From Parcubacteria group bacterium (GTDB lineage Bacteria; Patescibacteriota; Minisyncoccia; Phycocordibacterales; Phycocordibacteraceae): a stretch of 43,389 bases of DNA. Position numbers and translations under genes: made by a program. Numbering within the stretch: the stretch's first letter is position 1; every line of letters begins with the position of its first letter. The stretch is from contig JAQBQV010000001.1 of assembly GCA_028286825.1 (NCBI GenBank), positions 1 through 43,389 on the forward strand. The letters run 5' to 3'. Positions 1 through 43,389 of the stretch are shown one piece after another. A model generated the notes under the pieces. The model ran no database searches. It had not been told where the DNA came from and saw only the letters and a program-made list of their open reading frames with translations.

Positions 1-1456
1 GGAGGTTTGTCTCGGACACGGTGTACGAGCCAGGCGTAAAGGTATTGATTGCACCACTCACCACTGAGGTTGAATTAACGAAGAGTGGGAAGTCAGCAAC
101 TTGCTTTGTGCCACTGTTGTCGTTAATCACGATCTTCACTACCTTAATCGTAGATGGTGTGACTGTAGGAGGAACACAGCCATTGGCCACTGATCCCATT
201 TCTTTGAACCTATAGTTTGGTGGAACTGAATTATCGACTTCCCAGATCTGCCAGTTGTGGCCATTGAGATCGTTACCGCCCGTACAGTAAGGTGTCCAGG
301 TGACTGCTGGAGGATTCGTTACCGTTACCGTCGCTGAACACGTCGCTTCAAGGCGAGGTGAGAAATCGAGATTGTCATAAAGGGTACCGCGGTAGGTAGT
401 GGTCACGACTGGATTTACTGTAGTTGAGCCACCGTTAACATTAGCCGCACCAACGCCATTACTAATAGTGAATGTTGAGTTTGCGTTAATGATACGATTG
501 GTCGTCCAGCTAAGAATCACTGGGCTTCCTGACGTAACGGAGCTCTTGTCGACAGTAATCTCACACTTAAGTGGTGCGTAGGTACAAAGGGGGCTATTTG
601 TGCCGCCACCGGTACCATTACAGTACCAATGATGATCCCCGTTTGGTTGAATGCCCGGTGTCTGGGGTACTCCCGAAGTACACGAGTCGATCACGGTGCT
701 ACAAACGCCATTTACTGGAGTTTGAGGAGGAACGTAGAAACAAAGTGGGCTACGATTTTCTGTCGTATTAGGAGTTCCATCGCAGTACCAGTGGTAACTA
801 CCATCAGGTTGAATCTCATGTGCGCCGAGGGTTCCATTTGCACACGAGTTCGCCTGTGTGTAGTTACAGGCGCCAATCGTATTGGTTGGCGTTACGGGTG
901 GTACATAGAAACAAAGTGGACTTGTCGCGCCGCCATTAGGGCTGTTGCAGTACCATTGGTAACTGCCGTCAGGCTGAACAGCATTGTTGCCAAGAGTACC
1001 GACGGTACACTGATTAGGACCCGTGTAGTCACAGACACCAGCTGAAGGCGGAACATACACACAAAGTGGGCTTGTTGCGCCACCATCAACGCCATCACAG
1101 TACCAATGGTAGCTGCCGTCAGGCTGTTGGGCATTAGCGCCAAGTGTTCCGGAAGAACAGGAATTGAAAGTCGTTGTGTTACAAACACCAGGGACTGGGG
1201 TCGGGGTCGTGCCGCCAGGAGCTTCGCCACCGGTCGTGGTGGAGCCAGTGTCACCAGAGTCGCCTCCCGTGTTACCAGTATCGCCAGAGTCGCCTCCCGT
1301 GTCACCTCCATCTCCACCGTCACCGCTATCATCGGCGAACGCGTGAAGTGTAGAGAGGATTGAGAAGTCTCCCGCGTGAGGAACGACGACTACGCCGCGT
1401 GCAAAAGCAAGCGTAAGGAGTATCAGTGCTGCAATTATTGTGTAACGAATTTTCAT
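1..1456 (-). CDS. Secreted Cys-rich repeat protein (C-terminus outside window)
   Basis: Open minus-strand frame from ATG 1456 to the window edge with no stop; the ORF track misses it because the end is off-window. The N-terminus (MKIRYTIIAALILLTLAFA) looks like a signal peptide. A Gly/Asp/Ser-rich linker (GDTGGDSGDTGNTG style) follows, then four copies of a unit of about 50 residues with two conserved Cys pairs and the pattern GSYHWYCDG...SPLCxYVPP. After these comes an Ig-like segment (residues about 300-385), and near the window edge a stretch TFTPGSYTVSE that resembles Cna-B/SpaA-type beta-sandwich domains. Probably a cell-surface or secreted adhesin-like protein; no enzyme motif seen. A TATTAT box sits 4 nt before the ATG, fitting the leaderless style of the window. 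The ORF at 892-1332 is a different frame of the same DNA and is a shadow. Confidence 0.8.
   Translation of the reverse strand, partial: MKIRYTIIAALILLTLAFARGVVVVPHAGDFSILSTLHAFADDSGDGGDGGDTGGDSGDTGNTGGDSGDTGSTTTGGEAPGGTTPTPVPGVCNTTTFNSCSSGTLGANAQQPDGSYHWYCDGVDGGATSPLCVYVPPSAGVCDYTGPNQCTVGTLGNNAVQPDGSYQWYCNSPNGGATSPLCFYVPPVTPTNTIGACNYTQANSCANGTLGAHEIQPDGSYHWYCDGTPNTTENRSPLCFYVPPQTPVNGVCSTVIDSCTSGVPQTPGIQPNGDHHWYCNGTGGGTNSPLCTYAPLKCEITVDKSSVTSGSPVILSWTTNRIINANSTFTISNGVGAANVNGGSTTVNPVVTTTYRGTLYDNLDFSPRLEATCSATVTVTNPPAVTWTPYCTGGNDLNGHNWQIWEVDNSVPPNYRFKEMGSVANGCVPPTVTPSTIKVVKIVINDNSGTKQVADFPLFVNSTSVVSGAINTFTPGSYTVSETNL
571..1187 (-). repeat. Four tandem ~150-175 bp coding repeats
   Basis: Four imperfect direct copies, recognisable on the plus strand by the recurring core acaaagtggrct near 580, 735, 910 and 1058, each followed by a 'cagtaccaatggta'-like segment. 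They encode the Cys-rich unit WYCxG...SPLCxYVPP. Divergence between copies is moderate, so this is an old tandem expansion rather than an assembly artefact. Confidence 0.75.
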
Positions 1457-1603
1457 AAATATAATAAGTTGTTTTTAATTCCTATTTCCGGCACACCTTA
1501 TTTTAAGAAGATGTTCCAGAAAAGGGATGCTAAGGGCGTCATACTGACCACCCTTAACAGCTCCGTAAAACCGATTCAATCCGGCGACACACTTCGCAGT
1601 GTG

Positions 1604-2689
1604 TTAGTCGAGCTTCAGAATGCCGTGCATGTGCAGGCACTTGCCGCGATTCCACCATTCCGGTTTGTGAACAAGACGACGAGAGCCACCCGAAACAGTC
1701 GGCGACAGATACCGCTCGGGCCAGAGCGCCTCGATGACGTAGTTGCGCTGTTCATCGTTAAAGGTCATGCTTGCGACGCCCTTCACCAACCGAACTGTAC
1801 CCACCTTCTCTACGATCTCGAATGAGTCCGGATCACGAAGTTGGATAAAGAGCAGGTCGTCGACAGGCGCTCGCTCACGGACTTCACGTCGTAGACGTCC
1901 ACCTAGTTGAGCAGACACCGAATCGGTCGTATAGCCTTTCGGGTTCGTGGCGTTTTTGCTCTCACGAGCATCGGCGACTTCGACCAGTTGAGCGACTTCA
2001 GAAGCGAGATCGTTCACAAGCGCTACGCGATTCCAGTCCCAGGCGTCAAACACGATTGTGTATTCGCCTGGTTGGCAGGCATTTACGAGAAGCGGTGGCA
2101 ACGGCTGCGGTATCAGCGACGGAGCCACTGTTGGTGCAGGCGGCTTTGTAGCCGCTTGAGGTGGAGCAACCGGTACTGCGAGAACGCCGGGTATGACCGG
2201 ATTCAAGCAGAAAGCTGACAGAAGCGGTTTGTTCGGCCCGCTCTTGTGCACGAGCACTTTTTCGTGCTCATAACACTTGCGGGGCCATGATCCGAACTTC
2301 GTTGCTTTCGAGTTGGTGACTGCCAGACGATTGTCCTTCTCGAACATCTTGTTCTGGCATGTTACCAGCACGAAGTCGTCAGATTCGAGCGCCTTTGCCG
2401 TTCCTTCACAGCCTTCAAACGGATACCCCGGGTGGGTCTCCGCCATTTGGCGTACGAGCACATCACAGGTAACGCGCATTGCCTTCTTCGCAAGCTCGGG
2501 GTTCCGAAGAATCGCGATGATCTGCGCCTTCGTGCGGTTCCAGTACTCATACGCGTATCCGTCCCCCTCCCCTCGGGCAAATTGCACCGACGGTTGAAAC
2601 GACGAAGGTAGGGTTGGCGCAACTTGCGCCGCTGCCGACGAAACGAACGACACTGCTATTGCGAGCAGCACAGCCTTGATGAACTTCAT
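1604..2689 (-). CDS. Secreted protein of unknown function
   Basis: 361 aa if started at ATG 2689; I reject the upstream start of the track because residues 39 onward (MKFIKAVLLAIAVSFVSSAAAQ) form a clean signal peptide and ATG 2689 has a GGAGA Shine-Dalgarno at about 6 nt, one of few in this window. The mature N-terminal half (residues 25-160) has several Cys and Trp. A Pro/Ala-rich linker (about 170-215) follows, then a C-terminal domain that opens CQPGEYTIVFDAWDWNRV and ends WWNRGKCLHMHGILKLD. I do not recognise the family. It lies 125 bp downstream of the sortase on the same strand but has no visible C-terminal sorting signal, so it is not an obvious sortase substrate. Confidence 0.75.
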   Translation of the reverse strand: MKFIKAVLLAIAVSFVSSAAAQVAPTLPSSFQPSVQFARGEGDGYAYEYWNRTKAQIIAILRNPELAKKAMRVTCDVLVRQMAETHPGYPFEGCEGTAKALESDDFVLVTCQNKMFEKDNRLAVTNSKATKFGSWPRKCYEHEKVLVHKSGPNKPLLSAFCLNPVIPGVLAVPVAPPQAATKPPAPTVAPSLIPQPLPPLLVNACQPGEYTIVFDAWDWNRVALVNDLASEVAQLVEVADARESKNATNPKGYTTDSVSAQLGGRLRREVRERAPVDDLLFIQLRDPDSFEIVEKVGTVRLVKGVASMTFNDEQRNYVIEALWPERYLSPTVSGGSRRLVHKPEWWNRGKCLHMHGILKLD

Positions 2690-2807
2690 CAGGTTTCTCC
2701 TTGAGAGTTGGGCCGCGAGCGGCAAGTGGTCTATCGAACAGAATTGAATCGAATTGGAAAGAACTGCGTTCTGGTTTTTGCCTTCCTTTTTACAGGAAGT
2801 CATCCGT

Positions 2808-2825
2808 GCTCTAACTAATTAGAGC
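2808..2825. promoter_or_regulatory. Perfect inverted repeat upstream of the 361-aa gene
   Basis: GCTCTAA-CTAA-TTAGAGC, a 7-4-7 palindrome covering the stop codon of the sortase gene and lying about 120 bp upstream of ATG 2689. A closely similar sequence lies about 100-120 bp upstream of the DUF5648-like gene (28354-28373). Could be an operator; the function is inferred only from position and symmetry. Confidence 0.35.
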
Positions 2826-3480
2826 TAGGGTGACTTTCTATAAAATCGGCGGTAAGCACGAAGCGGTCTGCTTTCTCACCGAACGAGTCGCAGGTCGACA
2901 GTGTAAGCACCTGGCCGCTGACGTCAAGCGGAATGCCCGCGTCTGTGGCGCTTTCTTTAAGGACCGAGCGGACCCGGTACGTATATGCCGTAGTAGCCGA
3001 ATAGACCATTACAGTATCTCCTGCCTTAAGCTTCTGAATATCGTTGAAGGCTTTGTATGCCTGATTTCGGACAATCGGAAGGTAACTGGAGTGACCAAAG
3101 AGTACGACATTGCCTTTTTCGCCGAGCTCGGCTGAGGTCGGGTACCGAACCGCGCCTTTGAGCAGATACTGGTCCAGGATCGCGATCTTGGTCGTGGTTG
3201 GGTTTGAGATACTCGTCGCAAGCTTAATCTTAGGGATCTCGATTCGAAGCGGGAGTTCAGGAGTTGCGACAGGTGTCGATGTGGCAATCGGTTTTTCGAT
3301 TGAAGTCTCTGCCACTGCAACAGGCGTCGATGGTGGGTTAGGTAAGAGATCCATGTGTGCGAGGACTGCTGTACTAACGAAAAAGGCAAGGATAAAGAGG
3401 CCCACGAAGCTCCATTTTCTGGTAGCTGCCTTTCGGGTTGCGAGTATGAGACCTGCGATGGCATGTATCAGCTTTTCCAT
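2815..3480 (-). CDS. Sortase (transpeptidase), membrane-anchored
   Basis: 221 aa. An N-terminal membrane segment (about residues 23-42) is followed by a Pro/Thr-rich stalk (48-75) and a sortase beta-barrel domain (about 78-215). The catalytic triad is visible: H130 in FGHSSYLP, C197 in TLSTC, R206 in ADRFVL. Sortases cleave a C-terminal LPxTG-like motif and join the protein to an amine acceptor at the cell surface. Length and the TLSTC signature fit the small class D/E-like sortases; subclass not determined. Transcribed divergently from the CARDB-like gene; its own promoter is visible (3500-3528). No substrate with a clear sorting motif is adjacent, unlike the second sortase at 15172-15753. 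Confidence 0.92.
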   Translation of the reverse strand: MEKLIHAIAGLILATRKAATRKWSFVGLFILAFFVSTAVLAHMDLLPNPPSTPVAVAETSIEKPIATSTPVATPELPLRIEIPKIKLATSISNPTTTKIAILDQYLLKGAVRYPTSAELGEKGNVVLFGHSSYLPIVRNQAYKAFNDIQKLKAGDTVMVYSATTAYTYRVRSVLKESATDAGIPLDVSGQVLTLSTCDSFGEKADRFVLTADFIESHPSSN

Positions 3481-3499
3481 ACGGTTATTGTCTCACTAA

Positions 3500-3528
3500 T
3501 AAATACACCATTGTATGCAATCTGTCAA
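3500..3528 (-). promoter_or_regulatory. Sigma70-type promoter of the sortase gene
   Basis: Minus-strand TTGACA (3528-3523), a 17-bp spacer and TATTTA (3505-3500). A start site near 3493 would give a leader of about 13 nt before ATG 3480, with no recognisable Shine-Dalgarno. Confidence 0.6.
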
Positions 3529-3571
3529 GTCCCCCTCGACAAATGCACGACCTATCGCCCTATCCTAAAGC

Positions 3572-3600
3572 TTGACACGCTAAATACCCTATGGTATGTA
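3572..3600 (+). promoter_or_regulatory. Promoter giving a leaderless start at 3608
   Basis: TTGACA (3572-3577), 17 bp, TATGTA (3595-3600), then 7 nt to ATG 3608. Transcription would begin at or beside the A of the start codon. This also argues against the ATG at 3596, which lies inside the -10 box. Confidence 0.55.
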
Positions 3601-3607
3601 TTTACCC

Positions 3608-4405
3608 ATGAATACACCAGAAAACCAGGTCACCGTCGTGACCCCTACCACGAGCAATCGAGCGGTAGTTATTAATACACTTGCCATTGCCGGTTTTATC
3701 GCCATTGTTGGCGCGTTGATTTGGCTAGCGGTATCCTCAGGGCGGATTATTCCAGGTGTGGTTAACGGTATCGGCAACGCCGCCGTCTACCTTGGATCGG
3801 TCTTTGCACCATCCCCTACCCCTGGAATTAACGTAGTTCCTATCCCAAGCGCATCAACTACCATCTCCTTCGGCACGGCTACTACTACCCCTATCTCAGT
3901 CGTAGCCACAACGACAGCAACAACAACTCCCCACACTGCTCCTAAGCCGGTAGTGACGCATCCTGGAACCTCAACGGGTGGCGTCTACCAGACCAGCACC
4001 ACGACGGTTGCTGCAAATTACTATGGCACGGGCGACCTTAAGACGACGATCGACTTTGTGGGGTACCTCACCTCAGACTCAACGGAAACCTTTGTCGGAG
4101 GCACCACGGTCCCTAGCGGCAAGCGCCCCGCAGTAAAGTTCACAATTAAAAACGTAGGTACCAACTGGACCGGTGTATGGCGCTTTACCGCGACTATTCC
4201 GACCCGATCTGCTACCACCTTCGTGTCTGACCCTCAGCAGTCCCTGGCTCCAGGAGAGAGTATTGACTACACTCTCGGCTTTGACAATACGCTTCGTGGA
4301 AGTGCGGAAACGATCACTATATCGGCCAATTCGAGCCATACCGCAAGCGACCTGAATACCTCAAACGACACCGCTTCAGCGACGATCGACACTCTCGGCA
4401 GATAA
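3608..4405 (+). CDS. Membrane-anchored protein with CARDB-like domain
   Basis: 265 aa from ATG 3608; the track start at 3596 overlaps the predicted -10 box. One transmembrane helix (about residues 18-42) is followed by a long Thr/Pro/Ser-rich spacer (60-125) typical of a surface stalk. The C-terminal domain (about 140-262) has the pattern of CARDB adhesion-type beta-sandwiches: VKFTIKNVGTNWTG, LAPGESIDYTLGFD and SDLNTSNDTASATI. Likely displayed outside the cell, where CARDB domains take part in adhesion; this role is inferred from the family. Divergent from the sortase. A strong bidirectional hairpin terminator follows. Confidence 0.75.
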   Translation: MNTPENQVTVVTPTTSNRAVVINTLAIAGFIAIVGALIWLAVSSGRIIPGVVNGIGNAAVYLGSVFAPSPTPGINVVPIPSASTTISFGTATTTPISVVATTTATTTPHTAPKPVVTHPGTSTGGVYQTSTTTVAANYYGTGDLKTTIDFVGYLTSDSTETFVGGTTVPSGKRPAVKFTIKNVGTNWTGVWRFTATIPTRSATTFVSDPQQSLAPGESIDYTLGFDNTLRGSAETITISANSSHTASDLNTSNDTASATIDTLGR

Positions 4406-4426
4406 GTATTTTTCAGAAATCTTAAT

Positions 4427-4457
4427 GAAAAGCCGCCACTATCTCAGGCGGCTTTTC
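4427..4457 (+). terminator. Intrinsic terminator after the CARDB-like gene
   Basis: 11-bp perfect stem GAAAAGCCGCC/GGCGGCTTTTC with a 9-nt loop, so the T-run is part of the stem. It lies 21 bp after the stop codon and before the two-component operon. Confidence 0.85.
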
Positions 4458-4498
4458 GTTATATACTAAGGCCGGATTGTCCATCCCTAAATACTTAA

Positions 4499-4523
4499 TG
4501 AAGAAGTGATCATGAATTCTTCA
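4499..4523. promoter_or_regulatory. Inverted repeat upstream of the response regulator
   Basis: Perfect 7-bp arms TGAAGAA/TTCTTCA separated by 11 bp, about 50 bp before ATG 4572. Could be a binding site for autoregulation by the OmpR-type regulator; only symmetry and position support this. A weak TAACTT box lies 7 nt before the ATG. Confidence 0.3.
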
Positions 4524-4571
4524 TCTTACTCCTGCTTTACTTCCCGCTAGTTAGTAGATAACTTACACACT

Positions 4572-5246
4572 ATGCGAGTACTAGTAGTAGAAGACGAACA
4601 GAAGCTGGCTGAAGGAATAAAGAAAGGTCTTGAGAAGAACGCCTATGCTGTAGATGTGCTTGGGGACGGGGAAAAGGCGCTCACTCGTATCTCGGTCCAC
4701 CGTGACGACTACGACATTGTCATCTTGGACCTAATGCTTCCTTCCCTCTCTGGGCTCGAAGTATGTACGCAGGCACGAGCATTAGGCGTGGTCGTGCCGA
4801 TCCTCATCCTCACGGCGCGCGCTGAGACCGACAATAAGGTGAAGCTCCTTCTTGCTGGTGCTGACGACTATCTCGTAAAGCCATTCTCCTTTGAAGAACT
4901 CTTGGCACGCATGCAAGCCTTACTGCGCCGACCTAAGGAAAAAGTGCCCGATGTGCTTAAGGTACACGATCTTGAGCTTGACCCGACTACACACATCGCC
5001 CGCAAGGATGGAGAGATTCTTGAGCTGACTCTTAAAGAGTTTATGCTGCTTGAGTATTTCATGCGGCATCCGAACGAGGTGATCAATCGCGAAGATCTCT
5101 TGACCCATCTCTGGGATTTCAACTACGAATCGTTTAGCAACGTCATTGATGTTCATGTTAAAAATCTTCGAAGAAAAATTGGCGAGACTGGTAGCGACGG
5201 AATACTGGAGACGGTCCGTGGGATTGGTTACCGTCTACGCGTCTAA
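4572..5246 (+). CDS. OmpR/PhoB-family response regulator
   Basis: 224 aa. N-terminal receiver domain (1-118) with acidic pocket E7/D8, phospho-acceptor D53 in ILDLMLP, T81 in ILTAR and K103 in YLVKPF. C-terminal winged-helix DNA-binding domain (about 128-222) with LTLKEFMLLEYFMRHP, VDVHVKNLRRKIG and the closing TVRGIGYRLRV. It receives phosphate from the kinase encoded immediately downstream, whose start overlaps this gene by 29 bp, so the two are almost certainly co-translated. The signal and regulon are unknown; an inverted repeat upstream may be its own operator. Confidence 0.95.
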   Translation: MRVLVVEDEQKLAEGIKKGLEKNAYAVDVLGDGEKALTRISVHRDDYDIVILDLMLPSLSGLEVCTQARALGVVVPILILTARAETDNKVKLLLAGADDYLVKPFSFEELLARMQALLRRPKEKVPDVLKVHDLELDPTTHIARKDGEILELTLKEFMLLEYFMRHPNEVINREDLLTHLWDFNYESFSNVIDVHVKNLRRKIGETGSDGILETVRGIGYRLRV

Positions 5247-6264
5247 ATATAGGCGGGACCCGTTCTTCCGCACTGAGTTTAACGTTATTGCGCTCCAAAT
5301 CCTTTTTGGCTTATTCATTTTGTTTGTAGTGGTTCAGGGGGTTGCCCTCCGCTACCAGAGACTGCCCATGATGGCGATTATCGTGATTAGTACGGCGATC
5401 TTCGTCTACCTCATCACCCGACTTGCGCTTGCACCGGCACGTAACGCACTTGAGGCCCAGAAGCAGTTTATCGGGAATATCGCCCATGAACTACGCACTC
5501 CGCTCTCGGTGATTAAGACCAATACGGAGGTCGCCCTTCTCGACGACACCGCTCCCATCGGCATGCGAGAGACGCTCCACGATACGATCGAAGAGCTCGA
5601 CCGCATTTCCGACATTATCAACAACCTTCTCTCATTGAACGTACTCGTTCGCCAAGAGAAAATGACGTTTACCAACGTCGACCTTGGAGTGGTCGTGAGG
5701 CGGATGACTAAGCATTTGCATATTTTAATTACTAAAAAGAAAATCAATCTGTCGATAAGCGAAAGCGAATATCAAAATGTGTGGGGCAACACCACCGCCC
5801 TCGAGCAGATCGTTATGAATGTGCTCAAAAACGCAGTGAACTATACGCTACCTGAAGGTTCGATCACATTATCTATTAAGCCCGACTACCAGGGTCATAT
5901 TCTCCTCACCGTCGAAGACACTGGGATTGGCATCGAAAAGAAAGATCTCAATCGAATTTTTGAACCCTTCTTTAGAAGCGATCAGTCTCGGGCACGAATC
6001 AGCGGAGGTAGCGGGCTTGGGCTCGCTATCGTGAACGAGCTCATCAAACTTCACCGGGGGTCTATGCTCATCCAGAGTGCCAAAGACTACGGCACGTTAG
6101 TGGAGATAACTCTTCCCTGCGGCCACGAGCCAGACAGGGTACCGATCGAGCGCCGTAAAGAGGATCAGCCAGTACACCGGGAGCGCCGCAAACGAGTATC
6201 TGAGGTAGAAATCAATTACTCCCAACTCCCCTTTACCAAGAAAGACCACGGGCGCCGTTCATAA
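5218..6264 (+). CDS. Sensor histidine kinase
   Basis: 348 aa from GTG 5218, chosen because GGAG (5207-5210) lies 7 nt upstream; the track start at 5146 would extend far into the regulator gene with a charged, non-membrane N-terminus. Two transmembrane helices (about 22-43 and 50-68) with almost no extracytoplasmic loop. HisKA segment with phospho-accepting H90 in FIGNIAHELRTPLSV; N box (EQIVMNVLKNAVNYT), G1 (VEDTGIGI), F (FEPFFRSD) and G2 (GGSGLGLAIV) of the ATPase domain. The tail of about 50 residues after the ATPase core is rich in Arg/Lys/Glu (ERRKEDQPVHRERRKR). With so little extracellular sequence it probably senses the membrane itself or a partner protein. Confidence 0.94.
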   Translation: MGLVTVYASKYRRDPFFRTEFNVIALQILFGLFILFVVVQGVALRYQRLPMMAIIVISTAIFVYLITRLALAPARNALEAQKQFIGNIAHELRTPLSVIKTNTEVALLDDTAPIGMRETLHDTIEELDRISDIINNLLSLNVLVRQEKMTFTNVDLGVVVRRMTKHLHILITKKKINLSISESEYQNVWGNTTALEQIVMNVLKNAVNYTLPEGSITLSIKPDYQGHILLTVEDTGIGIEKKDLNRIFEPFFRSDQSRARISGGSGLGLAIVNELIKLHRGSMLIQSAKDYGTLVEITLPCGHEPDRVPIERRKEDQPVHRERRKRVSEVEINYSQLPFTKKDHGRRS

Positions 6265-6323
6265 TTGCTTCATCCGGCCGTGAGTACACTTAGGGTTAAT
6301 GCAGTATGGTCATGGTCGCAAAC

Positions 6324-6357
6324 AAAAAAAATGGAGGGATCCGCTTAAAGATCCTCC
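6324..6357 (-). terminator. Minus-strand intrinsic terminator (acyltransferase side)
   Basis: Read on the minus strand: GGAGGATC, 8-nt loop, GATC(C)CTCC with one bulge, then an uninterrupted T-run (plus-strand A-run 6324-6331). It lies about 100 bp beyond the stop of the acyltransferase gene. Confidence 0.7.
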
Positions 6358-6377
6358 AGAAGATATTCTGATGTAAT

Positions 6378-6428
6378 GCCGGGGAGGCTGCGCCAATAAA
6401 AAGCGCAACCTCCCCGGCACCTTTTTAT
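6378..6428 (+). terminator. Plus-strand intrinsic terminator after the two-component operon
   Basis: GCCGGGGAGG-ctGCGC / GCGC-aa-CCTCCCCGGC stem with a short A-rich loop, then ACCTTTTTATT. The two opposing terminators (this one and 6324-6357) are crossed in the convergent gap. Confidence 0.85.
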
Positions 6429-6456
6429 TAGTTTTAGTCACGACTACTAATGTTGC

Positions 6457-8541
6457 TTATTTTTTTGATGACGTTTTGATCGCTATAAAGACTTGCGTAA
6501 ACAACGCCTCAAGGCTCATCGCGCCCGCAGTACTTATATGGTCCTCATCTCGATAAATCAGTTTGCCTTTGTTTTCTAGTGCGCACACACCTCCCTTCTC
6601 GCATAAAATGGCGGCTGGATCAATAATGCGAACGCCTGGGAGTGCTCCGAGGCTATCAATCACAGCGTTGGGAAACGTCTGATACATCTGGTGACGACTC
6701 GCTTTGATACTTTGCAGCTCGAGACGCTCGCCTAAATGCACCGCACGATAAAACGCGTCGCGAATATTAAAATCAAATTGCTCTGGTACTTGTTTGACGA
6801 GTACGACCTCACGACCTTCACGTGACCACTCCCGTACCATTGCGGTTAGATTTTTTTCTAATACGAGCACTGCCTCCTTTGATGAGACCGACGCTTGTTC
6901 CGAGTCGGTAATAAATGCTTTTGAGTCTCCAGAAGAACCTCCCATCACGTAGTAACTCCAGCGACTGATCAAAAAAACAGTATGAATGTCGTACTTCTGT
7001 ATGTATGCAAGAGCAGATGTCGTTTCTTCTTCGCAGCTGGTAGCCGCTGGTAACTGATGAACACCATTAACTGGGATACAAAAAGCACCATCAAACACTG
7101 TTCCCCTCACGCCGTAGGCGCGTCCTAATGTGTTAAATAACGGGACGAGCGCTTCTGCGTGACTGTCGCCCCATACGACAAAGTCAGCACCGCGTGCTAT
7201 CGAACCTATATCTCCTATCGAGCAGAGAGCTTCATCTACAAATTGACGAGAACAAACGCCTCCCCAGGGTACGTTTTCTGCTGACGCGAGCAATATATTC
7301 TTGCCGACAAGCGGAACTCGATTGATCACTTCGCCTGATGTCCTCTGTATAAGAAAGCCGAGTAGTGAGAGAAGCATAAGAGAGGCGAAACCGAAGTAGA
7401 GCATATCTCTCCGCAGAGGAAAGAAAACTTTCTTTCGAAAGGGAGTCTCGATAAACCTATACGATAACCATGCGAGAACAACTGATGTCAGCATAAGAAG
7501 GAGCGCTGTTGTGTTCGAGATTGGAATGGTTGCTGTCAGATTGGCGAATGCGAATAATGGCCAATGCCACAAATAGAGTGAGTAAGAAATCAATCCGACC
7601 CATACGAGGCCAGGGTATGCAAGAACTGCCCCGACCTTGGTTATATGACTCTCATTTGCAACAATAATGGCCGCCGCTCCCAGGGTCGGCAACAGTGCCG
7701 CTACGCCCGGAAAATGCGTACTGTCGCTAAATAGAAACGCTGCGGCCATAACTGAGCCGATGCCGGTAAGAGCAAGAATTTCTGACCACACTATTGATCG
7801 GATACATACGGGATAGAGTGCAATCAGAATGCCGACCCCGATCTCCCATGCACGACTCGGCAGTAGATAAAATCCGGCGGTTCCATACGTCATTGCTGAA
7901 AACACTGACGCAGGCGCTACGTTAACGAACCAAATGTTAATGAGGAATGAAATGAAACCGAGTATAAGTACGCAGCCTAACAGCATGCGCTGCCCACCCC
8001 AGCGCTCAGTGAGCATTATGATTCGCCCCTTACGCTTCGCGAACCATACGCAAAAGAACACTATGCCTGGGAATACGAGGTAAAACTGCTCTTCAACTGA
8101 AAGTGACCAGGTGTGAAGCAAGGGCGAGTAGCGCGCAGACTGTTCGAAGTAGTTATCTGTCACTGCAAAAAGCATGTTCGAAGCGAATAGGCTCTGCGCT
8201 ATGACGGTCGTACCAAAGTCGTGATACTCCGGTGGGTATAAAATAAGCGCATAACTTGCGATACTTGTTGCTAAAATAACGGCAACAACAACGGGGACGA
8301 TACGGCGAATACGGCGTTCCCAAAAACCAATAAGGGAGAATGTGCCTGCCTGGACGTCTCGCATGATAATCGACGTAATCAAAAAACCTGAGATTACAAA
8401 GAACACATCAACTCCAATAAAGCCCCCGCCCACCGATAAGAACCGCGCGTGGTACAGCACCACAAGAATGACAGCAACACCCCGCAAACCGTCAATGTGT
8501 GGACGATACGATATCGCGTTCGTACCGTCTGGATACGCCAT
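6457..8541 (-). CDS. Acyltransferase-3 / SGNH two-domain membrane O-acyltransferase
   Basis: 694 aa, OafA/OatA-like layout. N-terminal acyltransferase-3 domain (about 10-380) of some ten membrane helices with the family motifs RPHIDGLRGVAVILVVLYH (catalytic H31), FIGVDVFFVISGFLI, FWERRIRRI and LHTWSLSVEEQFYLVFP. C-terminal extracytoplasmic SGNH hydrolase-like domain with GDSH (about residue 457) and DxxH-type DEDHIS (about 665). Such proteins move acyl groups, often acetyl, across the membrane onto sugars of peptidoglycan or surface glycans; the acceptor here is unknown. It starts 23 bp after the gyrB stop on the same strand and is probably read through from gyrB. No Shine-Dalgarno is visible. 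Confidence 0.92.
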   Translation of the reverse strand: MAYPDGTNAISYRPHIDGLRGVAVILVVLYHARFLSVGGGFIGVDVFFVISGFLITSIIMRDVQAGTFSLIGFWERRIRRIVPVVVAVILATSIASYALILYPPEYHDFGTTVIAQSLFASNMLFAVTDNYFEQSARYSPLLHTWSLSVEEQFYLVFPGIVFFCVWFAKRKGRIIMLTERWGGQRMLLGCVLILGFISFLINIWFVNVAPASVFSAMTYGTAGFYLLPSRAWEIGVGILIALYPVCIRSIVWSEILALTGIGSVMAAAFLFSDSTHFPGVAALLPTLGAAAIIVANESHITKVGAVLAYPGLVWVGLISYSLYLWHWPLFAFANLTATIPISNTTALLLMLTSVVLAWLSYRFIETPFRKKVFFPLRRDMLYFGFASLMLLSLLGFLIQRTSGEVINRVPLVGKNILLASAENVPWGGVCSRQFVDEALCSIGDIGSIARGADFVVWGDSHAEALVPLFNTLGRAYGVRGTVFDGAFCIPVNGVHQLPAATSCEEETTSALAYIQKYDIHTVFLISRWSYYVMGGSSGDSKAFITDSEQASVSSKEAVLVLEKNLTAMVREWSREGREVVLVKQVPEQFDFNIRDAFYRAVHLGERLELQSIKASRHQMYQTFPNAVIDSLGALPGVRIIDPAAILCEKGGVCALENKGKLIYRDEDHISTAGAMSLEALFTQVFIAIKTSSKK

Positions 8542-8564
8542 GTGGATAGAGCTACTGAGTCACG

Positions 8565-10625
8565 CTACACGTCGAGATTAGCGAGCTTTGCGTTGCTTTG
8601 GATGAACGACTTGCGTGATGCGACATCACTGCCCATGAGAATATCGAAAATCCGATCTGCTGCCTCAGCGTCGTCGATCGTAACTCGCTTTAGGACGCGG
8701 CGAGCTGGGTCCATAGTTGTTTCCCAGAGCTCTGAGGCGTTCATTTCTCCTAGACCTTTGTAGCGCTGTACATTTGCTTTTGAAGGCTTCTTGCTAGCCA
8801 CCGCCTCTTCCTCTGTTTCTACGGGAGCATCATCTTCTTCGCCCACGAGTGCGACTTCAGTTGGCGCAACGCCCATTTCCTTAAGCACCGCCTCTTTCTC
8901 AGGATCAGAATACGCATAGGCTATCGCTTTACCTCTGGTGATCTTATAGAGAGGTGGTTGAGCAATATAGACAAATCCGCCATCGATGATAGGCCGGAAA
9001 TGGCGGTAGAAGAGTGTAAGGATGAGCGTACGGATGTGCGCCCCGTCGACGTCGGCATCAGTTGCAATAATGAGCTTGTGGTACCGGAGCTTCGACAAAT
9101 CAAACACATCGCCGATTGCAGTACCAAGCGCGACGACCAAGTTTTTTACCTGTTCTGACGCAAGCATCTTATCGAGACGTGCCCGTTCAACGTTGAGGAT
9201 CTTGCCGCGTAGAGGCAGAATCGCCTGTGTGCGACGATCGCGACCCATCTTAGCAGTACCACCGGCCGAGTCTCCCTCTACGACAAAGAGTTCGCTCTCT
9301 TCCGCACTCTTTGTCTGACAGTCAGCGAGCTTGCCTGGCAAGGTCATCCCTTCAAGAGCTCCCTTGCGAAGCACCGAGTCTTTCGCGGCTTTTGCAGCCT
9401 TTCGGGCCTTGAGAGCAATCAAAACTTTGTTGATGATGGCGCGAGCGTCGTCCGGGTTTTCTTCAAGATAGGCCCCGAGCGCTTCGCCAAAGACCGTTCC
9501 CACAGCACTCTGCGCTTCGACACTCCCTAACTTACTCTTAGTCTGTCCTTCAAATTGAATCTCAGGGAGCTTTACTGATACAACCGCAGTGATACCTTCG
9601 AGCACGTCGTCTCCCGTAAAGTTCTCATCCTTCTCTTTCAAAATGTTGGCGTTTCGGCCGTAGGTATTAAGTGAGCGCGTCAGTGCGGTCTTAAAGCCCG
9701 TGATGTGTGTGCCACCTTCACTGTTGTAGGTGTTGTTTGCAAAAGCGGTAATGCGGGACGTAATGTCGTCAACGTACTGAAGCGCCACCTCGACCATTAC
9801 TCCGTCAAGTTCACGGTCTACATAAAAAATATTTTTGTGCACCGGAACTTGATGCTTATTGTAAAACGCAACGAGTGACTTCAACCCGCCTTCAAAGTAG
9901 AAGGTCATGCTTGGTACATCAAGTGTCATGTCACGTAGGAACAACGTGTCAGTTTCAAATGCCTCACTACTCGTGCGGGCATCGTAAATAGCAATACGTA
10001 CGCCCTTCACGAGGTACGCCTGCTGGCGCAAGTGGTTGACGATCTTCTCAAGACTCATGTCGATGCCGTCTTTGAAGATGGTAATGTCAGGCTTAAAAAG
10101 CACGATCGTACCATGCTCTTTAGTCGTACCGATCTTCTTTACTTTTGCCTGCGGCTTACCGATCTTGTACTCCTGTATGTGCATGCCGCCATCCTGGTGC
10201 ACCACCACTTTCGTGTGTTCAGAAAGCGCGTTCACGACTGAGGCACCTACACCATGGAGACCACCCGAAACTTTATACGCGTCGTTGTCGAATTTACCTC
10301 CGGCGTGAAGGGTGGTCATGATCGTCTCAAGTGCTGAGACTTTGGTCTTTGGGTGAATGCCTACCGGAATGCCATTACCGTTGTCAGCAACTCTGACGTA
10401 GCCGTCAGGCAAAAGCGCGACCTCAATGTCATCACAGCGAGCGGCCATCGCTTCGTCCCGCGAGTTATCGAAAATCTCCCACACCAGGTGATGGAGACCG
10501 TCGACACCCGTGGTGCCGATATACATTCCAGGGCGCTTGCGGACCGGCTCGAGACCCTCAAGGACGGTAATAGATGAAGCGTCGTAGGCCTTTTGTTTAG
10601 GCTCTTTTTCGGTTGCTTTTGCCAT
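8565..10625 (-). CDS. gyrB: DNA gyrase subunit B
   Basis: 686 aa. GHKL ATPase domain with VRKRPGMYIG, the E-N-G box around VADNGNGIPVGIHP and GGLHGVGASVVNALS; transducer domain; TOPRIM domain with EGDSAGG (about 447), the DxD box ATDADVDGAHI (about 521) and PLRGKILNVE. With GyrA it introduces negative supercoils using ATP. The length is that of the compact Gram-positive-like GyrB forms. An insert rich in Glu/Asp/Ala (about residues 595-625) sits in the TOPRIM-Zn region before the closing QRYKGLGEMN. Promoter with extended -10 TGCTAGAAT and a real AGGAGT Shine-Dalgarno 9 nt before ATG, an exception to the leaderless style here. Could in principle be ParE, but no second gyrase gene is in view. 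Confidence 0.95.
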   Translation of the reverse strand: MAKATEKEPKQKAYDASSITVLEGLEPVRKRPGMYIGTTGVDGLHHLVWEIFDNSRDEAMAARCDDIEVALLPDGYVRVADNGNGIPVGIHPKTKVSALETIMTTLHAGGKFDNDAYKVSGGLHGVGASVVNALSEHTKVVVHQDGGMHIQEYKIGKPQAKVKKIGTTKEHGTIVLFKPDITIFKDGIDMSLEKIVNHLRQQAYLVKGVRIAIYDARTSSEAFETDTLFLRDMTLDVPSMTFYFEGGLKSLVAFYNKHQVPVHKNIFYVDRELDGVMVEVALQYVDDITSRITAFANNTYNSEGGTHITGFKTALTRSLNTYGRNANILKEKDENFTGDDVLEGITAVVSVKLPEIQFEGQTKSKLGSVEAQSAVGTVFGEALGAYLEENPDDARAIINKVLIALKARKAAKAAKDSVLRKGALEGMTLPGKLADCQTKSAEESELFVVEGDSAGGTAKMGRDRRTQAILPLRGKILNVERARLDKMLASEQVKNLVVALGTAIGDVFDLSKLRYHKLIIATDADVDGAHIRTLILTLFYRHFRPIIDGGFVYIAQPPLYKITRGKAIAYAYSDPEKEAVLKEMGVAPTEVALVGEEDDAPVETEEEAVASKKPSKANVQRYKGLGEMNASELWETTMDPARRVLKRVTIDDAEAADRIFDILMGSDVASRKSFIQSNAKLANLDV

Positions 10626-10634
10626 ATGTTTCTT

Positions 10635-10649
10635 ACTCCTATTCTAGCA
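10635..10649 (-). promoter_or_regulatory. gyrB extended -10 and Shine-Dalgarno
   Basis: Minus strand TGC-TAGAAT (10649-10641), followed directly by AGGAGT (10640-10635), 9 nt before ATG 10625. Confidence 0.6.
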
Positions 10650-10687
10650 TGAAATGCCTCTATTTACCCGCTGTAAAACAGCATTCT

Positions 10688-12499
10688 CTAGCGGACCTCG
10701 TAGCCAGAGGCCGCTAGAGCCCCAGAAATGGCCTCCATACGGGTGTTTATCTCCTCGTCGGTCAAGGTACGGTCCATTGAGCTAAAAACCAGTCTGAACG
10801 CGTAGGAGACCCTGCCCTCTTTCTCGAACTGGTCGAATTTATCGAAGCGTAGGAGGAGCTCTCCAGCGTTCTCTCGGATCGATTTCTCGATGTCTGCGGC
10901 AGCGATACCGCTCGGAACCCAGAGCGCGATATCACGGCTGATAAACGGATAGAGCGAGAAGGGCTTAAAGGAGCTCAGACCGTGCCGCTTTGGCTGGTAG
11001 TCATTACCGTACTCCTCAAGATTAGCGACTGAGAGATTGTCGACCGTGCCAACGGCCTCGCCCCATTCTGGTACACGCTCGGACATACGTAGCTCCATAT
11101 ACTCTCCCTCTTTCGGGAACACACTTCCGACTTCAAATAGTTTTGGCTTAACATTAGGAGGAAGGACAACGGGCGCATTATATTTCGCTTTAGCGAGGGC
11201 TTCTGTCAAATTTTCTTCAAGTGAAGTGCGGAGCGCCGGCTTTGCTTTATCAAGCGGGTTCGCAAGCGTGATATCACCCTTGGTTGCAAACGACTGTGTC
11301 GAGACTTCAATAAAGCCTTCGGCGACAAGCTGATCTTTCATCCGCTCAATACCGCGGAAGCGCGACTGATCGGGCTTCTCTTCGACTTTTGAAAACGGAG
11401 TCGCAGGGATCTGATCATATCCAATGATGCGCCCAACTTCTTCTATCAAGTTTTCAGGAATCGTGAGGTCAACACGCTCGAGAGGCGGCGTAACGGTAAA
11501 CACATCGCCCTCAACTCCAGTTGGCAAATCCAGCCGATGAAAAACGTCGACAATCTGTTCAGTTGTAAAAGCTGAGCCCAAAAGGCCATTAATGCGCGTA
11601 CGCGAGACTTGCACCGGCGCGACCTTAGGTCGCGCCGGGTACTCGTCGACTACTCCTTCAAGCGTCCCGCCAGCAACCTCTGCGATAATTGCGAGCACGT
11701 CGCGCATGCCATAGGCCACGAGCTCAGGCGATGGTCGGTTCTGGAATCGTGTCGATGCATCGGTAAAAAGTTTGAGTGCTTGTGCAGTGCGGCGAGTACT
11801 GGTCCCGTCAAAGTTTGCCGCTTCAATGATGAGATTTACCGTGTCTGCTGTTACCTCGGCACGCTTCCCTCCCTTTACTCCAGCAATACCCAGCGCAATA
11901 TCGGTATGTGCATCCGCAATAACAGCGGTGGCTAGAGTAAGACTGAGCTCGTCCCCAGACAGCGTCACCATCTTCTCACCTTCATGAGCGTTACGAGCGC
12001 GAATCGAGTACGTCCCGTCTTGTTGTGTAATCTTGTTTGCATCGAAGGCGTGCAGCGGTTGGCCGATATTGAGCATGACGTAATTGGTCGCATCCACGAT
12101 GTTGTTGATTGAGCGTTGTCCAACCGACTCTAGCGCTGTCTTAAGCCAAGCAGGTGACGACCCCACTTTTACTCCTGTCACGAGCGCACCCATATACCGT
12201 AAACACTGTTGTGGATCTTCTATTGATACAGAAAGTTTCTCGGTTGTCGGAAATGCGGGGAGCGGGTCTCGAAGCGGATCGGCCTTGATCGGAATGTTTA
12301 AAATCGCACTGAGTTCTTTGGCGAGGCCGCGGTGACTGAGGCAGTCTGCAGCCCGGTTTGGCAGCACCTTAACGTCGAGCAAGTCCCCCGCTGCTTCGTC
12401 GATCTCAAATGCATGAAAGGTGTAAGCGTCACTTATAACCTCTGCAGTCGGCAATGGTTTATCAAAATAGTTTTGGAGCCAGTGTATAGAGACTTTCAT
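10688..12499 (-). CDS. pheT: Phenylalanine-tRNA ligase beta subunit, short form
   Basis: 603 aa against about 790-800 in E. coli. Present: the N-terminal B1 start (MKVSIHWLQNYF), B3/B4 editing region (QRSINNIVDATNYVMLNIGQPLHAFD), B5 (RINGLLGSAFTTEQIVDVFHRL), a shortened B6/B7 catalytic-like region and the C-terminal ferredoxin-fold anticodon-binding domain (FKPFSLYPFISRDIALWVP). Missing: the EMAPII/OB-fold tRNA-binding insertion; the sequence passes from residue about 38 straight to DVKVLPNRAADCLSHRG. Forms the alpha2-beta2 enzyme with PheS; the ATGA overlap of 4 bp with pheS implies coupled translation. Confidence 0.95.
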   Translation of the reverse strand: MKVSIHWLQNYFDKPLPTAEVISDAYTFHAFEIDEAAGDLLDVKVLPNRAADCLSHRGLAKELSAILNIPIKADPLRDPLPAFPTTEKLSVSIEDPQQCLRYMGALVTGVKVGSSPAWLKTALESVGQRSINNIVDATNYVMLNIGQPLHAFDANKITQQDGTYSIRARNAHEGEKMVTLSGDELSLTLATAVIADAHTDIALGIAGVKGGKRAEVTADTVNLIIEAANFDGTSTRRTAQALKLFTDASTRFQNRPSPELVAYGMRDVLAIIAEVAGGTLEGVVDEYPARPKVAPVQVSRTRINGLLGSAFTTEQIVDVFHRLDLPTGVEGDVFTVTPPLERVDLTIPENLIEEVGRIIGYDQIPATPFSKVEEKPDQSRFRGIERMKDQLVAEGFIEVSTQSFATKGDITLANPLDKAKPALRTSLEENLTEALAKAKYNAPVVLPPNVKPKLFEVGSVFPKEGEYMELRMSERVPEWGEAVGTVDNLSVANLEEYGNDYQPKRHGLSSFKPFSLYPFISRDIALWVPSGIAAADIEKSIRENAGELLLRFDKFDQFEKEGRVSYAFRLVFSSMDRTLTDEEINTRMEAISGALAASGYEVR

Positions 12500-13233
12500 A
12501 GTGGAGCACTGTCAAAAGCGAAGTTAAAGCGAATGTCGCCGGAGTGGAATGACCGCACGTCTGAAATGCCATACTTAACCATCACCACTCGCTCAATTCC
12601 GCCGCCAAAGGCAAATCCGGCCACCTTCTCTGGGTCGAGCCCGGCAGCCGCGAGCACGCTCGGATGGAGCATTCCTGCCCCACACATTTCAAGCCACTTG
12701 CCCTCTTTACCGGGTGCTTCAAACCACGCGTCCACTTCAACTGACGGCTCGGTGAATCCAAAGAAACTGGGGCGGAAGCGCACCTTCGCCTGTGGCCCCA
12801 GGTATTCTCGATAAAATTGTTCGAGCGTCCCTTTCAGGTGCGCGAGCGTAACGGACCCAGTCGGCCCGACGGCGAAGCCGTCGAGCTGATAGAACTGCAC
12901 TTCATGTGTCGCGTCTGTGGCTTCATTGCGAAACGCTTTCCCAGGAGCAATCATCCGTATCTCCGTAAGACCCTCTTTCGCCATACGCTCAAGTTCGCGT
13001 GCAGTGACAGATGTGCAGTGCGTTCTTGGCACGCGTCGAGGGGTTTCAGTAGTAAAGAAAGTGTCTTGCATGTCGCGCGCGGGGTGATCAGCCGGAACGT
13101 TTAACATGTCGAAGTTATGCGCTTCATCCTCAAGCTCCGGACCATAGGCAATGCCGAATCCCATATGGCTAAAGATCTCTGCAATGTCGCGAATCGCGAC
13201 CGTGAGAGGGTGGAGACGTCCTTCTATCTTCAT
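12496..13233 (-). CDS. pheS: Phenylalanine-tRNA ligase alpha subunit, catalytic core only
   Basis: 245 aa against about 330 in most bacteria. It begins directly at GRLHPLTVAIRDIAEIF, i.e. at the class II catalytic domain, so the N-terminal coiled-coil arm that contacts tRNA is absent. Motif 2 region (RTHCTSVTA, APGKAFRNEATDATHEVQFYQLDG), motif 3 (FAFGGGIERVVMVKYGISDVRSF) and the Phe-pocket FTEPSVEVDAWF are intact. Start fixed by an extended -10 box 6 nt upstream and by the divergent gene 38 bp away, which leaves no room for a longer form. Charges tRNA-Phe together with PheT. Confidence 0.95.
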   Translation of the reverse strand: MKIEGRLHPLTVAIRDIAEIFSHMGFGIAYGPELEDEAHNFDMLNVPADHPARDMQDTFFTTETPRRVPRTHCTSVTARELERMAKEGLTEIRMIAPGKAFRNEATDATHEVQFYQLDGFAVGPTGSVTLAHLKGTLEQFYREYLGPQAKVRFRPSFFGFTEPSVEVDAWFEAPGKEGKWLEMCGAGMLHPSVLAAAGLDPEKVAGFAFGGGIERVVMVKYGISDVRSFHSGDIRFNFAFDSAPL

Positions 13234-13239
13234 GCTGAA

Positions 13240-13248
13240 AATATACCA
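13240..13248 (-). promoter_or_regulatory. Extended -10 box of pheST, leaderless
   Basis: Minus strand TGG-TATATT followed by 6 nt (TTCAGC) and ATG 13233. Implies that transcription starts at or beside the start codon. Confidence 0.6.
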
Positions 13249-13253
13249 GATTA

Positions 13254-13262
13254 TGCTACAGT
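13254..13262 (+). promoter_or_regulatory. Extended -10 box of the glycosyltransferase gene
   Basis: Plus strand TGC-TACAGT followed by 9 nt and ATG 13272. It is separated from the pheST box on the other strand by 5 bp, so the two divergent promoters compete for the same DNA. Confidence 0.5.
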
Positions 13263-13271
13263 AACGCCATT

Positions 13272-14507
13272 ATGAGTGCCGAGGCGCTTTTGTATCCCTT
13301 TCTCTTTCTAGCGATATTTTTCGAGTCTTTTTTGCTGGTTACCTTCCTTTCTAAGCCAGCCCGGGCTTATCGAAACCGAGCTATTGTTCCCTCCTTCCCG
13401 AAAGTGGCGATTATCGTGCCGTGCTGGAACGAAGAATCAACTGTCGCCGGTACAGTTGATTCTCTTTTGGCCCTTGAGTACCCTCAAGAGAAGCTCAGAA
13501 TCGTCCTCGTGAACGACGGCTCAACGGACGGCACAGCCAAAGCCATTGAGAAGTTTGCGACTCACCCGCAGATCACCACACTCCATAAAGAGAATGGCGG
13601 AAAGTTTACCGCCATGAATCTTGCGCTTTCAAAGGTTCCTGACGCCGAGTTAGTCGGATTTCTTGACGCTGATTCCTTTGCCGCCCCAGATTCGCTCCGT
13701 GAGATGGTCGCGACATTTGATTCGCCTGAGATACTAGCAGTCACTGCCTCCATGTCGATCGATAAGCCTTCGACACTTTTTCAGCGCATGCAATTTGCTG
13801 AATACTCTTTTGCGATCATTCTGCGCCACATCTTTGCTTCAATTAATGGACTTTACGTCACTCCCGGCCCGTTCTCGTTTTATCGCCAAGAGGTATTTAC
13901 GAAACTGGGATTCTTCAAGCATGCATACCTCGCCGAGGATATGGAGATGGCCATGCGCATACAACGGGCTGGTGGCCGAATTGGGAATGCCGTTCGAGCT
14001 CGCGTCTACACCAAAGGCCCTCCTACCTATCGAACGCTGATCAAACAACGCACGCGGTGGACGACTGGTTTTCTTCGCAATATGCTTTTTGATTACCGCG
14101 ATTTGATCTGGAGCAAACGAAACACCGTCCTAGGGATGTTCGTCATTCCGCTTGGCTTCCTTGCGATTGGCGGCGGTATCATCGTTTTTGCACTTAATAT
14201 CGTCGAGCTCGTGCGCCGAGGGTATCACGCCGTCTCTCTGATCCAGACCGTGCCGGTATCCTATACGTTTGCGCTCCACCCATTCTCCTGGTTCTACCTT
14301 CCTATCACGGCACTCGTCGTAATGGGCATACTTGTGCTCGCAAGTACGGTCACCTGGATGGTTGTGGGTAAGAAACTCTCGGGTAGTCCAGGAAGCCTTG
14401 CCCTAAATGCAGTGATCTATATTGTTCTGTATGGAGTGACTGCACCCATCTGGCTCATACGCTCTGTCTCAGACGTTGCCCGCGGAGTTGCCACCACCTG
14501 GCGATAA
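13272..14507 (+). CDS. Family 2 processive-type membrane glycosyltransferase
   Basis: 411 aa. One N-terminal helix (about 5-28), a cytosolic GT-A domain (43-270) and three or four C-terminal helices (about 283-405). Catalytic features of the cellulose/hyaluronan/poly-GlcNAc synthase branch are all visible: NDG (81-83), DAD (132-134), ED (222-223) and QRTRW (259-263, the QxxRW box). Such enzymes use a UDP-sugar to extend a beta-linked polysaccharide or a lipid-linked sugar at the membrane. Product unknown. The next gene, a membrane thioredoxin-like protein, starts 6 bp later and is likely in the same operon. Confidence 0.9.
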   Translation: MSAEALLYPFLFLAIFFESFLLVTFLSKPARAYRNRAIVPSFPKVAIIVPCWNEESTVAGTVDSLLALEYPQEKLRIVLVNDGSTDGTAKAIEKFATHPQITTLHKENGGKFTAMNLALSKVPDAELVGFLDADSFAAPDSLREMVATFDSPEILAVTASMSIDKPSTLFQRMQFAEYSFAIILRHIFASINGLYVTPGPFSFYRQEVFTKLGFFKHAYLAEDMEMAMRIQRAGGRIGNAVRARVYTKGPPTYRTLIKQRTRWTTGFLRNMLFDYRDLIWSKRNTVLGMFVIPLGFLAIGGGIIVFALNIVELVRRGYHAVSLIQTVPVSYTFALHPFSWFYLPITALVVMGILVLASTVTWMVVGKKLSGSPGSLALNAVIYIVLYGVTAPIWLIRSVSDVARGVATTWR

Positions 14508-14513
14508 TCCCCT

Positions 14514-15191
14514 ATGTCACTCTTTATCCGCAATATACTTATCTCTCTTGGTATTACCGTCCTTCTTATTGGGACCGTTACCTACGCCATTAGTTATTTA
14601 AATAGAGCGCGTATCACGGAGCTGACGGCTATTGAGGATCAGCTTTCGATTGAAACCCTCTCTCTTGAGACCCAGTTCTCACTGCTAGAAACAGCGCCAT
14701 GTGAGACAAGTGCGTCATCAACAGCGCTCTCTAGCGAACTAACGAACCTCGACAATCGCCTTTCCTATACGGAGAATCAATTAGGTAGTGACAACCCTCA
14801 AGTATTGCAGCTCAAAAAGCAGTATTCGCTTCTTGAAATTCGAGATTATTTGATTACAAAAAAGCTAGCGGCTGCCTGTAAGACGAAGCCCGTCACGGTC
14901 CTGTATTTCTACAGTAATGCGGGCGATTGTAGCGAGTGCGACAAGGCGGGATATGCGCTTTCCTATTTACGCGATACGTATCCATCGCTGCGCGTGTACT
15001 CGTTTGACTACAACCTTGACCTTGGCGCGCTTAAAACCTTCATTGCGGTGACGAAGGTCAAAGACAAACTCCCGGCCTTTGTAATCTCAGACCAACACTA
15101 CTACGGCTTCACAACGCTCGAGGAACTGGAAAAACAATTCCCCAAAGGAGCACTTGCAACCTCAACAGCAACTACAACTGTTCGTCAGTAA
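14514..15191 (+). CDS. Membrane protein with coiled coil and thioredoxin-like CxxC domain
   Basis: 225 aa. One N-terminal transmembrane helix (about 8-28), an extracytoplasmic helical/coiled-coil stretch (32-115), then a small alpha/beta domain (about 124-212) that opens with PVTVLYFYSNAGDCSECDKAG. The C139-S-E-C142 pair following a beta strand, and the later LPAFVISDQHYYG strand with a cis-Pro-like position, resemble thioredoxin folds. The role could be a disulfide oxidoreductase outside the membrane or a redox-linked partner of the glycosyltransferase upstream; this is inference. The 3' end overlaps the convergent sortase gene by 20 bp. Confidence 0.6.
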   Translation: MSLFIRNILISLGITVLLIGTVTYAISYLNRARITELTAIEDQLSIETLSLETQFSLLETAPCETSASSTALSSELTNLDNRLSYTENQLGSDNPQVLQLKKQYSLLEIRDYLITKKLAAACKTKPVTVLYFYSNAGDCSECDKAGYALSYLRDTYPSLRVYSFDYNLDLGALKTFIAVTKVKDKLPAFVISDQHYYGFTTLEELEKQFPKGALATSTATTTVRQ

Positions 15192-15753
15192 AGACCACTA
15201 ACCTTTTTGAAGAGCTTTTAGTCACTGGGTCCCAATAGCCTTCGCAGGTAATAAGATTTAAATGACCTTTCCCATCATTTGAATTAAATACTAACGATGC
15301 ATCCCCGCTAGCGTCATACGTCCGCATTTCGCGTACTATAAACGTAGTTTGCGCTCCCGCATCGTCTTCCACCGTTACTTTGTCGCCTTTTTCGAGTGTG
15401 GCGAGTTTGTCAAATACAGCCGGTATCCCGTCCTTCCATCCTGAATGGCCGTCAATAACAGCACTACCGATATCGCCAGGTCGAGTCCCGAACTTGTACC
15501 ACCCCACGTGAATAGGACCTGTCGGTGCATCCATTGCTCCTGACGCAGTCACTCCTACTGCTTCGATGTGCGTATCGATATTGATCTTCGGAATTGTTAA
15601 GCGAATTGGTTGGGTAACTTCAGTATGTAACACCACATCCGTAACGCCATGATCAAACCAGTTGCCACTTTCTATTGCACTCAACACGAAAATAGCTGCA
15701 GTCAGAGCGACTGCAGCTATTACTAGAGTTCGTTTTAGAGCTGCCTTCGGCAC
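15172..15753 (-). CDS. Sortase paired with the DUF3494 surface protein
   Basis: 193 aa, GTG start at 15753. N-terminal membrane anchor (about 8-28), then a sortase domain (50-192) with H103 in IDGHSGWK, C170 in LITCEGYW and R184 in SSKRLVVF. The LITCEG signature and short length differ from the first sortase (TLSTC), so the two are not recent duplicates. It lies 14 bp downstream of a gene whose product ends in FPNTG, a hydrophobic segment and a short tail. That strongly suggests a dedicated enzyme-substrate pair for covalent surface attachment. Confidence 0.92.
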   Translation of the reverse strand: MPKAALKRTLVIAAVALTAAIFVLSAIESGNWFDHGVTDVVLHTEVTQPIRLTIPKINIDTHIEAVGVTASGAMDAPTGPIHVGWYKFGTRPGDIGSAVIDGHSGWKDGIPAVFDKLATLEKGDKVTVEDDAGAQTTFIVREMRTYDASGDASLVFNSNDGKGHLNLITCEGYWDPVTKSSSKRLVVFTDEQL

Positions 15754-15767
15754 AGTGCTACGCGTTA

Positions 15768-16850
15768 TTAAACCGCCTGCTTTGAGTAGGCGCCACCAAT
15801 GCCGACGATTGTCATAAGTAGAGCCGCGATAGCGAGCAGCATATCCAATCTGGCATCAGTTTTTTGAGGACCGAATCCAGTGTTTGGGAAACTCGGGGTA
15901 ACCGTTGTTGTCGTAACGGTTGTCGTAGTCGGTGTCGCAGTTGGCTGAGAAATAGCTGTTGGCGTAGGATTGGTTGGTGTAACAGATACGGTTGTCGCAG
16001 CAGCAGGTTTTGGAGTGGACGAATTGGCAACCGGCGTTGCAGCTACTATTGGTACTGGAGCTGCGACGGGAGTAGGCGTAGGAGCAGCATTTGCTGAAAT
16101 GGATATTGTATTGCTATCGAGCGTCACAGCCGTCTGAGCGAGCGCCCTACCCTGAAGAGTTGCACCAGTATTCATGACAATTGCCGTCTGGTCCAGAATA
16201 ATTCCACTGAAATTTGAATTTGTTCCAAGCGTTGTTTGGCCCGCAACCTGCCAGAAGACGTGAGAAGGCTGAGCGCCTCCACTAAGAATAATGTGTACGC
16301 TAGAACTCACAGTGAGATTCCCTGCGATTTGGAATATCCATACGTCGTTTGCACCACCTGAGAGGGTGACATCAGTAGGTATGATGACATCGGTACTCCA
16401 CTTATAAAGACCTGGCGAAAGTGTCATTGCGCCAATGTTTCCTGCTCCCAAACCGGTTGCAGTCGGGTTTGATCTGCCTGCGGCATCGGTGTACGCCGTC
16501 TCCATGTCACTAATGGCAGTGCTCATGTTCGCGGGTGTTGGGGTAGCATAGTCCGATGCGTACACCTTACCGCTTACCACTGCTGATGTTGAAAAAGCAT
16601 TTTGTGAATCCATGATAAGCCCAAACCCTGTTATTCCGCTTGCGGCGATAGGGCTTACGCCTATGTCTCCTGTGACAGAGGTCCCACCTGTCGTGGAGAT
16701 TCCTGACTTCGCCAGAATGACGAAGTCACCGGCCGATCCTAAATTAACTAGCGCAGGGCCTGCAGCAAATGCAGTTACGGGTAATATTGTTCCAGCAATC
16801 AGTAGGCCTGCGAGCGCTGTAACGATAGGTTTGTTAAAAGTCTGTGTCAT
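15768..16850 (-). CDS. DUF3494 ice-binding-like surface protein with FPNTG sorting signal
   Basis: 360 aa. Signal peptide (1-30), then a DUF3494 / ice-binding-type beta-solenoid domain (about 34-250; LGSAGDFVILAKSGIST, VTGDIGVSP, LSPGLYKWSTDVIIP, DVWIFQIAGNL, HVFWQVAG). A Pro/Thr/Ala linker (255-318) leads to a C-terminal sorting signal: FPNTG (321-325), a hydrophobic stretch (335-354) and a short tail with one Lys. DUF3494 proteins include ice-binding adhesins but also many with no ice activity, so the function here is best described as adhesin-like. Neighbour of the sortase that probably anchors it. A TAAAAT box lies 8 nt before the ATG. Confidence 0.88.
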   Translation of the reverse strand: MTQTFNKPIVTALAGLLIAGTILPVTAFAAGPALVNLGSAGDFVILAKSGISTTGGTSVTGDIGVSPIAASGITGFGLIMDSQNAFSTSAVVSGKVYASDYATPTPANMSTAISDMETAYTDAAGRSNPTATGLGAGNIGAMTLSPGLYKWSTDVIIPTDVTLSGGANDVWIFQIAGNLTVSSSVHIILSGGAQPSHVFWQVAGQTTLGTNSNFSGIILDQTAIVMNTGATLQGRALAQTAVTLDSNTISISANAAPTPTPVAAPVPIVAATPVANSSTPKPAAATTVSVTPTNPTPTAISQPTATPTTTTVTTTTVTPSFPNTGFGPQKTDARLDMLLAIAALLMTIVGIGGAYSKQAV

Positions 16851-16942
16851 AATAGGTGATTTTAATAGGATTAAGATGAAGCCTTATAGATAAGATCGTT
16901 TCATATACCCAAGTATTACAGAAAAAAGTCTTAGTGGTAAGG

Positions 16943-17491
16943 TTATGAATCCTTTGAAGTAAAAATAGTATGTAACCAACTGTCTTTAGTGTCGTGGGTT
17001 AGCACGAAATCCTGCAGCACGCGGTCATCATCTTCAAGTGCTTGTACTGCGATAGTGAGAGCTTGACGACTATCGCTTTTCTTCATCGTGCCAATCAGTG
17101 TCTGAAGCTGCTCTACGTTCAGCTTGGTGCGAGCTGATTGTGCCTTTAGAAGGTCGAGGCTATGACGGTCTTGCCCGAAGAAAAAGTACACAAGACTTCC
17201 ACGTGACGACAATTTTTCTATTGCGTCTGTGGTGAAGGCTTCCTCAGCTTGTTCGATTTTCACAATGGCTCGAATTTGCTCGATATTTGCATTTACCTTA
17301 TCTAAAGTCTCCGGTATATTACGGCTCGCTAAAACCAGAGCAGTGACGCATGACCTGTGGGCCTGTGCCATGAGTTGGCCCTGCACACTCTCACTTATGC
17401 CTTTTGTTTCCGGCGAAGCAAGTACAGCCATCGGTATAAGGACTAACAGAGCTGCTGTGACCGACAAAATATATCCTCGCGTGTATTTCAT
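16943..17491 (-). CDS. Small secreted helical protein, unknown
   Basis: 182 aa from ATG 17491 (MKYTRGYILSVTAALLVLIPMAVLA, signal peptide). ATG 17518 is an alternative that adds a basic MPQRRRDLY head; the track start at 17533 is a TTG and unlikely. The mature part is almost entirely helical with regular Gln/Leu/Ala heptad-like spacing (NANIEQIRAIVKIEQAEEAF, LLKAQSARTKLNVEQLQTLI) and a single Cys. I do not recognise the family. A short CTTA/TAAG hairpin with a T-run lies just downstream (about 16920-16942), a weak terminator. Confidence 0.6.
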   Translation of the reverse strand: MKYTRGYILSVTAALLVLIPMAVLASPETKGISESVQGQLMAQAHRSCVTALVLASRNIPETLDKVNANIEQIRAIVKIEQAEEAFTTDAIEKLSSRGSLVYFFFGQDRHSLDLLKAQSARTKLNVEQLQTLIGTMKKSDSRQALTIAVQALEDDDRVLQDFVLTHDTKDSWLHTIFTSKDS

Positions 17492-17576
17492 ATACAGGTC
17501 ACGACGCCGCTGAGGCATGTTACTTACACCCAAAGCTCAGCTGTAATAAGAGAGCTCTTTATGCGACTATAGTTGT

Positions 17577-17936
17577 ATGGACTCATATAATTCACCGACG
17601 ACAAAGCCGCTATATCGCGGGACACAGATTGTTTGGTATATTCTCGGTTTACTAGAAGTGCTTTTAGCGTTTCGCTTTGTGCTTAAATTACTCGGTGCTA
17701 ACGCTGCCGCTGGGTTTACTAGTTTTATTTATGGCGTGACGTATATTTTCGCTGCTCCATTCTTAAACGTATTTCGAATGACTCAGTCAGCCGGTCATAT
17801 CTTTGAGTGGACGACGCTGCTCGCAATGCTCGTCTATTGGATGCTCGCAATTGGCATTATCAAACTCTTCCTTATGGGCAAGACTGTCTCGACACCGGAG
17901 GCTGCCGTAAAGTTAGATAACCAAGAAAATGCATAA
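17577..17936 (+). CDS. YggT-like small membrane protein
   Basis: 119 aa with two long hydrophobic segments (about 18-40 and 77-102) joined by the YggT-type signature FRFVLKLLGAN...FIYGVTYIFAAPFLNVFR. YggT proteins are integral membrane proteins linked to osmotic stress and cell envelope in other bacteria; the biochemical role is unknown. A TATAGT box lies 3 nt before the ATG, so the mRNA may be leaderless. The gene is followed within 4 bp by a second tiny membrane protein. Confidence 0.7.
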   Translation: MDSYNSPTTKPLYRGTQIVWYILGLLEVLLAFRFVLKLLGANAAAGFTSFIYGVTYIFAAPFLNVFRMTQSAGHIFEWTTLLAMLVYWMLAIGIIKLFLMGKTVSTPEAAVKLDNQENA

Positions 17937-17940
17937 CAGT

Positions 17941-18072
17941 ATGCTGTGGACCATCATCGCGGTTCTCCTTATCCTATGGCTACTCGGGTTTAATCTCCAT
18001 ATAGGAGGCGATCTCATCCATACGCTTCTCGTCATCGTACTGATTATTGTGATCGCTAAACTCCTCCTTTGA
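17941..18072 (+). CDS. Lmo0937-type 43-aa membrane protein
   Basis: Too short for the ORF track. From ATG 17941: MLWTIIAVLLILWLLGFNLH, a glycine turn IGGDLIHTLL and a second helix ending AKLLL, stop TGA. This two-helix hairpin with LWLLG and GG(x)IH matches the lmo0937 family of tiny membrane proteins, whose function is not known. A start at ATG 17929, four codons earlier and overlapping the YggT-like gene, is possible. Probably co-transcribed with it. Confidence 0.75.
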   Translation: MLWTIIAVLLILWLLGFNLHIGGDLIHTLLVIVLIIVIAKLLL

Positions 18073-18105
18073 GCCGCCTCTACGAAGTACTGACTTTCCC
18101 GGATA

Positions 18106-18456
18106 TTAGGGTTTAAGACGGCGTGTTCTCCAAGCTCTCCCCTTACCCTTATTTAAATTGCGAAATGAAGGAGTGAGAGCATGGCAATTCGGACAACGTA
18201 ACCTGACATTTGTAGGGCGGTTATTTTCAGCATTACCATCAATATGATCAACTTCGACTGGTATTCGCTGTGTAGTAGGGTTTCTTTCATTCCAGTTACA
18301 AACTGAACATTTTTCTCCATACGTATCCACCAAAAAGCGCTTAATGTATCCAGATATATTCTTGGTTACTCTATTTCGCTTTCCCGAGATCCATTCCTTC
18401 AGAAAAATCTGATGCTGAAAACTAACAGAGGAGTCCCTCTTAAAACACGCTAGAAC
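18106..18456 (-). pseudogene. 5'-truncated HNH endonuclease
   Basis: The C-terminal HNH core is intact: CSVCNW zinc knuckle, VEVDHIDGNAENNRPTNVRL and CPNCHALT, ending in basic NKGKGRAWRTRR. The frame stays open upstream of the track start (a GTG at 18333) to a TAG at 18457-18459, and this extension still looks homologous to full-length HNH proteins of the 'FxxW..G...HIRRYLxEKYxxxCxxCGW' type (IFLKEWISGKRNR, GYIKRFLVDTYGEKC). No ATG or plausible start precedes it, and the usual N-terminal zinc-finger part is absent. The GTG could still give a 75-aa HNH core. Interpreted as a truncated remnant fused by deletion to the avd remnant just upstream. Confidence 0.6.
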
Positions 18457-18697
18457 CTATTTCTCCCAAGATCCCTAACTCTCTCGCCCGCTTGCTTTGC
18501 CAGATCAGATTGTCCAAGATGTCGATTCTTCTCGGCGACTCGCGTGTGTTATTGACCTACAGGATGAGTAGGATAACTTAGACATTTGCGCCAAGTATTG
18601 TCTCGCCCAAGAAATACTTTTACTGCTTGCAGAACTTTGGTATGCGCAGGTACAGCTCGCGAAGCAATTCAAACGCAGTGCTATAGATGGGTAAGTG
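18440..18697 (-). pseudogene. avd: Decayed avd (diversity-generating retroelement accessory protein)
   Basis: In one minus-strand frame, directly downstream of the DUF1566 gene, the translation reads LPIYSTAFELLRELYLRIPKF, then KYFLGETILGANV, VILLIL, and VNNTRESPRRIDILDNLIWQ, KRARELG. This matches the four-helix Avd pattern (LPIYxxxxELLxELYLxxxxFPK..KYxLGExI...). Three stops interrupt it: TAA 18622-18620, TAA 18580-18578 and TAG 18559-18557, with no frameshift; the last helix is missing before TAA 18442. Functional Avd binds the DGR reverse transcriptase and is needed for mutagenic homing. This copy cannot make it by normal decoding. Recognition is from memory of the family. Confidence 0.7.
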
Positions 18698-18758
18698 TCA
18701 GTCGCGGGTTATACAAGGCAAGATTTTTCGGAGTCAAATCACCAAATACCCAAATGAC

Positions 18759-19580
18759 CTAAGATGCTCGGACGCAACGAACGCGAAACGTGCCGGACTT
18801 AATGCCGTAGGGCGTAAAGCCATCATCGAAGTTAACGCCCCAGGCGTAGTCCTTGTAGCCCGGGTATTGGCCAGTAGTAGCAGACCAATAGCTGCCCGAG
18901 TAGGTATTGGGAAACTTCGCAGTATCGATTGCTGGGGCTGCTTGTCCATAGTCGACCATGGTGAGAAGTTCCCGTATGTTTGGTAAGTGCCAGCCAGTGG
19001 TATGACCAGCGTAGCTGAGTGCCGCGCAATAGGTGAGTGCGTCTGACCAGGTCATCTGGGTCGCAGTCCCTGTAGAGCAATCCGCACCGCTCAACCCTTC
19101 CGAACACTTCTTCCACATAAGGCTGGTAGCACCATCGGTGATGGTACCGTTCGTGTTGTCGGTATAGGTGCGGGCGATGCCTCGCTTGAGTGCACCGTCT
19201 TGTTCGACGCCTATGCCCGAGCAGTCGGCAATGGGCGTGCCGTTAACATTCCAGCAGGTGGTTTGATTAGTCTTGAGCGGAGCGGCAGAGGAAAGGGCCG
19301 CTTTGGCGTCTACTGCGGCGTTGTACAGGTCGGCAAGCGAATGGAACGTAGCTATTGTAGGAGAAGATGTTGTGGAGACAGTGTGGTTCGCTTCAGTTGC
19401 GTTGGTGTTGGTCGTGAGTTTCTGGTAGATATCTTCGAGTGTATAGCTGGTAGCAGCTGGAGTACCCGAAGGTGGTGTGAGAGACCCAGCGTACGCGACT
19501 CCGGCGACTGCCAGCGTCGCGATGAGAATACTTAAAGTGAACCGGAGGGCGGGAAGAACGTTTTTCATTGTGATTTTCAT
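18759..19580 (-). CDS. DUF1566 surface protein, probable DGR variable protein
   Basis: 273 aa (ATG 19580; ATG 19568 also possible). Signal peptide/anchor (1-31), a Ser/Thr/Ala-rich spacer with the motifs YTLEDIYQKL and FHSLADLYNAAVDAK (45-100), then a DUF1566 / Lcl C-terminal domain (about 135-273): RTYTDNTNGTITDGATSLMW, WSDALTYCAAL, GWHLPNIRELLTMVDY, SGSYWSATT, FRVRCVRAS. DUF1566 is a recognised target fold of diversity-generating retroelements, with variable residues at its C-terminal end. Here the last codons show that mutagenesis signature (18786-18872) and an avd remnant follows. Likely a surface-displayed ligand-binding protein. It begins 3 bp after the stop of the PG-binding repeat protein gene, so the two are co-transcribed. 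Confidence 0.88.
   Translation of the reverse strand: MKITMKNVLPALRFTLSILIATLAVAGVAYAGSLTPPSGTPAATSYTLEDIYQKLTTNTNATEANHTVSTTSSPTIATFHSLADLYNAAVDAKAALSSAAPLKTNQTTCWNVNGTPIADCSGIGVEQDGALKRGIARTYTDNTNGTITDGATSLMWKKCSEGLSGADCSTGTATQMTWSDALTYCAALSYAGHTTGWHLPNIRELLTMVDYGQAAPAIDTAKFPNTYSGSYWSATTGQYPGYKDYAWGVNFDDGFTPYGIKSGTFRVRCVRAS
18786..18872 (-). other. Putative DGR variable region core in the DUF1566 gene
   Basis: 29 codons after SYWSATT. By hand count 22 of 29 end in C or T and the remaining seven are CAA, CCG, AAG, TGG, ACG, AAG and ACG, so nearly all can be derived from AAY/AAR template codons by changing adenines. Only one AAC is left. It is flanked on the 3' side by the invariant-looking CGCGTTCGTTGCGTCCG segment that would hold the homing-initiation site. 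The paired template repeat is not in the window. Confidence 0.6.
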
Positions 19581-19583
19581 AGG

Positions 19584-20492
19584 TTAATAATGGCTGTTGA
19601 TAAAACCCCGAGTGAGCGGCCCGAAGTAGCCCACAGCAGGTGCAATGTCGTTACTTTTTTGAAAATTGATAAGCGCGGCTTTCGTGAGAGCGCCGAAGGT
19701 CGTCGTCTCGTTCCCCGGTGAACCAGGACCGCTTATCGCGAGAATAAATCCGTGGATGTTAAAGAACTTTTGCAGTATGCGTATGTCTTCGCCTGTCTCG
19801 CCTATCCGATGATTGATGAGAAACGAGTAGTGCGAGGGTATTGCGGTAGGAGGTATGGAAGTGGTTGAGGGCGGGATAGTAGGGGTAATAGGGACTGGGA
19901 CTTGCGTGGGTACACACTTGAGACTGCTCGAGCTCCACACCAAGCCAGTGCTACAAACCACCGCACCACGACCTCGTCTGCTCTGATGAACTACTGGGGT
20001 TGTTGGTGAGGGTGAGGGCGAAGAGGCAACTCGCCAGTCGGTAGTAACTGGGTGATCAACGGCAAAGACTATCCAACCGAGATTCTCTGAGTACGCGTAA
20101 CCGGAGAAAACACCTGAGCTATTTATCGTCACGCCACCGGCACTCGGCGCGAAGTCCACCCAGCCCGTGTTCTCTCCCCAAGCGAATCCGGAGAGCGTAC
20201 CGCTACCGTCGTTCGTGACTGCGTAGCTATTGGTCCCGCAGGAGCTTGTGTTGGAGCAATTAAGCGAGATCCAACCGACATTTTCGCCATAGGCATAGCC
20301 CGTGAGCGCAGAATCGGTCATGTGTACATTCCCTGCCGTAGTGCCGAAGTCTATCCAGCCCGCATTCTCCGACCAGGCCCATCGGTCGGTGGTGGAGACA
20401 GTGCCGTCAGTGGTCGAGGCGAGAGTGTGCTGTGCTGAAAATAGGAAAACGCATAAAAATAACAAGGGCAAAGCACGCATGCCACTTTTCAT
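19584..20492 (-). CDS. Surface repeat protein with C-terminal peptidoglycan-binding domain
   Basis: 302 aa. Signal peptide (1-25), then four repeats of about 35 residues built on W(A/S)ENxGWIDF...ITDSxLTGYAYGENVGWI (37-150), a Ser/Pro linker, a short Cys pair region (VVCSTGLVWSSSSLKCVP), a second Pro/Thr linker, and a PG_binding_1-like domain (about 230-300; GETGEDIRILQKFFNIHGF, TFGALTKAALINFQKSN, YFGPLTRGFIN). The C-terminal domain probably holds the protein on the cell wall while the GENxGW repeats are exposed. First gene of an operon with the DUF1566 protein; an extended -10 (TGG-TAGACT, 20572-20564) lies about 70 bp upstream. Confidence 0.85.
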   Translation of the reverse strand: MKSGMRALPLLFLCVFLFSAQHTLASTTDGTVSTTDRWAWSENAGWIDFGTTAGNVHMTDSALTGYAYGENVGWISLNCSNTSSCGTNSYAVTNDGSGTLSGFAWGENTGWVDFAPSAGGVTINSSGVFSGYAYSENLGWIVFAVDHPVTTDWRVASSPSPSPTTPVVHQSRRGRGAVVCSTGLVWSSSSLKCVPTQVPVPITPTIPPSTTSIPPTAIPSHYSFLINHRIGETGEDIRILQKFFNIHGFILAISGPGSPGNETTTFGALTKAALINFQKSNDIAPAVGYFGPLTRGFINSHY

Positions 20493-20806
20493 AGTTGATA
20501 AAACGCGCCATACGAGAAAGAGAGTAAAATGCGTTGCGAATGTTCATATGAATGCACCCAGATAGTCTACCACGCCGCTGCGAACATAAGATGTCTTCGT
20601 AATCGCCAACCCTCGCCCTGCCGCTCCATTCCTTTTCCAAAGAAATTTCCCCGCAAAACACAAAGCATGGAGAGCGACATTGTTTCGTTAAAAAGCGAAG
20701 CGAATTAGGAAACAAGGAGTGACTTGTGGTTCGACAGCACGAGGGGCCGACCGCGAGTCGACGTTTCGTCGTACTATCGAGTGCAAAATGCCTTTATGTT
20801 CGTTAT
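20493..20806. other. Intergenic region, 314 bp, promoter but no gene
   Basis: No convincing coding frame: the track ORFs here (20302-20565 plus, 20407-20715 minus) overlap real genes in other frames or have no homology-like features. Minus strand TGG-TAGACT at 20572-20564 is a candidate promoter for the surface operon. A short CGACG-AAA-CGTCG hairpin near 20758-20772 lies downstream of the tRNA but has no T-run. Confidence 0.5.
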
Positions 20807-20882
20807 TGGAGCCGCCTCTCAGACTTGAACTGAGGACCTTCTCTTTACAAAAGAGTTGCTCTACCAACTGAGCTAAGGCGGC
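20807..20882 (-). tRNA. tRNA-Thr (anticodon TGT)
   Basis: Minus-strand cloverleaf: acceptor GCCGCCT/AGGCGGC, D arm GCTC-AGTTGGTA-GAGC, anticodon arm ACTCT-TTTGTAA-AGAGA with TGT at loop positions 3-5, T arm CTCAG-TTCAAGT-CTGAG, discriminator T and an encoded CCA. Reads ACA codons (and by wobble other ACN). The ORF 20688-21005 that covers it is not a gene. Confidence 0.97.
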
Positions 20883-20907
20883 AATGCGTTTCAAACCGTC
20901 TATTGAC

Positions 20908-20936
20908 ACTCTACCGAGCTTACACAATCTCTGCAA
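20908..20936 (-). promoter_or_regulatory. Promoter of tRNA-Thr
   Basis: Minus strand TTGCAG (20936-20931), 17 bp, TAGAGT (20913-20908); start site near 20901, giving a leader of about 19 nt before the mature 5' end. Confidence 0.55.
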
Positions 20937-20958
20937 TAGAATCGACGATACTCGGCGA

Positions 20959-21369
20959 TTAGTCTTCTTTGTCTGATAACTCTGGATGCACCGAATTGAG
21001 CCCATCTTTGAAGTCTGAGAGGGTCTTCACGAACTCGCGCGCGTTCTCTCCCGGCGCCTCAAGACTCGCTTGCCGCATGCGAAAGTAGCGGATCAAGCGA
21101 GTCAGCTGCCTTTCGAGCATGCGCACTAGCTTGAGCGACACGTGCACCGCACGGTGGAGGAGTGTACGCAAGAGATGCTCCACTTCTTCTCGAAGAAACG
21201 CTGCGAGATCGACATGTTTCCAGATGAAAATCATGCGATCAACAATCTCGTCAAACTGTGAACGATAGGGCGCGAGAAGGCGTACTCCTCGTGTGGTCTC
21301 ATACCACGTGAGCACATAGAAACTGCCAAGAAGTATAAGAGAGACGATGATAAAGACCAGCGATCCCAT
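20959..21369 (-). CDS. Single-helix membrane protein with basic helical tail
   Basis: 136 aa from ATG 21369, 6 nt after the tsf stop (the track start at 21375 is a TTG). One N-terminal transmembrane helix (MGSLVFIIVSLILLGSFYVL), then WYETTRGVRLLAPYRSQFDEIVDRMIFIW and a long Arg/Leu-rich amphipathic helix (HLLRTLLHRAVHVSLKLVRMLERQLTRLIRYFRM), ending acidic. I do not recognise a named family. Placement at the end of the rpsB-tsf operon suggests co-expression with translation genes; function unknown. Confidence 0.7.
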   Translation of the reverse strand: MGSLVFIIVSLILLGSFYVLTWYETTRGVRLLAPYRSQFDEIVDRMIFIWKHVDLAAFLREEVEHLLRTLLHRAVHVSLKLVRMLERQLTRLIRYFRMRQASLEAPGENAREFVKTLSDFKDGLNSVHPELSDKED

Positions 21370-21375
21370 TGCCAA

Positions 21376-21960
21376 TTAGCGAGCTGAGAGTCGCGTGAAG
21401 CGAGTCACGAGGACACGCTCACCAAACTTTTGCGTTGCTTCGTTTAAGAGGTCTTTGATTGTCTTAGTCTCGTCTTTGATAAATGCCTGATCAAGTAATA
21501 CCTGATCGCGGAAGTAACTCTGGAGCTTCCCTTCCATAATCTTCTCTTGCATTTCTTTTGGCTTGTCGGCAACCTCTTTCTCAAACACGGCAATTGCGCT
21601 CGTTTTAGCCTCGTCCGGCACTTCATCGCTTGAGGTGTAGCTCGGATTCGTGGCAGCAACCTGCATCGCAATCTCACGCGCAAGAGCAACGAACTCAGGA
21701 TTTTTCGCTACGAAGTCCGTCTCGCAAGAAAGGAGCACCATCGCGCCTATCGAGCCCTCGTGGGTATAACTCCCAATGGCGCCAGCGGCAAGCGAACGGT
21801 CTGCCTTCTTCTCGGCTGAAGCGGCAGAGTGTTTCTTCAAAATAACTACTGCCTTTTGGAGGTCCCCGCCAGCCTCTTCGAGCGCTTTCTTACACTGCAT
21901 GACAGAGACCCCACCGGTCATCTCACGCAACTGTTTAATGCTATCGGTTGTAATGTCCAT
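21376..21960 (-). CDS. tsf: Translation elongation factor Ts, short form
   Basis: 194 aa from ATG 21960; the track start (21972) is TTG. UBA-like N-terminal domain with IKQLREMTGGVSVMQCKKALEEAGGD, then a reduced core with GSYTHEGSIGAMVLLSCETDFVAKNPEF, the TDFVAKN EF-Tu-contact motif, and KLQSYFRDQVLLDQAFIKDE. E. coli EF-Ts is about 280 aa; the shorter core is as in other compact bacterial and mitochondrial-like forms. Exchanges GDP for GTP on EF-Tu. Internal promoter TGC-TATTAT (21982-21974) lies 13 nt upstream of ATG, so tsf can be transcribed independently of rpsB. Confidence 0.96.
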   Translation of the reverse strand: MDITTDSIKQLREMTGGVSVMQCKKALEEAGGDLQKAVVILKKHSAASAEKKADRSLAAGAIGSYTHEGSIGAMVLLSCETDFVAKNPEFVALAREIAMQVAATNPSYTSSDEVPDEAKTSAIAVFEKEVADKPKEMQEKIMEGKLQSYFRDQVLLDQAFIKDETKTIKDLLNEATQKFGERVLVTRFTRLSAR

Positions 21961-21973
21961 AGTAGTAAGCAAA

Positions 21974-21982
21974 ATAATAGCA
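21974..21982 (-). promoter_or_regulatory. Extended -10 box upstream of tsf
   Basis: Minus strand TGC-TATTAT in the 42-bp rpsB-tsf gap, 13 nt before ATG 21960. Confidence 0.45.
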
Positions 21983-22002
21983 CAAGAGGCGAGCCGCCTT
22001 AC

Positions 22003-22701
22003 TTATGCTGTCTGACCGTTTTTAAAGCTATCGGTGAGCTCGCCGAGCACGAGCTTCACTGTCTCACGAGAACTATCGTTAGCAACAATCGGATATGTCG
22101 CTTCAGCGAGATCGCAGTCTGAGCTCATGATCGAGATGATCGGAATGCCTGCGTCCTTCGCCTCTTTGACTGCGTGCTTCTCGTGCTTGGTGTCAACGAT
22201 GAGAAGCGCGTCTGGCTTTTTAGTCAACGTCGTGATTCCGTCGAGACGCTCCATAAGGCGCTTCTTCTCGCGATCGATCATCACGAGCTCGAGCTTGGTG
22301 TGCTGCTTGGCGAGCGTGATAGCTGCATCCGGTGCAGTAAGCTCAGCAAGGCGGTCAACGCGCTTCTTGATCTCCTGCCAGTTTGAGATCGTCCCCCCGA
22401 GCCAGCGCGTAGCGACGTACGGCGCGCCAATTGAGAGAGCCGCTGCCTTTACGAGTGCGGCAATCTCCACCTTACCCCCCACAAAAAGAATGGTTTTCCC
22501 TTCCTTAGCGAGTGCTCCAAGTACCGTCTTAGCAGCTTCAAGTTGCGCCTCGGTCTTCACAAGGTCGAAAATCTCTTGACGACCCTTTGCGCCTACAAGG
22601 TAGGGCTTCATCGAAGGGTGGCGGCGACTCTTAACCTGCGCGAAATGCGCCCCTGTATCAAAGAGGCGCTTTACGTCGGCGGTGTTCTCTGCGGTTGCCA
22701 T
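22003..22701 (-). CDS. rpsB: Small subunit ribosomal protein S2
   Basis: 232 aa. Diagnostic S2 segments: GAHFAQVKSRRHPSMKPYLVGAKG, ILFVGGK, YVATRWLGGTISNWQEIKKRV, DALLIVDTKHEKHAVKEAKDAGIPIISIMSSDCD. A component of the 30S body, binding late in assembly. Starts 12 bp after the prfA stop, so prfA-rpsB-tsf-membrane protein form one unit on the minus strand; rpsB-tsf is a very common pair in bacteria. Confidence 0.97.
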   Translation of the reverse strand: MATAENTADVKRLFDTGAHFAQVKSRRHPSMKPYLVGAKGRQEIFDLVKTEAQLEAAKTVLGALAKEGKTILFVGGKVEIAALVKAAALSIGAPYVATRWLGGTISNWQEIKKRVDRLAELTAPDAAITLAKQHTKLELVMIDREKKRLMERLDGITTLTKKPDALLIVDTKHEKHAVKEAKDAGIPIISIMSSDCDLAEATYPIVANDSSRETVKLVLGELTDSFKNGQTA

Positions 22702-22713
22702 TGTGAGAGTACT

Positions 22714-23643
22714 TTACCCGATTAGTGCCTCTTGTGCAAGGAGCGCGGCAACAACGTCGTCGAGACTCCCGGCAAGGATTTTCGGCAGGTTATGCCACGA
22801 TTCTTTGAGCCGGTGGTCAGTAAGCCTGTCCTGGAGGTAGTTATAGGTGCGGATCTTCTCAGAGCGGTCACCGGTGCCTATCTGTGCCTTGCGGGTAGCG
22901 GCGTGCTTTTTGGCTTCTTCTTCTTCCCGCATGAGGTCGATCTTTGCGATAAGGATCTGCATCGCCTTCTCGCGGTTCCCAAGCTGATTGCGCTCACTCG
23001 AGGAGCGCACGTCGATCCCCGTTGGCTTATGGATAAGCCGGACCGCAGTCTCAACCTTGTTCACGTTTTGCCCGCCTGCCCCACCGCTCTTAGAGAATTC
23101 CATCTCGATGTCTGAGGGATTGATCTCAACCTTAGAGCTCGGTCTAATGGGAAGTACTGCGATAGACGCTGTTGAGGTGTGAACCCTACCTGACTTTTCG
23201 GTGATCGGGACTCGCTGCACTCGATGGACACCGGTCTCATAGCGCAGTGCGCTATAGGCCTCCTTGCCGATGACTTCGATGGTAAGATCGTCGATTATGC
23301 GCGTCTTCCAGCCCCTATGCTCTGCATATTTCAAATACATTTCCCGCAGCTCCTGAGCAAAGAGCGAGGCTTCGTCCCCACCAGCCCCCGCGCGTAGCTC
23401 AAGTACGACCGAGCTCGGTCGTACTACTTCCTCTTCTTCTTTTTTCAAAATCTGTTCAATCTCTCCTAGGATTTCATGCTGTCGCGCATGTTTCAAAGCG
23501 ACCTCCTCTGCAGCCATTTGTTTAAGCGAGTCGTCGCCTCCGGCCGCTTCAACCGTCTCAGCAGCCTCTTTATCGAGACGTTCGTACTCCTCCGCGAGGT
23601 ACGCGGTTGCAAAATTCTTTTTAAAATCAGGAGAATACTCCAT
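22714..23643 (-). CDS. prfA: Peptide chain release factor 1
   Basis: 309 aa, slightly shorter than the usual 350-360 because the N-terminal domain is trimmed. RF1 rather than RF2: the stop-codon-reading tripeptide at the PxT position is PIT (146-148, [10 protein letters not shown]), where RF2 has SPF. Catalytic GGQ at 190-192 in [18 protein letters not shown]. Reads UAA/UAG and triggers peptide release in the ribosome. Start supported by TATACT/TATAAA boxes just upstream, directly after the large hairpin that closes rpmE. Confidence 0.96.
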
Positions 23644-23653
23644 ACGTTTTTAT

Positions 23654-23659
23654 AGTATA
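23654..23659 (-). promoter_or_regulatory. -10 box of prfA
   Basis: Minus strand TATACT 10 nt before ATG 23643 (TATAAA at 23653-23648 is an alternative). It lies only 7 bp from the arm of the 25-bp hairpin. Confidence 0.45.
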
Positions 23660-23666
23660 CGCGAAA

Positions 23667-23721
23667 TGACCGGTGCCGTATGGTGCGCCTCGCGAAGAGG
23701 CGCACCATACGGCACCGGTCA
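23667..23721 (-). terminator. Perfect 25-bp hairpin between rpmE and prfA
   Basis: TGACCGGTGCCGTATGGTGC... and its exact complement, 25 bp per arm with loop GCGAA/TTCGC, 8 bp after the rpmE stop. On the minus strand it is preceded, not followed, by a T-run and followed only by ATTTCG, so classic intrinsic termination would be weak in the direction of rpmE; on the plus strand it is followed by AAAAAA. It may act as an mRNA 3'-end stabiliser, a terminator, or both. Confidence 0.7.
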
Positions 23722-23729
23722 AAAAACCC

Positions 23730-23984
23730 TTAACTCGCCTTTTTCGCGGCGCGCTGCTTGAAGCGCTCCACACGACCCGCCTTATCAAGCGTACGGTCTT
23801 CGCCTGTGTAAAACGGGTGCGACTTCGACGAAATTTCGACGGTGAGCTTTGGGTACTCTTTACCGTCAGTCCATGTGTCGGTCTCAGTCGTACGGACCGT
23901 TGAACCAATGAGAAACTTCTCTCCAGAGGCGAGATCTGCGAAGATCACGTCTCGATAGGTGTCTGGGTGAATATCCTTTTTCAT
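23730..23984 (-). CDS. rpmE: Large subunit ribosomal protein L31, type B-like
   Basis: 84 aa. [40 protein letters not shown] and [12 protein letters not shown] are L31 signatures. No Cys, so this is the zinc-free form, and the long insertion before HPFYTG resembles type B (RpmE2/YkgM). Sits at the 50S-30S bridge. Extended -10 TGG-TAGGAT lies 7 nt before the ATG, implying a leaderless mRNA. Confidence 0.96.
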
Positions 23985-23991
23985 TTGCCGT

Positions 23992-24000
23992 ATCCTACCA
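23992..24000 (-). promoter_or_regulatory. Extended -10 box of rpmE, leaderless
   Basis: Minus strand TGG-TAGGAT, then 7 nt (ACGGCAA) and ATG 23984. Confidence 0.55.
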
Positions 24001-24046
24001 TGCCCCTACGCGAAACTCAATTTCCGCTTCGGAGTACAGGCACCCC

Positions 24047-27000
24047 CTAGAAAACTTCAAAGACAGGAATGATATTGACCGTGACTGGTTTGTCGGGTAT
24101 CGACTGCCCACCCAAGTTGTTGCACGAGAAGACGTACGTAGTCTGTTGAGTTATGTTTGTTTGGGTGTATGAACTCGTTATCGAAAAATTGGCTCCGGCC
24201 GGAGCCCAACTAACTCCGTTCTTCTTTACCGTACAGCTACTAACACCATTTAGAGTCCAGGAAATCACCGACTGCCCCCCGGACTTCACACGGGCTGGAT
24301 TAGCATTAAGAGTGACGCTTGCTGAATGCACATTGACGGTGACTGATTGCACTAGCGAAGCCGTGCCCGAGGGTACTCCTGAAACTAAGGGGCCGCTATA
24401 ACAGGTTAGCGTATATGGTTGGGACGTATCTACGGGAAGATTACCAGTAGACACTGAAGGCGTACCGCCGCTCCACGTTCCTGTACCAATTGGACTTGTA
24501 CCGCTGTAGGATCCAGCATTGCTGCAAGTCCAACGAAGCGTCGTTGAGGTAGTCGGACTATAGAGCTCTGTGCTATCGGCAGATAATGTTGCTCCTGGAG
24601 TAACGACACACGAGTTTGATGCCGTAGCAGTAGGCTGGGTCGGATCGATACCGCCACCATAGTTAATCAAGATTAGACCAGAACCTCCGGCTTGGTTAGC
24701 ATTTCCGCCACCGCCGCTACCGCGAGTAATCCCTACACTGCCCTGTCCGCCACTAAGCGACCATCCTCCGCCTGCTCCACCGCCACTGGTGCCAGAATTC
24801 CACCAACTACCCCCTGAACCGTTCGGACTACCCCCAGCTGGATTCACGCCGACGGCCACACCTGATCCTCCCTGCCCTGCAGAACCGCCATTGTAACCGC
24901 CACCGCCACCAGACCACACATCATTCGTATCACTATCTACATAACCGGCACCACCACTACCACCGGTTCCTGAGGGACCCGCTGCGCCACCGCCACCGCC
25001 ACCCGCTATAGCACAACACCCCGATTGAGATCCGGAATTCCCGGCCCCGCCAGAGAATTTGGTTGTACCGACACCGCTTATAGCGGCTCCACCTGCTCCG
25101 CCCGTTCCAGCGCTATTCGTTCTTCCACCTTGTGCACCTACTTTAACGGCAGTGCCTGCCAGACTCGCGCAGTTGCTGGTTGAATTACAGAAATAAGTAT
25201 CTCCACCATTTACGGCATTGGACCCAGCGCCGATTTTGTATGTGACACTTGCTCCTGGGGTAAGAGTGAGATTAGTAATTTTGCTGTATCCACCACCACC
25301 ACCGCCACCGTATGAGAAATTGGTCCCGCCACCTGCACCAACTGTTTCTATGGAATTGCTCGAGCTATTCCAATCAGACGGCACTACCCACGTCGTACCG
25401 CTTGAGAGAATGGTTTGACTTGTCGCCGTTTGTAATCGATAGGTATGGCTCGAACCAGAGGCTAGACCCGTATCGGTATAATTCGTCACATTCCCCACTG
25501 AGAACCAAGCACCGCCGTCACGAGAGAGTTGGTAATTTGTAACACCTCCCTGGGCTGGCCAGCTGAGATTAATGTTACCTGTTGCAGCACAGGCACCCGT
25601 GACAGCTGTGAAGCTTGAACCCCCTCCTGATGAAGTACAAATACCACCACTCCAGCTTGTTCCAGCAGCGCAGCTTGCTGTGAAGTTTGCTGTATTTAGC
25701 AAAGTCGCGCCGTCATATAAGTTAAAAGGGTATGTCCCGGGAGGAGTAAAGGCAAAGGACTGGCTTCCACTTGGCCCAGAAGCAACAGTGCCAAATGGTG
25801 AGTATGCTCGCTGTACGGTAACCGTTCCAATCGTGGCAGATGAGGTCCAGGCAATATTCATCGAGCAAGAACTTGCTCCTGAGGCGATGATACAAGAGTT
25901 TGGTGTTATCGTACCCGCAGCACTGCAAGTACCGGCAACAGTGCCACTTTTTGAAACCGTAGCAGCAGAAGAGCCGACAGAGTTATAAGCAAGAACTTTA
26001 TATGAATGCGTAGACCCAAGAACAAGGCCGGTGTCTGACCAACCAGTAACATTGCCGACATCGATCCAAGAACCACTTCCGTCTCGCTCGACCTTATACC
26101 CTGTCGCACCTGATGAGGCTGACCATCCAAGATTGAGCCAATTATTTCCACAAGAACTTGGCGTAACAGTAAACCCAGCTGGTGTCGCCGGTGCTGCCAC
26201 ACAAGCATTTGCTACAGTATTACTTACTGAGCCAGTAGCAGCAGACGAACCTGAGGCGTTATAGGCAAGCACTTTATATGAATGACCAGATCCAAGAGTA
26301 AGACCCGTGTCTGACCATGAGGTAACGTTGCCGACATCGATCCAAGAACCACTTCCGTCTCGCTCGACTTTGTACCCGGTAGAATTAGCCGTTGCATTCC
26401 AACCAAGATTAAGCCAATTGTTACCACAGGTGCTAGGGGTAACAGTGAGTCCAGTCGGCGTCGAGGGTGCTGACACACAGGCTGCTGAGGCGTTAGCACT
26501 TGCTGAAGCAGTTGCTGCGGATGAACCATTCGCATTAACAGCACGCACTTGGTAAGAGTGGTTCGAGCCAGCACTCAGTCCTGTATCGGTCCAGGTAGTG
26601 ACGTTGCCAATAGAATTCCATGCGCCTCCGTCGCGTGACACATCATAACTCGTTGCGCCACTTGAGGCAGTCCAATTGAGCGTTATGTTGCCACCACAGG
26701 TACCACCCGTAGTGGCAGTGAACCCAGTCGGGACTGAGGGTACCGAGGGTGATGCACAGACTGTCCCATTCCACGTTGTTCCGCTGCCACAATCATTGAC
26801 TGTCAGAGTCGCCGTTCCAACAGCTGATGAGACAGGATCGGTACAGGTAAAAGTATAGGTCTGAGGAAAGGACAGCGCAGCATTTCCCGTTACACCAGAA
26901 AATGCTTGTGCGCCAGAACTCGGATGAGAAGAGTTCCAAAACGTGCGAATTCCGTCTGAAGTGGCAGGATATGTCCCAGCCGATCCGGTACAACTTGTCG

Positions 27001-27133
27001 CGCCACTAACACTCCAATTTATGGTAGTACTACCTCCGCGCGTTACCGGATTAGCTGCATTCACATGATTAGAGCTATAGAAAAAAGATAGAAAAAATAA
27101 ACTGACACCAAGTCCACCCAGGAGCGCTTTCAT
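24047..27133 (-). CDS. Large secreted protein: FN3 repeats, shared SC-domain, glycine-rich domain, Ig-like end
   Basis: 1028 aa from ATG 27133, preferred over ATG 27142 because the latter lies inside TATAAT. Order: signal peptide; Ig-like domain (about 30-120); three fibronectin type III-like domains (about 135-405), the second and third nearly identical; the GTITPNSCIIA...GTVTVQRAY...PPGTYPFNLYDG domain shared with the 28427-29551 protein (about 405-500); a fourth FN3-like domain (to about 570); a glycine-rich domain (about 575-800, many GGGG runs, like the Gly-rich surface domains of other bacteria); and C-terminal Ig-like domains with Cys pairs. No enzyme motif. Probably a cell-surface or extracellular matrix protein. 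The stop is followed by the rpmE promoter with little space. Confidence 0.85.
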   Translation of the reverse strand: MKALLGGLGVSLFFLSFFYSSNHVNAANPVTRGGSTTINWSVSGATSCTGSAGTYPATSDGIRTFWNSSHPSSGAQAFSGVTGNAALSFPQTYTFTCTDPVSSAVGTATLTVNDCGSGTTWNGTVCASPSVPSVPTGFTATTGGTCGGNITLNWTASSGATSYDVSRDGGAWNSIGNVTTWTDTGLSAGSNHSYQVRAVNANGSSAATASASANASAACVSAPSTPTGLTVTPSTCGNNWLNLGWNATANSTGYKVERDGSGSWIDVGNVTSWSDTGLTLGSGHSYKVLAYNASGSSAATGSVSNTVANACVAAPATPAGFTVTPSSCGNNWLNLGWSASSGATGYKVERDGSGSWIDVGNVTGWSDTGLVLGSTHSYKVLAYNSVGSSAATVSKSGTVAGTCSAAGTITPNSCIIASGASSCSMNIAWTSSATIGTVTVQRAYSPFGTVASGPSGSQSFAFTPPGTYPFNLYDGATLLNTANFTASCAAGTSWSGGICTSSGGGSSFTAVTGACAATGNINLSWPAQGGVTNYQLSRDGGAWFSVGNVTNYTDTGLASGSSHTYRLQTATSQTILSSGTTWVVPSDWNSSSNSIETVGAGGGTNFSYGGGGGGGYSKITNLTLTPGASVTYKIGAGSNAVNGGDTYFCNSTSNCASLAGTAVKVGAQGGRTNSAGTGGAGGAAISGVGTTKFSGGAGNSGSQSGCCAIAGGGGGGAAGPSGTGGSGGAGYVDSDTNDVWSGGGGGYNGGSAGQGGSGVAVGVNPAGGSPNGSGGSWWNSGTSGGGAGGGWSLSGGQGSVGITRGSGGGGNANQAGGSGLILINYGGGIDPTQPTATASNSCVVTPGATLSADSTELYSPTTSTTLRWTCSNAGSYSGTSPIGTGTWSGGTPSVSTGNLPVDTSQPYTLTCYSGPLVSGVPSGTASLVQSVTVNVHSASVTLNANPARVKSGGQSVISWTLNGVSSCTVKKNGVSWAPAGANFSITSSYTQTNITQQTTYVFSCNNLGGQSIPDKPVTVNIIPVFEVF
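26052..26368 (-). repeat. Direct repeat within FN3 domains
   Basis: An identical 41-bp segment occurs at 26052-26092 and 26328-26368 (276 bp apart), inside two FN3 units that share KVERDGSGSWIDVGNVT at the protein level. Indicates a recent duplication or gene conversion of one FN3 domain. Confidence 0.85.
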
Positions 27134-27140
27134 ACTCTTC

Positions 27141-27146
27141 ATTATA
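27141..27146 (-). promoter_or_regulatory. -10 box of the large FN3 gene, leaderless
   Basis: Minus strand consensus TATAAT followed by 7 nt (GAAGAGT) and ATG 27133. The upstream ATG at 27142 is formed by the box itself. Confidence 0.6.
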
Positions 27147-27156
27147 GACCGGTACT

Positions 27157-27193
27157 TAAAAACAAGGGCACTTACCCACAGGGAGTAAGTGCC
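27157..27193 (-). terminator. Intrinsic terminator of the DUF5648-like gene
   Basis: Minus strand GGCACTTAC / GTAAGTGCC, 9-bp perfect stem with 9-nt loop, followed by CTTGTTTTTAAG. Lies 20 bp after the stop at 27214 and directly upstream of the FN3 gene promoter. Confidence 0.8.
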
Positions 27194-27213
27194 TGGAACA
27201 AGCAGAGCCCAAA

Positions 27214-28254
27214 CTACGGGTTGCTATATCCAATAATGACACGGAAAGGCTCACCTCCAACCACGTCTGTCGCTAAAACGGTGCTGGTAGTAAACGAACG
27301 GTCGGAAAACTTCAGTGTCCATCCTTCGTGGTTTGGGAAGTAGTAAATCCCATCAACCACTTCTGCGTAACTTCCCGCTGGGCCAATATCCTGACTGAGA
27401 TAGGGAACATTGTTCCACGAACCCCACGACGCACTGTGCCACTTTGACGCATCGAATACGTAATCACCACTGTATCGATACAACTCGTTGGTAATTGGGT
27501 CGATGTAGAAGATCCGCAAACCGTAGTCAACCGCAGCGTAACAAGACACGGGGATGATCCCGCGATCGATCGGCGTCTCGTAAAGAGAGCAGTTGTAGAG
27601 CGGATAGAAACCGAATGTGAACTCGGTCATATTCTTGACCTTCGTCACTCCCGATTTCGTCACGGAGTATGGGTAGCCGCCGACATGGGTCACATACACT
27701 TTGTCTGTGTAGCTGAGGACGTCGCTCGGTGCACACATCACTATCCCTTCGTCGATCCAACCTTTCGCGACAAGTTCCGCAATCGCCGCCTTTGAAGACG
27801 TGATCCGATGATTGCTGTCGATGCCACGCGCAAAGCCGTTGTTGTAAGCGCGATAGACCGGGACAAACCCCGATGCACACGAACGATTAACGGCCGGTGT
27901 CGTGGTGAACTCGAGACTCTCGAAGTTCCAGCGCTGAAGCGGTGGGCTCGGGGTATTCTTCTCGATCTGCTTCAGACTGCCGCACTCAGCCGGGTCAGCC
28001 GTGTAAAAGTGGCTGTTCGGACCGATGTTCGGTGATCCATAGAAGCGACAGACTTGAGTCGGACCGCCTGAGAGAAATGCTCCTCCCGTACGCTCCCAGC
28101 CTGGCCCGGCGCTACCTGCGTCAATCGCAGCTTGTTCGCTCGCGTTTGCAGTGACGAAGTAGTGATCAAGCACCGTGTTATGGAACTCGACAACGTTGCT
28201 TCGGGCGGAAACCGCCCAAAGCAGGCAGAGGATTCCAACCAAAAATTTGGTCAT
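27214..28254 (-). CDS. Secreted protein with DUF5648-like repeats
   Basis: 346 aa from ATG 28254 (AGGAAG Shine-Dalgarno at 6-7 nt; the track start 28275 is TTG). Signal peptide MTKFLVGILCLLWAVSARS, then two repeats of a domain that recalls DUF5648: VVEFHNTVLDHYFVTANASEQAAID...GPGWERTG and CRFYGSPNIGPNSHFYTADPAEC...PVYRAYNNGFARGIDSNHRIT. The C-terminal half (about 190-346) is unrelated to it, rich in Tyr/Trp, and unknown. This type is familiar from secreted proteobacterial proteins. The gene is self-contained (own SD, own terminator), which with its family suggests horizontal acquisition; that is inference. Function unknown. Confidence 0.72.
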   Translation of the reverse strand: MTKFLVGILCLLWAVSARSNVVEFHNTVLDHYFVTANASEQAAIDAGSAGPGWERTGGAFLSGGPTQVCRFYGSPNIGPNSHFYTADPAECGSLKQIEKNTPSPPLQRWNFESLEFTTTPAVNRSCASGFVPVYRAYNNGFARGIDSNHRITSSKAAIAELVAKGWIDEGIVMCAPSDVLSYTDKVYVTHVGGYPYSVTKSGVTKVKNMTEFTFGFYPLYNCSLYETPIDRGIIPVSCYAAVDYGLRIFYIDPITNELYRYSGDYVFDASKWHSASWGSWNNVPYLSQDIGPAGSYAEVVDGIYYFPNHEGWTLKFSDRSFTTSTVLATDVVGGEPFRVIIGYSNP

Positions 28255-28353
28255 TTTTGCTTCCTTTCCTGTCAATGAGCTATTGAAAAGCTAAAATAGT
28301 GAGTAAATGCTTGACTTTTCAGTCACACCGCCCTTTACCCACTCCTATCCTAA

Positions 28354-28379
28354 GCTCTAACGTAATTAGCTAGTTACGT
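28354..28379. promoter_or_regulatory. Symmetric element upstream of the DUF5648-like gene
   Basis: ACGTAA-ttagctag-TTACGT (28360-28379), overlapping GCTCTAACGTAATTAGCTAG (28354-28373), which differs by two small indels from the palindrome at 2808-2828 upstream of the 361-aa gene. Similar distance (about 100-120 bp) from the start codon in both. Possible common operator or promoter part. Confidence 0.35.
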
Positions 28380-28426
28380 CAATAGCCTAGAAAGCCCATC
28401 CTGGGGATAACTATTTACAACAGTAT

Positions 28427-29551
28427 TTAATTAAAATAAACGTTCACAGAAGGCCCCACACAAATACTCCCGTTCCAGCTGGTACCAGAGGTACAACTCA
28501 CAACGAAATCTGCCCCACTCCCTAACTTCGTACTGCCGTCATACAAATCCATATGATACGTTCCGGGAGGAGACCATGTGGCAGCATTGTTTCCACTGAT
28601 ACCTGTAGCAAAAACACTATTCCCAGCATAAGCGCGCTGTACAGTCACTGTTCCACTTGTATTAGATGAAGTCCATGCGACACTCATGGTGCAAGAGTTT
28701 GCATTCGCCGCGATAGTGCAGGAGTTTGGCGTTATTGAACCAGAAGCCGGCGCCGCACAAATACTCCCGTTCCAGCTGGTACCAGAGGTACAGCTGGCTG
28801 TGAAAACTCCTGTATTTAAATACGCACTGCCGTCATACAAATCTAGATTGTACGTCCCAGGAGGCGACCATGCTGCGGGCGAGTTACCGCTTGCCCCAGA
28901 CGCGAAGACACTGTTTCCAGCGTACGGACGCTTAATGGTAACCGTCCCGGTAGTATTAGATGTGGACCAGACCACATTCATAAGACAAGAACTCTGATTT
29001 GCGAGGATTGTGCACGAGTTTGGAGTTGTAATTGATCCTGTTGCAGCGGGCGCTGTAGGGGTAATAGTAAGGGGACAGGTCGGATTGCCGCCAGGACCAT
29101 TACACGTCACCGATCGATCTATCGATGAGGTCACTGGCCCAATACTGGCGGTCGTCCCAGAGCTTGGAAGACCGCTCCCATAGAAATTAATGCTACAAGA
29201 GTTGTTATACGCATTGGTAGAAGACCACGTCACTGTTGTGTTGCCTCCAGAAGCAACAGGCGCTGCCGAGCAATTTACCGTAGTTGTCGTACATCTACAC
29301 TGATAGGTGCCATTGCAGGGGTCGCTTGGATAAAAATGCCCATTCGCCGTTCCAGCACTAGTGCCTACTTCTGCGAGTGAACAATCAGGTATTTCAACCG
29401 CAACGGCATCGCAGAACGGTGGCGATCTAGGTGACGTCAGTACCCAACCGCATGACGTTTGAGATGCGGACTGCGCGCCAGCGACATGTGGAAAAAGCGA
29501 GGTCAATCCGCTTACAAGGAGCGCCATCAATACAAATTCTGTTCTACTCAT
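28427..29551 (-). CDS. Secreted protein with two copies of the PNSC/PPGTY domain
   Basis: 374 aa from ATG 29551, favoured because TATACT lies 7 nt upstream, inside the longer track ORF. Signal peptide (MSRTEFVLMALLVSGLTSLFPHVAGA), a Cys-rich segment (30-100), an Ig-like domain (about 100-165), then two tandem copies (about 172-270 and 272-370) of a domain with NSCxIxxxxxSCxMxxxWxxSNTxGTVTxxRxYAGNSVFA and PPGTYxxDLYDGS, closing with SCTSGTSWNGSIC. The same domain occurs once in the large FN3 protein next door but one. The C-terminus (VGPSVNVYFN) is abrupt. No anchor or sorting signal, so probably released or bound non-covalently. Confidence 0.8.
   Translation of the reverse strand: MSRTEFVLMALLVSGLTSLFPHVAGAQSASQTSCGWVLTSPRSPPFCDAVAVEIPDCSLAEVGTSAGTANGHFYPSDPCNGTYQCRCTTTTVNCSAAPVASGGNTTVTWSSTNAYNNSCSINFYGSGLPSSGTTASIGPVTSSIDRSVTCNGPGGNPTCPLTITPTAPAATGSITTPNSCTILANQSSCLMNVVWSTSNTTGTVTIKRPYAGNSVFASGASGNSPAAWSPPGTYNLDLYDGSAYLNTGVFTASCTSGTSWNGSICAAPASGSITPNSCTIAANANSCTMSVAWTSSNTSGTVTVQRAYAGNSVFATGISGNNAATWSPPGTYHMDLYDGSTKLGSGADFVVSCTSGTSWNGSICVGPSVNVYFN
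28459..28792 (-). repeat. 37-bp exact direct repeat in the PNSC/PPGTY domain pair
   Basis: The same 37 bases occur at 28459-28495 and 28756-28792, encoding the SGTSWNGSIC end of each copy. The unit length is about 297 bp (99 codons). Identity concentrated at the domain end suggests recombination between copies. Confidence 0.85.
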
Positions 29552-29558
29552 TTGTTTC

Positions 29559-29564
29559 AGTATA
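29559..29564 (-). promoter_or_regulatory. -10 box upstream of the 374-aa secreted protein
   Basis: Minus strand TATACT followed by 7 nt (GAAACAA) and ATG 29551; supports the internal start rather than ATG 29572. Confidence 0.5.
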
Positions 29565-29605
29565 TACGACATAAAAACGAACGGTTGAGACTACGGTGGA
29601 CAACC

Positions 29606-30958
29606 TTATGTGTTCGCAAGGAAGTCGATGTTGTTCTGGATCGATGAGACCTTGGCCATTACTTGGTTCGCGTATCCCTGCCCTGCTGTCGCCCAAGCCC
29701 CACCAGCGTAGTACTTGGCTGCAGCAGTGCGCTGCGCTGAGTAGCCACCGCCTGCGCCAAGGCCCCCTAAATAAACCGACATAGCCGTAATCGCGTCCTT
29801 AGCATCCCACGGGTTCGCCACTCCTTTACCATTTGCGGCAGCCACCTGAGGAGCATAGAGCGCCCACGTCGATGGTATGAACTGTGCCGGTCCCATCGCT
29901 CCTCCCCATCCAACAACCCCAGCTATGGGACACGACACTACCTGGTGATGTGGGTCGAAGCCAAGCTGCGTGGAGAGTTGCAAAAAGACGGGCACATCAC
30001 GCACGGGGGCCATCACTTTAGCGAACGGTGTGCCTGAGTTTTTACCTATACCAGCACCTGTCTGGTCATTAGTGAGATAACATTGCCCCACATTTGCACC
30101 AAGATTTGATTCCTGAGTAAGAATGGCGAGCACGAGAGCCGGGTCAACGCCGGTAGTCACTTTCGCTTGTTGGGCATATCCGAGCGCTGTACCAAACGAA
30201 ATCGCTGCTGCGTCACGCAGCGGGAAAAGCGCAGCGCGAATCGCCGCGGCTTTTGCCTGGCGGTCAGCGAGGACTTTTTTATACTCTGTCTCTTGATTAG
30301 TTGTAATAGCGAGAAGCTGCTGTTTCTGTGTTTTATCACTTGAAATGCGCTGTTGCTCAGTTTGCACCGCGGCTTTCGCATCCGTGGTTGCGTTCTGCTT
30401 AGCTGCGAGGTCTGCCTTCTCTGTTTCAGTCTGTGCCTTTGCTTGTCGAATATCGCTAAATAGCTCAGCGAGCTGCGTCTTGATCGACGTAAATGCGTCG
30501 AGATCGCTAAAGAAGCCTGAGATGTCTTGTGCACTTAGAGCGACGGTCACTACCGAATAGTCGTCTAGCATCTGCGTCTGGCGCATAATTGATGCTAAAG
30601 ACTCTTGTCCACGTTCGATACGCGTCGAGAGTTGCTTGATTACCACGTTCTTATTCGCAATCTGAGAGGACAGCTGCTTAATCGAAATGTTCTTCGCGTC
30701 GATCTGCGCTTGTGCTGCTTTAATTTTGGCGTTCAGGAGGGTTACATCGCCCTGCAGACTACCCTTTTTTGCCTGGGTCTCTTTAATAATCTGTTGCTGG
30801 ACAGCGATCTCCTTTTGGAGTTCGTCGTACTGCGCTTGGAGCGCCGCGCGCTCTTCTTGGGTAAGGTCTTGAGCGTGAGTAGGAGTATGAGTAAACGCGA
30901 GTGCGCTTGCCGAGACGAACATGAGACCACATATGACAATGAAAACCTTGCGGAACAT
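29606..30958 (-). CDS. Coiled-coil lytic transglycosylase-like protein
   Basis: 450 aa from ATG 30958; the track start at 31153 runs backwards through a terminator into rplY. Signal peptide (1-29), a long coiled coil (about 33-245) like that of EnvC/PcsB/FtsX-partner proteins, then a lysozyme-fold domain (about 255-450): AILTQESNLGANVGQ with likely catalytic E283, GWGGAMGPAQFIPSTWALY, NPWDAKDAITAMSVYL, AAAKYYAGG. The order suggests a peptidoglycan-cleaving enzyme whose activity is controlled by the coiled coil, perhaps through a membrane partner such as FtsEX; the partner is inference. Promoter with extended -10 directly before the ATG. Confidence 0.88.
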   Translation of the reverse strand: MFRKVFIVICGLMFVSASALAFTHTPTHAQDLTQEERAALQAQYDELQKEIAVQQQIIKETQAKKGSLQGDVTLLNAKIKAAQAQIDAKNISIKQLSSQIANKNVVIKQLSTRIERGQESLASIMRQTQMLDDYSVVTVALSAQDISGFFSDLDAFTSIKTQLAELFSDIRQAKAQTETEKADLAAKQNATTDAKAAVQTEQQRISSDKTQKQQLLAITTNQETEYKKVLADRQAKAAAIRAALFPLRDAAAISFGTALGYAQQAKVTTGVDPALVLAILTQESNLGANVGQCYLTNDQTGAGIGKNSGTPFAKVMAPVRDVPVFLQLSTQLGFDPHHQVVSCPIAGVVGWGGAMGPAQFIPSTWALYAPQVAAANGKGVANPWDAKDAITAMSVYLGGLGAGGGYSAQRTAAAKYYAGGAWATAGQGYANQVMAKVSSIQNNIDFLANT

Positions 30959-30964
30959 CGCTCT

Positions 30965-30973
30965 AGTATAGCA
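30965..30973 (-). promoter_or_regulatory. Extended -10 box of the lytic transglycosylase gene
   Basis: Minus strand TGC-TATACT followed by 6 nt (AGAGCG) and ATG 30958. The first five bases overlap the distal arm of the rplY terminator hairpin. Confidence 0.65.
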
Positions 30974-31011
30974 AAATCCCACGACTCCGGAGGAGTCGTG
31001 GGATTTTGCTA
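30969..31011 (-). terminator. 20-bp perfect hairpin after rplY
   Basis: TAGCAAAATCCCACGACTCC and its exact complement with a 3-nt loop, 11 bp beyond the rplY stop. The TTTT lies within the second arm. The end of the arm is also part of the next gene's -10 region. Confidence 0.8.
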
Positions 31012-31022
31012 TTGCTTGGGTC

Positions 31023-31670
31023 TTACTTTGACTCCTCAGTTGCCGGGACTTCGTCTGCCGCATCTTCCTTACCCTTCTTCTCGACTTCAATCGATGAAAG
31101 GTCTGCCGGTGCTGCTTCCTCTTTCTCTTCAACCACTTCCTGAGCAAGAGCAATAGCTTCTTCGCCAGGAGTAACGAGCGTTACGCCAGCAGGAAGTTTG
31201 AGAGATTCTGCGGTAATCTTGTCGCCTGCAGCTTTAAGAACTGAAATATCTACCTCGATGTGTTGAGGAAGGTTCATTGGGTCAGCTTCAACTTCGACTT
31301 CGTGGAGAACCTTCACGAGATTAGCTCCACCCTCAACAGCCGCAGAGACGCCTACAAACTCGAGCGGAATGTTAACCTGCACCTTCTCGCCCTTAGTAAC
31401 AGCATAGAAATCGACATGGCGAGGAAGGCTCGTGAGCGGGTCGAGATCCACCTGGTGGATAAGCGTAGGGACCGCCGCTCCAAGTCCAGACAAAGAAACG
31501 ATTGTCGCCTCGCCGGCCTCCCGAAGCGCCTTCTTAAAGGCGACCGCATCAACCGTAATGGGTGTTGATTCGTGATGGGCACCATAGACAACCGCTGGGA
31601 CCTTCCCAGAACGACGTAGCGCTGGCACCGCCATTCCTGCCTCTCTCTTTGTAACCTCAAGCGTAATCAT
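31023..31670 (-). CDS. rplY: Large subunit ribosomal protein L25 (TL5/CTC type)
   Basis: 215 aa. N-terminal L25 5S-rRNA-binding domain (MITLEVTKREAGMAVPALRRSGKVPAVVYG, LIHQVDLDPLTSLPRHVDFYAV) followed by the longer TL5/CTC beta-domain (KVQVNIPLEFVGVSAAVEGG, VEVEADPMNLPQHIEVDIS) and an acidic, Ala/Glu-rich tail of about 45 residues. Binds 5S rRNA in the central protuberance; CTC forms are often stress-linked. TATAGT lies 9 nt before the ATG. Confidence 0.95.
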   Translation of the reverse strand: MITLEVTKREAGMAVPALRRSGKVPAVVYGAHHESTPITVDAVAFKKALREAGEATIVSLSGLGAAVPTLIHQVDLDPLTSLPRHVDFYAVTKGEKVQVNIPLEFVGVSAAVEGGANLVKVLHEVEVEADPMNLPQHIEVDISVLKAAGDKITAESLKLPAGVTLVTPGEEAIALAQEVVEEKEEAAPADLSSIEVEKKGKEDAADEVPATEESK

Positions 31671-31708
31671 AGTTGCCCTACTATACGAGAAACGGACGAG
31701 AAATGCAA

Positions 31709-32701
31709 TTAACGCACCGCTGCGCTCACTTTCTTAAGGCGATCGATAAAGACTTTCCGGGCTGCGTCTTTATTCTCCTCTTTACCCTGCCAGACTGAGA
31801 GAGCCTCGTCTTGAAGTGCGCGGGCGTAAGAGAACGTAAGCGGCCACGGGGCCTGAAGCTCCCGTGCCTTGGCCACAATAGCGGCAAGATTCACCGTCGC
31901 CTCGTCCGTTGACTGCCCTCCGGAGAGAAAAACAATACCGGGGACCTGGCGCGGTACACACTCCATAAGTGCTGCGATCGTGTCTTCGGCCACTTCGGGA
32001 GAGAGGTCTTTCTTTTGGTTTTTATCACCCGAGATCGCCATCGAGGTCTTAAGGATTACTCCGCTACAATCAACCGCATTCTCTTCGAGTACTGAAAAGA
32101 GTGTGCCCAGCGTTTCAACGAGGACTTCCTTTGCCTTCTGACGACTATGTTTACCTTCATGAAGCACCTCCGGCTCAAGAATAGGCACGAGACCTGCCAT
32201 CTGCACGTCTTTAGCATAGCTCGCGAGACGTTTAGCATTTTCGTGAATTGCAGAAGCAGTAGGCAGTTCATCTCCGTCTATACGTATTACCGCTCTCCAC
32301 TTCGTAAAGACTGCGCCCTGCTTCTTGTACTCTATTAATCGTTCAGGGAGGTCAAGCAGCCCCTGAGTGATGAGCTCTTGCGGACTCGTACTGATGGGCT
32401 CAGTACCAAGGTCGACCTTAATACCTGGGAAAATACCTCGCTCAGCGAGCGAATCGGAAAAAAGCTTTTTGTCGTTTCCTTTTTGTTCAAGCGTTTCTGA
32501 AAAAAGAATGACTCCTGAGAGATAGTCTTCAGCTCCTGGCGCACTTAAAAAGAGATCGCGATATTGTCGCCGCATTTCCTCACCCGCCTCAATGCCGTAA
32601 CTCGCGAGTCGCGCAGTTGCGCTATGCACGCTCTCATCGGCAGCCAGGATTCCTTTGCCTGGCACAAAAAATGAGCGCGCAATCGAAATAAGATCGGTCA
32701 T
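31709..32701 (-). CDS. Class I fructose-bisphosphate aldolase (Schiff-base type)
   Basis: 330 aa from ATG 32701, chosen because an extended -10 (TGG-TACCAT) lies 6 nt upstream and because MTDLISIARSFFVPGKGILAADES aligns with the start of class I aldolases; the track start adds 23 residues with no fit. Animal/plant-type class I signatures: GKGILAADES (D22), KWRAV (K134, R136), LVPILEPEVL (E176, E178), the Schiff-base Lys in VILKTSM (K218), FLSGGQSTDEATVNLAAI, WPLTFSYARALQ. Cleaves fructose-1,6-bisphosphate to DHAP and glyceraldehyde-3-phosphate without a metal; class I enzymes often also act on sedoheptulose-1,7-bisphosphate. Near the gap/pentose-phosphate operon but on its own promoter. Confidence 0.93.
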   Translation of the reverse strand: MTDLISIARSFFVPGKGILAADESVHSATARLASYGIEAGEEMRRQYRDLFLSAPGAEDYLSGVILFSETLEQKGNDKKLFSDSLAERGIFPGIKVDLGTEPISTSPQELITQGLLDLPERLIEYKKQGAVFTKWRAVIRIDGDELPTASAIHENAKRLASYAKDVQMAGLVPILEPEVLHEGKHSRQKAKEVLVETLGTLFSVLEENAVDCSGVILKTSMAISGDKNQKKDLSPEVAEDTIAALMECVPRQVPGIVFLSGGQSTDEATVNLAAIVAKARELQAPWPLTFSYARALQDEALSVWQGKEENKDAARKVFIDRLKKVSAAVR

Positions 32702-32707
32702 GAACAA

Positions 32708-32716
32708 ATGGTACCA
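32708..32716 (-). promoter_or_regulatory. Extended -10 box of the aldolase gene, leaderless
   Basis: Minus strand TGG-TACCAT followed by 6 nt (TTGTTC) and ATG 32701. Confidence 0.55.
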
Positions 32717-32792
32717 CGCGAGCCATGTGTATTTTTGCACGAGTGGCTGCAATGCCTCGAGCAAGTGCACATACCATCGCGTGTGTGCTGCA

Positions 32793-32801
32793 TGGTAGAC
32801 T
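32793..32801 (+). promoter_or_regulatory. Extended -10 box of the PfkB-type kinase gene
   Basis: Plus strand TGG-TAGACT followed by 9 nt (GGTGGTCAT) and ATG 32811. Confidence 0.5.
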
Positions 32802-32810
32802 GGTGGTCAT

Positions 32811-33794
32811 ATGGATTTCATTGCGATTGGGGACACTGCGGTCGACGAATTTATTCAACTAAAGGAAGCGCGTGTTAATTGTGATATTAACGACGAGAAC
32901 TGTACGATCTCGATGAAGTGGGGCGACAAGATCCCGTACGAGTCGTCGATTCTGGTTGCGGGAGTTGGGAACGCGGCGAACGCGGCCGTCTCTGCGGCTC
33001 GGCTTGGCCTGTCTGCCGGCTTCGTCTCAAATATTGGCAAAGACAAGTTTGGAGACGACACACTCGCAAGCTTTGCTACTGAAAACGTCGACGCAACCTA
33101 TGTCCGGGTAAACGAAGGAGTTCCTACCAACCACCACTTCGTTTTGTGTTTTGAAGCAGAGCGCACGATCCTCATTCGCCATCAGGAATATCCGTATGCC
33201 CTCCCCGCTGATTTTATCGCGCCAAAATGGATCTATCTTTCTTCAATCGGTGAAGGCGCTGAAGCCTTCCATCAGGAACTCACCGAGTGGCTCAAGGCAC
33301 ACCCTGAAACAAAGCTTGCGTTTCAACCAGGGACGTTCCAAATGAAACTTGGTATTGAGAAACTTGCTGCTCTGTACAAACAAACTGAGATCTTTGCATG
33401 CAATAAAGAGGAGGCGCAGCGCATTTTGGGTATCGTAGAGCACGACGTGAAGTCACTGCTCGAGAAAGTGAGAGCGCTTGGCCCAAGCATCGTCTTGATT
33501 ACTGACGGACCACATGGCGCATACACTTTTGACGGTACGACATACTTGAAGGTGCCGATGTATCCAGACATACAACCCCCGGTAGAGCGCACCGGTGCCG
33601 GTGACGCCACCACCTCAACGGTAGTGGTTGCACTTGCTCTCGGCCTTTCACTTGAAGAGGCACTCGCATGGGGCCCGATAAACTCAATGTCAGTCGTGCA
33701 AGAGATTGGCGCTCAAAAAGGCCTCCTTACTCGAAGTAAACTCGAAGAATATCTTGCGACGGCGCCAGAGAGTTATCGCGTAGAAACGTTCTAG
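32811..33794 (+). CDS. PfkB/ribokinase-family carbohydrate kinase
   Basis: 327 aa. Starts MDFIAIGDTAVDEFIQL, the usual first strand of the fold. GVGNAANAAVSAARLGL (51-67) corresponds to the GGxxxN sugar-binding signature 1, and the anion-hole/catalytic RTGAGDATTS (260-269, base D265) to signature 2. The family phosphorylates ribose, fructose-6-phosphate, adenosine, tagatose-phosphate and other sugars; the substrate cannot be read from sequence. Extra residues between strands 1 and 2 (NCDINDENCTISMKWGDKIPY) are unusual. Convergent with the gap/pentose-phosphate operon and divergent from the aldolase, which suggests a sugar-phosphate substrate of that pathway. Confidence 0.9.
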   Translation: MDFIAIGDTAVDEFIQLKEARVNCDINDENCTISMKWGDKIPYESSILVAGVGNAANAAVSAARLGLSAGFVSNIGKDKFGDDTLASFATENVDATYVRVNEGVPTNHHFVLCFEAERTILIRHQEYPYALPADFIAPKWIYLSSIGEGAEAFHQELTEWLKAHPETKLAFQPGTFQMKLGIEKLAALYKQTEIFACNKEEAQRILGIVEHDVKSLLEKVRALGPSIVLITDGPHGAYTFDGTTYLKVPMYPDIQPPVERTGAGDATTSTVVVALALGLSLEEALAWGPINSMSVVQEIGAQKGLLTRSKLEEYLATAPESYRVETF

Positions 33795-33946
33795 TAGTGA
33801 AGTGCTGCTGCTGTGTCAGCATCAATCATCACATAGGTAACCGTGTTCGAATCTGCAACGCGCATGATAGTGACGGCGGCAAGCGCACCAATAATAGTAA
33901 TGATGAGTATTGAAAAATAGGTATTGAGTCGGCGCGTCAGCATCAT
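33791..33946 (-). CDS. 51-aa single-helix membrane protein at the end of the pentose-phosphate operon
   Basis: Too short for the ORF track. ATG 33946 overlaps the tktC stop as ATGA; the product is MMLTRRLNTYFSILIITIIG, then ALAAVTIMRV and a short polar tail ending TAAALHY. One transmembrane helix (about 10-30), outside tail of about 20 residues. The translational overlap and intact frame up to the converging kinase gene (4-bp overlap) argue that it is real. No family recognised. Confidence 0.6.
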   Translation of the reverse strand: MMLTRRLNTYFSILIITIIGALAAVTIMRVADSNTVTYVMIDADTAAALHY

Positions 33947-34929
33947 AGCGCCAAGAGTGATTTCGCTGCCTTGACGATTGACTCAGAGTCGAGTTCGTAA
34001 TGCCTTAACAGTTCCTCGGGCGTACCAGATTGTCCAAACTGGTCTTGCACACCCAAAATCCGCATGGGGAGCGGGTGAGACTGAGCGAGACACTCTGCAA
34101 TCGCGCTGCCAAACCCGCCATGCGCCTGATGCTCTTCAATAGTGACTACCGCGGGCACTTGCTTCGCCACCTCGAGCACTGCCTCTGTGTCTAGTGGCTT
34201 CACGGTTGGTATATGGAGTACAATCGCTCCGACGCCTTGCTCGTGAAGCATTTGTGCAGCAAGGAGCGCGTTATAGCTCAGTGCTCCTGTCGAAAGCAGT
34301 GCCACCTCAGGATTAATCGGATCAAAGAGTCTGAGCGCTTTACCTATAGTAAACGGGGTTTCGGGTGTGGTAAAAACGGGTGTTGCTGAACGGCCAAAGC
34401 GTATATAGACAGGCCCATCTGTTTTTGCCGCCGCTATCACTGCCTTATGCGCTTCAGTCGCGTCACCCGGGACGATCACCGTCATGCCGGGGAGCATACG
34501 CATCAAACCAATGTCCTCGAGCATTTGGTGTGTAGCACCGTCAGGGCCAACGGAGACACCTGCATGCATTCCGCAAATCTTCACAGCAGCATGATTGAGC
34601 GCGATCGTGGTACGAATCTGCTCGTAGTTACGACCTGGATTAAAGGCCGCATAGCTCGTGATAAACGGAATTTTGTTCGCGAGTGCCATACCAGCTGCAA
34701 CCGTTGCCATATTCTGCTCGGCAACCCCCATTTCAACGAAACGGTCAGGGAACGCCTTTTCAAACACTTCAGCGCGCGTCGACTCCTTAAGGTCTGCCGA
34801 AAGGACCACGACACGCGCGTCAGTGGTGCCTGCTTCAACCACGCCGGTACCGAACCCGTCTCGAGTCGCTTTCTGTTCGATATCGTCTGCAAAAATTTTT
34901 GCAGACAGGTACGCCTCTTTGTTAAGCAT
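33943..34929 (-). CDS. Transketolase, C-terminal subunit (split gene)
   Basis: 328 aa. Pyrimidine-binding domain of TPP enzymes (about 20-190: VVVLSADLKEST, FPDRFVEMGVAEQNMATVAAGMAL with the cofactor-activating Glu, ITSYAAFNPGRNYEQIRTTIA, GVSVGPDGATHQMLEDIGLMR) plus the C-terminal transketolase domain (200-325; VALLSTGALSYNALLAA, VTIEEHQAHGGFG). Works with the N-terminal half encoded just upstream (8-bp overlap). Transfers two-carbon units between pentose and hexose/triose phosphates. DXS is excluded by the lack of its extra domains and by operon context. Stop codon TGA. Confidence 0.93.
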   Translation of the reverse strand: MLNKEAYLSAKIFADDIEQKATRDGFGTGVVEAGTTDARVVVLSADLKESTRAEVFEKAFPDRFVEMGVAEQNMATVAAGMALANKIPFITSYAAFNPGRNYEQIRTTIALNHAAVKICGMHAGVSVGPDGATHQMLEDIGLMRMLPGMTVIVPGDATEAHKAVIAAAKTDGPVYIRFGRSATPVFTTPETPFTIGKALRLFDPINPEVALLSTGALSYNALLAAQMLHEQGVGAIVLHIPTVKPLDTEAVLEVAKQVPAVVTIEEHQAHGGFGSAIAECLAQSHPLPMRILGVQDQFGQSGTPEELLRHYELDSESIVKAAKSLLAL

Positions 34930-35779
34930 ATTCTTGTGTGACCTTGCCGTTCATGGTGCGAATCTCTTTCAAGAAGCGTTGTGCTTCCTCTTTCGTCGGC
35001 GGTTTACCGTGCCAGCGATAATCGCCTTCGATCTCAGGTACGCCCTTACCTGGAATGGTGTGCGCAATAATGATCGTCGGTTTCTCGACAACTGCTTTAG
35101 CCTCATCAATTGCTTCGATAAACTGTCGCACATTATGCCCGTCGACTTCGATCACGTGCCAATTAAAAGCGCGATATTTATCTGCGATCGGTTCGAGCGA
35201 CATCACGTCTTCAGTCATACCGTCGATCTGGATGTTGTTGCGATCCATCACGGCCGTGAGGTTTGAGAGTCTATATTTGCCCGCAAACATCACCGCTTCC
35301 CAGATGTTGCCCTCATCCTGTTCGCCATCGCTCATGAGGCAATAAACGCGATTCTTCTTCTCGTCCATACGAAAGGCATATGCCATACCCGAAGCCTGTG
35401 AGAGACCTTCTCCTAATGGTCCCGAGGTGGTTTCAAGACCCGGAAGCCGAAGTCGCTCAGGATGGCCCTGGAGCCTCGAACCAAACTGCCGCAGCGTCGC
35501 ACACTCAAGAACGTCAAAATACCCCGCATGCGCCATGGCCGCGTAACGAACGGGTACGATATGGCCGTTTGAGAGTATGAGCCGATCTCGATCAGCATCG
35601 TCTGGATGCAGCGGGTCGTGCTTCAAAATATGAAAGTAAAACGCAGTAAAAATATCGGCCATACCTAAGGGACCGGCGGTGTGACCGCTACCAGCGGCTA
35701 CCAGCATTGAAATTATAGTTTCGCGAATCTCTTCCGCCGTATTTTCTAACTGAGAAATGTCAGAATCTGTAAGCGCCAT
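34922..35779 (-). CDS. Transketolase, N-terminal subunit (split gene)
   Basis: 285 aa. TPP pyrophosphate-binding domain: GSGHTAGPLGMADIF, DRDRLILSNGHIVPVRYAAMA, GLETTSGPLGEGLSQASGMAYA, and the GDG-type metal/TPP motif as SDGEQDEGNIWEAVMFAG with the downstream NNIQIDG. Pairs with the next gene to make one active transketolase. A TGA-TATACT box lies 6 nt before the ATG in the 14-bp gap after rpe, so the two transketolase genes have a promoter of their own in addition to read-through. The GGAGGG between box and ATG is too close to act as a normal Shine-Dalgarno. Confidence 0.93.
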   Translation of the reverse strand: MALTDSDISQLENTAEEIRETIISMLVAAGSGHTAGPLGMADIFTAFYFHILKHDPLHPDDADRDRLILSNGHIVPVRYAAMAHAGYFDVLECATLRQFGSRLQGHPERLRLPGLETTSGPLGEGLSQASGMAYAFRMDEKKNRVYCLMSDGEQDEGNIWEAVMFAGKYRLSNLTAVMDRNNIQIDGMTEDVMSLEPIADKYRAFNWHVIEVDGHNVRQFIEAIDEAKAVVEKPTIIIAHTIPGKGVPEIEGDYRWHGKPPTKEEAQRFLKEIRTMNGKVTQEYA

Positions 35780-35785
35780 CCCTCC

Positions 35786-35794
35786 AGTATATCA
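35786..35794 (-). promoter_or_regulatory. Internal extended -10 box before the transketolase genes
   Basis: Minus strand TGA-TATACT followed by 6 nt (GGAGGG) and ATG 35779; fills the whole rpe-tktN gap. Confidence 0.55.
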
Positions 35795-36487
35795 CTAGAC
35801 TCCGTAGGGGCTTCTAAGCGTTTCAAACGATTCGAAGGCTGCTCGTGGATCAGCAGCTTTCAAAAGCGCCGAACCAGCAATGAGGCTTGATGCGCCCGCA
35901 CGTAAAAGCTCTTTCGCGTTTTCAAAGGTCACACCGCCGTCAACTTGAACCGGAAGTGCTGGGTATCGAAGTTTGCACATCCGGATTTTTGGTATGACTG
36001 CCGGATCGAGCGGCTCGCCCTGGCGCCCAATACGAGCAATGCCCATGCATTGTATGTAATCGAGGTGTTCGATACTCTCACTGATGCGCTCGAGGTCGGT
36101 GTCGACGTGAATCGCGAGCCCAATGGAGACGATATGACCATAGTGATCTTGCGCCTCTTCTATGAGCGTATGAAGATCCGTTGCGCTGCCTTCGTGGAAG
36201 GTGAGCCTCGTTGCTCCAGCAGAGATCCACGGTTCAGCAGCGCGAACTGGGTTAAAGCACATAAGATCGACCTCATAGGCAATGCGATGTGGCTCAAGGA
36301 GACCCGCTAACTGAGGGTCTTTAGCGTCGACGTCGTTTGTGTATGGCCACGAACCAGGTGAAACAAAGAGTCCATCAACCACGTCGATCTGCACGCGAGC
36401 GATACCTGGGAAGGTCTCGAACAGGACAAGCTTCTCTTCAAGATCCTGTCTTGAAGATGGTAAAACTGCCGGCGTCACGAGACTCAT
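35795..36487 (-). CDS. rpe: Ribulose-phosphate 3-epimerase-like protein with altered metal ligands
   Basis: 230 aa TIM barrel. Family landmarks: VTPAVLPSS at the N-terminus, VQIDVVDGLFVSPGSWPY in place of HxDxMDGxFVP, YEVDLMCFNP in place of the xxHLM segment, QVDGGVTFENAKELLRAGAS with the catalytic Asp D183, and the phosphate-binding LIAGSALL. Two of the four usual metal ligands appear replaced (first His by Q33, second His by D74). Normally interconverts ribulose-5-P and xylulose-5-P with Zn or Fe. Context (rpiB upstream, transketolase downstream) supports the role. The start overlaps the rpiB stop as TAATG. Confidence 0.82.
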   Translation of the reverse strand: MSLVTPAVLPSSRQDLEEKLVLFETFPGIARVQIDVVDGLFVSPGSWPYTNDVDAKDPQLAGLLEPHRIAYEVDLMCFNPVRAAEPWISAGATRLTFHEGSATDLHTLIEEAQDHYGHIVSIGLAIHVDTDLERISESIEHLDYIQCMGIARIGRQGEPLDPAVIPKIRMCKLRYPALPVQVDGGVTFENAKELLRAGASSLIAGSALLKAADPRAAFESFETLRSPYGV

Positions 36488-36969
36488 TAGAATTTGGCCA
36501 AACGGCGCGCGTGTCGCGGAGCATCAGAGAAGGGCGTCTCAAGGAAAATACGGACCGCCTCGTCGGCATGATCTCCGGACATAAAACGCGCGCCGAGCGA
36601 AAGGACGTTTGCATCATTATGACGGCGGGGAAGTCGGATGGCGTCATATCCGTCTTCTGAGTGTCCTCCTTCGATATCAAGCGCTGCTGTCACCTGCATC
36701 GGGCCGTAAAAAACCGCAGCCCGCACGCCGACGATCCGATTTGCCGCCATGGCCTCACCCTGGCCGCTACCACCAATGATCACACCACGCGCCTCAGGAT
36801 CTTCAGAAACTCGTTTTGCCAAGGGCGTAACAAAATCAGGGTAGTCATCGTCGGGGTCAAGAGCGAATGCTCCGCTGTCTTCGACGTCGTAGCCGAGCGT
36901 CCGTACGTGCTCCATGAGCGCATTTTTGAGGAGAAACCCAGCATGATCGGCCGCGAAATATACTTTCAT
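36487..36969 (-). CDS. rpiB: Ribose-5-phosphate isomerase B, Glu-type active site
   Basis: 160 aa. MKVYFAADHAGFLLKNAL (D8, H9), YPDFVTPLA and GVIIGGSGQGEAMAANRIVGVRAAVFYG. The E. coli-type catalytic Cys (CGTGxG) is absent; GGSGQGE with E72 matches the Mycobacterium-type RpiB in which a Glu does the proton transfer. Interconverts ribose-5-P and ribulose-5-P. Lies 3 bp after gap and overlaps rpe by 1 bp. Confidence 0.92.
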   Translation of the reverse strand: MKVYFAADHAGFLLKNALMEHVRTLGYDVEDSGAFALDPDDDYPDFVTPLAKRVSEDPEARGVIIGGSGQGEAMAANRIVGVRAAVFYGPMQVTAALDIEGGHSEDGYDAIRLPRRHNDANVLSLGARFMSGDHADEAVRIFLETPFSDAPRHARRLAKF

Positions 36970-36972
36970 ATA

Positions 36973-37980
36973 TTATGACTGCGCTGCCTTGAGACAATGG
37001 CGTACCAGGCTTTCGGTGTAGCCCATTTCGTTGTCGTACCACGCAAGCACCTTAACTAAGGTTCCGTCAACAACTCTCGTCATTCCGAGGTCAGCGATCG
37101 AAGCGACTGGCTCCCCCACTATGTCACTTGAAACAAGCTCTTCGTCAGTAGTCTGAAAAATACCCTCCCATTTCGACTGCCCTGCTGCGTCACGAAGAAT
37201 GGAATTGACCTCCTCAACTGTTGTCGGACGTTTCGCGATAAACGTTATGTCCGCAATGGACCCCGCAGATACGGGAACCCGGAGTGATATCCCATCGAAC
37301 TTACCCATGAGTGACGGGTGCGCTTGCGCAACAGCAATCGCTGCTCCTGTTGAAGTAGGTACAATATTTTGCGCAGCCGCTCTTCCTTCTTTCATATCCT
37401 TCTTAGAGGGTCCGTCGACAATTGACTGGCTGGCCGTATACGCGTGCGTGGTAGAGAGCACCGCTTTTTCGATTCCGATCGCCTCGTCAAGAATCGTAAT
37501 CACGGGGCTTGCGGAGTTAGTCGTGCATGACGCGTTGGAGGTAATTGCGCAGGTCGCAAGTTTATCTTCGTTTACTCCCATAAGAACCGTCGCGCCAAGT
37601 GGCGAATCACCCTTTACAGGCGCAGTAATAATCACGCGACGTGCGCCAGCCGTGATGTGCGCCTGAGCCTTCTCATAGTCAGTAAAAAAGCCCGTTGATT
37701 CGATCACGACATCTATATTGAGATCCTTCCAGGGAAGCATGGCCGGATCCTTCTCAGAAAGGAACTTCACTTCCCTACCACCGATCAAAAGAACTCCGTC
37801 TTTCACTTCTACTTGAAATGGGGCTTTACCGTACACCGTGTCATGCTTCAGTAAATACGCCAGATTTTCGAGGGAGCCGAGGTCATTAACCGCGACTACT
37901 TCGATTCCCCGCTCATGCGAAAGGCGAGTAAATGCTCGCCCAATTCTCCCAAACCCATTAATAGCGACGCGAATTGCCAT
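36973..37980 (-). CDS. gap: Glyceraldehyde-3-phosphate dehydrogenase
   Basis: 335 aa, normal length. Rossmann start MAIRVAINGFGRIGRAFTRL with VNDLG (D33, NAD preference), catalytic C152 in SNASCTTN, H179 in STTHAYTASQ, and the C-terminal WYDNEMGYTESLV. Oxidises glyceraldehyde-3-phosphate to 1,3-bisphosphoglycerate. First gene of the operon gap-rpiB-rpe-tktN-tktC-51 aa. Promoter TGG-TATACT with a leader of about 30 nt and no clear Shine-Dalgarno. Confidence 0.97.
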   Translation of the reverse strand: MAIRVAINGFGRIGRAFTRLSHERGIEVVAVNDLGSLENLAYLLKHDTVYGKAPFQVEVKDGVLLIGGREVKFLSEKDPAMLPWKDLNIDVVIESTGFFTDYEKAQAHITAGARRVIITAPVKGDSPLGATVLMGVNEDKLATCAITSNASCTTNSASPVITILDEAIGIEKAVLSTTHAYTASQSIVDGPSKKDMKEGRAAAQNIVPTSTGAAIAVAQAHPSLMGKFDGISLRVPVSAGSIADITFIAKRPTTVEEVNSILRDAAGQSKWEGIFQTTDEELVSSDIVGEPVASIADLGMTRVVDGTLVKVLAWYDNEMGYTESLVRHCLKAAQS

Positions 37981-38016
37981 GTTGAATTGAAGTTAAAGTA
38001 ATACTGCTTCCTCAGA

Positions 38017-38025
38017 AGTATACCA
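38017..38025 (-). promoter_or_regulatory. Extended -10 box of the gap/pentose-phosphate operon
   Basis: Minus strand TGG-TATACT, 36 nt before ATG 37980, in the 51-bp gap after the giant surface protein gene. No terminator is visible in the gap. Confidence 0.6.
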
Positions 38026-38031
38026 CCAGGC

Positions 38032-41000
38032 TTATTGTGCCATCGTTGCCTCAGGAGAAGCAGTGACGTTTATGCTTCGCGTTGTCGAACCGAGGTTACC
38101 CGCGGCATCGGTGGCACTATAGGTCACGATATACGTACCGACGGTGCTGGTATCGACAGAGCCGGTTGTAATAATCGTCGACGTCAAATCACCATCAACA
38201 TCGTCAGTGGCAGTTGCTCCATCATCGATAAAGCTTGAACCGACGGTTATCTCTAGCTCTGCTTGTCCAACGAGACTAACAACGGGAGCGGTTGAATCAG
38301 TTGCTGCGGGAGGCGTCGAGGTAGCGGCCGGAGGAGTCAAGGTTGAAAATTCTGGTGGCACGATCACCGTCGTAATCGTTGGCGTGATTTGGTCGACGCT
38401 TGGACCCATATCGGTGCTGGTGGCTGTCGTAGTAGTTGCTTGCCCGTCAGACTGGATAAGGAAGTAGTCAAAGGTTGCATCCCCTACTTGCGCCTCTTTG
38501 AAGTGGACGCTGAAGGATCCATCAACCTTCTCCCCTACCCACCAACTGCCATCAACCGACGAATTGAATGTGACAAGGACCTTCGTCGTTGGCTTCATGT
38601 ATGCATTGTTCACTTGTGCAACAGTGTTACCAGCAAGGATCGTGACCGAACCTGCAGAACTCGTGCCGGCTGAGTTAGTTGCAGCTACAAACTGATCAGA
38701 CACGAGGGTACCGAATTGTGCGAAACCTTGGCTGATGTAGGCACCAACCGCATTAAAGGCGCTTGCTAAGGAAGACGTCGAGATCGAAATTGGCGAACCG
38801 CTTGCGGTGGTGATTGAACCATTCTCAAGTGCTGCAACGCGGGTCTCGAGAGAAGTGATGCGTATGTCTTCCTGCGCAATGCGATCCGCAAGCGCTTGGA
38901 TACCTGAGAGGTTGTAGGTCGCAAGCTTGTAGAGGTCGACATCGCCACCAAGAGTGAGTACTGCTGACGGCATCTCCGCGGTGACTGTTGTTGTCCCAAG
39001 CGTGAAGCTTGTCGAAGGTGAAAGCGTCGTCGAGAAAGAATGGCCAAACACATTTCCTGAGACAGTAAGCTGCGGCAACATGGTCATCGCGCTTACCGAC
39101 TGCTGAACCATCTGATTAACAGAATCCTCGATCTTCATTCCGGCAACACGTTCTGTCACGAGCGATTCGATTTGCTCAACGGCGAGCGACTTGTTACGGC
39201 GCGAGATCAAGACCTTAATCTTGCCAGTTCCTGATGAGAGTGACTCAAGAGCAACGCCGACCGTCGAGTCACCACCATCTGCACGCATTGCCACACCTGG
39301 AGTTGAAGAAGCTGACGTGAGCGAATCGCCGATGTTAATCGGCCCGTTCTCAGCCGACACAAAAGCGTCAACTTGTCCGAGCATACCAATCACAGCGTAG
39401 TGCGAAGGGTCTGCCGCTACCGCCGCTGTATTATTACCAGTTATAGACGGGTGCGTTGACACGATACCCATCACGTTATTGTCAGCTCCGCGTTCACAGC
39501 GCTTCACTGCATTGTTGCTAAGCACATCCACACAGACCACTTCGCCAGGAAGAAGGTTGACGCTATTGGTACGGAAGTACTCGGCATAGTCGGCACCCAC
39601 GGCGGCAACAGTATCCGAGAAAAGCGCACCGTTTGCGTTCACTCTGAGGATGTAGCTTGCTGACCCACGAGGGATTGCTCCGTTAGTCGATGTCGAGATG
39701 GTAAATACGTTTCTCGTACTTGGGAAGGCTCCGTCGTCAACGAGCGCAAACTTGGCTCCGGGAGTCGTCGTACCAATACCGACGTTACCAGTCCAATCGA
39801 CCACAAAAGCCGAAGAGGTTGCAACTCCAGTTGTCGACGAAGCCACCAAGAAGAGGTTTTGTCGCGCAAGTGAGTTTGCACTACCGATAGCAAAGAGTGC
39901 GCCTGGTGACGTCGTACCGACGCCAACCTGACCTGCGTTGTTGATAATGAAACTTGTTGCGCTCGATGAGCCGACGACAAATGCAGGAGAAGAGATGTTA
40001 CCTGTAATCGGATTCACTGAGAGCATTGCCCAGGGTGTCGAGGTACCGATGCCGACAAGCCCGCTCTGATTAACGCCTGACACAACGAATGCTGGTGTCG
40101 AGCTACCGTAGTTAGCCACGACAAACGCTGGGTGCGTTGGCCCCATTTCTACTGAGAATTTACCCCACGGAGTAGACGTACCAATTCCGACCAATCCAGA
40201 GGTACCACCGCTAATAATTGAAAGTGCTGGTATTGAGGAGCTAGCAAACGTAGCCGGAGAAGAAGTTCCGATATAGAGATTGCCGCCGACCGAACGGAAA
40301 CTCCACGGACTTGCTGTCGTGCCGTCCCCAAGCGTGAGCTGAGAGTTTGTGCTTGATACAACATTGAGGGGCCACTGAGGAGTTGTTGTGCCGATGCCCA
40401 GGCGACCCGTGCTATCGAGAGTCATCAGTGGATTGGTTCCCGGAGTGATGCCACTACCCCATTGGAAATAATCGTCGTCTGCGATATCGTTGTCTGACTT
40501 ACGTCCCTGCCAGAAGTCTGTGTCTCCACCCGCATTGCCTCCGAAGAGGATACTTGGCGAAACTCCTACACCGTTCTGTTCGTATAGGTCGATTGTTGCA
40601 CGTGGCGCATATGGGGTATTGATGCCAAGTCGTGCGCCATTAGGTCCCGACGTGATTGAGAGAGCGGTCATGCCAGAGGTCGTTGCAAATGTCGTTGGTG
40701 AAGACGTCGAGAAATAGAGGTTCCCATTTTCGTTTGCAATCACCCAGTGCGGATTCGCTGCAGACGAGGTGTCAGTAATTGCCAGCTGACCTCCGTGGAA
40801 CGTGTTGCTCAAACTCGACGTCGCAATCTGCATGAGCCATTGAGGGGTAGAAGTGCCGACACCTACAGAACCAGAGCCCGTAATTGTCATTCTGGTATTA
40901 GTGGTCGTTGCGGTACCTCCAGTGAGGAAGTAGAGATTTTTATTAGCCGAGCCGTTAGCGACATACATGTCATTACCGAGACCGAGGAGAGTAGTGTCAC

Positions 41001-43389
41001 CTGCACCTCCAACGTTATAGGTCGCTGGAGTGTAGAAGTTCGAGTTGTTTATGCCCATCCACACAAAACCTGTGGTACCTGTCCCCACATCTGAGGTGGC
41101 TGCGTACCCAGACTGAGCAGCCGTTCCCTTGGACAGGTTTGTAATGTTGAATTCAAAGAAGTCGTTTACATTGCTATAAGCATTAATTGCATTTTCGATC
41201 GTAGAGTTACCCATGTCGATAGTAAGTCCCGCAATTTGAGAAGAGTTAATTGTATCGGTTGTTGTACCGATAAAGATGTTACCCGCATTGTTGACTAAGA
41301 AATTGGTTTTAGTGGACGACCCAATTACAAAGGATGGTGCCGCTCCGTTCGTTGCCGATGGATTGATCGAGAGCTGTGCCCAAGGAGTGGTGGTGCCGAC
41401 ACCCACGAATCCAAGTCCACCGTTATTATTGTTGGAAATATTGTTACCAGTGAGTGACCAATACCCACCACTCGTTAGACATGTTCCGTTCATGGCGTAA
41501 CAGCCTGAAGCAATATTGAAGCCTACATTTGAGGTAGAGGTCGCTGACCCAGAAATGGTGAGGCCAGAAAGTGTTGTTGTCGCAAACCCAGTTGCAGAGA
41601 CCGAGAGTGCGGTCGATGAGGCCGAGTTAACGACTTCGAAGATCTTGCCCGTTGCGCCGCCCCAGACAGAAAGCGGAGCATACGCTGTGGTCGTACCAAT
41701 ACTTACGTTGCCTGAAGTGAAAGAAATGTTTGAGTTTGAGGAAGTGGCGAAGAACCACGGTCCAGTAGGAGCATTGAGACGCGCCATCCAATTAGCATTC
41801 TGAGCGTTGTTACTTATGGTGGCACGGTAGATAACCTTTGTATTGCCCGAATTATCACCTCCAAACAGATATACAGAATCTCCAAGAACTACAGACGCAC
41901 CGCCGGAAAGCGGCGTAGGGAGTACTGCTTTTGTGTCAGACCAACTAAGAGGATTCGATAGCGGCGCGCGATATATAGTATTTTTTTGAGTGGATGCAGC
42001 AGATCCGCCAAAAAGATATACGTAGTCTCCGATAACAGAAATGCTTGCTTCTTGTAAATTAGCTGGAATCACTACACCCGTATTAACCCAACTCGTTGGG
42101 TTAGATACAGGGGCGCGGTAAATCACATTTGTTGCGGCCGAACCGTTAAATCCTCCGAATATATAAACGTAATCGCCGATCATTGCAATGCTTGATAATT
42201 CTATATTTCCGGGTAACGTAGCGCCGGTGTCCACCCAACTCGTTGGGTTAGATACAGGGGCGCGGTAAATCACATTTGAACCCGCACCATCGCCTCCAAA
42301 TAAGTACACATAATCACCAATCACAGCAAGATTTGAAAATTCTAGAGTTCCTGGAAGAGTCGCTCCTGTATTCACCCAATTCGCTGGACTAGACACCGGG
42401 GCACGGTAAATTGCGCTAGTAGCTCCTGATCCGTTATTACCTCCAAACTCGTATATATAATCACCGAGAACTGCCAAGCTTGCGCCATATGCAGAACCAG
42501 GATTACCAGTACCGCTGGTGATGCTCCAACTCGTAGGATTTGACACTGGCGCTCGATATATAGAACCGGATGGGAATCCTCCTATGTAACCGCCGAATAT
42601 ATAAATATAGTCGTTGATTACCGCTACTGTATGTGCAGCACTGGTATTTTGCGGGAGAATAGAACCAGTGTTGACCCAACTTGTCTCATTCAAATTATAT
42701 CGAACTGAAGCGGCAGAAGTAATCGGTGTCCAACCAGAAGCTAGTGCGGTTGTTGAAGCGTATGCATTTTTAAACTCAATCATCCCGCCGTTCTCGCGGA
42801 TTCCATAACCAGTAGAGCCAGTGCCATATAGTGAGCCGAAGTTAATGCTTGCATTATTTCCGAGCCCTACGTTACCGGCATTCGAGATGGTGAGAAGATT
42901 CAATGTTGAGCCAGATCCAGTCGTAGATGCGATTGCGAATACACTACCGCTGTTACTGCTTGTCGCTTGAATTGAGAAGTTCGCCCATGGGCTGGATGTA
43001 CCGACACCCACAAAACCATTATTCGCGATTAAGAATTTCGTTCCCGTTGACGAACCAATAACAAACGAGGGAGCACTACCGTTAGTCGCCGTTGGGTTGA
43101 TTGATAGCTGTGCCCATGGAGTAGTTGTGCCAACGCCCACGAACCCATTAGCATAAAGTTGTCCAGTCACAGCAAAGGCTGATGTCGTGGCAGCTGTAAA
43201 ATCAGCATTTGCGAAATGCGATGTTGACGATGCAAAGATGCCGTTTTGAGCCCAGAGAGATGAGGATGTAGCAGCAGTTATGGCGTTGTAATTCGAACTC
43301 CAAATAAATGGACTTGTGCCTGAGGCTCCACCACAGGCACTGCCGGTGTTTGAAATAAGTCCCGTTGCAGAGAAGGTGGCACAACCTGG
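38032..43389 (-). CDS. Giant surface protein: GVGT repeats, Kelch block, Ig-like C-terminus (5' end outside window)
   Basis: At least 1785 aa; the frame is open through the window edge, so the track start (GTG 43170) is not the true start. About eleven copies of G(V/I)GTxTPxA with short beta segments (SINPxATNGSAPSFVIGSS) are spread over the protein, a pattern seen in tail-fibre-like and trimeric surface proteins. A six-unit Kelch-like block lies at 41797-42678. Around 39130-39590 is a compact domain (DYAEYFRTNSVNLLPGEVVCVDV, VMGIVSTHP, VIGMLGQVDAFV), followed by a coiled segment (IAQEDIRITSLETRVAALENG) and a DUF5011-type Ig-like domain (LEITVGSSFIDDGATATDDVDGDL) near the C-terminus. Probably a long cell-surface fibre or adhesin. 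No membrane anchor or sorting signal at the C-terminus. Confidence 0.85.
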   Translation of the reverse strand, partial: PGCATFSATGLISNTGSACGGASGTSPFIWSSNYNAITAATSSSLWAQNGIFASSTSHFANADFTAATTSAFAVTGQLYANGFVGVGTTTPWAQLSINPTATNGSAPSFVIGSSTGTKFLIANNGFVGVGTSSPWANFSIQATSSNSGSVFAIASTTGSGSTLNLLTISNAGNVGLGNNASINFGSLYGTGSTGYGIRENGGMIEFKNAYASTTALASGWTPITSAASVRYNLNETSWVNTGSILPQNTSAAHTVAVINDYIYIFGGYIGGFPSGSIYRAPVSNPTSWSITSGTGNPGSAYGASLAVLGDYIYEFGGNNGSGATSAIYRAPVSSPANWVNTGATLPGTLEFSNLAVIGDYVYLFGGDGAGSNVIYRAPVSNPTSWVDTGATLPGNIELSSIAMIGDYVYIFGGFNGSAATNVIYRAPVSNPTSWVNTGVVIPANLQEASISVIGDYVYLFGGSAASTQKNTIYRAPLSNPLSWSDTKAVLPTPLSGGASVVLGDSVYLFGGDNSGNTKVIYRATISNNAQNANWMARLNAPTGPWFFATSSNSNISFTSGNVSIGTTTAYAPLSVWGGATGKIFEVVNSASSTALSVSATGFATTTLSGLTISGSATSTSNVGFNIASGCYAMNGTCLTSGGYWSLTGNNISNNNNGGLGFVGVGTTTPWAQLSINPSATNGAAPSFVIGSSTKTNFLVNNAGNIFIGTTTDTINSSQIAGLTIDMGNSTIENAINAYSNVNDFFEFNITNLSKGTAAQSGYAATSDVGTGTTGFVWMGINNSNFYTPATYNVGGAGDTTLLGLGNDMYVANGSANKNLYFLTGGTATTTNTRMTITGSGSVGVGTSTPQWLMQIATSSLSNTFHGGQLAITDTSSAANPHWVIANENGNLYFSTSSPTTFATTSGMTALSITSGPNGARLGINTPYAPRATIDLYEQNGVGVSPSILFGGNAGGDTDFWQGRKSDNDIADDDYFQWGSGITPGTNPLMTLDSTGRLGIGTTTPQWPLNVVSSTNSQLTLGDGTTASPWSFRSVGGNLYIGTSSPATFASSSIPALSIISGGTSGLVGIGTSTPWGKFSVEMGPTHPAFVVANYGSSTPAFVVSGVNQSGLVGIGTSTPWAMLSVNPITGNISSPAFVVGSSSATSFIINNAGQVGVGTTSPGALFAIGSANSLARQNLFLVASSTTGVATSSAFVVDWTGNVGIGTTTPGAKFALVDDGAFPSTRNVFTISTSTNGAIPRGSASYILRVNANGALFSDTVAAVGADYAEYFRTNSVNLLPGEVVCVDVLSNNAVKRCERGADNNVMGIVSTHPSITGNNTAAVAADPSHYAVIGMLGQVDAFVSAENGPINIGDSLTSASSTPGVAMRADGGDSTVGVALESLSSGTGKIKVLISRRNKSLAVEQIESLVTERVAGMKIEDSVNQMVQQSVSAMTMLPQLTVSGNVFGHSFSTTLSPSTSFTLGTTTVTAEMPSAVLTLGGDVDLYKLATYNLSGIQALADRIAQEDIRITSLETRVAALENGSITTASGSPISISTSSLASAFNAVGAYISQGFAQFGTLVSDQFVAATNSAGTSSAGSVTILAGNTVAQVNNAYMKPTTKVLVTFNSSVDGSWWVGEKVDGSFSVHFKEAQVGDATFDYFLIQSDGQATTTTATSTDMGPSVDQITPTITTVIVPPEFSTLTPPAATSTPPAATDSTAPVVSLVGQAELEITVGSSFIDDGATATDDVDGDLTSTIITTGSVDTSTVGTYIVTYSATDAAGNLGSTTRSINVTASPEATMAQ
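41797..42678 (-). repeat. Six Kelch-like repeats within the giant surface protein
   Basis: Six units of 47-50 residues, each W(V/S)xTGxxLP...(A/S)xxxIGDY(V/I)Y(L/I)FGG...xxIYRAPxSNPTS. Copies share long near-identical DNA (for example cgttgggttagatacaggggcgcggtaaatcacattt near 42083 and 42240). Likely a closed beta-propeller of six blades. Confidence 0.85.

Follow-up and report, generated by a model that had tools for sequence, protein, structure and literature searches.

A probable decayed DGR with an intact Lcl_C target gene beside tRNA-Thr in a Parcubacteria group bacterium

Decayed DGRs are already known, and the locus described here is a new, well-resolved example. In cyanobacteria, all3226 is a dispersed homolog of a variable protein (VP), with no reverse transcriptase (RT) nearby and with remnant homology between template repeat (TR) and variable region (VR), for which it was suggested that the machinery was removed once a good variant had been selected (PMC7517822). 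In Pseudogulbenkiania sp. NH8B, distal targets are found beside a strongly mutated RT gene (DiGReF paper, PMC3521204). The DGRs of Patescibacteria form a separate clade (PMC8144416), and no description of the present locus or of this type of tRNA island was found in the open-access literature.

The locus was analyzed within a window of 43,389 nt, meaning the whole stretch of DNA under study. As with all3226, its VP is a homolog without an RT nearby, but all3226 is a dispersed paralog with no RT pseudogene beside it, whereas the cassette in the window is broken in place and retains a relic of avd. As in NH8B, the target lies beside broken machinery; there, however, a second RT in the genome has been proposed to act on those targets in trans, and no RT was found in the present 675-kb assembly. 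The locus is very probably the remnant of a decayed DGR that once diversified a surface Lcl_C protein, with diversification now stopped and VP fixed. Its features, in window coordinates, are as follows.

15172 to 20806, no strand assigned: island of ~5.6 kb between tRNA-Thr and a 225-aa gene
18106 to 18440, minus strand: HNH endonuclease gene, 5′-truncated (Pfam HNH_3, E 2e-5, just under the cut-off)
18425 to 18497, minus strand: putative deletion junction, where Avd homology stops and homology to the 5′-truncated HNH gene starts (~18425)
18443 to 18697, minus strand: avd pseudogene, start region absent, stops TAA/TAA/TAG, 3′ end missing
18759 to 19580, minus strand: VP gene, encoding a signal-peptide-like N terminus, a stalk, and a DUF1566/Lcl_C domain of C-type-lectin fold
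18768 to 19148, minus strand: Lcl_C domain inside VP (Pfam PF07603)
18768 to 18890, minus strand: former variable region, codons 231-271, aligned with the VR and TR of the intact relative L019
19584 to 20492, minus strand: partner gene, secreted, with W-rich repeats and a peptidoglycan-binding domain (PG_binding_1, E 1e-6)
20807 to 20882, minus strand: tRNA-Thr(tgt), conserved boundary of the insertion site

The DUF1566 gene named in the original prediction is real and complete, with 273 codons, no stop, and an Lcl_C match (PF07603) of 117.9 bits against a curated cut-off of 34.9. The AlphaFold2 model of its domain (pLDDT ~90) resembles the C-terminal domain of Legionella Lcl in structure comparison (8q4e, E 2e-4), which belongs to the same Pfam family and has the C-type-lectin fold predicted for VP, the likeness being one of fold only. 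A search of solved structures with the VP sequence gave weak, unrelated matches, which were set aside, and no relatives of VP were found in the viral contigs searched. Both marks of a decayed-DGR target, a C-type-lectin fold and a VR-equivalent stretch at the C terminus, are present. The protein would be displayed on the cell surface; a mutagenic element probably used to alter its tip, and it is now most likely limited to one version.

GTDB genomes were scanned for relatives of VP, and one full-length relative with a complete DGR was obtained, from the Candidatus Paceibacterota MAG AF21_PE0_T2_S1_39_14 (JAOAUE010000032.1, hereafter L019). Its VP matches residues 5-271 of the window VP, with 43% identity in the best segment, and its cassette is arranged as follows.

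5121 to 5999: partner gene
6001 to 6843: variable protein
6970 to 7371: avd
about 7486 to 7628: template repeat
about 7650 to 8759: reverse transcriptase

The TR and VR of L019 share 81% identity across 143 bases, with nearly all mismatches at template adenines. As in the window, partner gene, VP, and avd follow one another in the same order and orientation, and the cassette lies beside tRNA-Thr(tgt) and tsf; unlike the window, L019 has a TR, an RT, a second DGR, a serine recombinase, and long inverted repeats, and its cassette faces the opposite way relative to tsf. Intact DGRs with a TR/VR pair and an RT were also found in L020, G002 (same genus), G095, and G360. A stable hairpin 3′ of the VR was absent from the window and from intact L019, and one was seen in L020. 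Elsewhere in the set, a DGR-linked Lcl_C gene carries an in-frame TAG within a VP-avd-TR-RT cassette that is otherwise complete (L127, G360:C1:105-863). Another locus (L121, G454:C103:1-9000) has a single TR, VRs in two flanking Lcl_C genes, one Avd, and no RT within 9 kb, and may be a second cassette that lacks an RT or is served in trans.

Directly downstream of the VP gene, the Avd-like frame is broken, as had been claimed, by TAA, TAA, and TAG at codons 26, 40, and 47 (18622-18620, 18580-18578, and 18559-18557). Homology to Avd is demonstrable across 18697-18497 and fades at ~18497; the start region and the C-terminal part known from intact Avd proteins are missing. The assignment had been made from a sequence pattern, and a profile search had been proposed as its check. 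Among the profile collections, PHROG 3206 ("Avd protein of DGR") recognized the pseudogene at E 7e-4, NCBIfam DivGenRetAVD did so weakly (E 0.027), and no Pfam model matched it. In a search against the window, the Avd of L019 was 43% identical over 67 aa (E 3e-10), with an alignment score of 148 compared with a maximum of 50 among 2000 shuffles. This similarity to the Avd of an intact DGR is the strongest basis for the assignment, and together with the PHROG match it backs the recognition from pattern. The relic adjoins its target in the same order as in an intact DGR.

The original prediction had also read the last 29 codons of the VP gene, 22 of them NNY, as the footprint of adenine-specific change. 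The count is correct, but it is not above chance (P = 0.11): the remaining 230 codons are 63% NNY, and another 29-codon stretch of the gene holds 23 NNY codons. The NNY count by itself (P ~0.11) was therefore dropped as evidence of a DGR. Opposite the AAY codons of the L019 template, the window VP has NNY at 12 of 12 positions and a residue other than Asn at 11 of 12, and at codon positions 1-2 it mismatches 21 of 35 template-A bases versus 12 of 45 non-A bases (P = 0.003). This alignment lends modest support to past diversification of VP, adenine-specific change being not directly demonstrable because the gene's own template is gone. In the same columns, NNY codons make up 65 of 67 in DGR-linked Lcl_C domains and 238 of 278 in control Lcl_C domains with no RT nearby (complete in 9 of 25), some of which may be DGR targets too, now or formerly. 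Because these controls are NNY-rich too, the footprint is supportive of the DGR reading and not decisive; the codon argument is weaker than first put and needs the intact relative to carry weight.

The same figures bear on the possibility that the Lcl_C gene encodes an ordinary adhesin that no DGR ever targeted, with an unrelated relic of an Avd or a four-helix bundle next to it by coincidence. Lcl_C domains that have no RT nearby do vary, and are rich in NNY, at the same columns; the codon count falls short of significance when taken by itself; and G217 has the same partner gene ahead of a stalk protein that ends in a different C-terminal part, with no DGR nearby. Against this, the order and orientation of partner gene, VP, and avd are those of the intact L019 DGR, and the VP and Avd of L019 are the best relatives found, which makes a chance neighborhood quite improbable.

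Beyond the point where Avd homology ends, the HNH gene lacks its first ~29 residues, including the N-terminal CxxC...C zinc motif, and matches from residue 30 of intact 128-aa relatives; full-length 128-aa genes lie beside the same tRNA-Thr in four genomes of the genus (G057, G002, G014, and G029). Judged by the spacing in L019, at least ~1.3 kb of avd-TR-RT is missing from the window. Most likely, to go by this juxtaposition of truncated homologies, one deletion took the 3′ end of avd, the template repeat, the RT, and the 5′ end of the HNH gene, and such a deletion would account for both genes being truncated at the junction.

That no RT lies nearby was borne out in the window, where RT-like stretches were chance matches only and the putative RT remnants among them were rejected as such, and in the 675-kb assembly, where no RVT_1 domain was found. 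No second Avd was found in the assembly either. The genome-wide search proposed for a template matched at all but its adenines was likewise negative within these 675 kb: BLAST returned no template repeat, the best non-self match in a scan of the window had 44 mismatches in 126 positions, and a pattern in which every non-A base was also allowed to be A, with up to 3 mismatches, recovered the VR itself only. The statement that the target survives while the machinery is broken or absent thus holds for the avd pseudogene and for the RT and template of the binned 675 kb.

Two readings of this state had been offered, namely that diversification has stopped or that a second DGR acts on VP in trans while the local machinery is dead, and the former is much the better supported. 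Trans action has a precedent in the service of distant targets proposed for Pseudogulbenkiania (PMC3521204), an RVT_1 gene occurs in about a third of the genomes of the genus (24 of 66 good ones), and because the assembly is only about 70% complete (69.85% by marker estimate), an RT may lie elsewhere in the genome. On a rough estimate, however, any RT hidden in the unbinned ~30% is unlikely, and one with a matching template has a much lower chance still. A DGR acting in trans would have to sit in this unbinned part and carry a VP template, RT, second Avd, and A-tolerant template all being absent from the 675 kb; a search of 93 genomes of the genus found no other Lcl_C gene, which makes it improbable that a resident DGR would have a template to match. 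Trans diversification of VP is accordingly regarded as highly improbable. Since the machinery has most likely been deleted and avd is broken, diversification of VP is taken to have stopped.

The island holds VP, its partner gene, the avd and HNH relics, a YggT-like gene, a sortase, and an ice-binding-like protein. At 15172-16850, the sortase gene adjoins the ice-binding-like protein (PF11999), which has a C-terminal sorting-type motif. The partner gene adjoins VP in L019, G095, and G104 as well. In G217, the W-rich partner gene (L123:1995-2942) also precedes a stalk-bearing surface protein with no DGR nearby, and it may be a general display module of the lineage. Of the 93 genomes of the genus, 92 have the small membrane gene that adjoins tsf here; in the genomes examined it comes after tsf and is usually followed by tRNA-Thr, and in about 13 of 20 inspected further the 225-aa gene and a glycosyltransferase come directly after the tRNA. 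Elsewhere in the genus the tRNA-Thr/tsf insertion site is empty or differently filled. The Lcl_C gene is absent from the other 92 of the 93 genus genomes, and the cassette was therefore probably acquired laterally.

The recombinase beside the L019 cassette, at the same tRNA-Thr/tsf place, suggests a route of arrival. In the window, no second tRNA-Thr end of the kind expected of an attachment-site scar was found, and neither were remnants of the recombinase or its inverted repeats. In Paceibacterota relatives (L019:1667-10752; L014:1359-10297; L166-L185), a large serine recombinase usually lies between inverted repeats of up to ~160 bp, and in 18 of 20 further loci one end is at the 3′ end of a tRNA gene (Thr, Phe, Arg, Gly, Leu, Ala, Cys, or Val). 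In several of these loci, inverted repeats of ~110-350 bp enclose a second segment, the one that holds the DGR cassette in L019 and L014; the arrangement resembles an integrative element that recurs, with modules that appear invertible. Three further genomes of the order have the recombinase at this tsf-adjacent tRNA-Thr(tgt) (L179, L180, and L181, in G388, G194, and G360), which marks the insertion site in the window as a recurrent attachment site.

Whether VP outlived its machinery by selection or by recency was weighed from the distribution of stops. If the whole cassette, VP included, were decaying neutrally, VP would be intact because the decay is recent; the sequence comes from the MAG of one species, and absence of the gene from the other 92 genomes of the genus would allow a transient acquisition. 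Yet avd has 3 stops in 85 codons and is truncated, as is the HNH gene, whereas there is no stop in the 273 codons of VP or the 302 of the partner gene, and the intactness of VP would have a probability of 5e-5 had it and avd decayed alike. Neutral decay of VP is thus unlikely, and this single-genome comparison, for which there was no close relative to estimate dN/dS, suggests that VP has been under selection since the break.

The preferred reading remains that of a decayed DGR with a fixed target. A cassette of partner gene, VP, avd, TR, and RT would have come to the tRNA-Thr/tsf insertion site; a deletion would then have removed the 3′ end of avd, the TR, the RT, and the 5′ start of the neighboring HNH gene; and the leftover avd would have gathered nonsense mutations. 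With diversification halted, VP would now be a conventional surface protein of fixed sequence, on which selection probably still acts. This order of events is our reconstruction. A fuller history, put forward tentatively and as somewhat short of an even chance, has the DGR abandoned after use: a mobile island would have brought the diversifiable VP to tRNA-Thr, a useful variant would have arisen, the machinery would have been deleted, and selection would now keep the fixed variant as an ordinary adhesin.

If the preferred reading is correct, a DGR has been caught after the loss of its engine with its target intact, and the steps of that loss can be read from intact relatives. The fixation of DGR variants by discarding the machinery would thereby become testable in one lineage. 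The locus also serves as a warning that a surface gene with DGR-like codons is not necessarily hypervariable today.
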